NCBI GenBank assembly: GCA_015062825.1
Contig: SUTR01000021.1
Span: 1-39,272 of the forward strand
Length of the DNA stretch: 39,272 bases
Source: Methanosphaera stadtmanae
GTDB lineage: Archaea > Methanobacteriota > Methanobacteria > Methanobacteriales > Methanobacteriaceae
Reading direction: 5' to 3'
Under the pieces are notes generated by a model. It was not told where the DNA came from and made no database searches. It was given only the letters and a program-made list of their open reading frames with translations. This document shows, one piece after another, positions 1-39,272 of this stretch (the stretch's first letter is position 1; each line of letters begins with the position of its first letter). The position numbers and the translations under genes are program-made.

Positions 1-449
1 GAGTAATCCATGCAATACCATTAATATTACCTATTTACTTATTTATTTGAATAGAATAAAAAAAATAAATGGTGAGGAGGTATTGTTTATTGTTTACTTG
101 CCTATAAAATAAAAAAAATATGATTATCCTCTAATTTTGTATTAGAAGGTTATTCCTTCTTTTATGAATATGAGAGTAATACTTTTTTTTGTTTTATAAT
201 AATTTATGCCAAGTCCCATTATTATAAAATAAAAGTAACTCTTATAATTATAATTTCTTCAAATCCATCGTAACTGCTGAAATTTATATTAAAATGGGTT
301 TATGTATTCTTATTTTAAAATCCAATAGATTAATTAATATGGTTGGCGATATGTCATATGTCTTGTTTGATTTTATAGATATTGTCTATATAAAAAATGT
401 AAAAGATGAAAAAATTAGATAAATGAAGTTTGATACTTATAAATTTTTT
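1..449. other. AT-rich intergenic region, no gene recognised
   Basis: No convincing gene is seen here. A 42-codon plus-strand frame (294-422) has no Shine-Dalgarno and no recognisable motif. A 6-bp inverted repeat (AGAAGG, loop TTATT, CCTTCT at 144-160) followed by TTT could be a terminator for a gene left of the window. On the minus strand, T-rich stretches just past the stop of the Mur-ligase gene (about 408-415) could end its operon. Confidence 0.4.
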
Positions 450-1781
450 TTAGATTTCTATTTTTCGTGAATATTCTGTTCTATATATTACTTCTATTAT
501 TTTTCCTGATTTTTCTAATGAATAATTCAGAGCATCATTTAAATCAGGTATGAATAAGTATTTATCACATTCTATGTTCTTGTATAAACTGTATCCTAAA
601 TCTCCAGTAAATATTATATTCTGATTTTTAATTGTTTTAATATAGTTTAACAGCTTGTCTTCATCAATTTCTTCACAGGTTATGCCATAATCTCCTCCTA
701 ATATAAGAGTAAATGATGTATCATAACGTGAAATATTGTCCACGGATTCCTTAATTGAGGTAGTGTTAAGGCCGGGATTGATTTCTTCAATAACTAACTT
801 ATCTTCCATATACTTGTATGATGTTCGGCCAGGTATTGATTTCATATTTTTCAGGGATGATTGAATATTTTCTATGTCAACATCCAATATTAATCCGACA
901 CTTATTGCAAATAATATGTTATTTATATAAAAGTCAGTTAGTGCAAAGCAGGATATCTCAAATTCCAAATCATCAGTTGCAACTGTAAATGTTGTACTGG
1001 ATACATTATAATCAACGTCTTTAACATAAATATCAGCATTTTTATCATTTAAACTTACACTAAATGCGTTATGATTATTATAATAGGAATCAAGACTTTT
1101 CTTATCTGCAATTACAACTTCACTATTAAACACACTTTCTTTTGCAATATGTGCAAGGCTGGTTTTGCAGGCTATTGGATAATCCTCCAATATGTTGGTC
1201 AATACACTGATGTTTCCATTTGAAATTACTCCTAGTGATACTTCTATGATGAAATAATCAATCTCATATAATATATCCTCATTTTTTGCAATATTTAGGC
1301 AAGTGATAATGCTGCTGGGAGTAATGCTTAATGATTCATCCAATACTTTAAGCTTATCATGACTATAGTATACCAATGCATTGCTTGTAAGTACTAATCT
1401 ATTGCTATCCTTTAAGATATTATTAATCAAATTAACGGTGGTTGTTTTTCCTTTGACTCCCGTTACTTGGATAAACTTCATATTCCAGTCATACTTTGCT
1501 TTATGCTTATCTACAAGGTACGATGTAAATTCATGATGGGTATAATCAATATCTACTACAGGCTTCATGTGAACAGGTGCAATAACCGTATACTCGCTAG
1601 TAATCTCATCTAAGCTTAGAAATCTGACATTGTACTTTGTGGAATAGTTCTCCTTTTGTCTGTCCGTCAATTTATCATAAACATCATAAAAAAACAAATT
1701 ATTCTCAGTATACTTAGAATACTCATCAAGCAGGATTAATCCTCCATGATTGGCATCACATATTAAAATATTCTTCTTCAT
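450..1781 (-). CDS. cfbE: Mur-ligase-family protein, probable coenzyme F430 synthetase CfbE
   Basis: This 443-residue protein has a Mur-ligase ATP-binding P-loop, GVKGKTTT at residues 108-115, after a non-peptidoglycan N-terminal domain that opens with a CDANHGG-like motif. Archaea of this order lack murein of the bacterial type, and a MurD-like ligase with an HGG start fits CfbE. CfbE performs the ATP-dependent last ring closure in the synthesis of F430, the nickel cofactor of methyl-coenzyme M reductase. The start is placed at the ATG at 1781. An in-frame TTG at 1796 is possible, but neither has a Shine-Dalgarno. The gene is the last of a three-gene minus-strand run after NADP phosphatase and NAD kinase, with a 41-nt gap from nadK. 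Another MurE/MurF-like ligase of pseudomurein synthesis is the main alternative. Family assignment is strong and the specific role is less certain. Confidence 0.68.
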   Translation of the reverse strand: MKKNILICDANHGGLILLDEYSKYTENNLFFYDVYDKLTDRQKENYSTKYNVRFLSLDEITSEYTVIAPVHMKPVVDIDYTHHEFTSYLVDKHKAKYDWNMKFIQVTGVKGKTTTVNLINNILKDSNRLVLTSNALVYYSHDKLKVLDESLSITPSSIITCLNIAKNEDILYEIDYFIIEVSLGVISNGNISVLTNILEDYPIACKTSLAHIAKESVFNSEVVIADKKSLDSYYNNHNAFSVSLNDKNADIYVKDVDYNVSSTTFTVATDDLEFEISCFALTDFYINNILFAISVGLILDVDIENIQSSLKNMKSIPGRTSYKYMEDKLVIEEINPGLNTTSIKESVDNISRYDTSFTLILGGDYGITCEEIDEDKLLNYIKTIKNQNIIFTGDLGYSLYKNIECDKYLFIPDLNDALNYSLEKSGKIIEVIYRTEYSRKIEI

Positions 1782-1837
1782 AAAAAATACACACAAAAAA
1801 ATTTTATTAAAAAAATTAGGTAATAAATGAATAATAT

Positions 1838-2680
1838 TTATTCATTTTTTTGTCCATCCATAGTCAACTTCTTGTTAACACTTTCATAGAATTTCTTGCT
1901 AAATCTTACAAAGCAAGCAGGTGTTTCTGACTTTCTAATTCTAATCTGGTCACCATAACCATATTGCTTATTGGTTACGCCATCAAGTACTGCAACTCCT
2001 GGTTTTCCATCTTCCTTAAATGTAATGGTTATAGTACTGGAACTTGGAACAATTTTGGGTCTTGAATTTAACTTAAACGGACATATTGGTATGATAAGAG
2101 CTGCATCAACTCGTGGATCCACAATTGGACCGCCAGCACTCATAGCATATGCAGTAGAACCGCTAGGTGTGGATACTATCAAACCATCCGATCGTAATTC
2201 ATCAATAACTTCATCATCCACATTTACACGTAAATCAAGCATCTTGGATGGCTGGCTAGTCATTATTACAAGTTCATTAAGTACTGTAATCCATTCATCA
2301 TCACATTCAATATCCAACTGCATTCGCTCTTCAACAAAGAAATCATAACTTAATAGTTTATCAAGACATTCAAACAAATCATCCAAGTCAACTTCAGTTA
2401 GAAAACCCACAGTACCCAAGTTTATACTAAGAATAGGTATTTTCTTAACTGATAAGTGATGCTGAGCATATAATACAGTTCCATCACCACCAATACATAA
2501 TACAATATCAGAGGTCATATCATCAATATCAACAGTATACTCTGAAAACTCTGTGAACTTATCACATACTCTACTTTCAATTTCTATGGTTATATCATTC
2601 TCCTGAAGATACTGGACAATACTACTTATTACTTCATATGCTTTTTCTTTATCGGTACGGGATACAATTCCAATTTTCAA
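1838..2680 (-). CDS. nadK: NAD kinase
   Basis: This 280-residue ATP-NAD kinase phosphorylates NAD to NADP in the cytoplasm. It has the diagnostic GGDGT at residues 64-68, then NLGTVGFL, and the SDGLIVSTPSGSTAY region that binds NAD and closes the active site. Its length is typical for a stand-alone archaeal NAD kinase. The start is a TTG at 2680. It is preceded by AGGGAG about 10 nt upstream, and no ATG lies nearby in frame. It follows the inositol-monophosphatase-family gene by 17 nt, so the two are surely cotranscribed. In Methanocaldococcus the same two activities are one fused polypeptide in the same order (MJ0917, NADP phosphatase then NAD kinase). Here they are separate genes. Confidence 0.93.
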   Translation of the reverse strand: MKIGIVSRTDKEKAYEVISSIVQYLQENDITIEIESRVCDKFTEFSEYTVDIDDMTSDIVLCIGGDGTVLYAQHHLSVKKIPILSINLGTVGFLTEVDLDDLFECLDKLLSYDFFVEERMQLDIECDDEWITVLNELVIMTSQPSKMLDLRVNVDDEVIDELRSDGLIVSTPSGSTAYAMSAGGPIVDPRVDAALIIPICPFKLNSRPKIVPSSSTITITFKEDGKPGVAVLDGVTNKQYGYGDQIRIRKSETPACFVRFSKKFYESVNKKLTMDGQKNE

Positions 2681-2697
2681 TTAAAACACGCTCCCTA

Positions 2698-3537
2698 TTA
2701 ATGTAGGTAACTTATCATATCCTCATGTAACTCTTGGGTACATGTTGCCATAATGGATGTTTTTTCGGTTAACTTAAGCTTGCTGGATAATGGATTACCA
2801 TTATAATCTGTTACAATACCACCATTTTCTTTAATAATAAGTTGGCTGGCGGCAATATCCAAAATTCTTACAATCTCGTTAATATCAAGATATGCATCAT
2901 AGGCACCATCTGCCACATAACACATTTCAATTGCAATAGAACCCATAATACGCATACGACGTACACTAGAACAAAGATTGCTTAACTTTTCAGATTTGGC
3001 ACGATAAACATAACTGCATAATGTAGCATGTTCGACTTTGCTGACCGTTGATATTGGGGTGATTTTTTCATGATTTTTAAATGCACCATTTCCCTTAATT
3101 GCACTGTAAACATCACCAGTAGGGAAATTCTTCACATATGCAACTTCGACATCTTCAAGGGTAACGTCATCTAAACTTTTTGTTGTCAAATCAGCCAAAG
3201 CAATAGAAATACCATAACATGGCATATTACGGGTTGCATTACTGGTACCATCCAATGGGTCAAGAATCATTAAAACCTCTGCATCGTCATCTCCAATTTT
3301 AATCTCACCAATCTCCTCACTAATAAGAACCAATGACCTTCCACTATCAGTTAAATCTTTTATAACACAATTCTCAGCAATCTCATCAATCTTGTGAGTT
3401 GGAGTGCCGTCAGCACCAATCTTTGTAACACTAGACAAATCCGGGTCACATCTAGCATCACTTATTGCCTGTTCCACATTTACTGATATCTTATCTGATA
3501 ACTCTAACCAAAAATTAACTCTATCCTCATTCATCAT
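2698..3537 (-). CDS. Inositol-monophosphatase-family phosphatase, probable NADP phosphatase / archaeal FBPase
   Basis: The protein has 279 residues and the metal-binding motifs of the Li-sensitive phosphatase family: a Glu pair at about 74-75 and DPLDGTSN at 93-100. A C-terminal LDIAAS segment replaces the usual WDxAAG. Archaeal members hydrolyse inositol monophosphate and fructose 1,6-bisphosphate, and the domain fused to NAD kinase in Methanocaldococcus dephosphorylates NADP. Its place directly before nadK makes NADP phosphatase the favoured role, with the pair setting the NAD/NADP ratio. The start is ATG 3537 (or 3534). No strong Shine-Dalgarno is present. An AT-rich TTATAAAATA near 3566 sits about 26 nt before the start, which suggests a nearly leaderless transcript. 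Substrate preference cannot be read from the sequence. Confidence 0.85.
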   Translation of the reverse strand: MMNEDRVNFWLELSDKISVNVEQAISDARCDPDLSSVTKIGADGTPTHKIDEIAENCVIKDLTDSGRSLVLISEEIGEIKIGDDDAEVLMILDPLDGTSNATRNMPCYGISIALADLTTKSLDDVTLEDVEVAYVKNFPTGDVYSAIKGNGAFKNHEKITPISTVSKVEHATLCSYVYRAKSEKLSNLCSSVRRMRIMGSIAIEMCYVADGAYDAYLDINEIVRILDIAASQLIIKENGGIVTDYNGNPLSSKLKLTEKTSIMATCTQELHEDMISYLH

Positions 3538-3882
3538 AAAAAGTCCACATTGAATTAATATTTTATAAAAATTTTTTCTTTATTAATTATTATCTTTAAA
3601 GCTAATAAATTATATAAATATTCATCTTTATTATGGATGATTTACGCTGCCAATTAAATCTAATCACGTTACGTATAACTCTAAATAAAGAATAGAATGG
3701 AATGTTAAATTAGTTTTTAATGTATACTTAAATCATATGAAATATTAATTGTAGTTGATACTGACACATATTTTTAAAGTAGCATATTGTGATAATTTAT
3801 TTAATCATATTATCTTTCAAATGATTTTATAAAATAGTATGTGTAGTTTTTAAAAAAGAATGGTGGAGAGATGTTTTTTTTC
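3538..3882. other. Intergenic region upstream of the NADP phosphatase operon
   Basis: This 345-nt stretch separates the lon stop from the next minus-strand operon. It is AT-rich and contains minus-strand TATA-like boxes near 3562-3571 and 3607-3625, so it probably carries the promoter of the NADP phosphatase - nadK - cfbE operon. No coding remnant or RNA gene was recognised. Confidence 0.4.
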
Positions 3883-6375
3883 TTATTTTGCTTTTATTTG
3901 TTCTATGTTCATAGTTATTGTTTCCTGTTCTGGAAGTTCTATACTCAATGCTTCTTTCAGTACTTCTTCTATTCTTGTCACTGCCTTGAATTCTACTTTT
4001 TCCTTTACCTCATCTGGTACTTCATCCAGGTCTTTAATATTTTTCTCAGGTATTATTATCTTGGTTATTCCTGATCTGTATGCAGCGATGGATTTTTCTT
4101 TAAGTCCTCCTATTGGAAGTACTTCTCCTCGCAGTGATATTTCACCAGTCATTGCCAGTCTGGAATCGACTGGAATTCCTGTTATGAGTGATGCAAGTGT
4201 TGTAAGTAATGTCACTCCTGCTGATGGTCCGTCCTTTGGTATTGCACCTGCCGGTACGTGGATATGTATGTCATACTTGTTTAGGTCCTCATTAACAAGT
4301 GGACTGAAATGTGACTTTATTAGGCTTTGTGCAATCTGGGCTGATTCCTTCATAACATCTCCAAGTTGACCGGTTATTTTCAGTTTACCCTCACCAGGCA
4401 TCATAATTGCTTCGACAAATAATATGTCTCCTCCAACAGCAGTCCATGCAAGACCTGTTACTACACCTGCAGGGTTTTTATCAGCTACCATGTCATAATG
4501 GGCTTTTTCTGCTCCAAGTATATCATATACCATATCATCTTTAACAATAAATGGTCGTGGAATATCATCCACCACAATTTTCTCAGTTGTCTTACGTGCT
4601 ATAGCAGCCAGTTGACGTTTAAGTTCACGTACACCAGCTTCTCGGGTATATTTTTCAATAATTGTCTTAATGACTTCATCCTCTATTATCAAGTCATCAC
4701 TTGTAAGGCCGTGATCTTCCAGTACATCTGGTATCAGATGTTCTTTTGCAATATGCATCTTTTCATTATTGGTATATGTTTTAAGTTCTATTATTTCAAG
4801 ACGGTCTCTAAGAGGTCCTGGGATATCTTCAAGACTGTTTGCCGTTGCTATGAAAAATACATCCGACAAGTCATATGCTACTTCCAGGTAATGGTCGGAG
4901 AATGTATCATTCTGTTCCGGATCAAGTACTTCTAGAAGTGCACTGGTAGGGTTACCATTAATTGAAGCAGTTAACTTGTCTATTTCATCAAGTACAAATA
5001 CTGGATTGCTTTGTCCTGCCTTTTTTATACCACTTATGATACGGCCGGGAAGGGCTCCAAGATATGTTCTTCTGTGTCCTCTTATTTCAGATTCATCCTT
5101 AACTCCTCCCAGACTTGCCCTGATGTAAGGTCGCTCTAGTGCTGTCGCGATACTTCTTCCAAGACTTGTCTTACCAGTACCTGGAGGTCCTACAAACAAG
5201 AGTATTGAGCCTTGTTTTTCATCCTTCATCTTAAGAACAGTTAAGTGTTGGATTATTCTTTCCTTTACCTTTTCAAGTCCATAATGATCCTTGTCCAATT
5301 GTTCTTTTGCACGCATAATGTCAATTTCTACTTTTTCTTGTTTATGCCATGGAAGATCAAGTATCAAATCAAGATAGTTTCTTATAATGTTTTCTTCGGA
5401 ATTGTTTTGTCCTTGTCTTTCAAGCTTTTTCAACTCTTCATATGCTACTTTCTCAACTTCCTCGGGAAGTTTGGCTTCTTCTATTCTTTCACGATATGAT
5501 TTACTTGAAGGACCATCATCTGTCATGTTCAGTTCTTCTTGTATCATCTTCATCTGTTCACGTAGAAGATTTTCCTTATGTATTTGGCTCATATTTTCAT
5601 TGATTCTGCTTGCAATATCCATCTGCAGCATCATAGCTTCTTTCTGTTCCAGGAGTAATTGTGTAACACGTAATGCTCGAATCTTCATTGATTCTAATTC
5701 CAGCAATTCCTGTTTTCTTTCATGTGTTACCCGTAGATATGGGAATATTTCTGCTACTTTTTCACGTACATCTACTTTACTTACTATCTGCTGAGCATAT
5801 ACTTCAGAGTTTGGTATTATATTGGATATTGCGATTACAGAATTATTTATTTCCTTATTTATTTCTCTTGCTTCATCAGGTGTAATGTTATCTTCTTCTT
5901 CTATAATCTCAAATTTTCCATAGTAATATTCGCCGGATTCTCTGATTTCTAATACATTTACCTTTTCATTTACACGTAGGTCTAATACATAGTCATCTTC
6001 CTCTTCGCGTAGGTTTAGTATTTGTAGTATTGTTCCTATATTGTGGAATTCAATATTGGATTGGTCTTTTGGTATATGTTTGGGTGTTAGTATGATTCCC
6101 TGTTGTTGGTTATTTATTGACTTTAACAGTTTTTCAGTATGTGGCTTATCCAGATGTATATTCATATTGGTATATGGGAGTAGTACTGTATTTGGTATTA
6201 TTAATATTGGAAGTTCATCATCATATGAATGTTTTTCATCAAGTATGAATTCTTCTTGTGTATTTTCTTCTTTTATCTCTTTTTCTTCATACTCTTGGTT
6301 GGAGGTTATTATCTTATTTTCTTTTCTTAATTTTTGTGTAAAGGATAGATTATCATTGTTATCCTGTTGTGTCAT
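3883..6375 (-). CDS. lon: ATP-dependent protease La, bacterial LonA type
   Basis: This 830-residue soluble Lon protease degrades damaged and regulatory proteins in the cytoplasm. It has an N-terminal substrate-recognition (LAN) domain from about residue 50 to 260, a long helical linker, an AAA+ module with Walker A GPPGTGKT and Walker B VFVLDEID, and a C-terminal Ser-Lys peptidase. The catalytic Ser is about 718 in PKDGPSAG and the Lys about 761 in GLKEK. There are no membrane segments in the AAA domain, so it is the bacterial LonA form and not the membrane LonB usual in archaea. The ATG at 6375 is preferred over the in-frame GTG at 6387, because the GTG lies inside the Shine-Dalgarno GGAGTGA. 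It follows an ArsR-type regulator within about 26 nt and is probably controlled by it. Acquisition from bacteria is likely. Confidence 0.95.
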   Translation of the reverse strand: MTQQDNNDNLSFTQKLRKENKIITSNQEYEEKEIKEENTQEEFILDEKHSYDDELPILIIPNTVLLPYTNMNIHLDKPHTEKLLKSINNQQQGIILTPKHIPKDQSNIEFHNIGTILQILNLREEEDDYVLDLRVNEKVNVLEIRESGEYYYGKFEIIEEEDNITPDEAREINKEINNSVIAISNIIPNSEVYAQQIVSKVDVREKVAEIFPYLRVTHERKQELLELESMKIRALRVTQLLLEQKEAMMLQMDIASRINENMSQIHKENLLREQMKMIQEELNMTDDGPSSKSYRERIEEAKLPEEVEKVAYEELKKLERQGQNNSEENIIRNYLDLILDLPWHKQEKVEIDIMRAKEQLDKDHYGLEKVKERIIQHLTVLKMKDEKQGSILLFVGPPGTGKTSLGRSIATALERPYIRASLGGVKDESEIRGHRRTYLGALPGRIISGIKKAGQSNPVFVLDEIDKLTASINGNPTSALLEVLDPEQNDTFSDHYLEVAYDLSDVFFIATANSLEDIPGPLRDRLEIIELKTYTNNEKMHIAKEHLIPDVLEDHGLTSDDLIIEDEVIKTIIEKYTREAGVRELKRQLAAIARKTTEKIVVDDIPRPFIVKDDMVYDILGAEKAHYDMVADKNPAGVVTGLAWTAVGGDILFVEAIMMPGEGKLKITGQLGDVMKESAQIAQSLIKSHFSPLVNEDLNKYDIHIHVPAGAIPKDGPSAGVTLLTTLASLITGIPVDSRLAMTGEISLRGEVLPIGGLKEKSIAAYRSGITKIIIPEKNIKDLDEVPDEVKEKVEFKAVTRIEEVLKEALSIELPEQETITMNIEQIKAK

Positions 6376-6401
6376 GTTAAGCTTCACTCCAATTATATAA
6401 T

Positions 6402-6713
6402 TTATTCATTTAGCATCATTTTAAATAAAGTATCTATGCATTTTTTATCTTGTGATATCTTATTGGTATTGATTTTATAATATATATTATTTCCTCGTTT
6501 AGTACTTTTAACAACCTTTAAGCTTTTAAGCAACTTCAAATGTTGACTTGCAGCAGGTTGGGTGATATTTATTTTTTCTGCAATATCACCTACAGTTGCC
6601 TCATTTTCTTCACATTCAGAAAGCATGCATAGTATCTTTAGACGATTAGGATTACTTAGAACCTTGAATGTTTCTTCAAGTTCCTCTTCACTTTCATGAT
6701 TTAAATTTTCCAT
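6402..6713 (-). CDS. ArsR/SmtB-family winged-helix transcriptional regulator
   Basis: This 103-residue protein is a classic ArsR-type winged helix. LSNPNRLKILCML starts the domain, and the recognition helix ITQPAASQHLKLLKSLKVV is followed by a wing KSTKRGNNIYYKI. The metal-binding ELCVCDL motif is absent: the corresponding stretch is SECEENEATVGDI with a lone Cys. Metal sensing of the usual kind is therefore unlikely, and redox, stress or ligand control is more plausible. It is the first gene of an operon with lon, and the likely target is its own promoter. The ATG at 6713 has no Shine-Dalgarno, which fits a leaderless transcript with the TATA box about 27 nt upstream. Confidence 0.88.
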   Translation of the reverse strand: MENLNHESEEELEETFKVLSNPNRLKILCMLSECEENEATVGDIAEKINITQPAASQHLKLLKSLKVVKSTKRGNNIYYKINTNKISQDKKCIDTLFKMMLNE

Positions 6714-6722
6714 AGATATTAA

Positions 6723-6744
6723 TATATAAGTATATGCTTATATA
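6723..6744 (-). promoter_or_regulatory. Palindromic operator overlapping the TATA box of the arsR-lon operon
   Basis: A perfect 8-bp inverted repeat, TATATAAG - 6 nt - CTTATATA, lies 10 nt upstream of the ArsR-type start codon. Read on the minus strand, the distal arm is itself TATATAAG, centred about 27 nt before the ATG, so it can be the TATA box of a leaderless transcript. A dimeric ArsR-family protein bound here would block the promoter. Autoregulation is an inference. The palindrome is seen directly. Confidence 0.55.
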
Positions 6745-6938
6745 CTTTGATAATAACTATTCTCATTCAATTAAAATAATGTACAAAAATTAAAAAAATG
6801 TAAAATTATATAAAAAATCTTAAAATGAGTAAATATATGTAATAATATAATATTTCCCACTAAAAAAAGGTTAAAAAAAGTGTGATGAATAAGTATTCAT
6901 CCTTTAATATAAAATAATGTATTATTGCATTGGAAATT

Positions 6939-7361
6939 TTAAGCATTAACAGTTAATGTTTTATTATCTGTTAATTTATCATAACCTACAGCAGTAAATA
7001 CTACCGTTATGGTGTAATTGCCTGTTTTCATAGTTTCTGGTATTGTGTATTCTATGCTTGCAGTTCCGTTTATTACTTTAGCATAGATTACTTTGCCGTT
7101 TGAGTCTTTTACTGTTTTACCATTTACTTTGAATACTATTTTTCCTGTGTTTATGGTGTTGTCTGATAGTGTTGCTTTGAGTGTGATTGTAGCTCCGGCT
7201 TGAGTGGTTATGTCTTCTGTTGTGAGTGTTGGCTCGGTTGTTGTTATTGTGATTTCTGTTTTTTTGCTTGATATTTTTTTAAGGTCTGTTGATTCTGAGT
7301 GTATGGCTTGTATTGTAGGGTTTTTATTCTATTATTTTTGGTGTTTCATGGTTTTTTCTAT
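6939..7361 (-). pseudogene. C-terminal remnant of an adhesin-like protein
   Basis: The minus strand, read up from a TAA at 6941-6939, encodes about 130 residues that match the last Ig-like module of the large adhesin-like protein in this window (20836-26067). Shared stretches include INTGKIVFKVNGKTVKDSNG followed by KVIYAKV, and then YTIPE-x5-GNYTIT. There is no start codon. Two consecutive stops (TAG 7331-7329, TAA 7334-7332) interrupt the frame, and beyond them about nine more codons still resemble the preceding module before similarity is lost. The N-terminal signal peptide and beta-helix are gone. This is the decayed tail of a second adhesin gene. It ends close to the toxin-antitoxin locus, which may have replaced the rest. 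Confidence 0.8.
7061..7150 (-). repeat. Dispersed Ig-module repeat, copy in the adhesin remnant
   Basis: This segment encodes a VFKVNGKTVKDSNGKVIYAK-type module core. It recurs with clear nucleotide similarity at about 20957-21050 and 21269-21353 within the intact adhesin gene. Such dispersed copies are possible substrates for recombination between adhesin genes. Confidence 0.6.
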
Positions 7362-7416
7362 TTAATTAAATCTCCAATAGTTATCTAATTATTCAATTTA
7401 AAATTAACTTACTGAA

Positions 7417-7756
7417 TTATATTAATTTTTCTAGATATATTTTAGTTCTGGAAGTTCTGTTTTCATAGTTTCTCAGACAAGGTGGTTCAATTACACTTTT
7501 GTAGTCATGTGCATGGATATTTCTCATAGCTTTTAAACTATTCCATGCAGTATCAGGGTGTTGACTCTTAAATTCATCAGATAATCTGCCAATATATTCT
7601 CCAATTTGAATAATATTAAATGCATAAGCTCGTTGATAATGAGTATTAGATAAATATTCATCAAATTCATCCCCCAAAATATTCTATATCGCTGGAGGTT
7701 TCCTCATAATATTCAATTATCTTCTTGATATATTTTTTTTGATCTTTAGCGTTCAT
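7417..7756 (-). pseudogene. hepT: HepT-like RNase toxin (HEPN, DUF86), frameshifted
   Basis: HepT toxins are about 110-140-residue HEPN RNases with an R-x4-6-H-x-Y active site. Here an ATG at 7756, overlapping the mntA stop by 11 nt, opens a frame that runs about 30 codons to GGG GGA TGA at a run of five G (7671-7675 on the plus strand, as C). Removing one base joins it to the rest, giving FGDEFDEYLSNTHYQ, IIQIGEYIGRLSDEF and the motif RNIHAHDY. Further on, the expected VWETMKTELPELK appears only in another frame (about 7445-7490). There TGG has become TGA at 7475-7473, before the original frame returns as IYLEKLI. At least three lesions mean the toxin is probably dead, even though its active-site motif is still encoded. 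Confidence 0.82.
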
Positions 7757-8039
7757 AGATTACAATCATATCCTTCTTGATTTTATTTATGAATTCTTTA
7801 TTATAACTAATTGAAGAAATTAAGTCAACATGACATTTGAATTCTTCTTCTAAATCATTTATTAAGGAGAAATATTTTGTTAATGAATTTACATTTCCAT
7901 CATCCATAATAAAATCCAAATCGCTTTCTTCTGTTGCATCATTTCTAGCATAAGATCCGAAAAGTCTTAATGAATTAACTCCATGTTTAATTGCTATGGG
8001 AACACTTCTTTCTTTTATTTCTTCTAAAGTTAAAATCAT
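7746..8039 (-). CDS. mntA: MntA-type nucleotidyltransferase antitoxin (type VII TA)
   Basis: This 97-residue minimal nucleotidyltransferase has the signature GSYARNDATEESDLDF (GS-x10-DxD) at about residues 28-43 and a third acidic residue in HVDLISS. Proteins of this family (MntA) neutralise HepT-type HEPN toxins by adding AMP to the tyrosine of the R-x4-6-H-x-Y motif. The gene is complete, with catalytic residues intact, and its stop overlaps the start of the toxin gene, as is common for MntA/HepT pairs. With the toxin gene broken, the antitoxin may persist as an orphan that guards against related toxins elsewhere, or it may simply not yet have decayed. Confidence 0.9.
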   Translation of the reverse strand: MILTLEEIKERSVPIAIKHGVNSLRLFGSYARNDATEESDLDFIMDDGNVNSLTKYFSLINDLEEEFKCHVDLISSISYNKEFINKIKKDMIVIYER

Positions 8040-8104
8040 TTAAATACATCCTAAGATATTATTGATTATATTATCCATGACAGTTTTTTTTTCATATTGA
8101 ATAA

Positions 8105-8319
8105 TTAATATTGAGGAATACTTGGAATTATCATTTTATCATAACTATTTAAATTGGGCATTGTAAACAGCCATATTTTAGATGTATCATCAAATTTGAA
8201 TAAATAATCCGATTTACAGTTATATCAATTAATTCTTTATTTACTTTATTATTTATATTTTCAATGATTTTCATATTCTTGAAATCATTAACTTTATTAA
8301 AGCTCCACACATATAAAGC
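8105..8319 (-). pseudogene. Frameshifted remnant of an unrecognised gene
   Basis: Two minus-strand open stretches in adjacent frames look like one former protein. The first (8319-8212) reads ALYVWSFNKVNDFKNMKI and continues to KELIDITVN. The second (8212-8105) reads SDYLFKFDDTSKIWLFTMP and continues to IIPSIPQY before a TAA. The joint is near 8210-8215, and one indel would connect them into about 71 codons. An in-frame TAG at 8322-8320 cuts the upstream end. The composition looks protein-like, but I do not recognise a family. Chance open frames in AT-rich DNA are the main alternative. Confidence 0.4.
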
Positions 8320-8507
8320 CTAAACTATTTTTGGCAGATGTATTATTGTTTCTTATGTTCTTGATGGACAGTCTCATTGAATTGTATTTAAATGGGATAA
8401 AAACTTTATTTGTGAAAAGTTACAAAACTTTAACCTATAATGGATTTCTTTTAATACAATCATTGATATATATTATAATAATTAAGTTCTTGGAGAAATG
8501 GATAAAT

Positions 8508-8963
8508 ATGAAAATATCGTTAACTAAAGGAAAATCTGAAGGACCTACTAAATTAAATGCATTTGACAATGCATTGCTTGATGCAGATATAGGAAATGTA
8601 AATTTAATACCAGTATCCAGTATGCTGCCACCAGATGCACAGGAAATACCACTGCCAAAACTAGAACCGGGGGAGATGACAAACTGTGTACTTTCACATC
8701 AATACTCTGATGTGCCTGGAGATACAATATCTGCAGTAATTGCATATGCACAGGCTGAAGAAATGGGTTGTGTAATAGAAACAAAAGGAATAAATAAGAC
8801 AAAACAAGAATTAACTGATGAAGCTAAATTCATGGCAGAATACATGATTGAAAAAAGACAACTGGAAATAATAAATTATAAACAAATAATACAAACACAC
8901 ACAGTGGAAGAAAAGGCAAGTGTGGTTGCAGCATTAATTTATCATAATCCAAGAAGGCACTAA
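8508..8963 (+). CDS. pdaD: Pyruvoyl-dependent arginine decarboxylase
   Basis: This 151-residue proenzyme decarboxylates arginine to agmatine, the first step of archaeal polyamine synthesis. The serine pair in NLIPVSSMLPP (Ser37-Ser38) is the expected self-cleavage site. It releases a beta chain and an alpha chain that begins with the pyruvoyl group. The rest, including DVPGDTISAVIAYAQAEEMG and the C-terminal EEKASVVAALIYHNPRR, follows the family closely. The frame is open upstream to 8331, but those 59 codons encode a hydrophobic stretch unlike the family. ATG 8508, with GGAG at 8492-8495, gives the usual length. It is a single gene facing hisC convergently. Confidence 0.94.
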   Translation: MKISLTKGKSEGPTKLNAFDNALLDADIGNVNLIPVSSMLPPDAQEIPLPKLEPGEMTNCVLSHQYSDVPGDTISAVIAYAQAEEMGCVIETKGINKTKQELTDEAKFMAEYMIEKRQLEIINYKQIIQTHTVEEKASVVAALIYHNPRRH

Positions 8964-9026
8964 AAAAATGTTAAAAAGGGGTTTAATGTATGTTTCATTT
9001 TCTTCTTTACATTTTTCATAGTTGAT

Positions 9027-10127
9027 TTATTCTACTAATTCTTTAAGGACTTCTATGAAACGTTCATTTTTAGGATGGGTTTCTATACTGATACGTATGT
9101 AATATTCATCTAATCCCTGGAAACTTGTACAGTCACGTACAATAATACCTTTTTCCAGTAGTTTGGTTGCAAGTTGTGGTGCATTGTATCCACTTTCATG
9201 CAAGTCAATCAATAAATAATTTGATTTTGATTTATAGATGGTTAAGTTTTCTATAGCATTTACACTTTCATATAAGTATTCACGTTCAGCTATACCTTTC
9301 CTTGTTGACTCTTCTATATATTCCTTATCAGAGAGGGTTGCAATAACTGCCTTTTGACTAGGAACTGTTACACTAAATACTGGTTTTATACGTGACATTT
9401 TCTCAACAATTTCAGGACTTGTAATTCCATATCCTATACGTAGTCCTGCAAGACCCAATACCTTGGAGAATGTTCTTATAATAAATACATTATCATACTT
9501 CTCAAGTAAGTTGATGTTATTTACTTCTGCAAATTCCCAGTATGCCTCATCAACCACTATTAAAGCATCAGTTGCTTCTATAATCTTTATAATATCCTCC
9601 TGTGGTATAAGTCCTCCTGTAGGATTATTTGGTGTACAAAGGAATATAGCTTTGGTCTTGTCAGTTATTTTCTCTAGCACGCTGTCAACATCTAACTTGT
9701 TTTCTTCAACATCCCATCTGGCATAGACTACTTCTGCATTGTGCTGCTTAAATACATATTCATAATAGGTATATGTTGGAGGATGAACAATTATCTCATC
9801 GCCGGGATCGATTAACGCTTTTGCAAGTACGTCAAAGATTTCATCAGCTCCATCTCCACCAACTATAATCTGTTCTTTATCTACACCAGCATAATCTGCA
9901 ATGGCCTCTTTCAGGTATTCATGATTGCTTTCAGGATAACGATTAATCTCATCAATACTGTCAATTATTGCCTGTTTGGCTTTGGGACTTGCTCCCCATG
10001 GATTTTCATTAGAACCTAACTTAATTATGTCCTCTTGCTTTATGCCATATTTTTCCATGATTTCCTTCTTTGAACGGCCAGGTACATAAGTATTATATTC
10101 TTCTAGTATTGCTCTTGTTTTAACCAT
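9027..10127 (-). CDS. hisC: Histidinol-phosphate aminotransferase
   Basis: This 366-residue fold-type I PLP aminotransferase catalyses the transamination of imidazole-acetol phosphate in histidine synthesis. Visible motifs are GSNENPWG at about 38-45, NNPTG at 167-171, the PLP-binding DEAY at 193-196 with its Asp, and the Schiff-base Lys222 in RTFSKVLGLAGLRIGYG. The length is typical. It lies 52 nt downstream of a gamma-carbonic-anhydrase-like gene on the same strand, and its ATG is at 10127. Threonine-phosphate decarboxylase or another HisC-like aminotransferase is possible, but the NEN and ARW-type features fit HisC. Confidence 0.9.
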   Translation of the reverse strand: MVKTRAILEEYNTYVPGRSKKEIMEKYGIKQEDIIKLGSNENPWGASPKAKQAIIDSIDEINRYPESNHEYLKEAIADYAGVDKEQIIVGGDGADEIFDVLAKALIDPGDEIIVHPPTYTYYEYVFKQHNAEVVYARWDVEENKLDVDSVLEKITDKTKAIFLCTPNNPTGGLIPQEDIIKIIEATDALIVVDEAYWEFAEVNNINLLEKYDNVFIIRTFSKVLGLAGLRIGYGITSPEIVEKMSRIKPVFSVTVPSQKAVIATLSDKEYIEESTRKGIAEREYLYESVNAIENLTIYKSKSNYLLIDLHESGYNAPQLATKLLEKGIIVRDCTSFQGLDEYYIRISIETHPKNERFIEVLKELVE

Positions 10128-10179
10128 AATAATCTTCTCATCAAATAATCTCTTCTCTTATAATATATTATGTATGTTC

Positions 10180-10644
10180 TTACTTTTTAAAGGCTAGCTT
10201 AATATATTCATCTGCATTTTCTTTTATACCTTTTAACTGTTCTTCAGTTAATTGTTTAACTGCCTTTGCAGGACTACCTATTATAAGTGAACCTTCAGGA
10301 AATTCTTTATTCTCTGTTATCAATGCACCTGCACCTACAAGACAGTTTTTATTAATCTTTGCACCATTAAGGATTATTGCACCCATACCTACTAATACAT
10401 CATCGTCTATGGTACATCCATGTATGATTGCACCATGGCCTATCGATACATTTTTTCCAATTTTCACAGGATAACCTTCAGTTACATGTATTACACAATT
10501 GTCCTGTACATTTGAATTATCATCAATTTCTACCGGTTCATGGTCTGCTCTTATAACGGCGTTATACCATACTGATACATTTTTTCCTAATGTTACATCT
10601 CCAATAATCTTTGCTCCATCATATATCTTTGCATCATTTTCCAT
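10180..10644 (-). CDS. Gamma-carbonic-anhydrase-like hexapeptide-repeat protein
   Basis: This 154-residue left-handed beta-helix protein is made of hexapeptide repeats, such as IYDGAKIIGDVTLGKNVSVW near the N-terminus and IGHGAIIHGCTIDDDVLVGM in the middle. Three metal-binding histidines are in place at residues 53, 70 and 75, with the spacing of YrdA/PaaY-type trimeric proteins, and R32-x-D34 is conserved. The acidic loop carrying the proton-shuttle Glu of Methanosarcina Cam is absent, so carbonic anhydrase activity is plausible but not shown. The ATG at 10644 is preceded by GAGGT about 10 nt upstream. It may be cotranscribed with hisC. Confidence 0.88.
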   Translation of the reverse strand: MENDAKIYDGAKIIGDVTLGKNVSVWYNAVIRADHEPVEIDDNSNVQDNCVIHVTEGYPVKIGKNVSIGHGAIIHGCTIDDDVLVGMGAIILNGAKINKNCLVGAGALITENKEFPEGSLIIGSPAKAVKQLTEEQLKGIKENADEYIKLAFKK

Positions 10645-10830
10645 TAATAAAACCTCGTTCTTTTTCTTATTTTAAAATTTATTTTATTTTTTCTCTAATT
10701 TACGGTAATTTATATTGTATTTTTTATAATAAATAAATGTATTGCTATATTTTACTTTAATCTAAGTAGATTTCCATAATCATTTTTGATTCATATTCTT
10801 AATTTGAAAAAAATTTATTAATATTTTAGG

Positions 10831-10840
10831 ATATATATTA
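10831..10840 (+). promoter_or_regulatory. Putative TATA box for the radical-SAM activase operon
   Basis: The box ATATATATTA lies about 45 nt before the ATG at 10883 in a region with no coding potential. Given the usual 25-nt spacing, transcription would start near 10861. Confidence 0.35.
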
Positions 10841-10882
10841 CTTTACTATTAATTAGGTAATTTTTTAGTTAGAGATTATATT

Positions 10883-11599
10883 ATGAATATTCAACCAACT
10901 TACTCCTCATTAGACTATCCTGGCAAAATGGCATTAGTATTATTTATTCCTGGATGTGACCTTAGATGCAAATATTGTCACAATCCCGAACTTATAAAGA
11001 ATACAAAGCTCTCCAAGTGGGATGTAGATGAAATACTAGATGAAGTAGATGCAAACATTGACTTTATAGATGCAATTGTTATAAGTGGAGGAGAACCATT
11101 ACTACATGTTGATATTGTAAAGGAATTTATTAAAAAGGCAAAGCAACATGGACTGCTCATAAAATTAGATACGAATGGGTTGCATCCTGATGCCGTTAAA
11201 CAAGTAATAAGTGACATTGATTATGTAGCCATGGATATAAAAGCACCTCTTGATGAATATTATAAGATAAGCGCAGTATATCCTAAGAACACTAAAGAAC
11301 AAATATTAGAAAGTATTAATATAATCAAACAAAACAACGTATTTCTTGAATGTCGTACAACATTTGTACCGGGATTACTTGAAGAAGAAGACATAATAGA
11401 ATTAACCAAGCAAATAAATCCGGACATGTATACATTACAACAATTTAGAAACAGAGTAACATTTGATGCTTCTCTTGCAACATTTACCGAACCAAACCCT
11501 GAGGATTTACTTGAAATAATAAAGAAATTGGATTATCATATACCAGAAATACATCTTAAATCAAATCAATTTGGAAATCAAACAATACGAAAACAATAA
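10883..11599 (+). CDS. nrdG: Radical-SAM activating enzyme, anaerobic ribonucleotide reductase activase type
   Basis: This 238-residue radical-SAM protein has the iron-sulfur motif C-x3-C-x2-C at Cys25, Cys29 and Cys32 (GCDLRCKYCHNPEL), followed by ISGGEPLLH, which binds S-adenosylmethionine. Its short form and SLDYPGKMALVLFIPGC start fit the NrdG2-type activases. These generate the glycyl radical on the anaerobic class III ribonucleoside-triphosphate reductase. The reductase itself is not in the window, so activation of another glycyl-radical enzyme cannot be excluded. It is the first gene of a plus-strand pair with an ASCH-TPR protein 39 nt downstream. Confidence 0.82.
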   Translation: MNIQPTYSSLDYPGKMALVLFIPGCDLRCKYCHNPELIKNTKLSKWDVDEILDEVDANIDFIDAIVISGGEPLLHVDIVKEFIKKAKQHGLLIKLDTNGLHPDAVKQVISDIDYVAMDIKAPLDEYYKISAVYPKNTKEQILESINIIKQNNVFLECRTTFVPGLLEEEDIIELTKQINPDMYTLQQFRNRVTFDASLATFTEPNPEDLLEIIKKLDYHIPEIHLKSNQFGNQTIRKQ

Positions 11600-11638
11600 A
11601 ACATATTTTTATATTTAATAGATGAGAGTCGAAATAAA

Positions 11639-12775
11639 ATGCCAATATTACTACTAAAAAATAAGGATATTGATTTAATCACAGGCAAGCGCAACACCAC
11701 AATACGTCGTCTGTGGAAAACACCCCTCTATATGGGTGACAGATTATACTGTTACTGGAATATCCTATCAAAGGAACGTGAAAAACTCTTTGAAGCAGAA
11801 GTAACACGTGTAAAGATAATCACATTTAAAGAAGTCACTCATGATATTGACATAGCTCATGAACTTGGATTTAAAAGTCTAAGACAACTGGAAGAGGATC
11901 TTAGAAAATCATATCCAAACAATACTGAAGATGATGATGAATTCCAGGTATTCACATTTAAAAAATTACCCGTGGATCAATGGGAAGGCTCTGCAATAAA
12001 CCAGAAAAAGATGATAATAAGAAAGGCAGATGTACTATTTGAATTGGGAAAATATGAACAATCATCAGTATGCTATAAAGCCGCATTGGAATATGATGAT
12101 AATGATGCATATCTCTTAAATAAGATAGGTGACAACCTTACAAGACTTGGACAATTTGGGGATGCTATAAAACATTATAAAAAAGCCATAAAAATAGAAC
12201 CAAACAATGAATATCTTCATAATAACATGGCAATAGCATATATCTATATGAATGACTATGAAAAGGCATTGGATGCAAATACTCAGGCATTGAAGATTAA
12301 CTCACAAAATACGACAGTACTCTACTGGAGAGGATTAATCTATGAAATGCTCAACGACTTTGAAAGAGCACTTAAATTCTTTGACTATGTACTAAGAATA
12401 GATGATAAAAATCCAGAAGTATGGAATGAAAGGGCAACAATACTTAATATGATGGGAAAAAGTGAAGAAGCATTACTCTCCTATGACAAGTCAATAGAAT
12501 TATGTCTTGAAAACAGCCTTGATGATGCTGCAATGTGGGCAAGTAAGGCAAATACATTGCTGGGACTTCAAAGATATGAAGAAGCAATAGAATGCTATGA
12601 CAATGCACTTAAAACAGATAAGCATAATCCAATAATTCTAAACAATAAGGGAGTAGCATATATGGAGCTTGACAAGTTTGAAGAAGCAATAGACTGCTTT
12701 ACAAAGGTTCTTGTCATGTATCCTGACAATCCTGATGCACAGGTACTGCAGGAAGTATGTCTTGACAATCTATAA
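11639..12775 (+). CDS. ASCH (PUA-like) domain fused to seven TPR repeats
   Basis: Residues 1 to about 112 look like an ASCH/PUA-type fold. They contain PILLLKNKDIDLITGKRNTT, then KTPLYMGDRLYCYW and a FEAEVTRVKIITFKEV strand pair, as in RNA-binding ASCH proteins. From about 125 to the end there are seven tetratricopeptide repeats of 34 residues, for example LLNKIGDNLTRLGQFGDAIK and ILNNKGVAYMELDKFEEAID. TPRs bind protein partners, and ASCH domains bind nucleic acid or modified nucleosides, so the fusion suggests an adaptor that brings a protein to RNA. No enzyme motif is seen in the TPR part. It follows the radical-SAM gene by 39 nt with little Shine-Dalgarno. The ASCH call rests on pattern similarity. 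Confidence 0.72.
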   Translation: MPILLLKNKDIDLITGKRNTTIRRLWKTPLYMGDRLYCYWNILSKEREKLFEAEVTRVKIITFKEVTHDIDIAHELGFKSLRQLEEDLRKSYPNNTEDDDEFQVFTFKKLPVDQWEGSAINQKKMIIRKADVLFELGKYEQSSVCYKAALEYDDNDAYLLNKIGDNLTRLGQFGDAIKHYKKAIKIEPNNEYLHNNMAIAYIYMNDYEKALDANTQALKINSQNTTVLYWRGLIYEMLNDFERALKFFDYVLRIDDKNPEVWNERATILNMMGKSEEALLSYDKSIELCLENSLDDAAMWASKANTLLGLQRYEEAIECYDNALKTDKHNPIILNNKGVAYMELDKFEEAIDCFTKVLVMYPDNPDAQVLQEVCLDNL

Positions 12776-12837
12776 CCTTTAATAATTGCTTCTTCTAAAA
12801 ATTTCAACTCTTACAATTTCATCAACTTCTATTTTTT

Positions 12838-13926
12838 CTACTTTTTTACAAGCTTTAACACTACAATCTCTGAATTTGTACCCCAGCGCATAGGAATATC
12901 CATAGAGCCTACACCTGTAGTTACATGAAGATAATGGTTTTTCATATCATTTATTCTTTCTTTAAACAAGCCCATATTATGTCCTTCATACATATATTTG
13001 CCAAAGAAAAGTACAGGATAAAACTGTCCACCATGGGTATGACCTGACAGTTGAATATCAAATCCTATATCGGACAATTTTTTCCATCCATTAGGTATAT
13101 GATAATTTACAATGTTGATTTTGTCCTCTTGTATAACATCCCGTAGCTGAGCCTCTGTTGGCATAGGTATATCACCAAAGCTAAAGCTTAATCCATAAAT
13201 ATTCAGATTCTTGTATGTTGTAACATTATTTTCAAGCACTATTATACCAGCATTTCTACAAGCCTTATGAACACTTTCAAGACCAGGATAATAATCATGA
13301 TTTCCGGAAGTGAATATAATTGGAATATCAACATTCTTCAACGCAATGAAATCATCTTCTTCAACAATACAAGAACCATCAGCCAAATCACCAGATATAA
13401 TCACTAAATCACAATCATCATCTATTGAATTTATCTTATCTTTGATATCATCAATTATCTGTCTGTGTCTAATGGATCCAAAATGAACATCTGATAGATG
13501 AACAATATTATACTCTTCATCCAAATTATCAAATTCCAATATCTTCTCCTTAACTACTATTCTATGAGCATTATAATATGCATAGATACCAATAATCATA
13601 ATCATCGCTAGAAGCATAATTATGACTGTTCTTGGTAATGTAATGAACAATCCTGCAATATTAACTATTAGCAGATAGATAAACAACATTACCAAAAACC
13701 ATTCCCATATACCAAATATGTTGGCAACAAAGCGGGTAAGCTTTCTTGATTTTGTCTTCTCAAAAAGCATAGGGACAATCTGCATACATCCAAGTATCAA
13801 TACAATAATAACAGTATATAAATCATCTAATCCTCCATACAACAAAAATAGATATTTGAGAACAAAAAATTCAAATATCATATAAAGTGGAGTTGAAAAT
13901 AATACACGTCTTGTTCTAAAGTCCAT
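12838..13926 (-). CDS. Membrane-anchored metallophosphoesterase (YkuE/YaeI type)
   Basis: The protein has 362 residues. Four hydrophobic helices lie at about residues 10-30, 35-55, 70-95 and 100-120, followed by a calcineurin-like phosphoesterase domain. All metal-binding motifs are present: D146-x-H148 in LSDVHFG, GD at 179-180, GNHD at 208-211, and GHTHGGQ near the C-terminus. The bacterial relatives YaeI and YkuE hydrolyse phosphodiester bonds at the membrane. Here the substrate is unknown, perhaps a lipid or envelope intermediate. It lies 59 nt downstream of a UPF0280 gene on the same strand and ends facing the ASCH-TPR gene. Confidence 0.88.
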   Translation of the reverse strand: MDFRTRRVLFSTPLYMIFEFFVLKYLFLLYGGLDDLYTVIIVLILGCMQIVPMLFEKTKSRKLTRFVANIFGIWEWFLVMLFIYLLIVNIAGLFITLPRTVIIMLLAMIMIIGIYAYYNAHRIVVKEKILEFDNLDEEYNIVHLSDVHFGSIRHRQIIDDIKDKINSIDDDCDLVIISGDLADGSCIVEEDDFIALKNVDIPIIFTSGNHDYYPGLESVHKACRNAGIIVLENNVTTYKNLNIYGLSFSFGDIPMPTEAQLRDVIQEDKINIVNYHIPNGWKKLSDIGFDIQLSGHTHGGQFYPVLFFGKYMYEGHNMGLFKERINDMKNHYLHVTTGVGSMDIPMRWGTNSEIVVLKLVKK

Positions 13927-13985
13927 AGTTTCATCTTCACAGGTTTTTCTAAATTAATTTTGTATATTTTTTTTCTTATTTTCAG

Positions 13986-14684
13986 TTAATATGATTCAAT
14001 ATTAACCAGTTTAGGCATTCGTCCAATCTTTGCAATCATATCATTCTTAATTATAATCGTACAGTCATAATACTCTTTGAAGACCTCTGCATATTCAAGT
14101 GCATTATTTACTATTGTTTCATCATCCTCACCATTTGCCTTATTTGCAATGCTGGTTGCAAGAGCATCAGATATGCTGGCTTCACTAGACAATACTATGC
14201 ATGCATCACAAACTCCAAAACTCTTTGATGGACCAAAAGTGCCACTGGATGTACATATGCCATAGCCATTCTTTTTCTTTCCAATTTTAAGTCCCATCTT
14301 CTCAGACAGACTACTTTCACCCGCATATATGCTGATGATACAATCCTTATTGGTCTTCATGGAGATGTCTCCCCCGTTTTCAATTATGGTATACTTTGTA
14401 TCATAGTTACACAGATACTCCATGCAAACCTGACTAATGCTACCTGCTACACTACTCATGGGACCTGTATTTGATATTTTCCCTGCATGAGTCATTAGAT
14501 ATAAGATGCGATTGGAATTTATCAAATCAACTGGTTCAAATCCATTGAACTTCTTATCTCTATTAATTTCCTCTTGAATAATCATTCTCTGTTTCTTAAT
14601 GTATGGCTTCAAATCCACATTTCTAATATCAGTTGTTAGGTGTATATGACTTGAATCTATACTAATTTCCTCTTTTTTATACAT
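13986..14684 (-). CDS. UPF0280 family protein, ApbE-like
   Basis: This 232-residue protein belongs to the uncharacterised archaeal UPF0280 family. The visible signature is MSSVAGSISQ, then ENGGDI, then TSSGTFGPSKSFG, and a C-terminal ASISDALATSIANK segment. This pattern resembles the flavin transferase ApbE (ENGGD and the SD-A-x-AT region), so a flavin- or nucleotide-related role is possible but unproven. ATG 14684 is chosen. A divergent 480-nt region lies upstream. It is probably cotranscribed with the downstream metallophosphoesterase. Confidence 0.85.
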   Translation of the reverse strand: MYKKEEISIDSSHIHLTTDIRNVDLKPYIKKQRMIIQEEINRDKKFNGFEPVDLINSNRILYLMTHAGKISNTGPMSSVAGSISQVCMEYLCNYDTKYTIIENGGDISMKTNKDCIISIYAGESSLSEKMGLKIGKKKNGYGICTSSGTFGPSKSFGVCDACIVLSSEASISDALATSIANKANGEDDETIVNNALEYAEVFKEYYDCTIIIKNDMIAKIGRMPKLVNIESY

Positions 14685-15168
14685 TATTAAGACACTCTAT
14701 TTTGTTGGTATTTGTGTTAAAGGACTGTGCTTTCAATAGTAATTGCATATAAATTTGGCTAATATGAACATTGATTCATATGCTTGAAGGAACTTGTAAT
14801 AATATATTGTTCTTTTAAGTTTGCCATCTTATTTTTTCTTTAATTATTTATGCAGTATTCTTTTATATTATAGTTTATCATAATCATTTATATTTAAATT
14901 ACTATCATTTGAATCAAATATTTGTATTTTCTAAGAACAGACAGGATATATATTATATTTCCTGAATAATTGACTGTAGGTATGATATAATATTGAACAT
15001 AATCCTTCATTACAGTATATTCTTAAGATATGAAAATCTAAGGCGATAGGTTTAAATAGTTTTAAGCTATTATACAACTTAGCTAAAAATATATATTTAA
15101 ATAACTTATATTATTTTAGAAGAACAAATATATAATACATATATAAAATAATGGAGGGAGTATTTATT
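14685..15168. promoter_or_regulatory. Divergent intergenic region with two dyads
   Basis: This 484-nt AT-rich region separates the UPF0280 gene (minus) from the PH-domain gene (plus). It holds a perfect 7-bp inverted repeat, ATATGAA - 6 nt - TTCATAT (14762-14781), and a 23-bp imperfect palindrome with CAGGA and TCCTG ends (14942-14964). A TATA-like AAATATATATTTAAATA lies near 15086-15102. No gene or known RNA was recognised. The dyads may be regulator sites. Confidence 0.4.
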
Positions 15169-16284
15169 ATGATGCCAAAACCAAAATCAGTTAAATCCAA
15201 CATTCAAAACAATCAAAGACACAATAATCATTCTTCAGAGCAAGTATTATTTGAATCACAACCAAATATGATTCTATATTCGGATAACTTCATATTTAAA
15301 ATCATAGTATTGTTCTTTTTGGTATTCATGTTCAATCCAGTACTGGCATTGATTTTTCACTTTCAGGGACGTTTAAGAAGTTTCTATAATATTGACATTG
15401 CTAACTTGACATTTATTGCAGAATTGGTATTGATCTTCTGTATATTAATAGTAATAGTTAAATTAGCATTGGATGTGCTTGACTGGAACAATACCCGATA
15501 TACTTTAACTCAAAAGCGTATTGTAATAAAAAGAGGGCTTTTAAATAAGGAAACAGTTACCATGCCTTATTCTAAAGTTCAGGATATTGATATTAGTCAG
15601 TCATTTATTGGTAGAATTGTAGGGGTTGGAGACATTGTCATCTATGGTGGTCATGATAATTCAGAGACAATACTTGATGCTGTGCCTAATCCTAGTAAAG
15701 TTGAAGAAATTATATTAGAACAGATAGATAACTATCAAGGTAGTTTAAATCAATATCAACAGGGGTATCTTCCTCCAAATCAACAAGGATACTATCCGCC
15801 AAATCAAGCTGGTGGATACCAGGGAAATTACTATAATCAGAACAATTACATTAAAGACAATAATTATAATCCTAATTACGTACAAGATGATAATTATAGA
15901 CAAAACAATTATAACAACAATCCTCCAAGAAACAACAACAGAAACAATAATTTCGATTACGGACAGAACAATTCCAACTACCAACAGAACAATAATTATC
16001 AACAAGACAATAACTACACTCAAGAAGAGGATTATACAAATAATTACAGACAAAATAAACCTAAAAACAAGGATTATAAAGGAAATTCAAATAATTACAG
16101 ACGGGATAATTATCAAAACAACCCTAAGAATAATAAATCCAATGCACATTACTATCAAAACAATGAAGATAACTCCATTAAGAATAGGGATTATACAAGA
16201 GTAAGTGAAATAGAATATAATAATAGTAAACTCGATAAAGATGAGTTAATATCAAGAAACAATCGAAAATTTAAAAAATCATAA
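15169..16284 (+). CDS. Membrane PH-domain (bPH2, YdbT-like) protein with long Asn-rich disordered tail
   Basis: The protein has 371 residues. Two transmembrane helices (about 44-65 and 83-105) precede a bacterial-PH type domain, with TLTQKRIVIKRGLLNKETVT and VGVGDIVIYGG typical of YdbS/YdbT proteins. From about residue 185 to the end the chain is low in complexity. It is rich in Asn, Tyr, Gln and Asp, with repeats like YQQNNNYQQDNNY, and shifts to a Lys/Asn mix at the end. This tail looks disordered and prion-like. ATG 15169 is chosen over the upstream ATG 15151, because the latter overlaps the Shine-Dalgarno GGAGGGAG at 15153-15160. It begins a plus-strand run of five genes. Its role is unknown. 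Confidence 0.8.
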   Translation: MMPKPKSVKSNIQNNQRHNNHSSEQVLFESQPNMILYSDNFIFKIIVLFFLVFMFNPVLALIFHFQGRLRSFYNIDIANLTFIAELVLIFCILIVIVKLALDVLDWNNTRYTLTQKRIVIKRGLLNKETVTMPYSKVQDIDISQSFIGRIVGVGDIVIYGGHDNSETILDAVPNPSKVEEIILEQIDNYQGSLNQYQQGYLPPNQQGYYPPNQAGGYQGNYYNQNNYIKDNNYNPNYVQDDNYRQNNYNNNPPRNNNRNNNFDYGQNNSNYQQNNNYQQDNNYTQEEDYTNNYRQNKPKNKDYKGNSNNYRRDNYQNNPKNNKSNAHYYQNNEDNSIKNRDYTRVSEIEYNNSKLDKDELISRNNRKFKKS

Positions 16285-16312
16285 TATTTAAAGGACTAAC
16301 AGGTGGATTTAA

Positions 16313-17473
16313 TTGACAGATTATGATATAATAGTAGTTGGAGCAGGCCCTATTGGATCAACATATGCATATCATATGGCAAAAATGGGGTATAAAGTAG
16401 CAATATATGATCTAAGGGGAAGAATAGGTGAACCACTACAATGTGCAGGGCTTGTATCTACAAATATAAATGATGTATGCACAATACCTGAAGAGATAAT
16501 ATTCAATAAGGTAAAGGGTGCACACCTTATCTCATCAGATAATACATGTATCACAGTAGAAAAAGATAAAGAAGCAGCATATGTTCTTGACAGAGTATAC
16601 TATGATAAATACCTATTCCAAAAGGCCGTGGATGAAGGAGTAGAAGCACATCTTAATACAAGGGTGCTGGATGTAGACATAGAAAACAACACAGTAAAAA
16701 CAGTGGATTCAACAGTATCTGCTAAGTTAATTGCAGTTGCATGTGGACCAACATCTTCAACATCACGGAAGATAAATCCTAACTTGGATGATGAATACTT
16801 TTTGGCAATACAATATACAGTACAATCGGATAAGGTAGATACAGATTATGTGTCACTTGAGGTACATGAACAAATACTGCCTGGATTCCTATGGAAAATA
16901 CCTGTTAGTCCAACAATTCAAAGGATAGGATTATTCACAAATCTTTCATATCAACAGGCAAGTACAATACTTAACAATTCATTAAAATCCACAGATACAG
17001 TTATAGAAAGACATTCTGGTTCAATACCAAAATACAATAAGGATAAAAAGATAGTTAAAAACAATACAATATTAATAGGTGACTGTGCAAGTCAAATAAA
17101 ACCTACAACTGGTGGTGGGTTAATCACAGGTTTAACAATGGCAAAACTTGCAAGTACAAAATCAGACCTGGCACTTAAAGAAAATGATAACAAATACCTC
17201 TTGGAATATGAAAAGGAATATCATAAAAAATATAATAATGAATTTAAAGCTCAGCAAAATGTGCAAAAAATAATGACAGACTGTACAGCGGATGATTTTA
17301 ACTACATGTTCAAACAATTAAAGGAAAATCAAGTAGATAAGATGATATCAGAATATGGGGATATGGACACTCAAACACCATTATTAAAACAACTTGTAAA
17401 AACAGGAGTAATATTTAAACTAATACCAAAAATAGGCGTAAGGAGATTGAAGAACATATGGAAATCACTATAA
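16313..17473 (+). CDS. FAD-dependent geranylgeranyl reductase family protein
   Basis: This 386-residue flavoprotein begins with the dinucleotide-binding DIIVVGAGPIGSTYA motif. It has the family motif EPLQCAGLVS and the second FAD motif GDCASQIKPTTGGGL. Archaeal members saturate the double bonds of geranylgeranyl chains in membrane ether lipids (digeranylgeranylglycerophospholipid reductase). The start is a TTG at 16313, supported by AGGTGG at 16301-16306 with 6 nt spacing. No in-frame ATG precedes the conserved FAD motif. The gene overlaps the next by 16 nt. Methanogens carry several paralogues, so the exact substrate is unsure. Confidence 0.85.
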   Translation: MTDYDIIVVGAGPIGSTYAYHMAKMGYKVAIYDLRGRIGEPLQCAGLVSTNINDVCTIPEEIIFNKVKGAHLISSDNTCITVEKDKEAAYVLDRVYYDKYLFQKAVDEGVEAHLNTRVLDVDIENNTVKTVDSTVSAKLIAVACGPTSSTSRKINPNLDDEYFLAIQYTVQSDKVDTDYVSLEVHEQILPGFLWKIPVSPTIQRIGLFTNLSYQQASTILNNSLKSTDTVIERHSGSIPKYNKDKKIVKNNTILIGDCASQIKPTTGGGLITGLTMAKLASTKSDLALKENDNKYLLEYEKEYHKKYNNEFKAQQNVQKIMTDCTADDFNYMFKQLKENQVDKMISEYGDMDTQTPLLKQLVKTGVIFKLIPKIGVRRLKNIWKSL

Positions 17474-18528
17474 TATTATCACAGGAAAATGAAACATTAC
17501 CCAAATCAGAATTAATAGCAAGACTGGAAGTGCTTGATATTAAATATAAGATACAACATGAATATCCTGGTGTTATGCAGTTGGAGGTAGACTGTGACAG
17601 AAATTTAATAAAAGAGTTAGGCAGTCATTTGGGATATACTCATGAAATACATGAAAACATAGCATACACCACACCTGAGGACATATTTAACTGTGTAAGA
17701 GACATAAATTGGAATGAAGTAATTGACGGCTCATTTAAGGTTAGGGTAAGAAGAGTGGGAACAGGACCTGTTGATAAGAATAACCTGGAAAGAATTGTCG
17801 GAGGAAAAATACAAAAAACGACACAACAGCCAGTATCACTTGACAATCCAGACTGTACAATAAAACTAGTATATACTGACCCAGAGATAATTGTAAATGA
17901 TAAGAAAGAGGAAGTAATTACAAAATACAATAAGGTTATAGTCTCACGATGCATAGTACTCCAGGATAAAAAGCATTTCTTTGACAATAAGCCACATAAA
18001 AGACCCTACTTCCATCCTGGATCTATGAGTCCAAAGTTAGCATTGTGTATGGTAAACCTGGCACATGTACATGAAGATGACGTGGTTCTTGATCCATTCT
18101 GTGGAACAGGGGGCATACTGATAGAAGCAGGATGTCTTAATACAAAGCTGATTGGTTCAGATATAGAAAGGAACATGGTTGAAGGGACCAAACTGAACCT
18201 TGCACATGAAGGATTTAAGGACTTTAAAGTATACTGGGAAGATGTTAGAAAACTGGAATTTGAAGAATTGGTTGATGCAGTAGCAATGGATCCTCCATAT
18301 GGAATTTCAACCACATTGGGTGGTGATGATACAAAAGAATTATATCATCAGGCATTAATATCAATATCCCGACATCTTAAGGATGATGGATATATATGTA
18401 TGGCAAGTCCACATTATATTGACTTATATGAAGTTGTGGAAGATACACCGTTGGAAATTAAAGAACAACATTCAATTAGGATGCATAAAAGCTTGACTCG
18501 TATTATAACAGTACTTACAAAAAAATAA
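17458..18528 (+). CDS. trmG10: tRNA (guanine10-N2)-methyltransferase, THUMP domain
   Basis: This 356-residue protein has an N-terminal region with a THUMP fold (about 45-170) followed by a Rossmann methyltransferase domain. Its signatures are RPYFHPGSMSPKLA, the SAM-binding DPFCGTGG at 212-219 and the amino-methylating motif DPPYG at 278-282. This matches archaeal Trm-G10, which makes N2-methyl and N2,N2-dimethyl guanosine at position 10 of tRNA. Its ATG overlaps the end of the lipid reductase gene by 16 nt, with AGGAG upstream, so translation is coupled. It is followed 50 nt later by citramalate synthase. Confidence 0.9.
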   Translation: MEITIILSQENETLPKSELIARLEVLDIKYKIQHEYPGVMQLEVDCDRNLIKELGSHLGYTHEIHENIAYTTPEDIFNCVRDINWNEVIDGSFKVRVRRVGTGPVDKNNLERIVGGKIQKTTQQPVSLDNPDCTIKLVYTDPEIIVNDKKEEVITKYNKVIVSRCIVLQDKKHFFDNKPHKRPYFHPGSMSPKLALCMVNLAHVHEDDVVLDPFCGTGGILIEAGCLNTKLIGSDIERNMVEGTKLNLAHEGFKDFKVYWEDVRKLEFEELVDAVAMDPPYGISTTLGGDDTKELYHQALISISRHLKDDGYICMASPHYIDLYEVVEDTPLEIKEQHSIRMHKSLTRIITVLTKK

Positions 18529-18578
18529 AATAGAATAGTCAAAAGAATTAATACAATAAGCAGGAGGCATGTGTTAAA

Positions 18579-20066
18579 ATGTTAGAGAATCTGAAAATAT
18601 TGGATACTACTCTACGGGATGGAGAACAAACACCAGGAGTACTAATAACATCTGATGAAAAACTAAAAATAGCATTAAAGCTAGATGAATTAGGAGTGAA
18701 TGTAATTGAGGCTGGTTCTGCAATCACATCTAAGGATGAACAGAAAAGCATCAAGACTATAACAGAAAATAATTTAAATGCAGAAATCTGTAGCTTTGCA
18801 AGACCAATGAAGATAGATATTGACACTGCAATAGACTGTGATGTAGACAGCATTCATCTTGTAATTCCATCAAGTGACCTACATATTGAATATAAATTAC
18901 GTAAAACCAGACAAGAAGTAGAACAAATGGCAGTGTCTGCTACAGAATATGCTAAAAGTCATGGATTAATAGTGGAATTATCAACCGAAGATGCAACCAG
19001 AACATCTACTGATGACTTGAAACATTTATACACACAATGTATAGATGCAGGATGTGACAGGATATGTGCATGTGATACAATAGGACTACTAACACCTGAA
19101 AGATCATATGAATTCTACAAAGAACTCTCAACACTAAATGTGCCACTGAGCGTACATTGTCATAATGACTTTGGGCTGGCAGTGGCAAATACAATACAAG
19201 CTCTCAGAGCAGGAGCAACACAGGCACATACAACAATAAATGGAATAGGAGAAAGAGCCGGAAACGCATCATGTGAAGAATTAATAATGGCAATAGAATC
19301 ATTATACAATATCCAAACAGGAATAAAAACAGAACTCTTCTATGAAACATCCCAACTGGTAGAAAGAATAACTGGACTTAATTTACAAGCAAACAAGGCA
19401 ATAGTAGGAGCCAATGCATTTGCACATGAATCAGGAATACACTCTGACGGTGTACTTAAAAAGACCGAAACCTACGAGCCAATAAAACCAGAAAAAGTAG
19501 GTCACAGAAGACGCTTTGTACTGGGAAAACATGTGGGAAAACATGTAATAAGTGAAAAAATCAAGGAAACCAATACAGAAGTAACACCCGAAGAACTAAA
19601 CCGTATATTTGAAAGGGTAAAAGCACTATCAGACATGGGAAAAACAGTAACAGATGTGGATTTGCAAGCAATAACCGATGACATATTACACATTAATCCA
19701 GAAGACTCACTTGTACTTCAGGAATACACAACAGTCTCAGGAAACAAGGTAATACCAACAGCATCAGTCCGTGTAAACATAAACAACACAGAAAGAATAG
19801 AAGCAGGAGTAGGTGTAGGACCAGTAGATGCAGCAATTGAAGCAATACGAAAATCTATAAAGGACACTGCAGACATAACACTAGAAGAATACCATGTAGA
19901 TGCAATAACCGGTGGAACCGATGCACTAATAGATGTGCTTGTAAAACTAAAATATGAAGACAAACAAATCACAGCAAGAAGCACACAACCGGATATCATA
20001 ATGGCAAGTGTAGAAGCATACCTCAAAGGAGTAAACAAAATATTATCAGACAAAAAACGGAGCTAA
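18579..20066 (+). CDS. cimA: (R)-citramalate synthase / 2-isopropylmalate synthase family
   Basis: This 495-residue enzyme of the HMGL-like acyl transferase family condenses acetyl-CoA with a 2-oxoacid. It has [13 protein letters not shown] at the N-terminus, the metal-binding [13 protein letters not shown], and a full C-terminal LeuA-type regulatory dimerisation domain (about 380-495, [12 protein letters not shown]). The stretch [15 protein letters not shown] and the continuation [11 protein letters not shown] closely recall the Methanocaldococcus CimA, which makes citramalate from pyruvate on the way to isoleucine. The length excludes the shorter AksA homocitrate synthase. LeuA, making leucine, remains possible. 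AGGAGG lies 11 nt before the ATG. It is followed by cgi121 with a gap of 6 nt. Confidence 0.75.
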
Positions 20067-20072
20067 AAGTCA

Positions 20073-20591
20073 ATGATAGACAAACAACAAGAAATACTTG
20101 ACAAACATCAAATTACAATACAAACATATCAAGACAATACAGTTTCTGACATACCAGCACTTCTTAATAAAATCAATAAAATTACACAACAAAAGGAAGA
20201 TTCAATAATACAACTGGTAAACACAGATAACATCTGTGGAAAAAAACACCTAAAACAAGCAATAGCACAGGCATTCAAAGCATTTGATGAAAAACAAAAC
20301 TTTGCAAATGACCCTGGACTGGAAATAGTAGTAAGACTATCTGCACAAAAACAGATAAACAAAGCACTAAAAAAACTAGGAATAAAGGAAAAAGGAAACA
20401 TCACAGTGCTATATATAGATACAACACAAGACCAGATACAAGAGACTCAAAAGCTATTTGTCAACAGATATGACAATCTCTTAGAAGAATACGACCTCGA
20501 CATGATAAAAAAAGAATACGACATATACTCTGATGAAAACATAACAGAACAGATAAATGAACAAATCGCATTACTAGCACTTAAAGGATAA
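20073..20591 (+). CDS. cgi121: KEOPS complex subunit Cgi121
   Basis: This 172-residue protein matches archaeal Cgi121, the KEOPS subunit that binds the 3' CCA end of tRNA and supports N6-threonylcarbamoyl-adenosine formation at position 37. Visible family features are SIIQLVNTDNICGKKHLKQA, then LEIVVRLSAQKQINKALKKL and GIKEKGNITVLYID. It is the last gene of the plus-strand run. It starts 6 nt after citramalate synthase, and a T9 run follows 100 nt downstream. Together with the tRNA G10 methyltransferase two genes upstream, it gives this operon a tRNA-modification flavour. Confidence 0.85.
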   Translation: MIDKQQEILDKHQITIQTYQDNTVSDIPALLNKINKITQQKEDSIIQLVNTDNICGKKHLKQAIAQAFKAFDEKQNFANDPGLEIVVRLSAQKQINKALKKLGIKEKGNITVLYIDTTQDQIQETQKLFVNRYDNLLEEYDLDMIKKEYDIYSDENITEQINEQIALLALKG

Positions 20592-20693
20592 TTCATATCA
20601 ATGGTTGTATTGATTTCCATTATCATTCTTTAGGAATCATGAGGATTAAACTATACAATCCAATTATTTTTCTTAGTGAATAATCTTGTCTTC

Positions 20694-20702
20694 TTTTTTT
20701 TT
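20694..20702 (+). terminator. Oligo-T terminator after cgi121
   Basis: A run of nine T on the plus strand, about 100 nt downstream of the cgi121 stop, fits an archaeal terminator for the five-gene operon. Confidence 0.55.
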
Positions 20703-20809
20703 GAAAATATTCATAGGGTTAGAGAATTAAAGTTCAACATTAATATCTACTTAATTTTCTATAGAACATTTTAAAAAGTGTTGATGTAAAAAAATCATTA
20801 TATGTTCAT

Positions 20810-20853
20810 AAAAAAAATGGAAAAAGAGGGTGGTCTTAGTTGATTGTTAAGAC
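20810..20853 (-). terminator. Hairpin plus T-runs at the adhesin gene end
   Basis: On the minus strand the last codons form GTCTTA - 9 nt - TAAGAC, a 6-bp stem spanning the stop codon (20853-20833). It is followed by T5 and T8 runs at 20825-20821 and 20817-20810. This is a good candidate terminator facing the cgi121 operon. Confidence 0.55.
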
Positions 20854-23800
20854 TTTTATATCTTCAAGTTTAGGATAATCAACAGATTTATATGTGGCTG
20901 TAATTGTGTAGTTTCCTGTTTTGTATGATTCTGGTATTGTATATTCTACACTTACAGTATTATTTACTACTTTTGCATAAATTACTTTACCATTTGCATC
21001 CTTAACAGTTTTTCCATTGATTTTGAAGACTATTTTTCCAGTATTTATCAGTGTATTTCCTGCATTGATTGTTGCTTTCAATGTAATTGTTGAATTTGCT
21101 GTTGTATTTATATTATTGGTTGTTATTGTTGGATCTTGTTCGGTTATATTAATTATTTCTTTATCACTAATGAGTTTGACACATTCTGTTGAACCTGAGT
21201 ATACTGCTTGTATGGTAGTGTTTTCTTTAGTCCAACTTTCTGGAATTTCATAGTTTTCAATAGTTGCAGTACCATTTACTACTTTTACATAAATTACTTT
21301 GCCGTTGGAGTCTTTAAGTGTTTTACCATTTACTTTGAAAGATACTTTTCCCTTGTTAATATTTAGTGTGGTGTTGTCTGCTTGAATCTTAGCAGAAATA
21401 TTTATTGTATTACCTACAGTTAAAGTGATATTATCAACTTTTATATATTTGGTCATATTCTTAATTGTAATATTAGCAGATGTTGGGGTATATTTATTGT
21501 TTCCTCTGAACATTGCAGTTATAGTAGTGCCTATATCTAAATGGCTTGTCAATTGGGCTTTTGAATTATTCAATGTAATAGTTGATAATATTTCATTATT
21601 TTTTAGTATTGTTATTGTTTCATCATTGATTATTTCGCCATTTTCACCATAAACTTCAACATCAATTATGGTATTTTCATCATCTGATGCTAGTTGGGTA
21701 ATTGTTATATTTGAGTTAAGTTTTTGAAGTGTTACTAATTTGCTTGCATTTGCTGGTGAATTAATGTCTGAACCTTCATATATAATTTTTACAAGACTTG
21801 GTGATGTGGATAATATTATATCTTTTGTAATTATACCATTTTCAATATTTGCTGTATAATTATTATCATTTGTCATGATAGTTACAGTACCACTTTCAAC
21901 AGCACCATTGTTGTCTGTAATATTAGCTTTTATTGTAATTAAATTGCCGATTTTACCACTTGTTTCTTCAATTGATATTGAAGTTTGTCTTTTATTTACT
22001 ACTAATATTGTTGTGTTGCTATAATTATCATTGTATAATCCATCAGCAAAGTACCATGCTTTAATTGTTAAGTTTCCACATTCATTAGCTACAAATGTGA
22101 TATTTGCCATATTATTATTAACTTCTACTGGTGTTTCTGGAATACCATTGACTATTAATACAATATTTCCTGTATTTATAACATCATCATTACTGCTTAC
22201 ATGTACATTAGCAGATACGTTTTCTAATACTGGTGTGTTTGTAGTATTTAACTCAATAGTTACAATAACATCTTTTAGTGGTGTATTGTCTTTTAAATTG
22301 TTTAATCCTTTAACAACACTATTATCACCAGTTTTGCTATTGGCTATTAAATAATTGTTTGTAATATTGTTTCCTAATGAATATATGTCAGAAACTACTG
22401 TATTTTCATTTGAAGTTATGATATTGTTGTTGCTTATGATATTGTTATCTGATGTTAATATGTTAATAGAACCATTAATATTATTGTCTTTAATTATTGA
22501 ATTTGTTGAAGAGCTTAAATTAATGTTATTTGTAATATTATTATCATGGATATCTGCTTTATTTGTATTGACAAATATGTTACCATTTATGGTGGTATTT
22601 TTCACACTTACATTTTCAACGTTGATTGTTAAATCTCCATCAATAGTTAAATCAGTGATGTTTGTTCCTTCAGAACCACTTACTAATGTTATATTAACTA
22701 TTTTACCAAATCCTGGAGCTGGTGTTATATTAAATGGCTTATTTAATATGATTGGTTTTGTTAAGTTACCAAGAAGCATATTAGTTTTACCAAAATTATC
22801 TTTTAATGTGTTGCCATCAAAACCTAAATCATATGTTTCATCTGAAAGATAAAATACATCTACAATTTCTGATCCATAGTCAGCATTATATTGTAAAAAT
22901 GTTGTATTAACTGCTGTAATAGGAGTATATTCTGAAATCATACCCCATTCAAAGTACATAGGACCTAGATCTTGAGCTAAAATACAATTTATCAAGTTAC
23001 CCTGCAATACATAACCATATCGTTCTGATTCAAAGTTATTTATACTTTTTAATGTATCATATTTAACACTAGTATTAAACAAGGTTGTTTCTGGATCTAA
23101 ATCAATTTCTGCCATATTTGATTTAAGTGTAAACATGTTTTTTCCTGTAAGCTTTATATTTGAACCTCTTCTTTCTGAAGTTATGTTGATTATTCCAATA
23201 ATATTCTTAGCAGGACCTTTCCATGTTATACCTCCTGAAAAGATACCTAAGTCGTAATTTGGTTCAATCACATCAAAGTAATCATCCATATTACTATCAT
23301 TAATATATAATACTGTCCAACCATCATTATTTTCAGATAAATATTCACTACCTGATGAGATAGCGTTATTTCCTGTTTTATTTTTGCTTGTAATCATGTT
23401 ATTGTTTATAGTAATATTTTCAAGTGATGATGAAATATTTATTGCATAATCATTAGTTGAAGTAATATTGTTATTTTCAAATATTATATTATTTCCAGTT
23501 ATTTGTGTGTTGTTGATTACATTATTGTTTGTGAAGTTTACATTGTCTTGGATATTAACTTGATTAAATGTATTTCCACTTACAATTGCTCTGGATATTG
23601 TAACATTATTAATTGTATTGTTGATGACTGTTGAATTAATAAATCCTATATAAGATGTACCTTTGCTTATTGTATTATTTATGAAGGAAATGTTTCTTTG
23701 GCTGCCTATACCCCATTGTGGTGAGATACATGTTCCAGCATAATCGATTAAATTGTCTCTAATAACATGATTTTCTCCTTCAATTGCTATAGCATAACAA

Positions 23801-26067
23801 ATAGATGCAATACTATTATCTTTTCCACGAAGGGTATTGTTTTTAATAGTAATGTTCTTATTATAGTAACCTTCAGTAGCATTTTCTCCATTATCTTTTA
23901 CATTCCATGTTGTAAAGTATAAAATATTACCAACTTGGCCTTCAACTTCTAATATATTATTTTCAACAAGTACATTTTCAGCCCATCCAAATACTAATGT
24001 ACTATGACCTAAGTTATCCTTAGTTTTGAAGTATGAATTTTTCACAGTAATATTAATTGACTGATCTCTAATAGATGTTACTCCAACACCACTACCTATC
24101 TGTTGATTCTCATTAATTACACTAATATTATCTATAATTACATTACTAGCATTTAATAAGAATAATTGTGTATTATAGAATTTTACATCTGATAAATTTG
24201 TACCTGAACCATCTTTATTAATAATAAATGAATCACCAGAATCTTCACCGAAGAAATTTGTACTGGATGTATTCAATGAATAATAAGCATCATGTGTAGA
24301 TGAAATAATGTTTACTGGTTTATTTATTGTTAATTTGAATCGTGGATGATCGAATAATCCTTGGAAATCTAAGGTATCTCCAGCATTTATATTATCATTT
24401 AATAATCCATCAGTAACATATTCATCAAAGTTTGATGCATTTATGATGATTGTCTGTGAAGCTTTTTTTACAGATTTTTTATATTGTAATAAATTTGGTG
24501 AATTTGATGGTAATGTTGTTGAATATGTCCCGGATACTGTATTATAACCATCAAGATGATAAATATAATTAATGAAATTTACAGAATGTAAAGTATTATC
24601 TGTTAATATATAGGTATCTATTGAATTTGTTATGGTAACAGTATATACAACATCCATAATTGCGAATCCGTATATTGTGTTTGATTTTAAAATATTATTA
24701 TTACTATTCTGTGTTAAATCAATTCCAGTTTTACAAGGAGTTATAGCTTCAACAATAGTTTTGGTAGAGTATTGGGTATTGTTAAATCTAATGTAATTTG
24801 ATGTGAAATTATTGTAAGATGATTGGTATGTTCCAATTCCCATACTTTTATTACCAGTTACATTTATTGTATTATTGGTAATGTTTGTGTAACTTGCCAT
24901 GAACAATTCCATTCCATATCCAATATTGGATTTTAATGTTATGTTGTTATTTGCAACTGTATTATAATCGCTTGCACCAGCATTCCAACAAGTTAATATG
25001 ATACCATAAGCTAGTTGTTCTTCACTTGATGTTAAATCGGTACCATTGGCTTTAACATAAATGGTATTGTTGATTATGAAAGAATGGTCTGTATTGTCAA
25101 CTTGTACACCACATACATAGTGTGGTCCTGTAATGTTAAATGTGTTATTGTCAAATGTTACATTGGTTGCACTAGCACTAACAGTTGTTCCATAGTTATA
25201 ATTTGCATCTTTAACAGTTATGTTGTTATTATTAACCAAAATATTTTCTGATGCAGATCCTTTAACGGTTACTCCTTCAATACTTTCATATCCATTTCTT
25301 GCAGAATTAAGATTAACTACTGTGATGTTATTTGATGTAATGTTTGTATTGCCTGTTCCTGCCAGTTCAATTCCTGATACTAATATTGCACCAGTCCATT
25401 CACCAGAATTATTGTTCCAACCCATATTCTGATGGTAACCTTCTGTTTTAATTTTATTGTCTGTTATGTTAACAAGATTGGATGTCCTTGCACTAATTGC
25501 ATGATTTTCATTGTTGTTGTTGGTTGTCGTGTTGATTCTATTATCATGTATGTATACTTTTGTTGAATCATATGCTAATATGACACTATCAACAGTACTA
25601 TCTGTGTTTGATATATTTAAGTTTGAAATTTCAATTTTTGTTCCTTGAACTGTTAATTGTGTATTTGTAAAGTATGCATCGTTTTGTGAACTAGTAAATA
25701 CTACTGTGTCCAAGTTTGTAAATGTATATGTTCCCATATTTGTAAATGTTCCACTAAAATCGTATGTTGTATCATCATTGATTGTTGTAAGTTCTGTTTG
25801 ATAGTTATTTGGTGTAATTTGTTTTGTATAAGTGGTTGTATATGCATTTAGGGTTTGTTCTATTTCTTCCTCTTGTTGAGGGGTGTTAATCATATTATTA
25901 TCATTAATATTGTTTGTATCTTTATATGAAATTTCATTGGATATTTGATTAACATTATCTGTAGCTGTATAATTATTTGAAATATCATTAGCACTGATGG
26001 CTGTTAATCCTATTGTCAATGAAATTATTATTAATGATAAAAACATTAACTTACTAATTTTATTCAT
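20836..26067 (-). CDS. Large adhesin-like protein: signal peptide, parallel beta-helix, Ig-like repeats
   Basis: This 1743-residue exported protein has a signal peptide at residues 1-26, with cleavage likely after LTAISA. Residues about 100-1260 are rich in short N-I-x-N/NNTI-type repeats, the pattern of right-handed parallel beta-helix (PbH1) repeats with periodic Asn and Val/Ile. From about 1262 to the end there are about five Ig-like (Big-type) modules of 90-100 residues. The last two share INKGKVSFKVNGKTLKDSNG and INTGKIVFKINGKTVKDANG. No membrane anchor or sorting motif is seen at the C-terminus, so attachment may be through the Ig modules binding pseudomurein. GGAGGA lies 9 nt before the ATG. 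This family mediates contact with hosts, bacteria or polysaccharide in gut methanogens, and expression may be variable. Confidence 0.9.
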   Translation of the reverse strand: MNKISKLMFLSLIIISLTIGLTAISANDISNNYTATDNVNQISNEISYKDTNNINDNNMINTPQQEEEIEQTLNAYTTTYTKQITPNNYQTELTTINDDTTYDFSGTFTNMGTYTFTNLDTVVFTSSQNDAYFTNTQLTVQGTKIEISNLNISNTDSTVDSVILAYDSTKVYIHDNRINTTTNNNNENHAISARTSNLVNITDNKIKTEGYHQNMGWNNNSGEWTGAILVSGIELAGTGNTNITSNNITVVNLNSARNGYESIEGVTVKGSASENILVNNNNITVKDANYNYGTTVSASATNVTFDNNTFNITGPHYVCGVQVDNTDHSFIINNTIYVKANGTDLTSSEEQLAYGIILTCWNAGASDYNTVANNNITLKSNIGYGMELFMASYTNITNNTINVTGNKSMGIGTYQSSYNNFTSNYIRFNNTQYSTKTIVEAITPCKTGIDLTQNSNNNILKSNTIYGFAIMDVVYTVTITNSIDTYILTDNTLHSVNFINYIYHLDGYNTVSGTYSTTLPSNSPNLLQYKKSVKKASQTIIINASNFDEYVTDGLLNDNINAGDTLDFQGLFDHPRFKLTINKPVNIISSTHDAYYSLNTSSTNFFGEDSGDSFIINKDGSGTNLSDVKFYNTQLFLLNASNVIIDNISVINENQQIGSGVGVTSIRDQSINITVKNSYFKTKDNLGHSTLVFGWAENVLVENNILEVEGQVGNILYFTTWNVKDNGENATEGYYNKNITIKNNTLRGKDNSIASICYAIAIEGENHVIRDNLIDYAGTCISPQWGIGSQRNISFINNTISKGTSYIGFINSTVINNTINNVTISRAIVSGNTFNQVNIQDNVNFTNNNVINNTQITGNNIIFENNNITSTNDYAINISSSLENITINNNMITSKNKTGNNAISSGSEYLSENNDGWTVLYINDSNMDDYFDVIEPNYDLGIFSGGITWKGPAKNIIGIINITSERRGSNIKLTGKNMFTLKSNMAEIDLDPETTLFNTSVKYDTLKSINNFESERYGYVLQGNLINCILAQDLGPMYFEWGMISEYTPITAVNTTFLQYNADYGSEIVDVFYLSDETYDLGFDGNTLKDNFGKTNMLLGNLTKPIILNKPFNITPAPGFGKIVNITLVSGSEGTNITDLTIDGDLTINVENVSVKNTTINGNIFVNTNKADIHDNNITNNINLSSSTNSIIKDNNINGSINILTSDNNIISNNNIITSNENTVVSDIYSLGNNITNNYLIANSKTGDNSVVKGLNNLKDNTPLKDVIVTIELNTTNTPVLENVSANVHVSSNDDVINTGNIVLIVNGIPETPVEVNNNMANITFVANECGNLTIKAWYFADGLYNDNYSNTTILVVNKRQTSISIEETSGKIGNLITIKANITDNNGAVESGTVTIMTNDNNYTANIENGIITKDIILSTSPSLVKIIYEGSDINSPANASKLVTLQKLNSNITITQLASDDENTIIDVEVYGENGEIINDETITILKNNEILSTITLNNSKAQLTSHLDIGTTITAMFRGNNKYTPTSANITIKNMTKYIKVDNITLTVGNTINISAKIQADNTTLNINKGKVSFKVNGKTLKDSNGKVIYVKVVNGTATIENYEIPESWTKENTTIQAVYSGSTECVKLISDKEIINITEQDPTITTNNINTTANSTITLKATINAGNTLINTGKIVFKINGKTVKDANGKVIYAKVVNNTVSVEYTIPESYKTGNYTITATYKSVDYPKLEDIKVLTIN
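20957..21050 (-). repeat. Ig-module repeat, copy in last adhesin module
   Basis: This stretch encodes VFKINGKTVKDANGKVIYAK and is closely related at the DNA level to 21269-21353 in the same gene and to 7061-7150 in the adhesin remnant. Confidence 0.6.
21269..21353 (-). repeat. Ig-module repeat, copy in penultimate adhesin module
   Basis: This stretch encodes SFKVNGKTLKDSNGKVIYVK, the same module core as at 20957-21050 and 7061-7150. Confidence 0.6.
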
Positions 26068-26656
26068 ATTATTTTTTCCTCCGATATTTTTTCGAATAAA
26101 ATTGAATTGTTTTTAAACAATTATTATTTTAAAATTTATTAGATAAATAGTTTTTTAATTTTTAATTATTCTAATCTATAAATATTGGATGTTCAAAGAT
26201 TATGTTTTCTTTTTTTATTAGCACAATTAATTATTCTCTTAATAAAAATAGTTATTGATTGGAGGAATAATTAAAACAAGTTTATTTTTTCTTTATCTAT
26301 GTTAAAAATAAGTTTTATTTTGTTGGGCTGATTTTGTACATTTAAATTAACTTAACCTTTTGATAATAAGGTTATTAATTTCTCGAATTGTATAATTTAG
26401 AGTATTATATTATAATTATGTATTAATAAAATAGCCAGTTTTTGATAAAGATTTTGATAAAATTAAAGCTATAACTAGAATACATTAAGGATTATCTTTT
26501 TATGTCCCTTCGAATTTTAAGTTAGTTCTTTAAATATATTTATGTTTATGAAAGTGAAATGGTATGGAAAAAATTTAAAAAAAAGGATGTTTATGTTGAT
26601 AATAATAATTATTAATTTAAACTAATTTTTCATTATTTTTCTGTAGGTAGATTTTT
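26068..26656. promoter_or_regulatory. Adhesin upstream region with inverted repeats
   Basis: This 589-nt AT-rich region carries no recognised gene. An 8-bp perfect inverted repeat, AATTGTTT - TT - AAACAATT (26105-26122), lies 38-55 nt before the adhesin start. It could be an operator or a leader hairpin. A second one, TAACCTT - 8 nt - AAGGTTA, is at 26353-26374. TTTTGATAA occurs three times, at about 26358, 26443 and 26454. No restriction subunit gene is present here downstream of hsdM. Confidence 0.45.
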
Positions 26657-28198
26657 TTAGTCATTTCTTATTACTGGTGGTCTGATGCCTAATTCTTCGC
26701 AGTATTCTATTATCTTATCATCAACTTCCTTAATTTCTTTTTCTATTTGTTCTAGTTCATTTACTAATTCATCAAGGTCTATTGGTTCTTCTTCTTCGAA
26801 TGTATCTACATATCTTGGTATGTTTAGGTTATAATCGTTTTCTATTATTTCTTCCATTGTTGCTATGTGTGAGTACTTGTCTTCTTCTATTCTTTCCTTG
26901 TATGTTGTCATGATTTTTTCAATGTCTTCTTCTCTTAGTTTGTTTTGATTTTTGACTTTTTCATAGTGTTCTGATGCATCTATAAATAGTATGTTGTCTG
27001 AATGTTTTCTTAATTTCTTAAAGACTAGTATGCATGTTGGAATGGATGTTCCATAGAATATGTTTTTTGGCAGTCCTATTACGGCATCCAGATAATTCTT
27101 TTCTTCTATGAGGTGTCTTCTTATTTTTTCTTCGGCTGCTGATCTAAAGAGAACTCCATGTGGTAGTACTACGGCCAGTGTTCCCTGCTGATTTAAGTGA
27201 TGAATCATGTGTTGTACGAATGCATAGTCTGCCTTGCTTTTTGGTGCTAGTTTTTCATATTCCTTAAATCTTTCATCATTCATGAATTTCTTGTCGCTGC
27301 TCCATTTTGCTGAGAATGGTGGATTTGCCACTACTGCATCAAATTTCATATCTGAATGCTGTGGATTTTCCAGACAGTCTCCTAGTTTTATGTCAAATTG
27401 ATTATACCTTATTCCATGTAGTATCATATTCATTCTTGCCAGGTTGTATGTGGTTTGATTTAGTTCCTGGCCATAGAAATCTTTTACTTCTGTTTCTTTG
27501 GACACTCTTAAAAGAAGTGATCCTGAACCGCAGGTAGGGTCATATACACTCTCTAGTCGGTCTTTATCTAGTGTGACTATTCTTGCAAGTATTGTTGATA
27601 CTTCCTGTGGTGTGTAGAATTCTCCTGCTTTTTTTCCTGCACTTGATGCAAATTGACTTATCAGGTATTCATATGCATCTCCCAGTATGTCATTTTCATC
27701 TTCATCTAGTTTGAAGTCTATTTCATTTAGTTTTCCTATTACCTTGGAGATTTTAACGTTCTTTTCTTCAGGTGTTCTTCCCAGTTTTGATGAATTTAGA
27801 TTCACATCTTCAAAGAGGTTACTGTAGTCCTCATGACTTTCGGCTCCCATTGATGATGTTATCTGGTCAAATGCATCCGATAAACTGTCCAATATGAATT
27901 CTTTCTCTTCTATTTTTTCTATTATGGTACTGTATAATAGTTCTGGTGTTATGAAGTATCCTAGTTTACTTAGTGCATTCTGTCGTACCTTTTCATATAA
28001 TGAACTATCCTGTTTTAGTCGTTTGAAGGTTATATTGTCCTTTTCTAGTGTCTTGTTTAGTGTTTTTTCTTGTTTTTCTGATAGGTATCTGTAAAATATA
28101 AATCCTAATATGTAATTTTTGTATTCATTTGCATCCATGTTTCCTCTTAATTGGTCTGATACAGACCATAGCTTTGTTTCTAGATTACTGTTGGACAT
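26657..28198 (-). CDS. hsdM: Type I restriction-modification DNA methyltransferase subunit HsdM
   Basis: This 513-residue N6-adenine methyltransferase has an N-terminal helical HsdM domain (about 5-150), then GEFYTPQEVS and the SAM-binding DPTCGSGSLLL at 220-230. The catalytic NPPF is at 292-295. The tail from about 480 is a coiled coil (LVNELEQIEKEIKEVDDKI). The ATG at 28198 is chosen over the in-frame GTG at 28207, since the GTG lies in the Shine-Dalgarno AGGTGA. The gene overlaps the upstream half-size specificity gene by 14 nt, so the two are translationally coupled. No hsdR follows: the next 590 nt are non-coding and then come adhesin sequences. Confidence 0.93.
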   Translation of the reverse strand: MSNSNLETKLWSVSDQLRGNMDANEYKNYILGFIFYRYLSEKQEKTLNKTLEKDNITFKRLKQDSSLYEKVRQNALSKLGYFITPELLYSTIIEKIEEKEFILDSLSDAFDQITSSMGAESHEDYSNLFEDVNLNSSKLGRTPEEKNVKISKVIGKLNEIDFKLDEDENDILGDAYEYLISQFASSAGKKAGEFYTPQEVSTILARIVTLDKDRLESVYDPTCGSGSLLLRVSKETEVKDFYGQELNQTTYNLARMNMILHGIRYNQFDIKLGDCLENPQHSDMKFDAVVANPPFSAKWSSDKKFMNDERFKEYEKLAPKSKADYAFVQHMIHHLNQQGTLAVVLPHGVLFRSAAEEKIRRHLIEEKNYLDAVIGLPKNIFYGTSIPTCILVFKKLRKHSDNILFIDASEHYEKVKNQNKLREEDIEKIMTTYKERIEEDKYSHIATMEEIIENDYNLNIPRYVDTFEEEEPIDLDELVNELEQIEKEIKEVDDKIIEYCEELGIRPPVIRND

Positions 28199-28766
28199 AT
28201 TCTTCACCTAACTGTTCTATTAATATTACATCTTGTATTTTCTTGTTTGTTTTCATCTTCTTTTCTTCTAGCTTATTTTTTTTATCTATCAATTTCATTA
28301 CTTGAACTATTTTGTCCTGTTTTTCTGGAGAAGGTATTTTTATTTTCATCTTTTTTATATCGGGTATTTTTATAAATTGTAGTTTTGTTCCTTCTATTAA
28401 TTTTCGTTCTACTTTCTTAAATTGTTTACTTGTCAGTATGTATTTTATATAATGTGGATTGTATTGTTTTTTTGTTCTGATTATCACATAGTTTGCTGGT
28501 ATTATTATGTTGTCTTCATTTATGATGTTTATTGTATTTATTTGGCTGGTATGCTGTATGATTATGTCATCTTTTTTTGAGTAAAATTTTTCATCTATTC
28601 CTTTTGATAGTGTTATTTGTTCTGTTTGTAATATGTTTTCATTGTTGTTGATTTTCTTAAGTACTTTTTGTATATGGGTGTCTTTGTTATTTTGGTGTCT
28701 TGTGATTCTTAATCCATTATATATCTGGGCTATTTCTTCTAATCTTTTATTTTCTATGATGTCCAC
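28185..28766 (-). CDS. hsdS: Half-size type I specificity subunit (single target recognition domain)
   Basis: The protein has only 193 residues, against about 400 for an ordinary HsdS. It has one target-recognition domain: RLEEIAQIYNGLRITRHQNN opens it, with IIIPANYVIIRTKKQYNPHY and FIKIPDIKKMKIKIPSPEKQ near its end. One helical spacer rich in Lys/Glu follows (about 150-180). Two copies would be needed to build a normal S-like arm pair, so a homodimer reading a palindromic split site is expected. The start is a GTG at 28766 without a good Shine-Dalgarno. The open frame begins only slightly upstream, after in-frame TAAs. It precedes hsdM, unlike the usual M-then-S order. Confidence 0.82.
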   Translation of the reverse strand: MDIIENKRLEEIAQIYNGLRITRHQNNKDTHIQKVLKKINNNENILQTEQITLSKGIDEKFYSKKDDIIIQHTSQINTINIINEDNIIIPANYVIIRTKKQYNPHYIKYILTSKQFKKVERKLIEGTKLQFIKIPDIKKMKIKIPSPEKQDKIVQVMKLIDKKNKLEEKKMKTNKKIQDVILIEQLGEEYVQQ

Positions 28767-28797
28767 ATCCGCTGGGGTATTTATTATTTTTTCTTGG

Positions 28798-29010
28798 TTA
28801 TGTATAATTTATTCGTTTTTTATGATTTAATATTATCCTGTTTTTTCCTATCACATGTCTTTTTATTATTATATTATAGATTATTGCTTCATGCATATTC
28901 ATTTTTGTCTTTGTTTTTGGCATTATCTTGTTTAGACAGCATGTTTCATATTTCTTTACACTTTCTGCTGTATATGTATTGGGATTGTATTTGTTGTCAG
29001 TCACCTCCAC
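28798..29010 (-). CDS. Small basic protein upstream of hsdS, unknown
   Basis: This 68-70-residue frame uses a GTG at 29010 or 29004, just after a TCTTAG-N5-CTAAGA palindrome. It encodes a basic, Asn/Lys-rich protein containing TAESVKKYETCCLNKIMPKT and MNMHEAIIYNIIIKRHVIGK. I do not recognise a family, and no clear helix-turn-helix is visible. The frame stays open to 29109, through the promoter. A strong GGAGGTGA at 29008-29001 has no ATG at the right distance, so the start is uncertain, and a leaderless GTG is possible. It ends 31 nt before hsdS. It may be a regulator or a third component of the methylase locus, or an artefact. Confidence 0.4.
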   Translation of the reverse strand: MEVTDNKYNPNTYTAESVKKYETCCLNKIMPKTKTKMNMHEAIIYNIIIKRHVIGKNRIILNHKKRINYT

Positions 29011-29012
29011 TA

Positions 29013-29029
29013 TCTTAGAACTGCTAAGA
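29013..29029. promoter_or_regulatory. Palindrome TCTTAG-N5-CTAAGA, copy 1
   Basis: A perfect 6-bp inverted repeat with spacer AACTG lies at the predicted transcription start of the minus-strand hsdS-hsdM unit, about 26-42 nt beyond the TATATATA at 29059-29052. The second copy at 29068-29084 has identical arms and also begins its spacer with AA, so both are likely binding sites of the same dimeric regulator. Confidence 0.55.
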
Positions 29030-29051
29030 CAAATAATAATTTGATTATGGT

Positions 29052-29059
29052 TATATATA
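29052..29059. promoter_or_regulatory. TATA box between the two palindromes
   Basis: TATATATA sits between the two TCTTAG-N5-CTAAGA sites and is itself symmetrical, so it could serve either strand. Minus-strand use would lead to the small gene and hsdS-hsdM. Confidence 0.45.
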
Positions 29060-29067
29060 AATGTATG

Positions 29068-29084
29068 TCTTAGAATACCTAAGA
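29068..29084. promoter_or_regulatory. Palindrome TCTTAG-N5-CTAAGA, copy 2
   Basis: This is the same arms as copy 1, with spacer AATAC. It lies on the other side of the TATA box, centred 55 nt from copy 1. A regulator bound at both could loop or fully cover the promoter. Confidence 0.55.
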
Positions 29085-29315
29085 TAAATATGATTCTTGA
29101 TGATAACAAATTTAGAATCTTTTCATTGCAATGATTATTGAATTTCTACGCTTTGTATTATAGTATGTTGAAGGGATTAATAATCTATTCTTCTTATATT
29201 AACCTTCATATAATTACTTCAATACACTTTATTTCTCATATGGTTAATTAATTTTATATATTTAATAATATAATTATTTTTTTATTAAAAAAATAGATTT
29301 ATTCCTTTAAAATAC

Positions 29316-29323
29316 TATAAATA
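29316..29323 (+). promoter_or_regulatory. Putative TATA box of the DUF2207 operon
   Basis: TATAAATA lies 49 nt before the ATG at 29372 and would start transcription near 29347, just before the Shine-Dalgarno AAGGAGGGG at 29351-29359. Confidence 0.45.
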
Positions 29324-29371
29324 AGACTTCACAATATATTATTTATTAATAAGGAGGGGAGTGTGTCTAGT

Positions 29372-31132
29372 ATGAAACTTAAAAAGTTTAGTATGATATT
29401 ATTGGTCATGCTGATATTTGTCTCAGCAACATTTGCTGCAGATGGAGATTACAAAATTCCAGAAGTAGTAAAGGACATAACAGTAAATGAGGACGGATCA
29501 GTACACATCACCGAAAAAATAGTATATGATATTGAAGGAAGTGTTAATGGAGTATACAGAGACATACCCTTAAGCGGCAAGCAATCGGTAAGAAACATAT
29601 CAGTTAAAACCCCCGGTTACTATAATACGCTGGAAGTGCAGAGGAGTACAAATAGTACTCTATTAAGGGTATGGTTATATGAAGATATGGCTAAAACACG
29701 TAAAACAGAAAATGCAAAGGTAGAAGTAACATATGACTACATCATAAGAAAAGGTGTGAAAGTATATAATGACATAGCAGAAATGCAGTACATGACATGG
29801 GGAGGAAAATGGGATTCAAAAGTAGAGCATATGGAATCAAATATACACATACCAGGCAATAAAAATGATATAGAATACTGGAACAATCCAGAGGACAAGG
29901 TAGTATCAAGTCAGTGGACAAGTGAGGACACATTAACAACCAAACTGGAAAATATAGATGCACACACAACATTCGAGCAAAGACTTTTAATGCCAAAAAA
30001 ATATATTAAAAACACAACATTTGCACAGGTAATACATATTGATGCAAAACAACGGATAGAAGAGGACCAGAGAAAGTACAAGGAAGAACATGACCAACAA
30101 AATAGTATAAACATTATTGCCTGGACAATACTAGGGGTACTTCTACTAATACCCTTTGGGATATACGGATTTTTTGGAAGAGAACCAAAAATAGAATACA
30201 ATGCAGAATACGAGTATGACCTGCCTACAGATGCAACACCACTACAGGTAAACTATCTAATAAATGGAAATGTGGGAGTTATAACTAATGATGCAATGTA
30301 TGCAACAATACTTGACCTGATAAACAGGAAATACTTCAAAATAGTGGCAAATGATGCAGAAAATACAATTATCAGACAAACAAATAAGGACACGGGAGAC
30401 CTGAAGGAATATGAATTATCATTAATTGATTTCTTGTCATCATTTGCACAGGATGGAGACATATCAATCGGTTATGTTGGAAAAAGATCACACCATCAAC
30501 AATTCCAGAATTTCAGCACTAAATGGTACAAACAAGCACGTGAAGAAACATCAAGCACTTGGAGAAAACAATACTTTGATGATAAAGGCTCAAACCTGTT
30601 ATTATACTGTGGAATAATGTTCTGGGTATTGTTTATTATTACGGCAATTGGAATAACCTTTAAGTTGATACCAACTTATTTGGCAATAGTAGCACTTGTT
30701 TCAATGTTTGTTTTCATGTTTGGTGCGGTATTACTGTTTGTAGTACCAAACACAGTTCCCGGAAGATGGACACCAGAAGGAAAGGAATTTCATGACAAAT
30801 GGAAAAACTTTGAAAAGTATATTAAAGATTATAGTCTGATAAACGAGAGGCCGCCATCATCTATACAGGTATGGGGAAAATACTTGATATATGCTTCGGC
30901 ACTAGGATGTGCAGATCAGGTAACAAAAAACATGAAAGAATACTTCAAATCAATAGATATTGTTGAAGATTCATTAAATGATAGTAGTGCAGTATCATTT
31001 GCATATTATAATGGATTTTCTCATGTAGAATCATCATTCAACACTATATCACAATCTGAAAGTGATTCAAGTGGATCAATAGGAAGCAGTGGTAGTGGAG
31101 GATTTGGTGGAGGAGGTGGAGGAACCTTCTAA
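29372..31132 (+). CDS. DUF2207 membrane protein with Gly-rich tail, copy 1
   Basis: This 586-residue predicted membrane protein has a signal peptide (MKLKKFSMILLVMLIFVSATFA) and an extracytoplasmic DUF2207 domain. That domain contains VNEDGSVHITEKIVYDIEG and VNGVYRDIPL, with WTSEDTLTTKL later. A transmembrane helix follows at about 250-272, then a cytoplasmic domain, then two more helices near 408-430 and 437-460, and a C-terminal tail ending SGSGGFGGGGGGTF. DUF2207 proteins are widespread in bacteria and some archaea, and their function is unknown. ATG 29372 is preferred over an in-frame GTG at 29363 that touches the Shine-Dalgarno. It is followed 33 nt later by a paralogue of nearly identical layout. 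Confidence 0.85.
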   Translation: MKLKKFSMILLVMLIFVSATFAADGDYKIPEVVKDITVNEDGSVHITEKIVYDIEGSVNGVYRDIPLSGKQSVRNISVKTPGYYNTLEVQRSTNSTLLRVWLYEDMAKTRKTENAKVEVTYDYIIRKGVKVYNDIAEMQYMTWGGKWDSKVEHMESNIHIPGNKNDIEYWNNPEDKVVSSQWTSEDTLTTKLENIDAHTTFEQRLLMPKKYIKNTTFAQVIHIDAKQRIEEDQRKYKEEHDQQNSINIIAWTILGVLLLIPFGIYGFFGREPKIEYNAEYEYDLPTDATPLQVNYLINGNVGVITNDAMYATILDLINRKYFKIVANDAENTIIRQTNKDTGDLKEYELSLIDFLSSFAQDGDISIGYVGKRSHHQQFQNFSTKWYKQAREETSSTWRKQYFDDKGSNLLLYCGIMFWVLFIITAIGITFKLIPTYLAIVALVSMFVFMFGAVLLFVVPNTVPGRWTPEGKEFHDKWKNFEKYIKDYSLINERPPSSIQVWGKYLIYASALGCADQVTKNMKEYFKSIDIVEDSLNDSSAVSFAYYNGFSHVESSFNTISQSESDSSGSIGSSGSGGFGGGGGGTF

Positions 31133-31165
31133 AAATCCTCTCATATTACAAGGATGGTGTTTGGT

Positions 31166-32920
31166 ATGAATACTACGAAAATATTAGTATTATTGATTTT
31201 ACTGTTTATGTTAATGCCAGTATCACTAGCAAATGAAGGAGATTTTACCATTCCATCAGTTATTAAGGATATTACAGTAAATGATGATGGTTCTACAGTT
31301 ATCCAGGAAGAAATAACATATGATATTGAAGGAAGTGTTAATGGAGTATACAGGGATATTCCACTTAGCCAAAATCAATCTGTAAATAATATTTCAGTAG
31401 AAACTCCAGGATATTACAATAAATTAGAGATAATTTCGAATTCCGAATTAACCAAGTTAAGAGTATGGCTTTATACTGATGAAGCTAAAACACAAAAGAC
31501 AAACAATGCCAAAGTAAAAGTAATATATCATTACACTATAATAAAGGGTTTGAAAGTTTATAATGATATTGCAGAATTGCAGTACATGACTTGGGGTGAT
31601 GAATGGAATTCAAAAGTGGAATATCTGGAATCCCACATAATAATACCCGGCAACAAGGACAATACAGAATACTGGAACAACCCTGATAATAAGGTAATTT
31701 CATGTGAATGGACAAGCAACAACATTTTAACAACAAAACTAAAAAACATAAGAGCACATGAAAGATTTGAACAAAGAATAATAATGCCTAAATCCTACAT
31801 TAAAAACACTACCTATGCTCAAATAGTAAATACAGATGCAAAAAATCTCATAGAACAAGACCAGAGAAGTTATGCAGAAGAAAAAGACAAGGATAATCTC
31901 AGATTAATATTTTTCTTCACAGCAATGGCCATATTCACAATCATCCCAGTAGGAATCTATGGATTATATGGCAGAGAACCAAAAATAGATTATAATGCAA
32001 AGTATGAGTATGATCTTCCTACAGATGAATCTCCAGTACAGGTATATGTAATTACAAGGGGGAAGCTTAAAAATATAGGTAACGATGCAATGTATGCAAC
32101 AATACTGGATTTAATAGATAGAAATTATTTTAAAATAATCTTTTATAATGATGATACAGTTATTCGATGGACAAATAAGGATACATCAGCTTTGAAGGAA
32201 TATGAAAGATTAATAATTGGATTTTTATCATCATATGCAGTAAATGGCGATATATTCCTTGGAAATATTGCCCGACAAAATCGTAAAGCATTCCAAAATT
32301 TCAGAAAATCATGGATTGAACAAGCAAAAGAGGAAATTCCTCCTTCATATATTGAAAAATATTTTGATGATAAAGGTTTGAAAATATTTCAAAGAATACG
32401 ACACCTATATATATTACTAGTCCTAGCCGTATTTATAATAATATTCTTCAGATTAATACCATCAACATTCATTCTGGAATTATTAGCTGTGTTACTGTTG
32501 ATTATCCCAGTATTCTATATAATAATGTGGATTGTTCCAAGATCTATTTCTGGAAGATGGACACCACAGGGAAAAGAGACATATCAGAAATGGAAAAACT
32601 TTGAAAGATACATAAAAGACTACAGTCTAATCAGCCAAAGACCACCAGCATCAGTACAAGTATGGGGAAGATATATGGTATATGCAATGGCACTTGGATG
32701 TGCAGATAAGGCAACAGAAAATATGAGAAAATACTTTGAAACAAATCAAATACATGATGATTCATTCAATGATATAAATGTAGTATTCTTTGCATATCAT
32801 GGAGGTATTGCTAATATGGAATCATCATTTAATACATTATCACGAACAGACTCTTCAACTTCCGGAATAGGACATGCTGGTAGTGGAGGATTTGGTGGAG
32901 GTGGTGGTGGAACATTCTAA
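31166..32920 (+). CDS. DUF2207 membrane protein with Gly-rich tail, copy 2
   Basis: This 584-residue paralogue of the preceding gene is collinear with it end to end. It has a signal peptide (MNTTKILVLLILLFMLMPVSLA), the DUF2207 domain with VYDIEG replaced by TYDIEG, YLESHIIIPGNKDNTEYW, and membrane helices in the same places. It ends AGSGGFGGGGGGTF, the same final 13 residues as copy 1. The cytoplasmic and membrane parts have diverged more. ATG 31166 follows AGGATGG at 31151-31157 with suitable spacing. An ATG at 31154 is inside this site. The tandem arrangement indicates duplication with retained function, perhaps as a heteromer. It is followed by a T9 run. Confidence 0.85.
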   Translation: MNTTKILVLLILLFMLMPVSLANEGDFTIPSVIKDITVNDDGSTVIQEEITYDIEGSVNGVYRDIPLSQNQSVNNISVETPGYYNKLEIISNSELTKLRVWLYTDEAKTQKTNNAKVKVIYHYTIIKGLKVYNDIAELQYMTWGDEWNSKVEYLESHIIIPGNKDNTEYWNNPDNKVISCEWTSNNILTTKLKNIRAHERFEQRIIMPKSYIKNTTYAQIVNTDAKNLIEQDQRSYAEEKDKDNLRLIFFFTAMAIFTIIPVGIYGLYGREPKIDYNAKYEYDLPTDESPVQVYVITRGKLKNIGNDAMYATILDLIDRNYFKIIFYNDDTVIRWTNKDTSALKEYERLIIGFLSSYAVNGDIFLGNIARQNRKAFQNFRKSWIEQAKEEIPPSYIEKYFDDKGLKIFQRIRHLYILLVLAVFIIIFFRLIPSTFILELLAVLLLIIPVFYIIMWIVPRSISGRWTPQGKETYQKWKNFERYIKDYSLISQRPPASVQVWGRYMVYAMALGCADKATENMRKYFETNQIHDDSFNDINVVFFAYHGGIANMESSFNTLSRTDSSTSGIGHAGSGGFGGGGGGTF

Positions 32921-32991
32921 AATCAGATAACCACAACAACCTCTAAAAATCATATTTATTATATGCAGATAAGAGAAGATATTCAAAAATA

Positions 32992-33000
32992 TTTTTTTTT
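32992..33000 (+). terminator. Oligo-T terminator after the DUF2207 pair
   Basis: A run of nine T lies 70 nt downstream of the second DUF2207 stop. Confidence 0.5.
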
Positions 33001-33049
33001 GAGGTTAAAAAAAAGATGATAAATAGAAGGATAGGATGGGTGATGATAA

Positions 33050-33529
33050 TTGCAAAAAAAGATAAAACTCACATTACTAATCATATTAATAATGGCTGGA
33101 GTATTATTAGGATATTTAACCTATAATGAACATGCATCTAATATTAATATTCAAAATCAGAATCTTCATACTGAAAATAAGACATTCATCGAAGTCTCTT
33201 CTATCAGTCCATATTCTCTGGATGAAATAATTCATGAAATCAAAACAAGAAAAGGCCCTGCCGGTTATGATAGTCAAACACTTTCATGGATGGAATCATT
33301 AAAAGAAAAGAAGGTATTCATATCAAACAACAGTTATGTAATCATGAATGATGAGGATGCAAGTAAAGTACATCATAGTACAATAGATGTTACTGATGCA
33401 TATATTGTAGAAAATATTGAATGTTACATCATTGAAAATCGTTCATTAGGTGACAACAGGTCATATAATGTTCTATTAGTTAAAAATGTAACTGACTTGG
33501 GAAATAAAACATATTATTATGAAGTATAA
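33050..33529 (+). CDS. Small membrane-anchored/exported protein, unknown
   Basis: This 159-residue protein has an N-terminal hydrophobic segment after a short basic start (MQKKIKLTLLIILIMAGVLL), so it is a signal anchor or uncleaved signal. The remainder is a small soluble domain with SLDEIIHEIKTRKGPAGYD and a C-terminal half rich in Asn and Tyr, including possible N-glycosylation sites (NKT, NNS, NRS, NVT). No family was recognised. The start is a TTG at 33050, with GGATGGGTGA about 6 nt before it and no in-frame ATG nearby. It lies between the DUF2207 pair and another exported protein, possibly in one envelope locus. Confidence 0.65.
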   Translation: MQKKIKLTLLIILIMAGVLLGYLTYNEHASNINIQNQNLHTENKTFIEVSSISPYSLDEIIHEIKTRKGPAGYDSQTLSWMESLKEKKVFISNNSYVIMNDEDASKVHHSTIDVTDAYIVENIECYIIENRSLGDNRSYNVLLVKNVTDLGNKTYYYEV

Positions 33530-33617
33530 CAGGGATTATTCTATTACTAAGGAATATTGCTCTGTTAATTAACAATTGAAAAATGAAATAATTAATAAGA
33601 AGGAGGGGCTGATAATT

Positions 33618-34061
33618 ATGAAAATTAAGACAATACTATTTGCTCTTTTAATGCTTCTTACACTATGCAGTGCAAGTGCATTATATGCTGATACATATGT
33701 GGTGGGAAATTCAACTTTTTCCTTACCAGACGGATATACTATTGTAGAACAGGCAAATCAGGTTGCAATATATAATGATGACTATGTTATGACAATGTAT
33801 GAGGGTCCAATATTAAATCCTGAACAAGCAAAATATAAACGCATGGAATTAGGTTATGATTTAATTGGAGAACGTAACTATTCTTTTAATAAAATAAAAA
33901 TAAACCAACAAAACTATAATAAAAATGGTATAACTACCTGTGTATACACATTTGGAAAGAACAACAAAACATATATCATTACATTAAATGTTTATGAAGA
34001 CCAGAAAATACCAGAATATGAGAATAATCCTGTAACACATATAATTGAATCTTTAAAATAA
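33618..34061 (+). CDS. Small exported protein, unknown
   Basis: This 147-residue protein has a clear signal peptide, MKIKTILFALLMLLTLCSAS, with a likely cut after ALYA. The mature part starts DTYVVGNSTFSLPDGYTIVE and continues as a small beta-rich domain. ATG 33618 is chosen because AGGAGGGG lies 8-15 nt upstream. An ATG at 33576 would add 14 non-signal residues. No family was recognised. It might act with the preceding exported protein. Confidence 0.7.
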   Translation: MKIKTILFALLMLLTLCSASALYADTYVVGNSTFSLPDGYTIVEQANQVAIYNDDYVMTMYEGPILNPEQAKYKRMELGYDLIGERNYSFNKIKINQQNYNKNGITTCVYTFGKNNKTYIITLNVYEDQKIPEYENNPVTHIIESLK

Positions 34062-34375
34062 ACCTCCTTTTTTTCTTATTCTTATTTTTTTTGTGAAATT
34101 TGGCAACAGCATATTATCTCCTGAAATCCTGTTTATTTATTGACTTTTTGTAATTATTAAAAATTTATTGAAAAGAATCCCCCTACTTTCAATCAAATTT
34201 AATTAATTTTTATTAAAATCAATTTAACATTAATTTGGCTTTATTTTATTAATATTTTTTGAATATGCTTAAATAGTTTTTAAATATTCATAAATCAAAT
34301 CATTATATTAAGTTGTACTAAGCTATAACTTAATCTTATTCAAAGAAATCTATTCAATAGTTGGGATGATAAAAC
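34062..34375 (+). promoter_or_regulatory. Terminators and promoter region of the precursor transporter gene
   Basis: T runs at 34068-34074 and 34085-34092 end the preceding gene. Near the far end, an 8-bp inverted repeat, ATTAAGTT - 12 nt - AACTTAAT (34307-34334), lies about 40 nt before the transporter ATG and downstream of a TTTAAATA-like box near 34280. It is at or just after the expected transcription start, so it could be an operator. No known riboswitch fold was recognised. Confidence 0.45.
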
Positions 34376-35023
34376 ATGAATTTTAATTTTGATTATACTG
34401 AAAAAAGAGTTATAATGTCAGTATTCTTCTGTACAGCATTTATCATAGCAAATCTTACAACAGTTAAGATTATGGAAATACCCTTCATTCATATGGAAGC
34501 ACCCGCAGGTGTTCTTATATATCCATTAGTATATGTATTGACTAATGTAATTGCAGAAGTATATGGAGAGGAAATTGCTAGAAAAACTATTATGTTAGGT
34601 CTTTTAGCAGATGTACTGTTCACATTCATGACAGTGCTACAAATCTATCTGCCATCACCAATATATTATACAGGTGATCCTAGTCTAGCATTCGTATTTA
34701 CACAAACACCAAGAATACTTATATTTGCATATATCAGTTATCTGGTTGGTAACTTTACAAATGCAAGGTTAACAGTAATAGTTAATAGGACCTCAGGATA
34801 TATAAGGCTAAAAAATTGGCTTGTAGTTGCATTTAGTGAATTTGTTGATGATACAATTATGGTTACAGGATGTTATCTTGGATTAGTACCACCAATGGAT
34901 ATGTTAATTATCATTTTCAGCACATTTATCATAAGTTTGGTATGGATTAGTGTTGCACAGCCATTTGTTGCAAAACTAGTAAGCTGGGCACAGAAAGATG
35001 TGCCTGCAGAACTAGCCGTATAA
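34376..35023 (+). CDS. Queuosine/archaeosine precursor transporter (YhhQ, VUT family)
   Basis: This 215-residue membrane protein with about six helices belongs to the YhhQ (DUF165, vitamin-uptake-transporter-like) family. It has FIIANLTTVKI near the N-terminus, VLIYPLVYVLTNVIAEVYGE, and the signature WLVVAFSEFVDDTIMVTG, where bacterial YhhQ has RTLLSELVDT-like residues. Bacterial members import preQ0/preQ1. In archaea the likely purpose is salvage of preQ0 or a related base for archaeosine in tRNA. The gene stands alone. Confidence 0.85.
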   Translation: MNFNFDYTEKRVIMSVFFCTAFIIANLTTVKIMEIPFIHMEAPAGVLIYPLVYVLTNVIAEVYGEEIARKTIMLGLLADVLFTFMTVLQIYLPSPIYYTGDPSLAFVFTQTPRILIFAYISYLVGNFTNARLTVIVNRTSGYIRLKNWLVVAFSEFVDDTIMVTGCYLGLVPPMDMLIIIFSTFIISLVWISVAQPFVAKLVSWAQKDVPAELAV

Positions 35024-35038
35024 TCCATTTAATATTTC

Positions 35039-35058
35039 TTTTTTTCTAACTTTTTTTT
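35039..35058 (+). terminator. Oligo-T terminator between convergent genes
   Basis: Runs of seven and eight T (35039-35045 and 35051-35058) follow the transporter stop and reach into the stop codon of the facing gene. Confidence 0.5.
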
Positions 35059-36064
35059 AAGAGTTTTTTTCAATATTGTTTACAGTATTGGCTATGATTT
35101 TTATTAGTTCATCCATTTTTTCTTTTGTCAAATCATCCACGTCTATATTTTTTATTTCTATTATGATGGATGCGGTTTTTATACGATTATAATTGGGACC
35201 TGTTGTTATAATGCTCTTATTTGGAGTTATATTTATTTGTCTTCTAATTTCATAGGATAATGTTTTTGCCTTTTTCTTGCTTTCTACCTTTATTATGGTG
35301 TTTAGTCCAATGGATTTGTAATCTATTACATAATACTCTGGTGAAGTTATGATTTCAGATAATCTTTTTTTAAGATATGTATTTGCTTTTATTGTCTTTT
35401 TTATTATGGATGGTGCTTTTGGTATCTCTTTTGCTATTGCTGCACATGTAAGTTTATCTGCCTTGAATGTCTTAAGTAGATGGTTGTTTAATTTGAGTTT
35501 TCCTGTTAGGTCATTTATAAATCCACCGTTTTCAACATTTATTATCTTTGGACTTCCTGTTGATGCAATTTGAACATCACAGTACTGGTTTATGTCATGA
35601 TATCCTATACTTGGTGAAATGTCAAGTACAAGTATTGTCTGATGTGTATTGCATATGTCATATATTTCTTCTACTGGTTGCAATGCATGATATCCTGCAA
35701 AGCTTGTAATATAAACAGACTTTATATCATATTCTTCAATATAATTAATGAGTTCTTCAATATTTATCAGGCCATTATCTGTTGGAATTTCACATATATT
35801 TTTTCCAAGTATATCTGCTGATTTCTTAAATCCATTCCATCCACCCTGATTTGGGATGAGAATAGGTTCAGGTAAACTCTCCAACGCGGTCAATATGCAG
35901 CTATTGGCACTGTTTAATATGTATGTATTCTTTGATGGTAATAATTCCTGAATTCTGGATGATGCAAGCTCATAATAGTCATCATCAGAATCCACAGCAT
36001 ATTTAACTGCATCTTTCACATCATCACTTAATCTTTTATATTTTAATTCTAAGATAATTTTCAC
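35057..36064 (-). CDS. PLP-dependent enzyme, fold type I, DegT/aminotransferase-like, unknown substrate
   Basis: This 335-residue protein has the layout of a short fold-type I PLP enzyme. YILNSANSCILTAL is an N-terminal helix turn, LVLDISPSIG contains the pyridine-nitrogen Asp148, and Lys173 in STGSPKIINVENGG is the candidate Schiff-base lysine. It is followed by a Gly-Gly similar to DegT-type enzymes. It is shorter than most aminotransferases. It is cotranscribed with the Nre DNA-repair gene, 13 nt upstream. The only available start is GTG 36064, unusually close (1 nt) to GGAG. A GTG 15 codons inside is an alternative. Substrate and pathway are unknown. Confidence 0.65.
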   Translation of the reverse strand: MKIILELKYKRLSDDVKDAVKYAVDSDDDYYELASSRIQELLPSKNTYILNSANSCILTALESLPEPILIPNQGGWNGFKKSADILGKNICEIPTDNGLINIEELINYIEEYDIKSVYITSFAGYHALQPVEEIYDICNTHQTILVLDISPSIGYHDINQYCDVQIASTGSPKIINVENGGFINDLTGKLKLNNHLLKTFKADKLTCAAIAKEIPKAPSIIKKTIKANTYLKKRLSEIITSPEYYVIDYKSIGLNTIIKVESKKKAKTLSYEIRRQINITPNKSIITTGPNYNRIKTASIIIEIKNIDVDDLTKEKMDELIKIIANTVNNIEKNS

Positions 36065-36077
36065 ACTCCTTCAATAT

Positions 36078-37244
36078 TTAGAAGAACTGGTCAAGAGTTG
36101 TCTGTCTCTCATTTATCACTTCATCCAACAAATCTCCAGCACGCTGGAAATCCTTAACAGTTAATTTCAGTTTACTATCAATATAATCCAATGACAATTT
36201 CAAGCTTTCAAATTCAAGTGGCTTTGACCTCATAGCATGTCGTATATTCTCCCGTACATTAAACACTCCAAGAGGTATATAGTTTTCATCAGCTTCTCTA
36301 AATACAATACAACCTGCTTGTAACTTATCCTTATCCAATTGTTCAAGTATTGCCATCTTTGCAGTATAATAACATCCGCCAACACGTGAATATTCCTTTT
36401 TTCCCTTATCATGTTCGAAATCTGTAAATATCATGGTTCCCTTTCCATTAACATCAAGAAATGCTTCCATCCATTCATACTGCCATGTGGTAGGTATTTC
36501 AAGTATTGCATAGTAATTATGAAGGCTGGTGTATTCATATACGCGGTATGTGTCGAGCTTTGGATAATACTTAACATTGTCAAGTAGACGATCTGCTATT
36601 GTTGTATCAACAGCAGTTATGGACCAGCGGGTAGGTACCAGTTTACGATTTCCCTTTTCACCCATAGTACCTACAGAGAATGCCTTCTGTATCTGTGAGA
36701 ATGGAACATTTTTGTCATGCAATATCTCAACAGCATCAGCAGCCTTCAGGTCCGTATCATAATATGTCTTCTCAAGTTGCTTATCCCAGCGTACATTATC
36801 TATGTCAAACTTCTTCAGCATGGCACTTGGTCCATGAGGAGCATTTTCTGCACTGAATGTCATTCCACGAGGTTTCTTGTTAAATTCAGCTTCACTTGCA
36901 ATGGACTTTGAAGCCATGGATATTTCCTGCAGTTTTTCAATATAATTATTTTCAAGGTCAGTTATTCCAATAGTTTGTTTTCCACGTACCAGGTTAAGCC
37001 TATAGTTTATAATATCCTCTTGTGACTTGTTTGTATTTACCCATGCTTCAGGCTGGTCCATAATAGCAGAATCAGTATAACTGGGAGCAAGTAGAGGACC
37101 GGCATATACCTTTGGATAATTATAGCTTCCAATAAATACTGATGGTGGGGTTGTTCCATCAATTTGCTTGTCTACAGTTGTTGATTTCATATTGTACAAT
37201 TGTTTGGTAATCTCTTTAAGATATGCATATTTACTTTGAATCAT
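36078..37244 (-). CDS. nreA: Archaeal DNA-repair protein Nre with C-terminal PIP box
   Basis: This 388-residue protein matches the archaeal Nre family (DUF650/651), DNA-repair proteins that bind PCNA and protect against crosslinking agents. It starts [17 protein letters not shown] and contains [19 protein letters not shown] and WEYEW-like aromatic patches. It ends with QTTLDQFF, a full PCNA-interacting peptide at the extreme C-terminus. ATG 37244 is preferred, with GAGGTGG 9 nt upstream. An in-frame TTG further up is spurious. Whether it is NreA or NreB is not certain. Confidence 0.88.
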
Positions 37245-37402
37245 GAAACATTCCACCTCTAAATATTTTTTCAATATATGTATATTATATATGATTTTGT
37301 AATATTTGATTTTTTGCCAATGGTATACTACTGCCTTTTGGCTTGATGTTATTTACCAAAAATTTAAGAATATCAAATAATAAAATTATATTAATAATAA
37401 AA

Positions 37403-37738
37403 ATGGATGAATTTAATATGAGCTTAGAAACATCTAAAATTTTTACTATTAAAGATACTATTGAATATCAAGATAATTCAGTAGTAAGTATAGAAATAAT
37501 AAAAAAAGACACGGGAACTGTAACGCTCTTTGCATTTGATGAAGATGAAGGACTATCAGAACATAGTGCTCCCTTTGATGCAATGGTACAGGTTCTTGAT
37601 GGAACATTAGAATTAAGAATAGATAAAAAAGAATACATCCTAAATGAGGGAGATATGATTGTAATGCCCGCTAACATTCCACATGCATTACATGCAAAAA
37701 CCAAATTTAAGATGATGCTCACTATGATTAAATCATAA
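37403..37738 (+). CDS. Small cupin-domain protein
   Basis: This 111-residue single-cupin protein has SEHSAPFDAMVQVLDGTLEL as the first motif and EGDMIVMPANIPHALHA as the second. They carry the likely metal-binding His residues. Such small cupins are diverse and the function is not predictable. The start at 37403 gives a near-leaderless or short-leader transcript. An ATG at 37418 is also possible, and the frame further upstream is not family-like. It lies 78 nt before FprA on the same strand and could share its oxidative-stress context. Confidence 0.78.
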   Translation: MDEFNMSLETSKIFTIKDTIEYQDNSVVSIEIIKKDTGTVTLFAFDEDEGLSEHSAPFDAMVQVLDGTLELRIDKKEYILNEGDMIVMPANIPHALHAKTKFKMMLTMIKS

Positions 37739-37816
37739 CCACAGAATTTATTTAAAGATGAACATTTTTTCCTAAATAGAGGATACTGAAATAAAATTAT
37801 AAAAGGAGATGAATAA

Positions 37817-39046
37817 ATGAAAGCAGATTCAGTTAAAATAGCAGATGGAGTATACTGGGTAGGTGCACTTGACTGGGATGCACGGGATTTTCACGGCTTT
37901 GCAGTACCAGGTATGACATACAATGCATACCTAGTATTTGGAGATGAAAAAGTAGCACTTATTGACAATGTATATGATGGCTTTTTCCCAGAAATGTGGG
38001 CAAGAATAGAAGATGCATTCGAAAAAGAACAAAAGGAAATAAAAATAGATGCACTAATAATAAACCACATAGAAAACGATCACATAGCATCAATACCAGA
38101 ATTCCTAGAAAGATGTCCTGGTATAGAATGCTACTGTACACAAGCAGCAAGTATGGGAATAAAAAGACAACATCACTCTCTTGCAGACCAAGACTTCAAT
38201 GTAATAGTTACTGGAGACACTCTTGATTTAGGCGGAAAAACATTCACATTTGTAAATGCACCAATGCTTCACTGGCCAGACAGTAACTTCACATTATACA
38301 ATGAAGAAGGAATACTATTCTCCAATGATGCATTCGGACAACATATATGTGAAAGTAAACGATATGATGTAGACATAGATCAGGGATATCTTGAATTACA
38401 CGCTAAACGTTTCTATGCTAACCTAGTACAACTATCCGCATCAATGGTACTTTCCAAAGTTACAGAAATGACAGAAGCAGGATACCTCGATAATCTTTCA
38501 ATGATTGCACCATGTCATGGTCAAATATGGACAGAACCTGGTAAAATTATAGATCTATATGCCAAATGGGCTAAAGGGGAAGCTGATGAAAAGATTACAA
38601 TTATCTATGAAACAATGCATCATTCAACACAAAAAATGGCCCATCAAATAGTAGAAGGAGTCATGTCTGAAGGAGTTGAAGCTAAAATGCACTTTATCAG
38701 ATACGACCCAGAATCAGACATTCTTGCAGATATTCTTGACAGTAAGGCAATAATTCTCGGTGTACCTACAATGATGAACAATCCATACCCAAAAATAGGT
38801 AATCTACTATCATACCTGGACTGTGTAAGTCCAGCAAATACTGGTGTACGTAAAAAAGCTGCACTATTCTCATCAAAAGGATGGGCAGGCGGAGCAATTG
38901 CTAAACTCACAGCTAGCCTTACAAATGCAGGATTTGACGTATTGGAAGATGAAACTGTGGAAGAAATATATGTGCCTGATGAATCTGATTTAGACAAATG
39001 TTACGAATTAGGTAAAAAAATAGCACAAATGATTAAAGAAGAATAA
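37817..39046 (+). CDS. fprA: F420H2 oxidase, flavodiiron protein FprA
   Basis: This 409-residue flavodiiron protein reduces O2 to water with electrons from coenzyme F420H2 and protects anaerobic methanogens against oxygen. The N-terminal beta-lactamase-fold domain carries the diiron ligands: H84-x-E86-x-D88-H89 in NHIENDHIASIPE, then LHWPDS, the Asp in NDAFGQH, and PCHGQIW. From about residue 250 a flavodoxin domain follows, with an FMN-binding YETMHHSTQKMA and later GWAGGAIAKL. Length and order are typical. GGAGATGA lies 5-12 nt before the ATG. Confidence 0.95.
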   Translation: MKADSVKIADGVYWVGALDWDARDFHGFAVPGMTYNAYLVFGDEKVALIDNVYDGFFPEMWARIEDAFEKEQKEIKIDALIINHIENDHIASIPEFLERCPGIECYCTQAASMGIKRQHHSLADQDFNVIVTGDTLDLGGKTFTFVNAPMLHWPDSNFTLYNEEGILFSNDAFGQHICESKRYDVDIDQGYLELHAKRFYANLVQLSASMVLSKVTEMTEAGYLDNLSMIAPCHGQIWTEPGKIIDLYAKWAKGEADEKITIIYETMHHSTQKMAHQIVEGVMSEGVEAKMHFIRYDPESDILADILDSKAIILGVPTMMNNPYPKIGNLLSYLDCVSPANTGVRKKAALFSSKGWAGGAIAKLTASLTNAGFDVLEDETVEEIYVPDESDLDKCYELGKKIAQMIKEE

Positions 39047-39065
39047 ACATCACTTTTCCTCTTAA

Positions 39066-39074
39066 TTTTTTTTT
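39066..39074 (+). terminator. Oligo-T terminator after fprA
   Basis: A run of nine T lies about 20 nt downstream of the fprA stop. The remaining bases to 39272 are AT-rich with no recognised gene. Confidence 0.5.
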
Positions 39075-39272
39075 AAAACATTAAATTATAAGTTATAACT
39101 AATAACTTAAATGTAATTACTAATAATTTATATCTTATACTAATAATTATAATATATAAATAACTCTAAATTCAACAAAAACATTTGATAAAATGTGTCC
39201 ATCAAATATATTAAATAATAAAATAAAAGCAGTTAATTTTCAAAATATTACTTTTTTGGATATATTTTTTTT

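Follow-up and report, generated by a model that had tools for sequence, protein, structure and literature searches.

Paired palindromes recur at the promoters of half-HsdS/HsdM modules and may serve as operators of a self-repressing system

The half-S/HsdM operon and its promoter

The window, by which we mean the whole 39,272-nucleotide stretch of Methanosphaera stadtmanae DNA under analysis, carries a two-gene operon on its minus strand, in which the start of HsdM overlaps the end of a gene for a short HsdS-like protein, here called half-S. The operon and the elements preceding it are arranged as follows.

26657..28207, minus strand: HsdM, 516 aa; Pfam N6_Mtase and HsdM_N, NCBIfam hsdM equivalog
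28185..28766, minus strand: half-S, a 193-aa HsdS-like protein with one TRD and one long helix; first operon gene; Pfam Methylase_S (PF01420), PADLOC type I specificity
28798..29109, minus strand: leader ORF of 103 aa, unlikely to be a gene; no Pfam or NCBIfam match
29011..29031, minus strand: putative inner operator, 21-mer TGTCTTAGCAGTTCTAAGATA with core 29013-29029; begins 30 nt downstream of the TATA start and coincides with the predicted transcription start
29054..29061, minus strand: TATA box TTTATATA of the promoter
29066..29086, minus strand: putative outer operator, 21-mer TATCTTAGGTATTCTAAGACA with core 29068-29084; lies just upstream of TATA/BRE, its end 4 nt short of the TATA start

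Whereas HsdS holds two TRDs in one chain, half-S has only the one TRD and the one helix in its 193 residues. The AlphaFold model (pLDDT 88.4) places the TRD and a C-terminal helix of 40 residues (147-186) as in HsdS, and a Foldseek search with this model returned Esub1 and HsdS (1yf2 and others) among the best fold matches. Esub1 (PDB 8vsq and 8vsr; a co-crystal with Prx), a protein of similar length, was the best of these (E 1.3e-08, TM 0.64). Searches of half-S with Pfam, PADLOC and NCBIfam found no helix-turn-helix domain. The HsdM retains both the catalytic NPPF and the SAM motif (GSG), the combination (SAM motif plus NPP[FYW]) of a functional type I methyltransferase. Neither hsdR nor a full hsdS lies beside the two genes, which therefore do not make up a complete type I restriction-modification system, and a relative of the HsdR of genome G008 is absent from the window genome except for a 30% match at contig C42. 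On the other side of the promoter the operon is adjoined by two tandem, related genes for DUF2207-type membrane proteins (29363-32920).

The initial annotation had drawn attention to two identical TCTTAG-N5-CTAAGA palindromes with AA-initial spacers, 55 nt apart around a TATA box, and this description holds. Both matches are exact, at 29013-29029 (TCTTAGAACTGCTAAGA) and 29068-29084 (TCTTAGAATACCTAAGA); their centres fall at 29021 and 29076, and TATATATA, including the TATA box, stands between them. The repeated unit extends a little beyond this core, as the minus-strand 21-mers listed above indicate. Dinucleotide shuffling of the window, repeated 100 times, never produced the motif. A comparable pair, defined as two perfect palindromes of whatever sequence that share their 6-bp arms (at least two G/C) and spacer and lie 20-100 nt apart, appeared in 0 of 300 simulated windows, against exactly one in the real window, the TCTTAG pair itself. 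The genome-wide motif search that the annotation had called for placed the exact motif at these two sites only in the 2.61-Mb genome (control pattern, 0). With one mismatch allowed, there were seven sites as against 10 for the control pattern; this is background, and the exact TCTTAG motif thus has no wider regulon. One such one-mismatch site, at C42, was dropped because it lies inside an hsdR-like ORF. The exact motif was found in none of the 19 other genomes of the genus, and a DNA search with the intergenic region across the genus returned, besides the window itself, only short and mostly AT-rich matches.

Judging by the distance to the minus-strand TATA box at 29061-29054, transcription is predicted to begin at about 29030-29036, so that the inner palindrome would fall at the transcription start; the earlier proposal that one copy marks the point where minus-strand transcription of the methylase begins agrees with this placement. 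A nearer promoter may lie within the 244-nt leader of half-S. The operon accordingly has a repeated operator-like element at its own promoter and specific to that promoter, as in an autoregulated operon with paired operators. Since the transcript would begin with the inner palindrome, this copy might instead be thought to act at the RNA level, as a leader hairpin. The outer copy, however, is upstream of the promoter and untranscribed, folding of the leader is no better than that of shuffles (z 0.64), and a hairpin role is hardly credible. No Rfam match was found in the window.

The annotation had also offered a small upstream protein as the regulator. The 103-aa ORF has neither a family match nor a relative in the 19 other genomes of the genus and is therefore probably not a gene; half-S together with HsdM would be the likelier binder.

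Recurrence of the layout before half-S genes

Our finding is more general than the initial annotation saw, in that the paired operator recurs across the family of half-S/HsdM modules, with the layout conserved and the letters different. In the orthologous loci of genomes G008 and G018 (HsdM 84% identical, half-S 57-58%) two GTCTTTG palindromes lie 55 bp apart around a TATA box, and GTCTTTG-N7-AAGAC is found in these two genomes at these operator sites only. G010, G017 and G037 carry GTCCTA palindromes with a spacing of 56-59 bp.

The survey covered 97 half-S loci, 24 from the genus and 73 retrieved through a family search; among the 73, L175 also belongs to the genus. Each upstream region was scored for a pair of similar palindromes enclosing a TATA box, with 1,940 Markov shuffles as the null. 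A score of at least 20 was reached by 16 of the 97 loci, where 0.5 were expected, and a score of at least 26 by 10 of the 97 and by none of the 1,940 null sequences. In the 15 pair loci the first palindrome ends 2-15 nt before the TATA box; the distance from the TATA start to the second palindrome is 29-33 nt in 12 of them, where the second palindrome thus falls on the predicted transcription start, and 36, 38 and 42 nt in the other three. The scan required a TATA box, but the distance from it to the second palindrome was not preset to the observed values, and the pairs of the window operon, G008, G018:C140, G010:C6, G017 and G018:C54 had first been found without any TATA condition. This regularity bears on the idea that the palindromes are recombination sites or the remains of mobile elements. 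Integrase-like ORFs (labelled as such from reading the sequence) and inverted hsdS copies do occur in L068, L070, L071 and contig C8 of the window genome (L203). The palindromes, however, keep a fixed position relative to the TATA box, vary from locus to locus and do not bracket hsdS genes, all of which makes a recombination role very improbable.

A wider scan of 110 sequences (974 kb with both strands counted) at a threshold of 22 gave 30 rows representing 25 places, 15 of them before half-S. At L174 and L180 the pair precedes a small ORF that is followed by half-S, at L080 a second pair stands before the same half-S, and at L136, L071, L175 and L085 pairs occupy other promoters of the same loci. 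Three pairs scoring at least 22, at L164, L093 and L076, have no explanation. Shuffles of the scanned sequences under 4 kb yielded no pair at this threshold.

Some of these loci hold further sites. In L071 (G017) a second GTCCTA pair with a TATA box, at 2228-2302, follows closely on the 3' end of hsdR and matches the half-S operator of the locus; there is no ORF of at least 110 aa between 1506 and 2228. A second pair of TGTCATT type follows a degenerate HsdM at L136:2908 and at L211 (G054:C146), before small ORFs that have no Pfam match. Two successive palindrome pairs, or four sites, precede half-S in L148 (G024:C269) and L080 (G010:C159).

No pair was present at the threshold of 20 in 81 of the 97 half-S loci. 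Many of these half-S genes sit a short way behind another ORF or have other layouts, which does not account for all of them. The half-S of L131 and L134, about 70% identical to that of L127, exemplifies the position close behind another ORF: it has no pair and starts 11-12 nt after one. Two further classes keep variants of the theme. All nine aligned loci of class B have a GTAAC-containing site after the half-S TATA box and a pair around a divergent TATA box, and all six loci of class C have TTCATA/TATGAA-type palindromes, one copy being imperfect in G018:C123. In many loci (L150-L172 and others) the stretch between the upstream gene and half-S also contains a long palindrome, of the type ATTAGTTTTGGCTCACCACCAAAACTAAT, some 85-125 nt ahead of half-S. 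In L068 (about 4906-4925) and L069 (about 4640-4655), from G008 and G018, half-S apparently lacks ATG, GTG or TTG at the expected distance after GGAGG, and its reading frame starts near ATA TCA.

Loci without half-S served as controls. Scored without a TATA condition, five of six control hsdM loci with no half-S in front fell within their shuffles, and the sixth, G002:C85, lay slightly above them (22.0 against a maximum of 20.7). In twelve archaeal hsdM loci without half-S (L236-L238, L072-L076, L199-L201 and L096) no pair stood immediately ahead of hsdM; L075 and L076 contain pairs elsewhere, the former an AT-rich one within hsdS and the latter one that lies 4.9 kb ahead of hsdM. A half-S that precedes hsdM in Limosilactobacillus (L241) had no pair, its score of 17.4 comparing with shuffles of up to 25.0. 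Within the named genome collection no half-S relatives were confirmed, and an HsdM search gave 11 loci.

The suggestion that the palindromes form a duplicated operator for a dimeric regulator of the methylase gains from this recurrence before half-S/HsdM genes elsewhere, and would stand on the sequence data, whereas the bidirectional role attached to it does not. In the window the plus-strand DUF2207 gene has a TATA-like sequence of its own (about 29307-29317), and in the orthologous locus of G008 half-S and the hsdR upstream of it have the same orientation. Only in G010, G017 and G037 is the region shared with a divergently oriented hsdR.

Covariation of operator and half-S

What the pair loci have in common is the half-S gene. 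Among 16 loci, operator similarity correlated with half-S identity (Mantel 0.583, 0/5000) and continued to do so given HsdM (partial Mantel 0.469, 0/5000), as against 0.126 (1219/5000) for HsdM given half-S. The set included L174 and L180 from the wider scan and left out G018a, a near-duplicate of G008a, as well as G000:C86, L157, G013:C9 and L158, whose pairs are weak or AT-rich. In a set of 12 loci without the L194/L174 group the two proteins are not separable (half-S 0.437, 21/5000; HsdM 0.401, 256/5000), so that the distinction rests largely on that group. This group contains a natural swap. The half-S proteins of L194 and L174 are 61% identical and their GTTCCTA operators alike, while their M proteins share only 29% identity; conversely, the M of L194 shares 66-75% identity with those of the window operon, L128 and L129, whose operators differ. 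In L194, half-S is directly followed by hsdR and has no adjacent M. Because the loci are few and related, we take the covariation as a strong hint, though not proof, that the operator sequence follows half-S and not HsdM.

Several genomes carry more than one half-S module, each with an operator of its own: the window genome at C121, C31 and C86, and G018 and G010 with three each. Different operators for different modules of one genome make a single outside regulator unlikely. This weighs against the reading in which the palindromes are bound by a conventional helix-turn-helix repressor whose gene lies elsewhere, half-S/HsdM being regulated cargo only. TGT...ACA ends are common in the operators of ordinary helix-turn-helix regulators, and palindromes of about 20 bp with such ends are typical of dimers of these proteins. 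Small controllers of type I operons are, moreover, known in RptR (PMC12255303) and HsdC (PMC5282649). The scanned ORFs of the window do include one helix-turn-helix protein, of the ArsR family (6402-6713), 22 kb away. Against such a repressor, none of those among the 24 window ORFs scanned with Pfam that adjoin the module encodes a helix-turn-helix protein. On the same side stand the tracking of half-S rather than M by operators that differ within a genome, the presence of half-S throughout the pair loci, with L194 having no adjacent M, and the restriction of the exact motif to this promoter. We consider a repressor from elsewhere unlikely.

A switch by promoter methylation, with the palindromes as methylation targets of half-S/HsdM and not as binding sites, seems more doubtful still. 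Half-S homodimers can create symmetric bipartite methylation sites (PMC6158711; EcoR124INT, PMC3320862), the NPPF of the window HsdM is intact, and there are adenines in both arms. Methylation would, however, be expected to have many sites, and the full motif occurs here only (a shorter core would be commoner). Moreover, the partner M lacks the catalytic motif in most related loci. NPP[FYW] is missing in 78 of the 97, including the pair loci L133, L148, G018:C54 and G010:C159; 15 loci, including that of the window, retain it, in three no partner was found, and one was not covered. Degenerate partners nevertheless still match N6_Mtase (8 of 8 tested), and a model of a class B partner (pLDDT 82) has HsdM crystal structures as its best structural matches. 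The loss of NPP[FYW] in so many partners suggests that the function retained in most related modules is DNA binding and not methylation.

A model of self-repression and its parallels

Taken together, these observations point to a half-S/HsdM complex that occupies both palindromes and thereby represses the promoter of its own operon, a reading to which we assign a probability of about 0.65; repression of the module by itself is the most likely effect. Two copies of half-S, with one TRD each, would pair into a symmetric specificity unit, and this dimer with two HsdM subunits would grip one palindrome of 20-21 bp. One complex would sit just upstream of TATA/BRE and a second, 55 bp away, on the transcription start, so that TBP/TFB and RNA polymerase would be shut out and the operon would repress itself once free half-S/HsdM accumulated. 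We infer the identity of half-S as the binder, the participation of HsdM and repression as the effect from sequence comparison, while the pair, its rarity, its placement, its recurrence before half-S genes and its covariation with half-S rather than HsdM are direct observations. The intact HsdM of the window may also methylate the operators, as a second layer of the mechanism.

Classical S and M subunits bind DNA only together, neither doing so alone (PMC3874165). Half-S without M should therefore not suffice, and a dead M may be kept to complete the DNA clamp. TRDs of type I enzymes read sequences 5-9 bp apart (PMC12707154), and cores such as GTCTT-N9-AAGAC are compatible with this spacing. 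A point against the model is the length of the palindromes: with the conserved outer TGT...ACA they span 20-21 bp and so exceed classical type I sites.

The arrangement has known parallels. As with the C proteins of type II systems and the HsdC of Mollicutes type I systems, a small DNA-binding protein would be encoded first in the operon, with a repeated operator over its own promoter. C proteins, however, are helix-turn-helix proteins (PMC12707154), whereas the first gene here is half an HsdS and the operators vary from locus to locus. RptR of type I defence islands is likewise encoded by the first ORF and represses its operon through repeated palindromic operators, as proposed here; it differs in being a small alpha-helical homodimer that is bacterial, recognises a 6-bp TAGCTA and is described as unrelated to HsdS (PMC12255303). 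RptR and HsdC show that small dedicated proteins can control the transcription of type I operons, but both are unrelated to HsdS. Half-HsdS methyltransferases, such as the engineered EcoR124INT and the half HsdS of PMC6158711, share with half-S one TRD and one helix, dimerisation and a symmetric bipartite site, and PMC6158711 likens half-HsdS dimers to transcription-factor homodimers. They have been studied as methyltransferases or restriction enzymes, whereas here the sites are confined to the module's own promoter and M is usually catalytically degenerate. No paper in the mostly non-subscription literature covered presents half-S or pseudo-HsdM as regulators in its title or the start of its abstract, which is weak evidence of absence.

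It is possible, on evenly balanced grounds, that in archaea type I methyltransferases have given rise to a family of transcription regulators made up of half-HsdS and HsdM (mostly a dead pseudo-HsdM). Its members would be dimerised, methylase-clamped repressors with easily reprogrammed operator specificity, present as several orthogonal copies per genome and sometimes heading full R-M-S operons. The transcriptional control of type I restriction systems is poorly known. If the reading is right, the recognition subunit of a restriction enzyme doubles as a repressor, a job not known for such proteins. Operators would then reveal TRD specificities straight from sequence, without methylome data, and many methanogen pseudo-HsdM genes, still called methyltransferases by family models, would gain a function.

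Two full-length hsdS genes in inverted orientation, accompanied by an integrase-like ORF but by no neighbouring hsdM, are also present in the window genome, at L203 (G000:C8); these hsdS genes might use the HsdM of the window.
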